In this document: positions 1 to 25,032 of the stretch, piece by piece
Position numbering within the stretch: position 1 is the stretch's first letter
Layout of the letters: every line of letters begins with the position of its first letter
Source: a virus
DNA length: 25,032 nt
Virus record (IMG/VR): IMGVR_UViG_3300018426_000146
Coordinates: 1-25,032 of that record
Direction: 5' to 3' (one strand)
Translations under genes and position numbers: made by a program
The notes under the pieces: model-generated
Database searches by the model: none
Told to the model about the DNA's origin: nothing
The model's input: only the letters and a program-made list of their open reading frames with translations

Positions 1-87
1 ATGTTTGCAGGGTTAGCGCAGTTTACGACCACGACAGACCAAAACTTCGTGATATAAACGCAGACCTGAAGCCAGATTACCCAAACA
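1..87. other. Left edge, no gene seen
   Basis: Eighty-seven bases downstream of the peptidase stop. No frame on either strand gives a convincing gene, and no terminator hairpin with a U-tract is visible. A seven-base inverted match (ATGTTTG at 1-7 and CAAACAT at 82-88) is probably chance. Confidence 0.4.
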
Positions 88-795
88 TTAGTCATCGTTA
101 ATCACAATCATCCAGCCGCTTTTGGGGCCATCAATCATCCACCTGCGCTCGAAGTCGCTGCGATCAACCCTTACATAGGCACCGCTCAACTTCTTCTCAT
201 GCGTGCCCTTGTGCATATCAGGCATGCCGGCAGGGTCATGAATTGTTAGGCCGTACATGTCGTAGCCCGTCACTACAACCCAGTGCCCTGGCCCATACGG
301 GCGCTCACCTTTTGACAAGTCTCCTTTGGCGAGAATCCCAACAGCTACAGGCCGCCCCTGATCAATTAAATCGAACAGCAGCGACATGCTGCCATATTGC
401 ATAAACACGGCCCGCAAGCCCAAGCTGCGCAGCGCCAGTATCTGAGCATTAACTGAGGTTGTATCGCCAAAGCGCTCACGAGTCAGGTTGTACTCGTCGT
501 CAGAATGCACAACGTCTTTCTCAGCCGCGAGCATTGCTGCTGCACTTGAGAAGCATTCGCGATAACCCTGCCCTGACTCGTTGTCGTGCTGCTTGAAATA
601 CGGCACAAGCAACCACTGCGACTTGCCGCTGGTTTTCCAAGTTTCAAACCAGTCAGAGTCACGGGCTAGCAACTCAGCCGGCATAGCCTCCTCAAGCTGC
701 TGGATTGCAGCAATTTGATGCGGGGTGCCCCTGTAGAACTGAAAGAAAGGGAGCAGCGCTAACGGTGCCATAACAAACAACGCAGCGCGTTTCAC
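88..795 (-). CDS. C39-like cysteine peptidase, probable endolysin
   Basis: Seen: 235 residues with a hydrophobic N-terminal segment (about residues 5-20) that could be a signal or signal-anchor, followed by a papain/C39-like fold. The likely catalytic residues are Cys81 (context RECFSSAAAML), His171 (GPGHWVVVTGY) and Asp187 (IHDPAG), in the order of the peptidase C39-like family. The substrate motif VPYFKQ just before the Cys is also typical. Start is GTG at 795, overlapping the TGA of the upstream 56-aa gene, so the two are probably translationally coupled. Known: C39-like domains cleave peptides, and phage copies near holin-like genes are often treated as peptidoglycan-degrading lysis enzymes. 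Inference: with the membrane/coiled-coil protein at 987-1238 it forms a lysis cassette. A role in virion maturation cannot be excluded. Gene identity as a C39-like peptidase is firm; the lysis role is moderate. Confidence 0.8.
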   Translation of the reverse strand: MKRAALFVMAPLALLPFFQFYRGTPHQIAAIQQLEEAMPAELLARDSDWFETWKTSGKSQWLLVPYFKQHDNESGQGYRECFSSAAAMLAAEKDVVHSDDEYNLTRERFGDTTSVNAQILALRSLGLRAVFMQYGSMSLLFDLIDQGRPVAVGILAKGDLSKGERPYGPGHWVVVTGYDMYGLTIHDPAGMPDMHKGTHEKKLSGAYVRVDRSDFERRWMIDGPKSGWMIVINDD

Positions 796-962
796 TCTTC
801 CTTTTTGCGTGGAAACATTGCAATTTCTAAAAGGTTGACCAACTTGTCATCGATCTCGTTATCGGTGGACTCAACCAGCTTCTTGACGCAATCAATGATC
901 AGCTTTTTTACAGCGTCAGACTTGACAAATGCCAGCATCACTGGCTTGAGCAGCAAGATCAT
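792..962 (-). CDS. Small conserved hypothetical protein (56 aa)
   Basis: Seen: ATG at 962, stop TGA at 794-792, 56 residues beginning MILLLKPVMLAFVKSD and ending MFPRKKEE. The N-terminal third is hydrophobic and the rest is amphipathic and charged (KKLIIDCVKKLVESTDNEIDD). It fills the gap between the coiled-coil membrane protein and the peptidase on the same strand. Its stop overlaps the GTG start of the peptidase (GAGTGA), which supports it as a real coupled gene. It resembles short proteins I associate with cyanophages, from memory only. Function unknown; association with membrane or lysis is inferred only from the neighbours. No strong Shine-Dalgarno is visible. Confidence 0.65.
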   Translation of the reverse strand: MILLLKPVMLAFVKSDAVKKLIIDCVKKLVESTDNEIDDKLVNLLEIAMFPRKKEE

Positions 963-986
963 GAGCTTTCTGTATTTGCTCGCATG

Positions 987-1238
987 TTAGGTCTGCTTGC
1001 TAGGCCCTTCCAACCGTGCGACCGATGACTCAAGCGTCCTAAGACGTTCAAACACTTCTTGGTTGGTTTGACGGATGTCTTGATGTACAAGGTCTAACCG
1101 TGAAGTCAAATTATCAACTGCTGTTGTAAGCCTTACAAGCGAATCACGGCCTTGCTGGTTTTGGCGAGTGAAGCCACTGAAGCCCAAGGCTGCTGCGGTT
1201 ATTGACGCGCCACAAATTGCAGCCCACACTTCAATCAT
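987..1238 (-). CDS. Membrane protein with coiled coil, holin/spanin candidate
   Basis: Seen: 83 residues. One N-terminal hydrophobic segment (about residues 3-22, IEVWAAICGASITAAALGF) is followed by a polar helix with heptad-like hydrophobics (LTTAVDNLTSRLDLVHQ through RLRTLESSVARLEG), a probable coiled coil. Start ATG at 1238 is supported by GGAG at 1245-1248, six bases upstream. It lies upstream of the 56-aa protein and the C39-like peptidase on the same strand. Known: small one-helix proteins with a coiled coil next to an endolysin are often holins, antiholins or inner-membrane spanin-like proteins. Inference: a lysis accessory protein. It is divergent from the plus-strand island with only 23 bases between starts. 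The gene is well supported; the function is tentative. Confidence 0.65.
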   Translation of the reverse strand: MIEVWAAICGASITAAALGFSGFTRQNQQGRDSLVRLTTAVDNLTSRLDLVHQDIRQTNQEVFERLRTLESSVARLEGPSKQT

Positions 1239-1244
1239 GGCCGT

Positions 1245-1248
1245 CTCC
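1245..1248 (-). promoter_or_regulatory. Ribosome binding site for the 83-aa membrane protein
   Basis: GGAG on the minus strand, six bases before the ATG at 1238-1236. It is one of few clear Shine-Dalgarno sequences in this end of the window and fixes the start of the downstream gene. Confidence 0.6.
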
Positions 1249-1261
1249 GCTCGCTTTTATC

Positions 1262-1519
1262 ATGGCAGACACACCAGACGACAGCAATGAACAGCAGAAG
1301 GACGGACCAACGCTTGCTGATGGCGTTCGGCTTATTGTTCTCGGTTGGTCTGCGACCCTGCTGACTATCTCTTACTTGGGCATCTTTCCAAGCATGAAGA
1401 TGGATTCAACTTTTGTAGCATCTTTGCTTACAGGCGCCATGGCCGGCTTTGGAATTGAAAGAAAATCTGGTAACGCAACTAAAAAAGACGCACCTAAAAT
1501 TCCAACAAACGGAAAATAG
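1262..1519 (+). CDS. Small two-helix membrane protein (85 aa)
   Basis: Seen: from the ATG at 1262 the product is 85 residues: an acidic polar N-terminus (MADTPDDSNEQQKDG), a hydrophobic helix (about 22-42, VRLIVLGWSATLLTISYLGIF), a short MKMDST linker, a second hydrophobic segment (about 48-64, FVASLLTGAMAGFGI) and a lysine-rich tail. A start at 1202 in the same frame would add 20 unlikely residues inside the opposite gene, so 1262 is preferred. No Shine-Dalgarno is evident. It is the first gene of the plus-strand island, with a three-base gap to the next gene. It resembles small cyanophage membrane proteins, some of which are listed as holin-like (recollection). Holin function is possible but unproven. 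Confidence 0.6.
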   Translation: MADTPDDSNEQQKDGPTLADGVRLIVLGWSATLLTISYLGIFPSMKMDSTFVASLLTGAMAGFGIERKSGNATKKDAPKIPTNGK

Positions 1520-1522
1520 ATC

Positions 1523-2032
1523 ATGAAACGCTCTTTACTGTTCCTGCTTGCCTTGGGCGTTGCAGCCCCAGCACAGGCAGACCTTGTGCATCAGATCTCG
1601 TCTTCTGTGCAGCTCAGTGTTGACGCAGCAGCAGCGCAAACAACACGCTTAGGCTCTACCTACTCAGTCAGTGGTTCTGGGGTGAGTACAACCGATGGCA
1701 CCACTGCAAACGTGCTAGGCGGCTTTGGCAATGTCACCAACGGCGTGCCTGCTATCACCAACATCACGGCATCACAAGCCACTAGCGGTAACGCCTTCAG
1801 CTTTTCGCAGAGCTACATAGAGGGCGACAGCACCAGTACCACCAGCACAAGCTTGACTAATGGCGCAGTCACTGCTTTGCCGTTGCTGGGGCAGACCACA
1901 ACCACAGGCGGGGGTGTTGCTGGATCACTCGCAGGCACCGTGACTAACGGTCACGCAGTTACCGTAACTGCAGGCGGTACAGGTACATCGGTCATCGGCC
2001 AAACCATCACCTCCCTGACTATCGGTGACTGA
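1523..2032 (+). CDS. Secreted Ser/Thr/Gly-rich protein, paralog A
   Basis: Seen: 169 residues with a clear signal peptide (MKRSLLFLLALGVAAPAQA, cleavage near residue 19). The remainder is low in charge and rich in Thr, Ser, Gly and Val, with alternating beta-like stretches and no cysteine. Residues 46-54 (TYSVSGSGV) recur in the next gene at its residues 52-60. Other notable segments are NVTNGVPAITNITASQATSG and FSFSQSYIEGD. The stop overlaps the next start (TGATG at 2030-2034), so the two are coupled. Similar tandem secreted proteins occur, as I recall, in marine cyanophages without an assigned function. Inference: an exported extracellular or virion-surface beta-structured protein. No enzyme motif is visible. 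Confidence 0.75.
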   Translation: MKRSLLFLLALGVAAPAQADLVHQISSSVQLSVDAAAAQTTRLGSTYSVSGSGVSTTDGTTANVLGGFGNVTNGVPAITNITASQATSGNAFSFSQSYIEGDSTSTTSTSLTNGAVTALPLLGQTTTTGGGVAGSLAGTVTNGHAVTVTAGGTGTSVIGQTITSLTIGD

Positions 2033-2454
2033 TGCGCGTTCTAGTTTTTGTGCTGCTCTTTGCAGGTTCTGCGAGTGCGGTGCCCGTGACACCTCAGTTC
2101 AGGACTGGGACTATGACCAGCAACACGCGCAGTACCACGCAAATCGTCGAAAACATCAAATCAGTCGATTTCGCTACTGGCTACACCTATTCCGTGAGCG
2201 GGTCTGGGGTGACCAGCAGCGGGGCACTGATTCCGCAAGCGGCTACAACCCAGAGCGTGACGATGGAGGGCGTGCAATCGCAATGGCAGGGGCTACCGCT
2301 CAGCAGCAAGCCTATTTATCAGCAGCAAACCCAAGGCGCAGCATTTCAGCTGACAGAGCACTACAGCGGGCCAGGATTGCAGACGGTGACCACCGTGCAG
2401 CGCACAACTTCGATCGAAACCGTCACGGACTCCACCTCGGTGTTTGGGCCTTAG
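2032..2454 (+). CDS. Secreted Ser/Thr-rich protein, paralog B
   Basis: Seen: 140 residues with a signal peptide (MRVLVFVLLFAGSASA, cleavage near residue 16). The mature part is Ser/Thr/Gln-rich and carries the nonapeptide TYSVSGSGV at residues 52-60, shared with the preceding gene. The C-terminal part (FQLTEHYSGPGLQTVTTVQRTTS) looks like repeated beta strands. It starts at the ATG overlapping the upstream TGA. The stop at 2452-2454 lies inside the sequence encoding the signal-like segment of the third gene. Inference: it is exported and acts with its two neighbours, perhaps as parts of one surface assembly. Known function: none that I recognise. Confidence 0.75.
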   Translation: MRVLVFVLLFAGSASAVPVTPQFRTGTMTSNTRSTTQIVENIKSVDFATGYTYSVSGSGVTSSGALIPQAATTQSVTMEGVQSQWQGLPLSSKPIYQQQTQGAAFQLTEHYSGPGLQTVTTVQRTTSIETVTDSTSVFGP

Positions 2455-2465
2455 CGCTCTTGCCG

Positions 2466-3167
2466 ATGCCCGCCTGGGGCCAGGTCAACGCCACAGCAGC
2501 ACCTAGCTCCGTCAGCAACGGGTCAGTCACAAACATGGCTGTGCAGACGATGGGTGGACCTTTTCCTACTTACCACCTAGGCCCTAATCAACACAGCTGC
2601 ATGGGTCCGCAGCTCAGCATCAGCCCCTTTGTCACCAAATCGCATAGCTACACCCTGCCGCGCACGCAATACCAACGCACGCCCTTCTACAACCCGCTTG
2701 ATGCTGATGAAGACAACGTGCCTGACAAGCCGGGCGAAATTATGTTCTATCAAGAGACTCCCACTGGGCAAAAAGATAGTCATGCATTGAACTATGGAAT
2801 TAGTGCCACTATTTCAATCCCCTTAGACGGTGGCCTGACAGCACGCTGCAAAGCTCTGGGCGATACACAGCAAAAACTCCTTGAGCAGGTGCTGGCCCAC
2901 AAAAAATTAGATTATGAATTAGGCCGCCTGAAATTTTGCGGGCAGCAAGCCAAGGAGGGCGTTATCTTCCGCCCAGGCAGCCAAGCGGCGCAAATCTGTG
3001 CCGATGTCATGGTCATCCCCAAACCTGGCCAGGTGCTGCCACATAAACACGAGGTCAACGCCCCAGAGCCCGACGAAGAGCCATTACCGCTCGATTCCTA
3101 TCTCTTTGCGCCAGACATCGTTCACGAACAGAAAGACGGCGAGGCTTACGCCCTAGCAACGCCTTGA
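2466..3167 (+). CDS. Third protein of the secreted cassette, start uncertain
   Basis: Seen: the frame is open to TGA at 3165-3167. From about residue GQVNATAAPSSVSNGSVTN onward it reads as a real protein: four cysteines (contexts HSCMG, ARCKA, KFCGQ, QICAD), a charged helix (TQQKLLEQVLAHKKLDYELGRL) and an acidic tail (EPDEEPLPLD). It resembles a conserved cyanophage protein I recall only as uncharacterised. A typical signal-peptide core (GVWALALLPMPAWG) precedes it, but there is no ATG, GTG or TTG in frame before that core until far upstream inside the preceding gene. The listed ATG (2466) and a TTG at 2460 both fall inside the core. The true start is therefore unresolved. The last 113 bases overlap the opposite gene at 3055-3693. 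Confidence 0.6.
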   Translation: MPAWGQVNATAAPSSVSNGSVTNMAVQTMGGPFPTYHLGPNQHSCMGPQLSISPFVTKSHSYTLPRTQYQRTPFYNPLDADEDNVPDKPGEIMFYQETPTGQKDSHALNYGISATISIPLDGGLTARCKALGDTQQKLLEQVLAHKKLDYELGRLKFCGQQAKEGVIFRPGSQAAQICADVMVIPKPGQVLPHKHEVNAPEPDEEPLPLDSYLFAPDIVHEQKDGEAYALATP

Positions 3168-3693
3168 TCTTGTTCACAATCTTCTTGATTGTTGGTTTGA
3201 TGAGCTTTAGCAGCAGGTCAGCTAGCGGCTTTGCCAGCAGCGCGGAAGTCGTAGCTAGAAGTGCAATTGATGTTGTTGTGACAACTGCAGGTATCTCAGG
3301 CAAGCCATCAACGATCTGCTCAGCAATAGACCGCTTAGGCTCTGATTTTTTCTCTTCTTCAATCTGAATTTTTGGGATTGTTGGCAGCTCTGCAGTGGGC
3401 CTAGGCGGCTGTTCAGATTCACTTTGCCGCTGCCCCCCTTGCGGCTCCAAAATTGTCAGCTCGCTGGGCCTGTAGTCCATCGGGTTGTAGGACGGTATCT
3501 GACCATCAGGGCAAGCAATCCCTACTCGCTTGGGGTCGTCTTTGAGAAGCGATGGGTTAAGCCCAGCATCAGGATGCACCGCAACACAGCCAGGCATATT
3601 CATTACAGGCCGTGGAAACTGCACAGGCCGAATGACAGGCGGCTTTGGTGTCGGTATCTCCCGAATCTGTATTTGCGGAATCTTATTGGGCAC
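3055..3693 (-). CDS. Proline-rich membrane protein with basic C-terminus
   Basis: Seen: 212 residues. The N-terminal third is Pro/Arg-rich (IPTPKPPVIRPVQFPRPV). Next comes a two-cysteine segment (PGCVAVHPDAG ... IACPDGQIPSYNPMDYRP) and then a Pro/Glu-rich linker. About residues 136-156 form a hydrophobic helix (VVTTTSIALLATTSALLAKP), and a strongly basic tail ends in RDRNRAVMALRRALGR. The CPDGQIPSYNP and TTSIAL..TTSALLAKPLADLLL segments match, as I recall, conserved but uncharacterised cyanophage proteins, so the gene appears real to its end. Its start overlaps the preceding minus gene by 11 bases. Its 3' end runs 113 bases antisense into the plus-strand cassette. Function unknown; a membrane-anchored partner of the cassette proteins is only a guess. 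Confidence 0.7.
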   Translation of the reverse strand: MPNKIPQIQIREIPTPKPPVIRPVQFPRPVMNMPGCVAVHPDAGLNPSLLKDDPKRVGIACPDGQIPSYNPMDYRPSELTILEPQGGQRQSESEQPPRPTAELPTIPKIQIEEEKKSEPKRSIAEQIVDGLPEIPAVVTTTSIALLATTSALLAKPLADLLLKLIKPTIKKIVNKIKALLGRKPRRLSVRERCLAQRDRNRAVMALRRALGR

Positions 3694-3907
3694 TGAACGG
3701 CAAAGCAGGGCCAGTTTCAGTCGGCATCATGCCTTGCATCTGCTTTGATGTGGCGTCAAGCACTAGAAGCACAACTTCTGCCCTGATGCGCTGAATAGCC
3801 TCATCTTTCATCTTAGGTGCGTTCAACGCCACAAAGATTGCAAGGCCCGACATGCCAGCAGAAAGGCCGAAAGAAACAATGGCAAGTGCGTTGATGATCT
3901 TTTGCAT
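3683..3907 (-). CDS. Small membrane protein (74 aa)
   Basis: Seen: 74 residues with one hydrophobic helix (about 5-30, INALAIVSFGLSAGMSGLAIF), an amphipathic middle (PKMKDEAIQRIRAEVVLLVLDATSKQ) and a short tail. The ATG at 3907 lies only six bases downstream of the U-tract of a hairpin terminator on the same strand, and no Shine-Dalgarno is visible. The 3' end overlaps the next minus gene (3055-3693) by 11 bases, so the two are probably co-translated. It resembles small cyanophage membrane proteins of unknown role (recollection). Transcription would need terminator readthrough or an unseen promoter. Confidence 0.65.
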   Translation of the reverse strand: MQKIINALAIVSFGLSAGMSGLAIFVALNAPKMKDEAIQRIRAEVVLLVLDATSKQMQGMMPTETGPALPFSAQ

Positions 3908-3912
3908 GGCTA

Positions 3913-3941
3913 ATAAAAAACCCCGGTTTCTCAGGCCGGGG
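3913..3941 (-). terminator. Rho-independent terminator
   Basis: On the minus strand a perfect six-pair stem CCCCGG/CCGGGG (plus 3921-3926 and 3936-3941) encloses a nine-base loop and is followed directly by six Ts and ATT. It lies 42 bases past the stop of the outer-membrane barrel gene, so it probably ends the long structural transcript. Confidence 0.85.
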
Positions 3942-3982
3942 CGTGCTGCTTTTGTTCCTGTGTGAGAACGTACTCAGTCTAG

Positions 3983-4342
3983 TCAGAAAGAGTATTTCAG
4001 GCCAAGCTTGACATTAGAGGCCAGATCCTCATCGCCAGTCATGAAGGCATATTCGCCATAGGCGCCAAGCTCGTCGGTCACGGCAACATTCAGGCCAGCT
4101 TTACCAGAAAACTCGGTGTCGCTGTCGCCATCATCAGGCATCAGAAAAGCAGGCCCTGCCTGAACATAAGCAGCGGCAGTTTCGCTCAGTTCAATGTCGC
4201 CGCCAAAATGCGTCTCAAGCAAAGTGCCTGAATAATCGCTGCCTCCGAAACCAGAATTGGTTTCTACATTGGCGTATGGTCCAGCCATCACAGGTGCGGC
4301 TGCCATGACGCAAGCAGCGCCTAGGAGAAAATGGCCTTTCAT
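3983..4342 (-). CDS. Small outer-membrane beta-barrel protein (lom position)
   Basis: Seen: 119 residues with a signal peptide (MKGHFLLGAACVMAAAPVMA, cleavage near 20). The mature 99 residues alternate hydrophobic and polar residues in short strands, with Gly/Asp turns (PDDGDSDTE) and a C-terminal LKYSF. A terminal Phe preceded by aromatic and alternating hydrophobic residues is the usual signal for outer-membrane barrel assembly. Known: lambda carries lom, an outer-membrane barrel gene, just after J. This gene sits in the equivalent place after J and the fibre. Inference: it inserts in the host outer membrane and may change the cell surface, for example against superinfection. The sequence is not recognisably Lom itself, hence no symbol. 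A terminator follows directly. Confidence 0.7.
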   Translation of the reverse strand: MKGHFLLGAACVMAAAPVMAGPYANVETNSGFGGSDYSGTLLETHFGGDIELSETAAAYVQAGPAFLMPDDGDSDTEFSGKAGLNVAVTDELGAYGEYAFMTGDEDLASNVKLGLKYSF

Positions 4343-4414
4343 TAGATAAAAAGAAAACCGCCGAAAACGTAACGACGCTTCACAGTCGCGGCTTTGTGCG
4401 ATGTGCCAATTAGT

Positions 4415-4549
4415 TCAACGACCCTGCCCGCGACGCAACTTTTTGTTGTGCCTTGGTTTGCTTCGTTTGCCATTGCCTTGGCGCGTCAATTTAGGCGGGC
4501 CTCCTTTGAACAGACGCCCAGAGATGCCCGCTTTGCTACGAACTGCCAT
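4415..4549 (-). CDS. Very basic 44-aa protein
   Basis: Seen: ATG at 4549, stop TGA at 4417-4415, 44 residues (MAVRSKAGISGRLFKGGPPK, then a Lys/Arg-rich half ending KKLRRGQGR). About one third of residues are Lys or Arg and only Leu, Val and Phe add hydrophobicity, so it is probably disordered and able to bind nucleic acid or an acidic partner. Its ATG overlaps the TGA of the upstream gene (TGATG), which argues for a real coupled gene. The C-terminal K..LRRGQGR pattern resembles small cyanophage proteins I recall. Function unknown. Confidence 0.6.
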   Translation of the reverse strand: MAVRSKAGISGRLFKGGPPKLTRQGNGKRSKPRHNKKLRRGQGR

Positions 4550-4737
4550 CAATCAATTCCAAGCAGCTCACGCAAGTCAGAAATACTGAGTCCAAGCTTC
4601 TCAAGCTTTTCAGCAGCTGTCAGCGGTGTTGGCTCTTCTATTGTTTGCGGCATGTTTTCCAGTTCAGCGATTTCATCAGCCGTAAGCTCAATGGTGCTGA
4701 CTTCGCCAGTGGCGCAGTTAAGTTCAACGCGGTGCAT
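4549..4737 (-). CDS. Small acidic protein downstream of tail fibre
   Basis: Seen: 62 residues, acidic. The N-terminus looks like a short beta hairpin (MHRVELNCATGEVSTIELT). A polar Pro/Glu linker follows, and then a C-terminal helical motif (AAEKLEKLGLSISDLRELLG). GAGGG sits a few bases before the ATG. It starts two bases after the stop of the fibre gene and overlaps the next gene by one base. Known: short proteins with a terminal EKL..LGL....L..LLG motif often follow phage tail-fibre genes. Inference: a fibre-associated or chaperone-like protein. No domain with a settled function is recognisable. Confidence 0.65.
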   Translation of the reverse strand: MHRVELNCATGEVSTIELTADEIAELENMPQTIEEPTPLTAAEKLEKLGLSISDLRELLGID

Positions 4738-4739
4738 GA

Positions 4740-6050
4740 TTAGCCCTCGATAAGTATGTTGATTGTGCCTGAGTCAAACGTACTAGTGCCGTCATCTGCA
4801 AGCAACTGCAGACGATCGAGAGTCCCAGTCAAACCTTTGTATCCAGCTGTCATCCCAGTGGTGCCAGTAGTGTTGCTGTAATCAAACAAACCTGTGAAGG
4901 CCCAGGCATTTCCACTGTAATTAGAAAGTACAACTTGACCGCTTAAGCTATTATGCGCGGCTCCCGAATAAAGAGATATTCCGAAGCTGCTACTAATAGA
5001 AGATGATGTAACGCCCCCAGTCAAAAAATTGCTGGTGCTTTGATAACCCGTAGTTTCCATGCCTCCGCTATCACCAATGCGAATTAAATAATGAGCAGCA
5101 CTATTCAAACTAATGCCAACAAAGGCAAAAGTAATTTTTCTAGCCCAGCTTGGAATACTAGAAAATGTAGCTGACGTGCCTGAAACTGTGATTGCAGTTG
5201 ACCGCTCAAAACGGCTGCGATCTGCAAAACTTAAAACGCCTGAGCCATTAGTAACAATCGCTTGATCTGCTGACCCATCAGCCAATGGCAGGCTGTAATT
5301 AGTTGTCGAAATTAGACCTGTTGAATCAATAACAAAGCGGCTAGTTGGTGTAGTTCCATCATTGCCATCGTTGACACGAACAACAAAGTTTGCAGCTTCA
5401 TCGTCTCCCGTGCCGTCATGGTTAAATTCAACCTCGCCAAGCCTTGAAAGCTCCCCGCCAGATTGTTCACCCTCAAAAATTAGTTTGCACTCACGGCCAC
5501 CGTCTGTGTCTTCCTCGGTGTTGTTTTTAATCGTGACATACGGTGCTGAACCCTCAATTTCGATAAGAGTGCCAGGGGCGCTAGTGCCAACACCAATTGC
5601 ATCAGCAGAACCATCAACAAACAATAGATTTGCGTTAGTGTCGCCCTCAACGCGGAAATCCATTGCTGCGCCGTCTTCATTGAAGACAATCGCGCTAGTG
5701 CCAAACTCGGCTCGTTCAACCCCACCAGCAGAGACGTTTAAGGTGTCCGCTGCGCTGCTGTAGATCCCTGTATTTACATCATCAGCAAAAGCTATCCCAG
5801 GCGTTGCAACTGCTCCATCTTCCACCAGCAAGGTGCCGTCTAGCTCTCGCAGAATTATCCACCCGTCATTGGCAGCGTTTCTAATCTTCAGCTGGTTTGC
5901 AGTCGTATCGGCCCACCACTGAAAGGCAAATGTCGTTGCGGGTTCTGTCGCTCCTGAGTTATTGCTAACAATCGCGTCCAGCACGCTATTTATGTCAGAA
6001 CGAAAAGCCGCGCCCGCCTGATTGGCTATGTCGTAGTCATGTTGAGCCAT
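4740..6050 (-). CDS. Tail fibre protein
   Basis: Seen: 436 residues. The N-terminal region (MAQHDYDIANQAGAAFRSDI ... SNNSGATEPATTFAFQWWAD) is a recurrent phage-fibre module followed by a shaft of short Gly/Asp/Thr-rich strands (GIAFADDVNTGIYSSAADTL, VGTSAPGTLIEIEG). About residues 275-436 form a separate beta-rich C-terminal domain starting near RFERSTAITVSGTSATF and SIPSWARKITFAF, a module often found at the ends of phage fibres. Known: such fibres trimerise and the C-terminal part binds receptors. It follows J with a 45-base gap. Inference: side or central fibre contacting the host surface. Codon use and strand match the structural operon. Confidence 0.8.
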   Translation of the reverse strand: MAQHDYDIANQAGAAFRSDINSVLDAIVSNNSGATEPATTFAFQWWADTTANQLKIRNAANDGWIILRELDGTLLVEDGAVATPGIAFADDVNTGIYSSAADTLNVSAGGVERAEFGTSAIVFNEDGAAMDFRVEGDTNANLLFVDGSADAIGVGTSAPGTLIEIEGSAPYVTIKNNTEEDTDGGRECKLIFEGEQSGGELSRLGEVEFNHDGTGDDEAANFVVRVNDGNDGTTPTSRFVIDSTGLISTTNYSLPLADGSADQAIVTNGSGVLSFADRSRFERSTAITVSGTSATFSSIPSWARKITFAFVGISLNSAAHYLIRIGDSGGMETTGYQSTSNFLTGGVTSSSISSSFGISLYSGAAHNSLSGQVVLSNYSGNAWAFTGLFDYSNTTGTTGMTAGYKGLTGTLDRLQLLADDGTSTFDSGTINILIEG

Positions 6051-6095
6051 TCTGAGTTTGCCTAAGCTCTTTCAATAGCTGCATTATGGCATTGG

Positions 6096-9000
6096 CTAAC
6101 CTAGCCTGCCAAATCCAACGGCTGTCCAGCGGAAATCCCTGCTGATGCTCGCATCACTGGAATTTTTGAAATGAACCGTGAAGCCTGTGCCGCTCACGCT
6201 GCTTAGCTCAAAGTAGTCCCCGCTTTGCATGTTTTGCGCTGTGATGCCAACGCTTGGCAGCAGGCTATCAACGCCGCCTAGAACTGCAGTGCCTGTGAAA
6301 AATGCGTTTGTGAACGCAATGGCCTTAGCTCCTGCGCCGCTACTAATTGCGGTTTCGCTGTTCTCAGTGCGGCGGTCCAAGGTCGCCACATAGCCCAACT
6401 CATCAACCAAAATGTTTTCTACTGGGTCGTCACTTGTTAGCTGCGTTCTGAATTGGAAAGCCCTGCCCCTAAAGTTGCCACTAGCAAACTCCTGGTAATC
6501 GCTGTAGGTCGGGCTCCCGCTTGGGTCGTCATTAGTTGATCTAACCTGCAAGGTTGCATTAACACTGTTTACAGCAGCGCCATCAATATCGTCCCATGTG
6601 TCAATACTTGCGGTGTGATCGTCTATAAGGTCGTTTGGCAGAAAGCCCCTTGTCACAAAGTGCCTTGTCAAGCCAACGCTAATGACCGCGCCAAAATCAA
6701 GAGTGCTAGCAAATTCGTAGGTTCCGCTTGAATTGATGTTGCCCAAGAAATCGACATTCCGCTCTAAATCGTCAATGTTTTCGGTAATGTCATCCCATCG
6801 GTCATCACCAGATAAAGTCAAAGCATCGAAATCAGTTGAATAGAAAACATCGGTTTTTGCCCCAGTAAATGGGTCTGCATCCTCTCGCCTTGATTGAACA
6901 GTTTTGATCCCCAAGGTGTCAGGCAAATCAATGATCACCGATGTCTCAGCCGTGCTTAGGCGCCCGCCATCATCAGCAAAAACCGCAATAATCTCACCCT
7001 CAACCAAAGGAATTACTGCGCTAGTGGAGTTGCCTGCAACTGGTCCAATTAGATCCACACTATTGCTAAATGTGCCACTGCCATCAGTTCGGTTTGAGTG
7101 CCGAATGTAAACTTTGCCGCCAATTCTTACGTCAAGATCAACTGTTTCATCCCAACTCAAAAGGCCCTGATTCGCGCTAGTCGCCACAAAGCGCAAGTTT
7201 TGAACATTGCCAGGATTACTGGTTTTCCCGACGATTGTTCTTTGCAGTGTAGTCGGAACTGAGCGCTTACCAATCGCACTGATCGCAACAACTCGGAAAG
7301 TAAAAAGCCCAGTGTCATGAGTATGAAAAGTTAGCGAATTGTAAGGCGTCGTGCCTAAAACTTCATATGTGTTGTTATCTTCTGTTTTGTAACTAACTTG
7401 ATAAGATGATGCGATATTGACGTTTTTCCATGAAACATCAATTTCATTTATAACGCTATTGCCGCGTTCGACTAGCTGCTCATCAATATCTAAGCCAGTC
7501 GGTGAGTCTGGGTTTCTATTTAGAATAGAAATAGACCTAGGCTGTAGTTCTAAATCTTGCTCAACGTGGTTATATTTTGACGTGTTGTGTGCAAGCCCAA
7601 CAATCGTATAAACCTCATCCTCTTCCGTAATAGAAACAACTCTAAACAGCTGGCTTTCTAGGATGCTGGTTTCAATCAGAAATACCGTTTGCGCTGCTGG
7701 TGTTTGACTAAACGCGGTGCTGACTGAAATTGTTGTGCCTGTGCTAGCTGCGTTAATTGTTTGTTGCTCAACGCTGCCATTAGGCAAAACGACGCTCATC
7801 GTGTCACCTACGGCAACTGTGATTGCTTGGTCAATCGTGATGTCAGTGCCGCTAACGCTGGAAACACGGCCAGCTTTGCGAGCGCCTGCCTTCATCCTGT
7901 CCATCACCTTGATGATGTGGCCAGGGCGAACAATCGCACCATCTAGGCCAACTTTGAAGGTGACTGTCTCTGATTCGTTTTGCTCTTGATACAGCAGCCA
8001 TTTGCCGATTCTGTGCGCCTGTCCCCTGCTTGTGCAGCCAAACGCCGCAATGCGCGTCTCAAGGATGCCGTAATCAATGACGGCTTGCTGATCCTGCACA
8101 TATTCAATCTGTTGCTCATAGGCTTGCTCTGGATCGTTCCACGTCACCAACGCAACTGTGTGCCGTGACTTCAGGGAGCTGCCTTCATAAGTGAAATCGC
8201 CGTTGATGACATTGGCATTGGTGAACAACGCTGCAGGATCGCTGGGGCTGTCCTGAGAAAACGCAATCTGCCCCGCTGACCAGTAAGCCATGCCACGGAA
8301 AACCGAAGCAAAGTCCTGAATGACGTTGAACGCCTCATCTCTGGACTGCATGTAGACGTTACAGGTGAAACGGGGCTCAAGGCCGCCTTCACCATCAAAA
8401 ACCATCTCATTACAGTATTTTGAAATCTCATAAAGGGACCACTTATCAACTTGCGAGGAATCAATGAAACGCCCTAACCCATAGCGATCAGAGACAATCA
8501 AGTCCCGCATAATCCAAGCAGGGTCGCTAGTCCAAGCCGTTACGAACCCGCCATTCCACACACCTGAATAGGTTAAAGCGCCAGTGTTGACGTTGACGGT
8601 CGCGTTGTTTGGGATTTGTACTTTGACACCTTTGATGTCATAAGAACGAGTTGGCACATCGCTGAATTGCGTTGCATCAAATCGCAAACCAACCAAAGCA
8701 GAAAGGGGATACCTAAGCTTGCTGTCTATCGTTTCGCTAATTGATCGAAAAACTAACTGCCGATATTCATCAACGCCATCGTGACGGCCTGAGACTCTTG
8801 TCAGCCTTATGTTCCATGGGGCGCTGCCTGTAAGCGTGATTCGATGTGAGCGCTCATAAGTTGAGGTGCATTTGCCTAGGATCTTTTTAACAACTGCGGC
8901 AATATATGCGCCGCCGAAGGGTTGGTAATCAATCTGATATGTGATTTCTGCCTTTTTAAGACCATTAATGACTACAAAAAGCTGAGGGATGGCAATAGTA

Positions 9001-9455
9001 ACAAGCACCGAATCCACATTAGGATTAGTGACAGTCCGAACTACGCTGTCTCCGTCATTGTCTCCAACAGAAGTATTTACACTAACAAGGCTTTCGGAAG
9101 ACGGAAAATTAGGAATATAACTTTGTGCCTGAGTGCCTTCACGAACTTCAATATCTGTAACACTGAAATTGATTGCACCGTCATGACCCGTAATCGGAGT
9201 GTCATCTAATAAAATTGATTTGCGGTCTTCATAAACAAAACCTTCAATTTCTCCTTCACTGATGAGGTCAACAATGCGAACGCTTGATTTACTGAAAAGC
9301 GAGTTGTCATCATCGCTTACCGTTGGCCCCGTTGGCCCAGCAACAACAACCGTTTGATTGACAACAGGCGTTGGGGCAGGTGGTGGTGGTAGCGGCCTTG
9401 GATTTCTTTTTTTCTTTCTGCCCCCGCCAGAGCCTGCAATGTTTTCCATGTTCAT
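6096..9455 (-). CDS. J: Tail tip / host specificity protein J
   Basis: Seen: 1119 residues from the ATG at 9455. This start is chosen because GGAGG lies seven bases upstream and the ATG overlaps the stop of gene I (TAATG). An in-frame start at 9533 would lie inside gene I. A basic, proline-rich N-terminus (GGGRKKKRNPRPLPPPPAP) precedes the lambda J-type baseplate hub region (motifs VRIVDLISEGEIEGFV, IVSDRYGLGRFID, FRGMAYWSAGQIAFSQD). Two fibronectin-III-like domains lie at about residues 650-850 and a C-terminal lectin-like domain at about 1040-1119 (GDYFELSSVSGTGFTVHF). Known: J forms the tail tip and recognises the receptor; its distal part sets host range. It ends the M-L-K-I-J run, as in lambda (1132 residues there). 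Confidence 0.92.
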   Translation of the reverse strand: MNMENIAGSGGGRKKKRNPRPLPPPPAPTPVVNQTVVVAGPTGPTVSDDDNSLFSKSSVRIVDLISEGEIEGFVYEDRKSILLDDTPITGHDGAINFSVTDIEVREGTQAQSYIPNFPSSESLVSVNTSVGDNDGDSVVRTVTNPNVDSVLVTIAIPQLFVVINGLKKAEITYQIDYQPFGGAYIAAVVKKILGKCTSTYERSHRITLTGSAPWNIRLTRVSGRHDGVDEYRQLVFRSISETIDSKLRYPLSALVGLRFDATQFSDVPTRSYDIKGVKVQIPNNATVNVNTGALTYSGVWNGGFVTAWTSDPAWIMRDLIVSDRYGLGRFIDSSQVDKWSLYEISKYCNEMVFDGEGGLEPRFTCNVYMQSRDEAFNVIQDFASVFRGMAYWSAGQIAFSQDSPSDPAALFTNANVINGDFTYEGSSLKSRHTVALVTWNDPEQAYEQQIEYVQDQQAVIDYGILETRIAAFGCTSRGQAHRIGKWLLYQEQNESETVTFKVGLDGAIVRPGHIIKVMDRMKAGARKAGRVSSVSGTDITIDQAITVAVGDTMSVVLPNGSVEQQTINAASTGTTISVSTAFSQTPAAQTVFLIETSILESQLFRVVSITEEDEVYTIVGLAHNTSKYNHVEQDLELQPRSISILNRNPDSPTGLDIDEQLVERGNSVINEIDVSWKNVNIASSYQVSYKTEDNNTYEVLGTTPYNSLTFHTHDTGLFTFRVVAISAIGKRSVPTTLQRTIVGKTSNPGNVQNLRFVATSANQGLLSWDETVDLDVRIGGKVYIRHSNRTDGSGTFSNSVDLIGPVAGNSTSAVIPLVEGEIIAVFADDGGRLSTAETSVIIDLPDTLGIKTVQSRREDADPFTGAKTDVFYSTDFDALTLSGDDRWDDITENIDDLERNVDFLGNINSSGTYEFASTLDFGAVISVGLTRHFVTRGFLPNDLIDDHTASIDTWDDIDGAAVNSVNATLQVRSTNDDPSGSPTYSDYQEFASGNFRGRAFQFRTQLTSDDPVENILVDELGYVATLDRRTENSETAISSGAGAKAIAFTNAFFTGTAVLGGVDSLLPSVGITAQNMQSGDYFELSSVSGTGFTVHFKNSSDASISRDFRWTAVGFGRLG

Positions 9456-10150
9456 TACATATCCTCCACTGTTAGGCCAGCCGAAACAACCACGCTGCCT
9501 ACTCTCATTCTCCCGTAGCACAGCGGAACGCAAGCGCCTTGAGCCGTTAAATTCACAGCACCGTTAAAGATGTAAGAAGCTCGGTTGTCCGCAATCTCGT
9601 TGTTTTCAGACGCGAAGGAATCCCTGGCCCGTTGCCTAGTAATCCCACCAGTAGCGCCAAAAGAACCGCCGCCAACAGGATCAGCCGTTATTTGCGGTGA
9701 TAGCAACTGAGAGGTGCCGCTAAGGATCAAAGAAGCACCAATAGAGCCAACAGCGGCAGCAGCAGTTGCACCAATAACGCCACCAGCTGCAGCTGAGCCA
9801 TAAAAGATAGGTGCAGCAATAGGCCCCAAAAGGATTGCTGCTGCTACAAGGGCAACTCCTGCGAAAATTCTTCCAACACCGCCACCACCTGCACCTTGCA
9901 AAACGGGCGTGATGCTGATCTCCTCAGATTGACCCGTTGGGTTGTTGATCTCGTCTAGTGACTCCATAGCATCCTTGCCAACCTGCACCATGTAAGCGAT
10001 GCCACGCTCTGCCGAGTCGCAAAGCTCCTGTTTGAAGCCGTCAAAATTGGCAGAAAGTGCCCTGATCGCTTCTGCTGGTGTATTCAGGTCGAAGCTATGA
10101 AAGCGGCCAAATCTCTTACCTAATTCTCCTCTCAATACAACCTTCTTCAT
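9455..10150 (-). CDS. I: Tail assembly protein I
   Basis: Seen: 231 residues. The N-terminus (KKVVLRGELGKRFGRFHSFD, then TPAEAIRALSANFDGFKQEL) matches the lambda tail assembly protein I family. A Gly/Ala-rich hydrophobic stretch spans about residues 86-150, and the C-terminal portion ends in the PLCYGRMRVGSVVVSAGL segment typical of the family. Known: gpI is needed for assembly of the tail initiator with J, K and L and may not remain in the mature virion. It starts four bases inside the stop of K (overlap) and overlaps J, in the lambda order K-I-J. Confidence 0.88.
   Translation of the reverse strand: MKKVVLRGELGKRFGRFHSFDLNTPAEAIRALSANFDGFKQELCDSAERGIAYMVQVGKDAMESLDEINNPTGQSEEISITPVLQGAGGGGVGRIFAGVALVAAAILLGPIAAPIFYGSAAAGGVIGATAAAAVGSIGASLILSGTSQLLSPQITADPVGGGSFGATGGITRQRARDSFASENNEIADNRASYIFNGAVNLTAQGACVPLCYGRMRVGSVVVSAGLTVEDM
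9463..9467 (-). promoter_or_regulatory. Ribosome binding site for J
   Basis: A full GGAGG on the minus strand, seven bases before the ATG at 9455, located within the last codons of gene I. It decides the J start in favour of 9455 over the longer in-frame reading. Confidence 0.8.
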
Positions 10151-10857
10151 AGTCGGCTCCTATGACGCAGAATGTGAGTTGTATTTTTCCAATAGTAGCC
10201 AGAAAGCAGGTCACGGCTAGACAATCGATCCCGCATGTGATGAAGAATTAGGTCTTCGCCAATGCAGATAGCAACATGTGACGGCACAGGGGATTGCAGC
10301 TGCATCAGCAAAGCATCGCCCCATTGCGGCTTTGTTTCAGGCTCAAGACTCACAAAGTCTTCATTCGCAAAATTCTCAACAAAGGTGTTTGCGCCCTTGT
10401 GCCACCACTCACCATTCCGCACATAATCACCAAGCTTTAGGCCCATGTTTTCGGCGTACCAGTCACGGGCTAGGGAGTAGCAATCAAGCGTGCCGTAACA
10501 CCATTCACGGCCTACTAGGGGTGCCTTCCAGCCCTCGGGCTCGTAGCTGTTCCAAGTGTCAGTGGCGACGCCGTAGATGTGCCATGGCAACTTGGTGGCT
10601 TCCATTGCAGCGCGGTCGGCCATGCTCGCAAATGGGTGGCAGTTTGGGTGGCTATGAACAACGGCGACAATCTCCCCAGCATCATCAGCAGAGGCATAGT
10701 CCGCTGGGTCCATCACAAAATGGTCCTCTTCCGTGGCGATGTTTTTACAAGGCCAATAGCGCTCACGCCCTTTGATGATGACAACGAGGCCGCAGCTTTC
10801 TGCAGGCGCTTGCTCGATTGCGTGCGCCTTAGCTTTCGCCTTCGCTGCTTTGTTCAT
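10147..10857 (-). CDS. K: Tail tip assembly protein K (JAMM + NlpC/P60)
   Basis: Seen: 236 residues with two hydrolase-like domains. The first is a JAB1/MPN (JAMM) domain with HSH at 68-70, Ser78 and Asp81, exactly matching H-x-H-x7-S-x2-D, and Glu20 upstream as the likely fourth residue. The second is an NlpC/P60 domain with Cys126 (GTLDCYSLARDWY), His194 (VPSHVAICIG) and a following His206/207. Known: lambda K family proteins have this architecture; the JAMM part is a metalloprotease fold and the P60 part resembles peptidoglycan hydrolases. Both sets of catalytic residues appear intact here. Inference: tail tip maturation and possibly local cell-wall opening. Overlaps L by four bases. Confidence 0.92.
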   Translation of the reverse strand: MNKAAKAKAKAHAIEQAPAESCGLVVIIKGRERYWPCKNIATEEDHFVMDPADYASADDAGEIVAVVHSHPNCHPFASMADRAAMEATKLPWHIYGVATDTWNSYEPEGWKAPLVGREWCYGTLDCYSLARDWYAENMGLKLGDYVRNGEWWHKGANTFVENFANEDFVSLEPETKPQWGDALLMQLQSPVPSHVAICIGEDLILHHMRDRLSSRDLLSGYYWKNTTHILRHRSRL

Positions 10858-11753
10858 CCGATTAGGCCAGCGCTGGGGAATCCACCGTAGGGCAGCTCAG
10901 CATTAGCGCCAAAGCGTGCTTTGCAGCTGGTCAAACGATGCCCGCAAACATCTTCACTGGCGCTAGCTACAACCTCATCATCATGGTTGAAATAGTTCGT
11001 GCCTGTATAGCCGCAGCCCTCGCCGCGATAGACCCACGGGCAGATGTTCTGAATAATTTGACGCCTTGGCAGTTTGACGCCTGCAACATCAAAACTAGCG
11101 CCTAGCTCAAAGGTAACAATCTCACGGTTTTCAACTACTTTGCGGTCAATCGTGAAAATTTCGCGTGCAAATTCTGCGTATGGATCAGCGTTTGCATTTA
11201 CACCGCTGCTGAAATTTACGGCGTCAAGATATTTCTTTAAGGTGCGTATCCTTGTAACCTTTGCCCCAATCAAATCGTTATAGGCAAGCATCAGGGTGGT
11301 TACTAGACTCAAAGAGTTTGACACTGAAATTTGAGGCCGTGGCATCTGACCCTGGCCTGAATACTCAAAGCCATCAGCAGCGATCGGATAACGCTCATAG
11401 GCGAGACCATTCCACACAATGTCGGCGTTTATGTTTTCACTGCAGCCTGCATGAAACCGCCTAACGGTTGTATCCCCGATGCTGCTAGCTGTTCCGTCTA
11501 ACTCAAATAATTCAATGATCGCGCTAGGGGCCAGCTTGTTCAGTTCTTCGCCAACACTACTAACCGCTTCCCAAGTAACGCTTCCATCCTCAATCGTCGC
11601 CCCCCGAACAACGGGCCAAGGCGACGGCTCCGCCACTCCACTTGTGCCAGCAACCGTGCAACGGAAAACAAGGCCGCTACTTTGTACCGCAATCGCCCGA
11701 CGAACATCGCCAACAGCAAATGCAGTGCTAGCAGTCCAAGCAGTGAAAGCCAT
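10854..11753 (-). CDS. L: Minor tail protein L with extra N-terminal domain
   Basis: Seen: 299 residues. Residues from about 70 onward match lambda minor tail protein L, with four conserved cysteines at 238, 247, 270 and 277 (contexts NICPW, GEGCGY, DVCGH, TSCKA). Known: lambda gpL binds a [4Fe-4S] cluster through its C-terminal cysteines, so a cluster is expected here. Odd: residues 1-68 are an added domain (WTASTAFAVGDVRRA, FRCTVAGTSG, EPSPWP, DGSVTWEA), a module that recurs in other phage surface proteins and resembles small carbohydrate-binding repeats. Lambda L is 232 residues, so the length difference equals this domain. It sits between M and K as expected. Confidence 0.9.
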   Translation of the reverse strand: MAFTAWTASTAFAVGDVRRAIAVQSSGLVFRCTVAGTSGVAEPSPWPVVRGATIEDGSVTWEAVSSVGEELNKLAPSAIIELFELDGTASSIGDTTVRRFHAGCSENINADIVWNGLAYERYPIAADGFEYSGQGQMPRPQISVSNSLSLVTTLMLAYNDLIGAKVTRIRTLKKYLDAVNFSSGVNANADPYAEFAREIFTIDRKVVENREIVTFELGASFDVAGVKLPRRQIIQNICPWVYRGEGCGYTGTNYFNHDDEVVASASEDVCGHRLTSCKARFGANAELPYGGFPSAGLIG

Positions 11754-12122
11754 TTACGGTTCAAATACCTCTTCAAATTTGGCAGTGATTATATTGATGT
11801 CTGCATACTGATGCTGCCGTTGCCACTCTCGACAAACCCATTTATAAGTGCTTGCGTCATCAATGGGGCTCCAGTCAAACGACTCAACAGCATTACGAGC
11901 TTCAAAGAAAGCTTCAATCGCATCTGCGTTGGTGTTGCTTAAAGCGGACCATGTTAGATCCCAACTTTTGGGGTCTGTGTTAATGCCAAACGCAACCCGC
12001 TGCTCATAGCCATCACCGAACTTAGTAACACGAACACTCGGCCTGCTAGTGCGACGTGCCCCAAAATCAGGCGTTGTTGCGCCTGCGCTAGTGCCAACAG
12101 TAGCGTCATCAAATGTGGCCAT
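11754..12122 (-). CDS. M: Minor tail protein M
   Basis: Seen: 122 residues, beta-rich, with motifs typical of lambda minor tail protein M (RVTKFGDGYEQRVAFGINTD, WDLTWSALSNTNADAIEAFF). Size is close to the family norm of about 110. Known: gpM joins the tail tip, connecting the tape measure/hub complex to the tube. It overlaps the start of the tape-measure stop region by one base and is immediately followed by L. Confidence 0.9.
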   Translation of the reverse strand: MATFDDATVGTSAGATTPDFGARRTSRPSVRVTKFGDGYEQRVAFGINTDPKSWDLTWSALSNTNADAIEAFFEARNAVESFDWSPIDDASTYKWVCREWQRQHQYADINIITAKFEEVFEP

Positions 12123-14401
12123 TATGAAAGCAAGCCTCCAGGTCGTTTTTGCTTAATTAACTCCTGACGGACAGCAGCACCAATGGCATTCCCAAGCTGC
12201 TTGGCTTGACCTGGATCGCCCTCGACGCTGCTGCCAGTGGCATCAACATTCACGACAACTTTGGCGCCTTCTCCCTGCATTCTAACTGGGATGCTGCGAC
12301 CGTCAGGCAGGGGCACAACTGCTTCAGGGCCAGCCTCACCAGCAATGCTCACACCGCGTGTGATGCCGCCTTTCGCCATGAGTTTGACCGCGCCTGGACG
12401 GAATTGACTTAAATCAGCAGAGACCTTGCTCACGTCTACAGGGTTTCTGTTTTTAACAAAGAAGCTGCTCAAATCGAGCCCACCGCCGAATCCAAGCGCC
12501 TGCATAAGCGATTTCATCACAATCTGCTGCATGATGATGCGTGCCATGTCGCGCAACAGGCTGGCTGCAAACTCGCGGAAGTTCAGAGTGCCGTTGACAA
12601 CAAGGTTTGTAATGCCGTCGCTAATGCCCTGCAAGCCAACCTGTGCTAACTGCTTACTAGCCTCCAATGCGCCCTTCAAGCTGTCGGTAAAGTCATCGGC
12701 ACCTTGACGCAACATGTCAAAGGGAGTTTTTGGCCCTTCACCTTCGGCATTTAAGTCAAACATCTTAGCGCCTTGCAACGTAAAAGACTCAATAAGTTTG
12801 TCAAACTCTTTTTTCCGATCTTTGTCGACCTTGAGCATTTCTTTCTTGGCTTGCAAACTTGCCTGATCAAGGCGATCGCGTAACTCAGTGCCTTCAATAC
12901 CACGCTCCTCAAGCTCAAGAATTTTGGATTCAAGCTCTAGTGCAATGCGGCGTTTTTCGTTCTCTTCCCTGCGAGCACGGCTGCGCAACTCAACAAGGCG
13001 CTCCGACATTCGGAATCTTTCTTTTGCAACTTTGCTCTCAGTTGTGTCCTCAGTAATTCCAGGCAATTTTGTTTTTGGTTTGAAACGATCTGGCAGCTCT
13101 GGGCCATACATGCCACGCAAACCCAGTTGGGTTTCAAGCTCAGCAATCATTTGATCATTAAATATAGCTTCAGGGCTTCCAGCCACAGCGCCTGCTCTTT
13201 TACGCCTATACATTGCAAGCTCTCTACGCTGCAAGTCCTGAGCAAACTCATTGAATTTTTTAGTTGCATCCGTAATAGATTCAACAATGTCGCCAAAAAC
13301 AGTTTGAAACGCTTCGCCAATTGGCTTTAACAATTTGCCAACTTCTTCATTCAGCTCTTCAAGATTTGTTTTCAATCGGTCGCCAGCCGCGTCAGGACCA
13401 TCAGCAATCTCTAATGCAGTTTGGCCGTAACGCTTAAAGATAGCCTCAGCAAATTTCTGGAAGTCTTGCAAACTGACTTGGCCTTTTTCCAAAGCCTTAT
13501 CAAGTTCCTGCGGAGTTTTGCCCATTGACTCAGCAAAGAGCGTAAACGCGCCTGGCAAACGCTCACCAATCTGCTGCCTAAGTTCCTCAGCGCTAACCTT
13601 GCCCTTGCTGAACACCTGCGCGGTCGCAGTTAAAGCAGCGTCAACATCAGCAAGGCTGCCGCCAGTGGCGCGTACAGCAGCGACAATCCCCTTAAATGCT
13701 GTCTCTGTGTCATTAAGATCCCCGCCAGCGCCAGAAACAGATGCTTGCAGCTTGGTAAATTGCCTAGTCAGAACAGACTGCGGGATCGCAAAATCTTTTG
13801 TGCTCTGCGTAATAAACTGCAACGCATTATCGTATTCTGCTTGGCTTGTCGTTACGCCACGCAAAGCAATACGAAGCTTGTTCAGTTCTGCCGCATACTC
13901 AGCCGTTGCCCCTAGCGCTTGACGCAGCTGCCCGACTTGAGCACCAATAGCAGCGCCAACAATGCCGCCAGCATGACCACCGAAAGCAAGACCAGCCCCA
14001 GCGCCTACAGCACCTTCAGGGCCACCAAAGACGGCACCACCAGCAATTGTGCCAACGCCTTTAGCAATACCTGCCAAGCGGCCGCCACCGCCCTTGCGCT
14101 GCTCCATCTTTGCGAGCTGCTTATCAAGCCTTTCAGCCTCGCGTGTTGCGACCTTAAATCTCTTACTACCAAATTCAACACTATTTGCTAGTTCGCGAAA
14201 ACTATCGCGTAGTGCGCGAGTGCTATTGACTGTTGTTTTACTTGTCTGCTCTGTCCTTTTTAATTCAATACGAGCTTTTGCAAAGTTATTACCAAGGCCC
14301 TTTGCGGCCACATCAACTTGCGTAAGACTGCCACGAAGCTTTGAAAGCTGGCCAATACCAGGAGTTTCAATTAAGACTCTAAGCCTCGTTTGTTCAGCCA
14401 T
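12122..14401 (-). CDS. H: Tail tape measure protein H
   Basis: Seen: 759 residues. Order of parts: charged alpha-helical N-terminus; Gly/Ala-rich hydrophobic segment (about 105-160, GGAVFGGPEGAVGAGAGLAF); a tape-measure N-terminal domain motif near the middle (KVSAEELRQQIGERLPGAF); long charged coiled-coil stretches (about 440-540, rich in Arg/Glu/Lys); hydrophobic C-terminal helices (ARIIMQQIVMKSLMQALGFG); and the common terminal GEAGPEAVVPLPDGRSIPV motif. Known: it sets tail length and enters the cell envelope during DNA ejection. The lambda rule of about 1.5 angstrom per residue would predict a tail near 110 nm (inference). Its ATG overlaps the stop of T (TGATG). Confidence 0.93.
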   Translation of the reverse strand: MAEQTRLRVLIETPGIGQLSKLRGSLTQVDVAAKGLGNNFAKARIELKRTEQTSKTTVNSTRALRDSFRELANSVEFGSKRFKVATREAERLDKQLAKMEQRKGGGGRLAGIAKGVGTIAGGAVFGGPEGAVGAGAGLAFGGHAGGIVGAAIGAQVGQLRQALGATAEYAAELNKLRIALRGVTTSQAEYDNALQFITQSTKDFAIPQSVLTRQFTKLQASVSGAGGDLNDTETAFKGIVAAVRATGGSLADVDAALTATAQVFSKGKVSAEELRQQIGERLPGAFTLFAESMGKTPQELDKALEKGQVSLQDFQKFAEAIFKRYGQTALEIADGPDAAGDRLKTNLEELNEEVGKLLKPIGEAFQTVFGDIVESITDATKKFNEFAQDLQRRELAMYRRKRAGAVAGSPEAIFNDQMIAELETQLGLRGMYGPELPDRFKPKTKLPGITEDTTESKVAKERFRMSERLVELRSRARREENEKRRIALELESKILELEERGIEGTELRDRLDQASLQAKKEMLKVDKDRKKEFDKLIESFTLQGAKMFDLNAEGEGPKTPFDMLRQGADDFTDSLKGALEASKQLAQVGLQGISDGITNLVVNGTLNFREFAASLLRDMARIIMQQIVMKSLMQALGFGGGLDLSSFFVKNRNPVDVSKVSADLSQFRPGAVKLMAKGGITRGVSIAGEAGPEAVVPLPDGRSIPVRMQGEGAKVVVNVDATGSSVEGDPGQAKQLGNAIGAAVRQELIKQKRPGGLLS

Positions 14402-14721
14402 CAGCTTGCCCTCTTGGTGTTCATCTTAACGAGCGCTGCACGCTCAATCACCTGTACCTTTTCAAACAACTCAAGCGGTTCTTCAATCTTATACAGACGA
14501 ATTAAAGTCTCAAGCGCTTGATAGTTCAAGCCAACAAGACCGCTCATGCTGACGTTCCATTGCGTCTGCATCTTGAGAAACATCATCACTGCTTCCCAGT
14601 TGTCTTCCCAAACCTCAAAGTCGCGTTTGACAGCCTCTAACTGCGCTGCTGCGATCTGCTCTTCAGACGCCCCCAACGCCTTTAGATCAGACACACGCTC
14701 GTCAACTACGCCGCCTGTCAC
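14401..14721 (-). CDS. T: Tail assembly chaperone T domain, expressed as GT frameshift fusion
   Basis: Seen: the frame is open without a stop from 14745 to the TGA at 14403-14401. The 106 residues from the GTG at 14721 match a DUF1799-type phage protein (WEDNWEAVMMFLKMQTQWNV, GLVGLNYQALETLIRLY). The residues just upstream of the GTG (LEAAAHYWV) look like natural coding sequence, and no Shine-Dalgarno precedes the GTG. The slippery A AAA AAC at 14751-14745 would shift ribosomes from G by -1 directly into this frame, giving a fusion of about 222 residues. Known: lambda makes G and GT this way; the T part recruits tail tube protein while G coats the tape measure. Inference: the same mechanism here. 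Confidence 0.85.
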   Translation of the reverse strand: MTGGVVDERVSDLKALGASEEQIAAAQLEAVKRDFEVWEDNWEAVMMFLKMQTQWNVSMSGLVGLNYQALETLIRLYKIEEPLELFEKVQVIERAALVKMNTKRAS

Positions 14722-14751
14722 CCAGTAATGGGCTGCGGCTTCTAGTTTTTT
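14710..14751 (-). promoter_or_regulatory. Programmed -1 frameshift signal between G and T
   Basis: Minus-strand heptamer A AAA AAC (14751-14745) is in the correct phase, with codons AAA AAC being the last two sense codons of G before TAG. A five-base spacer is followed by a stem GCCGC/GCGGC (plus 14735-14739 and 14710-14714) that encloses a second hairpin CCCA/TGGG (plus 14721-14732). The phase, spacing and continuity into T all agree with -1 frameshifting. Confidence 0.85.
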
Positions 14752-15068
14752 TCAGCTGCCCCAGTGATGCTGTTGGTGTAAGACTCAATCAAGGCACGCA
14801 GCACATAAGGGTCGTCAAACAACTCCTTCTTGGTTACGTCGCAGAAGGCAACATCCTCGCCATCCTCATCCTTGATGCCTTCCCAGCCCTCAATAATCTC
14901 ATCAACAAGAGCATCATCGCCCTCGTCAATTAGCTCATTGAAAGCTGAGCGTGACATCTTTTTGAAGATTGCCGTAAAGGTCTCTTTCTTAAATCGTCCG
15001 CCGTCAATGGGAACACTGACTTCAACGGGCCATTTGTAAGTCGAGACCTTCTTAAGGACGAATGCCAT
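14742..15068 (-). CDS. G: Tail assembly chaperone G
   Basis: Seen: 108 residues, alpha/beta, with a central KKMSRSAFNELIDEGDDALV helix and an acidic middle (IKDEDGEDVAFCDVTKKEL), ending YTNSITGAAEKN. The last sense codons GAA AAA AAC precede TAG and form the slippery site. Known: lambda gpG binds the tape measure and keeps it soluble; a minor share of ribosomes shift to make gpGT. Position between V and H, size and frameshift signal all fit. It starts five bases after the V stop. Confidence 0.88.
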   Translation of the reverse strand: MAFVLKKVSTYKWPVEVSVPIDGGRFKKETFTAIFKKMSRSAFNELIDEGDDALVDEIIEGWEGIKDEDGEDVAFCDVTKKELFDDPYVLRALIESYTNSITGAAEKN

Positions 15069-15073
15069 TGGGT

Positions 15074-16015
15074 TTAGGTAAAGGCGAGGCTGATCTCATT
15101 GTTGCCAGCCGTTGAGGGCAGAGCCAAATACGGCATGCTCAGAGAAATAACGCCATTAGTGTCACCATAGGATATACCCGTGACATCAGTTTGGGCCATC
15201 GTCAGAGTGCAGATATTACCTGCAGTAGCACCCAGCACAAGGCTGCTGCTAGCGGTAGCGACACCGCGAACATCCTCAAAATAATCAGTAGTTCCAATTG
15301 CAGGAGCCTCAATCACAGCAGTGCCGCCAGGGGCACGGTTGACGATCAACACTTCCTTGCTGCTAGCAGTTTCCTTGTAGACAAGCTCATTGTTCAGAGC
15401 CAAATCAAGTGACTCAATACGCTGAGAGGCCTCACCAAAGAAGGTGGCGGTGGTCAAGTTAGTGTCGTTGACTTCCAGCGCAGCAGCTTGGTTGGCAACA
15501 GTAAAGGTGCCGCTGAGTGCAGTGTCGTCAGGATCGTTATAGATGCCGATAAAGTTGAAACTTGCAACAGCGAACTGACCGGCAACAAAATTAAAAGTGA
15601 CGCTGCCGCGAGCACCAGTAATCTTGTGGCGAGTGCCGTCGTAGAAGCAATAAATAGTGCAGGAATCAAAGCTAGCGCTCACACCTGCATAGGTAACGCT
15701 GGTGCTGACAACGACAGTCTCAGACAAGCCACATGACCTGAGCAGAGGACCAAAAGCGGGGGCAGTACCTGCGGCGCCACTACCAGCAAGCTCAACGTCA
15801 AAGGTCACAGAAACACGCTTGTTGGCGACCAGAGTGCCACGGGTGCTGTTACCAATAAAGCCTTGGAATGCTGCAGCCTGTACGTTGTCAGCCTCAATAG
15901 GGGCTACCTCAAGGTTGGTGACCTGAATAGCATCACTGCCACCAACAGGCGTCGGATCGGTCCCGTAAGTGGACTCAATCTTCGCTAGGAGAAACTTCTT
16001 CCGAGTTAGTGCCAT
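15074..16015 (-). CDS. V: Major tail tube protein V
   Basis: Seen: 313 residues, strongly beta-rich and low in charge, beginning MALTRKKFLLAKIESTYGTD, a common opening of phage tail tube proteins, with the later segment RVSVTFDVELAGSGAAGT. The second half has Gly/Thr-rich strands (GTFTVANQAAALEVNDTNL) and could include a surface domain. Known: the tube protein stacks as hexamers around the tape measure. It is larger than lambda V (246 residues). It lies between U and G. Its start overlaps by 41 bases the end of the 47-aa gene. ATG at 16015 is preceded by AAGAAG. Confidence 0.88.
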   Translation of the reverse strand: MALTRKKFLLAKIESTYGTDPTPVGGSDAIQVTNLEVAPIEADNVQAAAFQGFIGNSTRGTLVANKRVSVTFDVELAGSGAAGTAPAFGPLLRSCGLSETVVVSTSVTYAGVSASFDSCTIYCFYDGTRHKITGARGSVTFNFVAGQFAVASFNFIGIYNDPDDTALSGTFTVANQAAALEVNDTNLTTATFFGEASQRIESLDLALNNELVYKETASSKEVLIVNRAPGGTAVIEAPAIGTTDYFEDVRGVATASSSLVLGATAGNICTLTMAQTDVTGISYGDTNGVISLSMPYLALPSTAGNNEISLAFT

Positions 16016-16118
16016 TGTCTTCTTGGGTGGGGGGCTCTGTGATCAGTGTAAGTTTGCCTGATTTGGGGTCAAACAGATAGCTGCCGCCCACGCCAGGATT
16101 AGGGACTTCCTTACTCAT
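15975..16118 (-). CDS. 47-aa protein between U and V
   Basis: Seen: ATG at 16118, overlapping the TAA of U (TAATG), stop TGA at 15977-15975; 47 residues starting MSKEVPNPGVGGSYLFDPKS and ending NGTNSEEVSPSED. The N-terminal half (GGSYLFDPKSGKLTL) is hairpin-like; the rest is acidic and disordered. The final 41 bases overlap the start of V in another frame. The conserved-looking PNPGVGG.YL.DP.SGK pattern and the coupled start argue for a real gene; I recall similar short proteins in phages next to tail tube genes. Function unknown. Confidence 0.6.
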   Translation of the reverse strand: MSKEVPNPGVGGSYLFDPKSGKLTLITEPPTQEDNGTNSEEVSPSED

Positions 16119-16543
16119 TATGCAGAAGTGAGATCTGTTCTGCTACTACGATAGCGAACCAAAAAGTCTTGGCTAATCACCCCCAAAGGCACGTCTGCTT
16201 CATACATATTGAAGTCAGTGCGATCAGGTGTTAGGTCAAGCGCTTTGCCATCACAGGTTTGATCTGCCATCAGCAGTGAATGTACCTGCTGTGTATAAGT
16301 ATCGCTGCTGTCATCTGGTACATCAGCTCTAACAAATGTTGTGATGCGTACACGCATCGTCCAATCAAGTTTGTCGAAAAAGTTAGTGTCAGTAGGTTGA
16401 TCATTGACAGGCTCAATAATGATGGCCGGCACCTCGCCCCTAGCCAGAGGCTCGACACGCGAACGGTAGACAGTCGCTCCAGTCGCGCTGTCCAAATTAG
16501 TCTTCATCCGCGCAAGGATCTGTTCGCGTCGTGTGTCAGCCAT
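16118..16543 (-). CDS. Tail terminator U-like protein
   Basis: Seen: 141 residues from the ATG at 16543 (MADTRREQILARMKTNL). A longer in-frame start at 16576 would add MQCVPNRCCVI inside the preceding gene and is less likely. The motif RADVPDDSSDTYTQQVHSLLMAD and the C-terminal YEADVPLGVISQDFLVRYR resemble the lambda gpU/tail-completion fold. Known: gpU caps the tail tube when it reaches full length and joins it to the head. It is located one gene after the FII-like protein and directly before V, as in lambda. Confidence 0.75.
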   Translation of the reverse strand: MADTRREQILARMKTNLDSATGATVYRSRVEPLARGEVPAIIIEPVNDQPTDTNFFDKLDWTMRVRITTFVRADVPDDSSDTYTQQVHSLLMADQTCDGKALDLTPDRTDFNMYEADVPLGVISQDFLVRYRSSRTDLTSA

Positions 16544-16545
16544 GA

Positions 16546-17181
16546 TTACGCAGCAGCGATTTGGAACACATTGCACACAGCACTAGGCCGTGTTGGGCGG
16601 GCGTAAGGGCTGGTTATAGCCGGTGCCGCCTCAAGCGTAATCTGTGCATCGCTAGGCGCCCATATCAACTCGATGTAGTCGTCTTTTACAAGATGCAGCG
16701 TGTGATCAAGGAACAGGTTGTTGGAGCCTGGCGTGCCACCGTGGCTTTCGATGACTGATGCGGTAGTAGTCGTCAGCGCAAGGTTGCCACTACTGTCGTT
16801 GTTGTTTTTGCGCAACCAGAAATGCACATCATGAATCTGCGTATCGGCATTTTGCAGCTGCAGCACAAACTCAAAAACATAAATGCCGGGGTAACGAACA
16901 GTCAGCTCGCTGTTGTCGATAATTTCAACCCCATCGTTGTCAGCGTTTTTGATAGGGAACTGAACAGGAGTCGGAGTGTCTGCAGTCGTTGATTGGTCGC
17001 TACCGCTAGAAAACTCACCCCAATATCCAGGGCTGCCAAAGTAATGCAATTTTGACCAAGGCTGTATCCCGTCACCAACTTTTTCGTAACCAGTATCAGA
17101 CTCAATGCCCATCTCTCCAGCTACAAGAGTGGGGTTGAGCGCTGCCCAGTTAGCTCGTGTGTCGTACTTTTGTACGGCCAT
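16546..17181 (-). CDS. Adhesin-like protein: Mtd-type N-terminus plus C1q-like domain
   Basis: Seen: 211 residues. Residues 1-50 (ANWAALNPTLVAGEMGIESD, VGDGIQPWSKLHYFG) match the small N-terminal domain found in phage tropism determinants and tail fibres. Residues about 55-211 are beta-rich and resemble a C1q/TNF-like jelly roll (RYPGIYVFEFVLQLQN, HDVHFWLRKNN, LVKDDYIELIWAPSD). Known: both modules occur in trimeric surface-binding proteins. Odd: the gene lies between the FII-like joiner and U, where lambda has Z, not with the fibre genes. Inference: a head- or neck-attached adhesin or whisker. It overlaps the FII-like stop (TGATG). No Z homolog is visible. The domain reading is fair; virion location is a guess. 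Confidence 0.7.
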   Translation of the reverse strand: MAVQKYDTRANWAALNPTLVAGEMGIESDTGYEKVGDGIQPWSKLHYFGSPGYWGEFSSGSDQSTTADTPTPVQFPIKNADNDGVEIIDNSELTVRYPGIYVFEFVLQLQNADTQIHDVHFWLRKNNNDSSGNLALTTTTASVIESHGGTPGSNNLFLDHTLHLVKDDYIELIWAPSDAQITLEAAPAITSPYARPTRPSAVCNVFQIAAA

Positions 17182-17465
17182 CAGTCCTTGCTCAATAGCA
17201 GTTCAGAAAAGATGCCGTCATCAACAGGGCGATTTTCACGCACCGTATAGGCTTCAGACGCAACAGTGATAGAAGTGCCGCGAGAGGCAGAGCTAACGTC
17301 AGAAGTTTTTGCCGTGAGCAGATACTCCCGAGTTAGCGCCATACCTCCCGCGATAACTTCCATCGGGGAATCCAAGATACCTACGAACTCACTGCCGCCA
17401 CCGATCTGGCAAGTAACGCCAAACTCGTTGGTGTCAAGGAAAGCGAAGGTATCTTGAATAGCCAT
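17181..17465 (-). CDS. Head-tail joining protein, FII-like
   Basis: Seen: 94 residues beginning MAIQDTFAFLDTNEFGVTCQ, with a beta-rich core and the segment ITVASEAYTVRENRPVDDGI near the C-terminus, a pattern shared with short phage head-tail joining proteins of the lambda FII type (117 residues in lambda). It begins two bases after the stop of the decoration candidate and ends in a TGATG overlap with the adhesin. Known: FII completes the head and forms the tail-binding site. The assignment rests on size, fold pattern and position. Confidence 0.7.
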   Translation of the reverse strand: MAIQDTFAFLDTNEFGVTCQIGGGSEFVGILDSPMEVIAGGMALTREYLLTAKTSDVSSASRGTSITVASEAYTVRENRPVDDGIFSELLLSKD

Positions 17466-17467
17466 GA

Positions 17468-17860
17468 TCAGTCGTACTTCTTGCCGTAAACAAGAGCAAC
17501 CGAGTAGGTAAAGGCGGGAGAGCTGGTGCCGCCGATGGTGCCGACTGCACGCAGGTAACGCTTCACATCGTTGGTGTTGATGCTGATTTTCTCAAGAGCT
17601 TGAGCAGCATCAGTCACCTGAGTAAAAGTGGCACCGCTGATGTCACTCCAGTCAGAGTTGTTTGCAGATTCCTGCAGCTTGACATCCAGAGTCGGGCTAG
17701 AGCCGGCGCTAGCAGCGTCAGAAGCAAGAATTACGATGGCTTCGCCTTCAGCTCCGTTAGAGCCTTCGAGGTCAAAACCGGTGCCGTTAGCAGAAGCGGT
17801 GCGAGCATCACAGGCAAGCAAGGTGCCCAGATAACTCTTAGATCCGAGGTTGTGCAGCAT
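17468..17860 (-). CDS. Beta-sandwich structural protein, decoration candidate
   Basis: Seen: 130 residues, low charge. The N-terminus MLHNLGSKSYLGTLLACDAR is followed by beta strands (GEAIVILASDAASAGSSPTL, DVKLQESANNSDWSDISGAT) and a KRYLRAVGTIGG segment with a final Tyr/Val-rich strand. This is a recurrent phage protein found near major capsid genes. Position after the capsid and before the FII-like gene. Inference: a capsid decoration or stabilising protein in the role of lambda D, although D lies before E in lambda. No motif proves this. Its start overlaps the stop of the upstream gene by 23 bases. Confidence 0.65.
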   Translation of the reverse strand: MLHNLGSKSYLGTLLACDARTASANGTGFDLEGSNGAEGEAIVILASDAASAGSSPTLDVKLQESANNSDWSDISGATFTQVTDAAQALEKISINTNDVKRYLRAVGTIGGTSSPAFTYSVALVYGKKYD

Positions 17861-18071
17861 TGGTCTTTCTCCGTTTTGGTTTTACAGGTGGACAGGATGG
17901 TGCTTCAGGTTCAACGATAGTTTCCTCTTTTTGAGGAGGCTCATCAATTACCTGTTCGGCCTTGCCGAGACCAATTAGGTATTGAGATTCGGGGAGGGAA
18001 GCCTCAACGACTTCCCCAATCCGAACTACCGTGCCCCCAAGCATTGTTTGCTTCAGGATACGGATTTTCAT
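17838..18071 (-). CDS. Small protein in the FI position
   Basis: Seen: 77 residues. Residues 1-40 (MKIRILKQTMLGGTVVRIGE, VVEASLPESQYLIGLGKAE) form a compact domain common just downstream of phage capsid genes. The remaining half is a Pro/Glu linker and a basic tail (PPVKPKRRKT). It begins three bases after the capsid stop and overlaps the next gene by 23 bases. By position it equals lambda FI, but no sequence similarity to FI is claimed. Function unknown; probably head completion. Confidence 0.65.
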   Translation of the reverse strand: MKIRILKQTMLGGTVVRIGEVVEASLPESQYLIGLGKAEQVIDEPPQKEETIVEPEAPSCPPVKPKRRKTNAAQPRI

Positions 18072-18074
18072 TTA

Positions 18075-20459
18075 TCAGAGGGTGTTGTTGCCGCGTGAGA
18101 AGGAAGCGGCATGACGCACAGCCATGTCAACATCCTGCATTGCCACGACACGAACGGTGCCACTGGTGCTGTTGGTGTAAGGATCAACCATCAGATCCAA
18201 GCCGGAGAAGTAGCCGATCAGCAGGTCAGCGAAGTTGCCGAACCACAGGTCGTTGCTTTCAACTTGGTTGCTCACCAGACCGGCGTAGCCGTTGACTTCG
18301 CCACCCTCAAAGATGAACTGACCAGAGCCAGAATCTTTGGTTGCAGTCTTCAGAGCGCCGCGCATTGCGGAGTTCATCAGATACACAGGGGTGCCAAGCA
18401 AAGCGTTGGAACCAGCAACGTCAGACTCAAGTGCAACAACCTCGGCGAAGGTCGGGGTGTTAGCGGCGAAGTCCTCGGTGCTGATGCCGGTGGTGTTCTT
18501 CAGACCTAGGGGCTCGCTAGAACCGCCAGTGCCATACAGACCAGCCAAGTCAATCTTGAGAGCCAGAACGGCAGCCAGATCGCGGCGGATCATGTTCTCA
18601 ACGTCAACGCTGCTTTGGATCAGCAGGCGACGGGAGTAGTCGTTGTAAGCAGCGACGGTGCGGGGCATCATCGTCACTTGGTCCACGGTCTGGTTGGACT
18701 CGGTGGGAGAGCCAGACTCAGCAACCCAGTAAGCGGTAGCAGCACCAGACTGACGGGGGATAGCCACGTTGCCAGTCAGACCAGTCAGCACGGTTGCGCC
18801 GGCTTGATCCAGTGCGCTGCTGTTGCGCAGGATGTCGATGAAGGAACCACCCAGCAGTTCGGTAGCAACGAGGTTGCCGCCAGCAGATGCGGTGCCAACA
18901 GTCAGGTCGCGGGTGAGAACTTCCTGAGGGATGGTAATACCACGGGAAGCGCGGCCCAGCTTGGCAGCAGCAGCTTCAGATGCCTCAATCTCAAAACCAG
19001 CAGCTTCGCGAGCAGCACGGTCAGTGGGGTTGGACAGGTAGTTGAGAGCACGCAGCCAGGAGAAAGAACGGGTCTCTTTTTCAGAGAGGCCAATCTCGCC
19101 AGCGGTGGTGTCAACGGGCTTGATTTCTTGTTGACCCATTTTTTCTAGGAGTGCGGAACGGAGTTCCTCCAAGCCACGAGAATTGATGATGAATTCTTGA
19201 GCAAGCTCAGAGTTGTTGGTACGCTTACCAAGGGCAAGCATTTCGGCAGCTTCTTTAGCTTTGGCCTCGGCGGCCTCTGCGCGGAGAGCCCCGATATCTG
19301 GGGTTTCGGACATGGTTACCTCAAAGGTGTTGGTTTGCACGGCAGAGGCCGTTTCAACGTCTCCATTGTGCTGGAAACTGCGACCGATGCCAACCGAATT
19401 ATCGGCTGGAACAGTCACTAAACTTACCTCAAATGGCTGGTAAGAAGTAGCACGATAGGTGACAGGATCGGTGCTCCGATCTTCATCCATCGCGTTGATT
19501 TTGTAGCCAAAACTGACGTTGCGGATGATTCCATCCTTGATCAGTTCCTGCATCTCGCGGCCAAGCTCATTGTTGGCCATTTTGACCTTCGCATAGGCCC
19601 GCTTATCTTTGATGTATGCACGTTCAACAACACCAACAATCCGATCAGCATCGTGTTGGTAAAGAAGCGGCGCACCATCATTTAGACGAGACATGTCCAT
19701 TGCATCGTCACTCATGTTGAGCACTTCCATGCCGAAGTAACGCTCAACTGGCTCTTCAGAGGCAAACGGAAACTCAAGGGTGCGATCGTCTTCTTCGTCC
19801 TCGTAAAAATCAACCGCGTGTGCCCGCTTAAGCACCTCGCCGGCAAAACTACGAAGAGAAGCAATCTTGGTCAGGGTGCTGAAACGATGCCCAACGAGGC
19901 GGTCAGTTTCCTCAAACCCATCGTCACCTTCGCGATAAACGCGGATGAGCGCGGCAGGATCATCTTCGTCTGCGTTGATAGTGAACGAGGAGTCAGGAAC
20001 ATCAATGCTGCCCGATTTCGCAATGCGGGTGATGCGGCCACGAGCCGTGCCTCCGCTGCTGTCCCACCGCACAAAGTCCCCGACCTTGAGATCATCAGGG
20101 CCTGCACGCAAGCTTCGGTCCTGCGCATCGGTAATTGCTTCAGCTTTCATTTTACTCCAAGATTGTCCGGGGTCTCCGCCCCATGCTGCCCAAGCTACAC
20201 GACCTTTGCTAGGGTAACCATCTTCGTCAGGCGTAAATCCTTCGCCTTGTTTGTCAACCTCGTGCCTGGCAAACCAAGCATTCATCTCGCGAACAGTATC
20301 AACAGAAAGTTCATCGCCAGATAAGATCTGAGTTGCACGACGTGCAGCAACTTCAGTACCGCCAGCTTCACCGTCTGCCTTCCAATCGCGATAGCGCTGA
20401 GCTTCTTCACGCATGCCCTCGGTGGGAGTCAGGTTGATTTCCTTGCCGTTGACATTCAT
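18075..20459 (-). CDS. Prohead protease / major capsid protein fusion
   Basis: Seen: 794 residues in four parts. 1-115: helical module (ARRATQILSGDELSVDTVRE, RVAWAAWGGDPGQSWSKMKA) known from cyanobacterial and phage proteins. 125-197: a small barrel (KVGDFVRWDSSGGTARGRIT). 215-362: HK97-type prohead protease with His269 (LLYQHD) and Ser316 (RNVSFGY) as likely catalytic residues. 383-794: HK97-fold capsid, with a helical delta-like scaffold about 383-500 and body motifs VATELLGGSFIDILRNSSAL and GNVAIPRQSGAATAYWVAES. Known: protease and capsid are usually separate genes, but fusions occur in some phages. Self-cleavage would be needed to release mature capsid. Odd: a strong internal ribosome site precedes Met383, so the capsid may also be made alone. 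ATG at 20459 overlaps the portal stop. Confidence 0.88.
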   Translation of the reverse strand: MNVNGKEINLTPTEGMREEAQRYRDWKADGEAGGTEVAARRATQILSGDELSVDTVREMNAWFARHEVDKQGEGFTPDEDGYPSKGRVAWAAWGGDPGQSWSKMKAEAITDAQDRSLRAGPDDLKVGDFVRWDSSGGTARGRITRIAKSGSIDVPDSSFTINADEDDPAALIRVYREGDDGFEETDRLVGHRFSTLTKIASLRSFAGEVLKRAHAVDFYEDEEDDRTLEFPFASEEPVERYFGMEVLNMSDDAMDMSRLNDGAPLLYQHDADRIVGVVERAYIKDKRAYAKVKMANNELGREMQELIKDGIIRNVSFGYKINAMDEDRSTDPVTYRATSYQPFEVSLVTVPADNSVGIGRSFQHNGDVETASAVQTNTFEVTMSETPDIGALRAEAAEAKAKEAAEMLALGKRTNNSELAQEFIINSRGLEELRSALLEKMGQQEIKPVDTTAGEIGLSEKETRSFSWLRALNYLSNPTDRAAREAAGFEIEASEAAAAKLGRASRGITIPQEVLTRDLTVGTASAGGNLVATELLGGSFIDILRNSSALDQAGATVLTGLTGNVAIPRQSGAATAYWVAESGSPTESNQTVDQVTMMPRTVAAYNDYSRRLLIQSSVDVENMIRRDLAAVLALKIDLAGLYGTGGSSEPLGLKNTTGISTEDFAANTPTFAEVVALESDVAGSNALLGTPVYLMNSAMRGALKTATKDSGSGQFIFEGGEVNGYAGLVSNQVESNDLWFGNFADLLIGYFSGLDLMVDPYTNSTSGTVRVVAMQDVDMAVRHAASFSRGNNTL
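19318..19322 (-). promoter_or_regulatory. Internal ribosome binding site for the capsid part
   Basis: GAGGT on the minus strand followed after four bases (AACC) by the ATG at 19313, codon 383 of the fusion. Initiation here would give a 412-residue scaffold-plus-capsid protein, about the size of a normal HK97-type capsid precursor. Confidence 0.6.
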
Positions 20460-21946
20460 GACTCGTGGATTTCAGGGTGTTCGGTGTCTTCAATCGGCGG
20501 GTTTTGCGCTTGACCGGCTTTGGTGACTGCGCTGGGATCGGTGTCAGTAACAATTCCCAACTCATCAAGCATGGCAAGCTCGTGCTGCCGCTGACGCATC
20601 ACTTCCTCAAAATCACCACCGTGCAGAGAGATGACTTGCGAAAGGGTCATGATGCCGCTGCGCACCAGTGACTTATAAGCCTCGGCCTCCTTCTGCGGAT
20701 CAACAAACTGAGCAGCAGGTGCAATCCACTTGCTCTCGTAATACCGGTCAGGGTCCATGTCAAAGCCAGGCAGGCGCAAAGCACCGCTCATGACGGCCAT
20801 ATCCATCCACTTCTCGTAAACACGCTGGCAAAGCGTTTCAATCATGTACTGCTGCAGCGTTCTGTAGTGAGCGCGGGTTTCAAGCAGTTCCAGCCGTGAA
20901 CTGCTGTAGTTGCTTTGCGAAAAGTCAGAGCTGACTTGCGTGTAGCTACAGCCAACACCGGCAGCTACCGCCCGCAACATCTGCGCCACAAACGGCGTAA
21001 ATGCGTCATCAGGACGGCTGGGCGAAAAGAACTGCATCTCCTCGCCTGGCGCAAGACGGCGAATGCTGCCAGGAGCAAAATCAAGAACAGACTGATCATC
21101 GTAAGTACCGTCCTCAAATAGCTCTTGATCAGGGGTGCGAACAAAGCCCATCATTGCGCTGCTTGCGCGGGCTGCGATGATCTCGGCCTCCTCGTAACCT
21201 TTTAGGTTATTGAGCCGCATGATTGCGGACGCAAAAGCCGTAACGCCTCGGGTTTGGCCTGGGCGCTCAGCGGCATATAGATGAATAATTTCTTCTGCCG
21301 GAACACGAATGCGACGCTTTTGCGCAATGTTGCCGTAGGAAAACTGATAATCGCCGGGGTGATAGGTCAGGAAGTGGTAGGCAACAGGCCGGCCCCACTC
21401 GTTGATTTCAACGCCCATACGGACGCGATTGCCGTTTGATTCAAGACCTGTGTAGTCATCATCGAGGAAATCGGCCTCAAGGATCTCTAGGCCAAACGGA
21501 ACTTTGCTATCGCCAAACTCTTGATAAACAAAACGGACAAACACTTCGCCCGACTCAATCATGCTGTTGAGGCAAAGCCGCTGAATATCAGACCAGCTCA
21601 ACGTGCCGCCAGCGTGGCAGTTCTTAGCCTTGCCCCACTTTTTCCACTCGTACTCAATCAGGCTGTTTAGGCGCTCATCAAGCCTGCCGCCGCGCACCAT
21701 GCGGACTTGAGCTTGGTGTTTGATGCCTTGCCCGACGACGTTGTTTTTGACAGCACGCAGTGCAGACTTGGCGAAGTCAGAATCACGAACGAGCGACCGC
21801 GCACGATTGCGCAAGATACGCAGACTGTTCTTTACCTCACTATCAGCGCTAGTGCCTTGTGACACCCAGTCGCTAGTAAGGCGGCTTGTTGCAGCGCCAG
21901 CGTAATTACGACGCTGCTTGCGCTTGTTGCGATTGAACGGCCACAT
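20456..21946 (-). CDS. B: Portal protein B
   Basis: Seen: 496 residues with lambda-family portal motifs: the N-terminal RRNYAGAATSRLTSDW, a helical core (ILRNRARSLVRDSDFAKSAL), FLTYHPGDYQFSYG, IHLYAAERPGQTRGVTAFA and SYTQVSSDFSQSNYSSSRLE. The basic N-terminus and acidic tail are typical. Known: twelve copies form the ring through which DNA is packaged and to which the tail attaches. Length is close to lambda B (533). It overlaps the gpW-like gene by one base and the protease/capsid gene by four. Confidence 0.93.
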   Translation of the reverse strand: MWPFNRNKRKQRRNYAGAATSRLTSDWVSQGTSADSEVKNSLRILRNRARSLVRDSDFAKSALRAVKNNVVGQGIKHQAQVRMVRGGRLDERLNSLIEYEWKKWGKAKNCHAGGTLSWSDIQRLCLNSMIESGEVFVRFVYQEFGDSKVPFGLEILEADFLDDDYTGLESNGNRVRMGVEINEWGRPVAYHFLTYHPGDYQFSYGNIAQKRRIRVPAEEIIHLYAAERPGQTRGVTAFASAIMRLNNLKGYEEAEIIAARASSAMMGFVRTPDQELFEDGTYDDQSVLDFAPGSIRRLAPGEEMQFFSPSRPDDAFTPFVAQMLRAVAAGVGCSYTQVSSDFSQSNYSSSRLELLETRAHYRTLQQYMIETLCQRVYEKWMDMAVMSGALRLPGFDMDPDRYYESKWIAPAAQFVDPQKEAEAYKSLVRSGIMTLSQVISLHGGDFEEVMRQRQHELAMLDELGIVTDTDPSAVTKAGQAQNPPIEDTEHPEIHES

Positions 21947-22536
21947 CAGATAAACCTCACACGAGTAACGCCGGGGTTGCCGAGGCCCTGCTTAACCTTC
22001 TCGGCACGGCGCTCTCTGTCAACCTCAGCCCTCAAAGTATCGCGCAGCTGCAGCAATTCAGTCATCTTGTAACGCTTCAAGCTGCGATTTCCGATGCTGT
22101 ATTCCTGAACAACACCACCCTGCGCAAGGGTGCGGATTGCAGTTTCTACATGGCCAAGGTCAATCTCAGCGCGTGAGCGATCATCAAACGCTCCAGGAGT
22201 GCCGCTGTAGCTGAGCGTTGCCTTGACAGTGAACTGGCCGCGCCCTGCTGTGTATTGAACGTCAGGGTCTGGAGTGGTATTGACAGCGATTGCCTGCCAA
22301 GTCCAAGTGCCAGCGTCAAAGTCTGTTGTCGTGGTGGCAGGGACAGTAACGCGCCAGCCGGTGCCCTCAGCAACACCGGTAATAGCTGCACCTTCTGATG
22401 CGGTATTGGTGCGTGCGTACCAAGTCAGCGTGTAATCGCTGCTAGTTACACTGTTGCCAACAGGATCAGTGAACTCGGGCACGTCAAAAATGACGGTGTC
22501 GCCCGCGTAGAAAAGATCAGGAACGGAAATAGTCAC
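21946..22536 (-). CDS. gpW-like head-tail joining protein with Ig-like N-terminus
   Basis: Seen: 196 residues. Residues about 1-108 form an Ig-like beta domain (VIFDVPEFTDPVGNSVTSSD, WTWQAIAVNTTPDPDV). The C-terminal 80 are helical, with VQEYSIGNRSLKRYKMTELL, a pattern like lambda W (68 residues; short sheet and two helices), and end GNPGVTRVRFI. It lies between the large terminase and portal, exactly the lambda W position. Known: W seals the head after packaging. The added Ig-like domain is unusual and would face the particle outside or neck (inference). Confidence is high for the gpW-like part, moderate for the domain call. Confidence 0.75.
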   Translation of the reverse strand: MTISVPDLFYAGDTVIFDVPEFTDPVGNSVTSSDYTLTWYARTNTASEGAAITGVAEGTGWRVTVPATTTTDFDAGTWTWQAIAVNTTPDPDVQYTAGRGQFTVKATLSYSGTPGAFDDRSRAEIDLGHVETAIRTLAQGGVVQEYSIGNRSLKRYKMTELLQLRDTLRAEVDRERRAEKVKQGLGNPGVTRVRFI

Positions 22537-24431
22537 CAGTTCGTCACGAATGATTGCGGACGACGCATAACGCGGCGACGACGCAGGGGATTATGTTCCG
22601 ATTCTACCGATTTTTCCTCTTTGGGCACATCGTCCTTAACTGTTGCCTTGCTGAACTGTTCGAAAATAGTATTTCGGTTGTACCTCATATAGAGAAAATT
22701 TAGCGCCGCATAGGAGTACACAAGCACGTCCAATGCCTCGTTGCGGTCGCCTGGCTTCTTTTTCCACTCTCGGATGGCGAAACCCTTGACGTAGCGGACA
22801 ACCTGCCGCTCAGCAGTCAGCTGCTTGAAATACTCTTGCCCCGCCTCATTGTGAAAGTGAATGTAGCCAGGACCAGTCTCATTGTGCTTCAAACGGCCAA
22901 ACAATGTGCTCTTGATAGTGTCAACACCAACAGGGAATAACTCGGCTGAGTTTTTCAACACTTGCCCTTTGTAATTAATGTCAACCTTGCTAGGTTTGCC
23001 AATGGGTGGTTTGTTTCGCTGCGACTGACCTTTCAGGGCAAACACCCCTCTCTTTCGACGCTCACGACAGTAGGCATAGACCTCGCTGGTGTAGTGGCCG
23101 CCTGAGTCAATACCAACTGCAGAAACTTTGACAGATTCGCCGTCAGCACGCGGATATGTTCTATTGATGATGTCATCCACCTGCGACCACAACTTTTTGC
23201 CAGCTGGGTCACCGTAAATTTCACCGTGCCACATCAGCCAGCACTCCTCACCCTCGCCCCACGCATAGAGGCCAACAGCAACACGGTTGTCCTGCACGTC
23301 AACACCAGCTGTCACAAGGCTGGCACCTTCAGGCACGGTGTTTGACTCGTAAAACTCTGCCCTCTCGCGCAAACCGTCAGCACCTAACCTCGCGCCAACC
23401 TCCTCCTCCCACGTCTCGCCAAGCACCGTATTGACAAAGGTTTTCAACAATGGCGCATCATTCTTCGCTCGCAGAAACTCCCCAACAATCTCTTCCCAGC
23501 TCTTCCAACCAAGCGGGCTGTATAACGACGAGAGATGAAATCCGGCGGTCCTTTTGTCTTCTCCTGTTGCTGTTGCTCGCCATTCGCCTTTACGCAGCAT
23601 TTCGCTTTTGTAATGCTCGCGAATATGTGTCCCACATGATTCACAGACGTATGCCGCAGTTTTAGGGTCACCGTCACGCCACTGCAGATTCTTCCACTGC
23701 AGATACTGCATGTGACCGCAGTGTGGGCAAGGTAGGAAATATCGGCGTTGGTCTGAAGCTAAATATTCACTTTCAATTCGACTCATATCCTTGACAGTCG
23801 GCGTGCTGGTGAGGATGATTTTTCTGCGTGAGAAAGTAGAAGCGCGACGTTCAGCAAGTGCGCAAGGATCGCCCTCGCCATCAACGTCGTGTGGAAAGGC
23901 ATCTACTTCATCCAGCAACACCCATCGACAAGGCGCAGATCGCAAACCCGTTGCGCTGTTAGCCCCAGTCAGCAACAAGATGCCTCCCGGATACTCCTTT
24001 GAGAAGAGAGTATTTCCCGAATCTCTACTTCTGGCCGGCGCGATCTTTTCTGCCAAACGTGGGGTCTCATGTATCAAACTCTCCAATCTTTGCTTAGACA
24101 GTCTCTTGGCCATTTCAATTGTTGGCTGCACAAACATGGCTGGGCCAGGTGCCTCCGAAATCATGTAACCGACGACGTTATTGATTCCTTCCGTCTTGCC
24201 CAACTGAGCGCCAGCCATGAAAACTACTTTTTGTATCGTGCTGCTACTGCTCATACAATCCATGATCTCACGGAGATACGGCGTTCTGTCCGTGCGCCAC
24301 GGCCCTGGCTCCGCTGATGCCTTATTACTCAACATCCGATATTGATCGGCCCACTCTGACACTGTCAGGTCAGGATCAGGGCGCAAACCTTCTAAAAACG
24401 CCTGTTTGTAAACCGTGCCGCCGTCAAGCAT
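22533..24431 (-). CDS. A: Terminase large subunit A
   Basis: Seen: 632 residues of the lambda gpA family (641 in lambda). ATPase: Walker A-like GAQLGKTE at 74-81 and Walker B VLLDEVDAF with Asp-Glu at 174-175. A zinc-binding pair follows: Cys235/Cys238 and Cys263/Cys266. The nuclease domain includes TAGVDVQDNRVAVGLYAWGE, VSAVGIDSGGHYTSE and RNEALDVLVYSYAALNF, which carry the acidic residues expected for metal binding. Known: it cuts concatemeric DNA at cos and drives packaging. It overlaps the small subunit by eight bases and the gpW-like gene by four. Confidence 0.95.
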   Translation of the reverse strand: MLDGGTVYKQAFLEGLRPDPDLTVSEWADQYRMLSNKASAEPGPWRTDRTPYLREIMDCMSSSSTIQKVVFMAGAQLGKTEGINNVVGYMISEAPGPAMFVQPTIEMAKRLSKQRLESLIHETPRLAEKIAPARSRDSGNTLFSKEYPGGILLLTGANSATGLRSAPCRWVLLDEVDAFPHDVDGEGDPCALAERRASTFSRRKIILTSTPTVKDMSRIESEYLASDQRRYFLPCPHCGHMQYLQWKNLQWRDGDPKTAAYVCESCGTHIREHYKSEMLRKGEWRATATGEDKRTAGFHLSSLYSPLGWKSWEEIVGEFLRAKNDAPLLKTFVNTVLGETWEEEVGARLGADGLRERAEFYESNTVPEGASLVTAGVDVQDNRVAVGLYAWGEGEECWLMWHGEIYGDPAGKKLWSQVDDIINRTYPRADGESVKVSAVGIDSGGHYTSEVYAYCRERRKRGVFALKGQSQRNKPPIGKPSKVDINYKGQVLKNSAELFPVGVDTIKSTLFGRLKHNETGPGYIHFHNEAGQEYFKQLTAERQVVRYVKGFAIREWKKKPGDRNEALDVLVYSYAALNFLYMRYNRNTIFEQFSKATVKDDVPKEEKSVESEHNPLRRRRVMRRPQSFVTNW

Positions 24432-24897
24432 CTGTCAACCTCTCCAGAGCCTTACGCAGCTCGTCACTTAACACTTTGTGAATTACTACAGAATCTGTTT
24501 CAGCGGCAAATTGGTTGGCTACGCGATCGGGAATACTGTTCAATGCATCGCGCACAGAACGGGCCATTGAGAACGCTTGGCGCTGCACTTTATCTAGCTC
24601 GCACAGCTTTTCTTCCCTTAGCTCAAGATCAATGCGGGCTAGCTCAGCGCGGAAATGCTCCGACTTGGCACGCGACTCGTTGAAGCTTGGGATCTCCTCT
24701 TCCGAACCGTTTTTTCTAGTGATAGACTGTTGGATTTCGCCGTTCCACGCTGCGACAGCTGCGTCTTGGTCATATACGACGTTTTTGTTATCTGCCTTAA
24801 ATGTGCCGTCTAAGCGGCCCGTTTTTCGCACGGCCGTGATGCGTGCGCTGCTTACACCAATGATCTCTGCAAGCTGCTTTTGCGATATTTGCGGCAT
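24424..24897 (-). CDS. Terminase small subunit (Nu1-like)
   Basis: Seen: 157 residues. The N-terminal 45 contain a winged-helix-type DNA-binding motif (ISQKQLAEIIGVSSARITAV). The C-terminal two thirds are a charged helix that should mediate dimerisation and contact with the large subunit (ESRAKSEHFRAELARIDLEL). Known: Nu1-type subunits (181 residues in lambda) bind the cos site and stimulate the large subunit. It overlaps the large terminase by eight bases. No Shine-Dalgarno is apparent before its ATG. Confidence 0.85.
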   Translation of the reverse strand: MPQISQKQLAEIIGVSSARITAVRKTGRLDGTFKADNKNVVYDQDAAVAAWNGEIQQSITRKNGSEEEIPSFNESRAKSEHFRAELARIDLELREEKLCELDKVQRQAFSMARSVRDALNSIPDRVANQFAAETDSVVIHKVLSDELRKALERLTDA

Positions 24898-25032
24898 TTA
24901 GCAGCGAATAAGCCCCTTTTGGAAATATTAACCGTATTTAGCTCAGATGTTCACATGTGGGGCGGATACCACCCTCCTAGGTTAATATGGTCGGATTTTG
25001 ACGCTAGCGAAATAAGGGGGTTCGAATATACC
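24898..25032. other. Noncoding region upstream of terminase, cos/promoter candidate
   Basis: No gene is visible in these 135 bases. They contain a perfect nine-base inverted repeat, ATATTAACC at 24925-24933 and GGTTAATAT at 24980-24988. Between the arms are a CCACCCTCC tract and the palindrome CACATGTG. In lambda the cos site lies immediately before Nu1, so this is where one would expect terminase binding sites or a late promoter. Neither can be proven from the sequence. Confidence 0.35.

Follow-up and report, generated by a model that had tools for sequence, protein, structure and literature searches.

The question raised by this locus, on a lambda-like cyanophage contig, was what a short run of plus-strand genes was doing in a tail/lysis region that is otherwise coded on the minus strand. 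The window, that is, the whole 25,032-nt stretch that was analysed (positions 1 to 25,032 of IMG/VR record IMGVR_UViG_3300018426_000146), contained no convincing plus-strand genes besides the four at positions 1262-3167, which we refer to as A (1262-1519), B (1523-2032), C (2032-2454), and D (2283-3167). The initial annotation had described a four-gene island between minus-strand genes, and this was confirmed, with minus-strand genes at 987-1238 on one side and 3055-3693 on the other. The tight coupling that it reported was also verified: A and B are separated by 3 nt (1520-1522), and B and C share a TGATG overlap (2029-2033). The proposed order and strand of the four genes were right, but D starts at position 2283, inside C, and not past the C stop at 2454. 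At its other end, D runs into a gene on the opposite strand, which we call E, and the 3' ends of the two genes overlap in antisense by 113 nt (3055-3167). Antisense D/E overlaps of about 65-220 nt were common among homologs.

We started with the proteins themselves. A (85 aa, plus strand) matched PF20048, DUF6450, at 57 bits (cut-off of 25), as well as PHROG 21865/721. It has two hydrophobic helices joined by a short loop, and its C-terminal tail is basic and hydrophilic; it is a holin-like candidate. Both TM helices and the charged tail were visible in the sequence and in the consensus, and the depositor of the P-SSP7 homolog noted two TM helices; a hydropathy threshold called one TM in most homologs. 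B (169 aa, plus strand) is a Ser/Thr/Gly-rich protein with a signal peptide and matched phrog_564 (E=2e-49; 297 phage records). In the S-RSM2 record B is labelled 'OMP1', a label without support. C (140 aa, plus strand) also has a signal peptide and matched phrog_650 (405 phage records) and PF19847, DUF6322, at 115.1 bits (curated cut-off of 30.6). B and C are paralogous (hhalign probability of 97.3%). The AlphaFold model of C (pLDDT 77, pTM 0.42) contained two very long beta-strands (residues 26-48 and 115-138). D (294 aa, plus strand; phrog_848, E=2e-72; 442 phage records) begins with a basic extension of about 50 aa and has four Cys residues and a beta region followed by a 42-residue helix (model pLDDT 73, pTM 0.44). 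Its export signal is internal, at about residues 46-66 (nt 2418-2480) after the extension, and this hydrophobic segment ends in a small-X-small site, at which it is probably cleaved. The exported character that had been proposed for these proteins held up in their relatives: a simple rule found signal-peptide-like N-termini in 127/132 homologs of B, 128/147 of C, and 135/135 of D.

Searches for more distant similarities yielded little. When the B, C, and D profiles were compared with PDB sequences, D matched nothing and B and C gave chance-level matches only; an NCBIfam search returned nothing useful, and none of the proteins A to F (E and F are described below) matched a known holin, spanin, or pore-former family in PHROGs, Pfam, or NCBIfam. 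Foldseek comparisons with the PDB were not significant for the D model (best E of 0.31, TM below 0.3) or the C model (best E of 0.019, to a phage tail protein, and 0.05 to lysenin, TM below 0.3). A beta-barrel pore-former fold of the aerolysin/lysenin type for C or D was considered and dropped; the recurrent matches reflected long hairpins, and we did not use them as evidence. A BFVD search with D recovered only cyanophage relatives plus weaker matches to unannotated proteins.

The start of D inside C creates an out-of-frame overlap of 172 nt (2283-2454, plus strand), with D in the -1 frame relative to C. The ATG of D overlaps an invariant Trp codon of C, which was TGG in 132/132 sequences. 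In the alignment of 134 homologs, the start codon fell in one and the same column in 132. Start codons were ATG in 122, GTG in 10, TTG in 4, and CTG in 0, and the first base of the codon required 3 parsimony changes on the tree, compared to a median of 39 at other four-fold sites. Across the overlap, the D frame contained 0 stops in 134 homologs, compared to 0.0525 per codon in the same frame upstream in C. Under synonymous shuffling, the median probability that the frame stayed open was 0.054 per sequence, and it was 0.11 for the window alone. Judged by these alignments, selection acts strongly on the internal start, and translation of D begins within C. A programmed -1 frameshift from C into D was set aside because the conserved start codon within C is the simpler reading; no slippery heptamer was seen at the end of C. 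Amino acid constraint on the N-terminal extension of D was weak (wobble identities of 0.37 vs 0.31 and 0.57 vs 0.46), and we make no claim that its sequence matters beyond remaining open and basic. The C/D pair is a clean, widely conserved out-of-frame overlap of a sort that escapes annotation; the S-SM2 and P-SSM7 records, for instance, have no annotated C gene.

The island is part of a larger unit. The initial annotation had grouped A through D, which do belong together, but two genes on the other strand are also members. E (3055-3693, minus strand; 212 aa; phrog_570, E=1e-50) has an N-terminal region that is rich in Pro and contains two conserved Cys residues, followed by one TM (about residues 136-160) and a basic C-terminal tail. 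An N-out/C-in topology is predicted with some uncertainty, given that E has no signal peptide and the N-out placement derives from charge alone. F (3683-3907, minus strand; 74 aa; phrog_568) has an N-terminal TM and a C-terminal ETGPALPF motif, and one TM was found in 115 of 118 homologs. The direct family matches (PHROGs 564, 650, 848/1755, 570, and 568, DUF6322, and DUF6450) are all of unknown function except 568, which is annotated 'plasmid stability'; nothing here backs that annotation. A phage outer-membrane beta-barrel protein (OMP; 3983-4342, minus strand; PF24653 Phage_OMP, 130 bits) is an optional neighbour.

These genes were found in at least 442 GenBank cyanophages. They occur in most of the marine cyanobacterial viruses that we examined, belonging to several unrelated types, and in some freshwater cyanophages, and usually lie on the opposite strand to other genes. 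Co-occurrence, order, and orientation were near-invariant across 153 non-redundant loci. In the non-redundant loci that a search with D alone recovered with sufficient flank, C was adjacent in 56/56, B was adjacent in 55/56, and E was convergent downstream in 62/63. Hence the genes travel together, in line with the module that had been proposed, and homologs are not singly scattered. The order B-C-D/E-F(-A) was near-invariant in T4-like and lambda-like phages, T7-like phages retain E-A-C-D, and the E-A-C-D core, or C-D with E, was present in T4-like, S-TIM5, lambda-like (the window), and T7-like backbones. The neighbours differ between phages (Hsp20, psbA, hli, and tail genes) while the cassette stays constant. 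In most T4-like phages it sits among replication or photosynthesis genes with no identified endolysin alongside, in several of them beside psbA, psbD, or pstS, and in P-SSP7 E-A-C-D-P2 (P2 is described below) is flanked by the tail fibre genes on one side and the small terminase gene on the other. The module was absent from P60 and from the examined parts of Syn5 and P-SS2. C homologs appeared in only five contigs among 84,980 species genomes scanned; because each contig carried other cassette genes, we regard all five as phage-derived and rejected a host origin. Taken together, the sequence comparisons identify A-B-C-D plus E-F as one conserved cyanophage cassette of inner-membrane (A, E, and F) and Sec-exported (B, C, and D) proteins.

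Parts of this set have been catalogued before. D, C, and B of the window correspond to T4-GC 235, 236, and 237, and E corresponds to T4-GC 234, clusters that were listed as hypothetical genes in T4-like phages (Sullivan et al. 2010; PMC3037559). In the literature on T4-GC 234-237 we did not come across an account of the island, of the overlap, or of a module shared beyond T4-like phages, and none of the articles searched mentioned DUF6322, DUF6450, or T4-GC235/237 under those names. The earlier view that the module occurs in cyanophages with no assigned function was borne out, the one functional name on any of the four island genes being the 'OMP1' label mentioned above. The families were therefore already catalogued; the unified cassette, the conserved overlap, and the link to lysis appear to be new.

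Separate regulation of the island had also been suggested, and here the evidence was divided. In T4-like relatives, a TAAATA late-promoter core was present upstream of B in 64/86 loci, compared to a shuffle rate of 0.087 (about 9% expected), and upstream of C, D, E, and F in 0-6% of loci. The core was located at -70 to -16, mostly about 28-38 nt upstream of B. Some B promoters read ATAAATA and a similar number read CTAAATA, which differs from the published consensus at one base. For S-PM2, the late promoter has been reported as NATAAATA (PMC2984593), and a predicted promoter of the NATAAATA type, as expected of T4-type late genes, lay just upstream of B-C-D in T4-like relatives. Thus B-C-D in T4-like members has its own predicted late promoter. 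In the window, no promoter was found for the island, and a sigma-70 scan gave fewer matches than shuffles did.

The cassette adjoins lysis genes in the window. On the minus strand, P1 (987-1238; 83 aa; phrog_26178), which has an N-terminal TM and a probable coiled coil, is the first gene of an adjoining operon that continues with P2 (792-962; 56 aa; phrog_2738), an amphipathic protein, and an endolysin, LYS (88-795; phrog_10051 'endolysin', E=2e-55; PF13529). LYS combines a C39-like peptidase with an N-terminal domain common to other cyanophage endolysins. That domain recurs on a phage lysozyme and, weakly, on the P60 endolysin, and the P-SS2 homolog is a fusion of the peptidase domain with a glucosaminidase. 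Because the N-terminal domain is found on different catalytic domains and because of the glucosaminidase fusion, LYS is a credible endolysin. P1 was present in about 30 non-redundant siphovirus loci, P1-P2-endolysin abuts the cassette in lambda-like relatives, and P2 adjoins it in P-SSP7, P-SSP2, and S-SBP1. In DSL-LC03, two endolysins, one of them a phage lysozyme, come after A. In P-SSP7 the cassette occupies the slot where P60 has its endolysin, and the same slot in T7 holds the holin. The cassette thus fills the lysis slot of T7-like phages.

From the near-invariant make-up of the cassette across unrelated backbones, its late-type promoter in T4-like relatives, its lysis neighbourhood with a credible endolysin, the published lack of spanins in several of its carriers, and the layout of E, we tentatively infer that the cassette performs the outer-membrane step of host lysis in place of spanins, a function that we would put a little below an even chance. 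Late in infection, A, as a two-helix holin-like protein, and bitopic E and F would be in the inner membrane, and the paralogous beta-proteins B and C and Cys-containing D would be exported to the periplasm or outer membrane. The holin and adjacent endolysin would open the inner membrane and cut the peptidoglycan first; the exported proteins, tethered or triggered via E and probably assembled into a beta-rich oligomer, would then break through the outer membrane. Translational coupling and a fixed C:D ratio would follow from the C/D overlap. A survey of 677 genomes listed 91 phages without spanins, more than 20 of which were Prochlorococcus/Synechococcus phages, proposed that spanins could be replaced by a type I inner-membrane protein together with an outer-membrane protein, and suggested that the host membrane may just be fragile (PMC6139136). 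Syn9, S-RSM4, S-SM2, P-SSM2, P-SSM4, P-SSM7, P-HM2, and P-SSP7 from that list carry the cassette, and single cassette genes were matched in S-SSM5 and S-ShM2. The predicted layout of E fits the proposed type I inner-membrane protein. Against the lysis proposal, A-F had no match to known holins, spanins, or pore-formers and no lipobox, the C and D models had no significant fold match in the PDB and were of moderate confidence (pTM 0.42-0.44), the N-out placement of E comes from charge, and most T4-like cassettes are not beside an identified endolysin. In addition, the lack of the module in P60, and in the examined parts of Syn5 and P-SS2, means that lysis proceeds without it in some of the marine cyanophages listed as spanin-less.

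Other roles at the envelope must be weighed against lysis. Export of the beta-rich, Ser/Thr-rich proteins B, C, and D under a late promoter, the frequent presence of a phage outer-membrane barrel gene nearby, and unusually wide conservation would suit surface remodelling or superinfection exclusion, in which B, C, and D (with the OMP) coat or plug the outer membrane against adsorption of sibling phages to infected cells or debris. We consider this unlikely; such genes are usually variable and receptor-specific, whereas this cassette is common to myo-, sipho-, and podoviruses, and exclusion accounts neither for the presence of A, E, and F in the inner membrane nor for the nearby endolysin or the T7 lysis slot. 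A further candidate role, that of a late channel or porin in the envelope of the infected cell (for exchange of nutrients or metabolites, or redox exchange), would accord with the name OMP1 on B in S-RSM2, with psbA, psbD, or pstS adjoining in several T4-like phages, and with the long strands of the C model. This seemed improbable, since B, C, and D have no porin similarity in Pfam, PDB, or NCBIfam, the neighbours vary while the cassette stays constant, and a function basic to phages is favoured by the late promoter and by the occurrence of the set in T7-like phages, which are small.

The initial annotation had also raised an assembly on the virion or host surface. The late promoter and the weak resemblance of C to collar/upper-tail folds (E of 0.019-0.048, not significant) could be accommodated by a fibre or coat on particles or on the cell surface, to which we give little probability. 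B, C, and D carry Sec signals, and a virion location is unsupported because Sec-exported proteins normally miss cytoplasmic virion assembly. The database records pointed the same way: in P-SSM4, virion proteins are tagged 'similar to S-SM1 protein' and T4-GC 234-237 are untagged (this is our interpretation of the tag; compare PMC3037559), and the S-TIM5 record labels several nearby genes, and not B-E, as virion structural. Finally, the membrane and periplasmic location and the unknown families, with no homologs found in host chromosomes, would allow a host-takeover function at the envelope, such as a block on host secretion or cell division, with no part in lysis or adsorption; its chance is slim, as the T4-like promoter is late rather than early and nothing specific speaks for it.

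The outer-membrane lysis reading has consequences beyond this contig. A large part of ocean primary production is released by phage lysis of Prochlorococcus and Synechococcus. If true, the spanin-substitute reading would explain why these cyanophages appeared to be spanin-less. From its late promoter and adjoining cell-wall-cutting enzymes, the cassette may be the missing tool for exit through the host outer membrane. A gene set common to T4-, T7-, lambda-, and S-TIM5-like cyanophages makes the puzzle of outer-membrane crossing a defined gene-deletion question. The broader claim, which we regard as doubtful, is that the cassette is a third, lipoprotein-free system of outer-membrane disruption, a multi-protein 'spanin substitute' of most marine picocyanobacterial phages of any tail type.

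How closely does the cassette resemble known lysis systems? Embedded and overlapped out-of-frame gene pairs are two of the three known spanin architectures, and lambda Rz/Rz1, T7 gp18.5/18.7, and T4 PseT.3/PseT.2 stand for the overlapped class of two-component spanins. Like spanins, the cassette has a pair of exported or membrane envelope proteins with conserved Cys residues encoded by overlapping out-of-frame genes (C/D, in 132/134), in some backbones it adjoins a lysis operon or occupies the lysis slot, and late expression is expected. An o-spanin is a lipobox-containing lipoprotein of the outer membrane, and an i-spanin is an inner-membrane protein with an N-terminal TM and a periplasmic domain. 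A lipobox-like motif was absent from A-F, the OMP, P1, P2, and LYS, so the cassette proteins are not classical spanins. Moreover, C, the first gene of the pair, encodes a cleavable-type signal peptide instead of a TM anchor; in E, the candidate inner-membrane tether, the TM is C-terminal and not N-terminal, and E is usually on the other strand; and the cassette has six genes, unlike two-gene spanins. A differs from class II holins in having no holin family match (only DUF6450 and unknown PHROGs) and in adjoining the endolysin only in some backbones, and P1 or P2 is an equally good holin candidate. A does resemble class II holins, which have two TM helices: it is of similar size, a short loop separates its two hydrophobic segments, helix 2 contains small residues, and the C-terminal tail is basic.

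All convincing genes in this 25,032-base IMG/VR virus record were on the minus strand, from approximately 24.9 kb down to an endolysin gene at 88-795, with the exception of four consecutive plus-strand genes at 1262-3167. The initial annotation had described this island as flanked by minus-strand genes and tightly packed, and both features were confirmed; A and B were separated by 3 nt, and B and C shared a TGATG overlap. The island genes were A (1262-1519), which matched DUF6450 (57 bits; cut-off, 25), B (1523-2032), which matched PHROG 564, C (2032-2454), which matched DUF6322 (115 bits; cut-off, 30.6), and D (2283-3167; 294 aa), which matched PHROGs 848/1755. On the endolysin side, the island was adjoined by minus-strand genes P1 (987-1238) and P2 (792-962). 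On the other side, minus-strand genes E (3055-3693; PHROG 570) and F (3683-3907; PHROG 568) completed the cassette. A minus-strand gene for a small outer-membrane barrel protein (Phage_OMP; 3983-4342) followed, and a J-like tail tip protein gene (6096-9458) and further tail genes were located beyond it. The Phage_OMP gene adjoined tail fibre genes in a position reminiscent of that of lambda Lom, and its distribution overlapped that of the cassette only partly. Elsewhere, a minus-strand ORF of 794 aa (18075-20459) appeared by eye to be a putative fused protease-capsid gene, with a prohead protease-like region and a major capsid protein.

The gene families of the cassette were already catalogued; the T4-like members were clustered in 2010 as T4-GC 234-237 (PMC3037559), as record notes also indicated. 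Our literature search found no mention of DUF6322, DUF6450, or T4-GC235/237 under those names. What appears to be new is the recognition of these genes as a single module common to unrelated cyanophage backbones, together with its lysis context, its predicted late promoter, and the conserved start of D in another frame inside C.

In tblastn searches, B, C, and D matched 297, 405, and 442 GenBank phage records, respectively, all of which were titled cyanophage, or marine or uncultured phage. Among bacterial and archaeal genomes, only five contigs contained C, and each of them carried other cassette genes, indicating that C is a phage gene. Contigs binned with Chloroflexota, Euryarchaeota, Lewinella, and Formosa genomes (L185, L187, L188, and L189) carried the cyanophage cassette and look like contamination of the bins. 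Among 153 non-redundant loci, the most frequent arrangement was the T4-like B+ C+ D+ E- F- A- (43 loci), and the window-like order LYS- P2- P1- A+ B+ C+ D+ E- F- OMP- (LYS, endolysin), found in 18, was also among the commonest. The island genes largely co-occurred and kept their order in cyanophages. In loci that were fetched with D alone and had a sufficiently long flank, C and B were adjacent to D in 56/56 and 55/56 cases, E was convergent in 62/63, and F was present in 30/31. The island stood out clearly in isolates. In phage Syn9, the B-C-D counterparts gp165-167 were the sole plus-strand genes over 40 kb (3 of 61). Inverted B-C-D genes were also present in P-HM2, P-SSM2, and P-SSM4, and in P-SSM4, E was on the island strand as well. 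In T7-like phages, the set was E-A-C-D (P-SSP7 genes 042-045), which lacked B and was co-directional with the surrounding genes. The cassette was not found in P60 or in the examined parts of Syn5 and P-SS2.

The initial annotation correctly placed a fourth gene on the plus strand, but comparison with homologs moved the start of D from after C to position 2283, inside C. The two genes thus overlap by 172 nt in the window, and D overlaps E in antisense by 113 nt. In 149/151 loci, the D reading frame reached upstream into C in the -1 frame. Its start codon fell at the same alignment column in 132/134 C homologs, and its distance to the C stop was mostly 163 or 169 nt. In 145 loci, the start codon was ATG (122), GTG (10), or TTG (4) but never CTG, and nine had no start in range. 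The D start codon straddles two C codons: its first base occupies the third position of one, and its other two bases open the next, an invariant Trp codon (TGG; 132/132). In 106 sequences, the former C codon was four-fold degenerate; there, the first base of the D start changed three times on the tree, compared with a median of 39 for all four-fold columns and a next-lowest count of 15; it was the most uniform of the 83 columns tested. The D frame contained no stops across the overlap (upstream rate, 0.0525 per codon), and its median probability of remaining open under synonymous codon shuffling was 0.054. Because the homologs are related rather than independent, the column-wise comparison outweighs this open-frame argument. 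Existing annotation of Syn9 and P-HM2 shows the same overlap. In S-SM2 and P-SSM7, C (T4-GC 236) was unannotated, and its place was taken by an upstream extension of the D frame (L192:11897-12331; L027 around 5684-6148). Upstream of the D start, the wobble columns at -3 and -8 were also unusually conserved in C homologs, in a GGAGTG-like context that is perhaps the D ribosome-binding site.

The suggestion that the island has its own regulation was supported in T4-like relatives but not in the window. A TAAATA core was located upstream of B, mostly at 28-38 nt, in 64/86 T4-like loci (8.7% in shuffles); the corresponding values were 18% for A and 0-6% for C, D, E, and F. The late promoter reported for S-PM2 and its relatives is NATAAATA (PMC2984593). 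In T4-like phages, B-C-D is thus predicted to be transcribed late, from a promoter of its own. The window phage is not T4-like, so this prediction is not directly transferable, and a scan of the plus strand of the window recognised no promoter.

The predicted signal peptides of B, C, and D persisted in homologs. By a simple rule, signal-peptide-like N termini were found in 127/132 B, 128/147 C, and 135/135 D homologs; in D, a basic extension placed a median of 53 residues ahead of the hydrophobic core. For the P-SSP7 genes assigned to C, A, and E by profile, the depositors annotated a SignalP hit, two TM helices, and one TM helix, respectively. B and C are paralogs, judging from a profile comparison (97.3%) and YSVSGSGV and AF-F-E-Y type motifs in both. 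AlphaFold models of moderate confidence showed two beta-strands of 23-24 residues in C (pLDDT 77, pTM 0.42) and a beta region preceding a 42-residue helix in D (pLDDT 73, pTM 0.44), and neither had a significant match to PDB folds. D homologs share four invariant Cys residues. F has a single TM segment and a conserved ETGPA(L/I)P motif at its C terminus. PHROG annotations gave no supported function for B, D, E, or F; PHROG 568 and many GenBank records label F "plasmid stability," a label without sequence support.

In lambda-like relatives, P1-P2-LYS adjoins the cassette. LYS is a credible endolysin based on its PHROG label and C39-like peptidase domain. In DSL-LC03, a phage lysozyme domain (PF00959) was joined to the N-terminal domain seen in LYS, which also weakly matched the annotated P60 endolysin (E 0.002); the P-SS2 relative was a fusion with a glucosaminidase. 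This domain of approximately 50 aa, which is possibly a cyanobacterial wall-binding domain, precedes different catalytic domains (endolysin genes at 88-795, minus strand; L024:10021-10689; L194:33352-34029), and cyanophage endolysins appear to be modular. In P-SSP7, E-A-C-D-P2 is flanked by the tail fibres on one side and the small terminase on the other, a slot that is occupied in P60 by the endolysin and in T7 by the holin. In most T4-like phages, no endolysin gene was identified near the cassette.

With exported or membrane products, the cassette would perform the outer-membrane step of host lysis, a reading that we hold tentatively, at a little below an even chance. Superinfection exclusion or surface remodelling is an unlikely alternative role for these products. 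The initial annotation suggested an exported assembly on the host or virion surface; we regard a virion role as improbable, a porin role as improbable to the same degree, and some other part in host takeover as slightly less probable still.

The outer-membrane lysis role can be compared with that of spanins. A survey of 677 genomes classed many of these cyanophages as spanin-less and proposed a replacement consisting of a type I inner-membrane protein and an outer-membrane protein (PMC6139136). The layout of E is predicted to be type I, as in that proposal. The cassette was present in eight phages on the spanin-less list (Syn9, S-RSM4, S-SM2, P-SSM2, P-SSM4, P-SSM7, P-HM2, and P-SSP7), and two others, S-SSM5 and S-ShM2, had single-gene matches. 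Syn5, P60, and P-SS2, in which our searches did not find the cassette, are also listed, so the cassette cannot fully account for spanin-less lysis. The lipobox that defines spanins was absent from the cassette proteins; therefore, the cassette was not classed as a spanin, but it may work like one.
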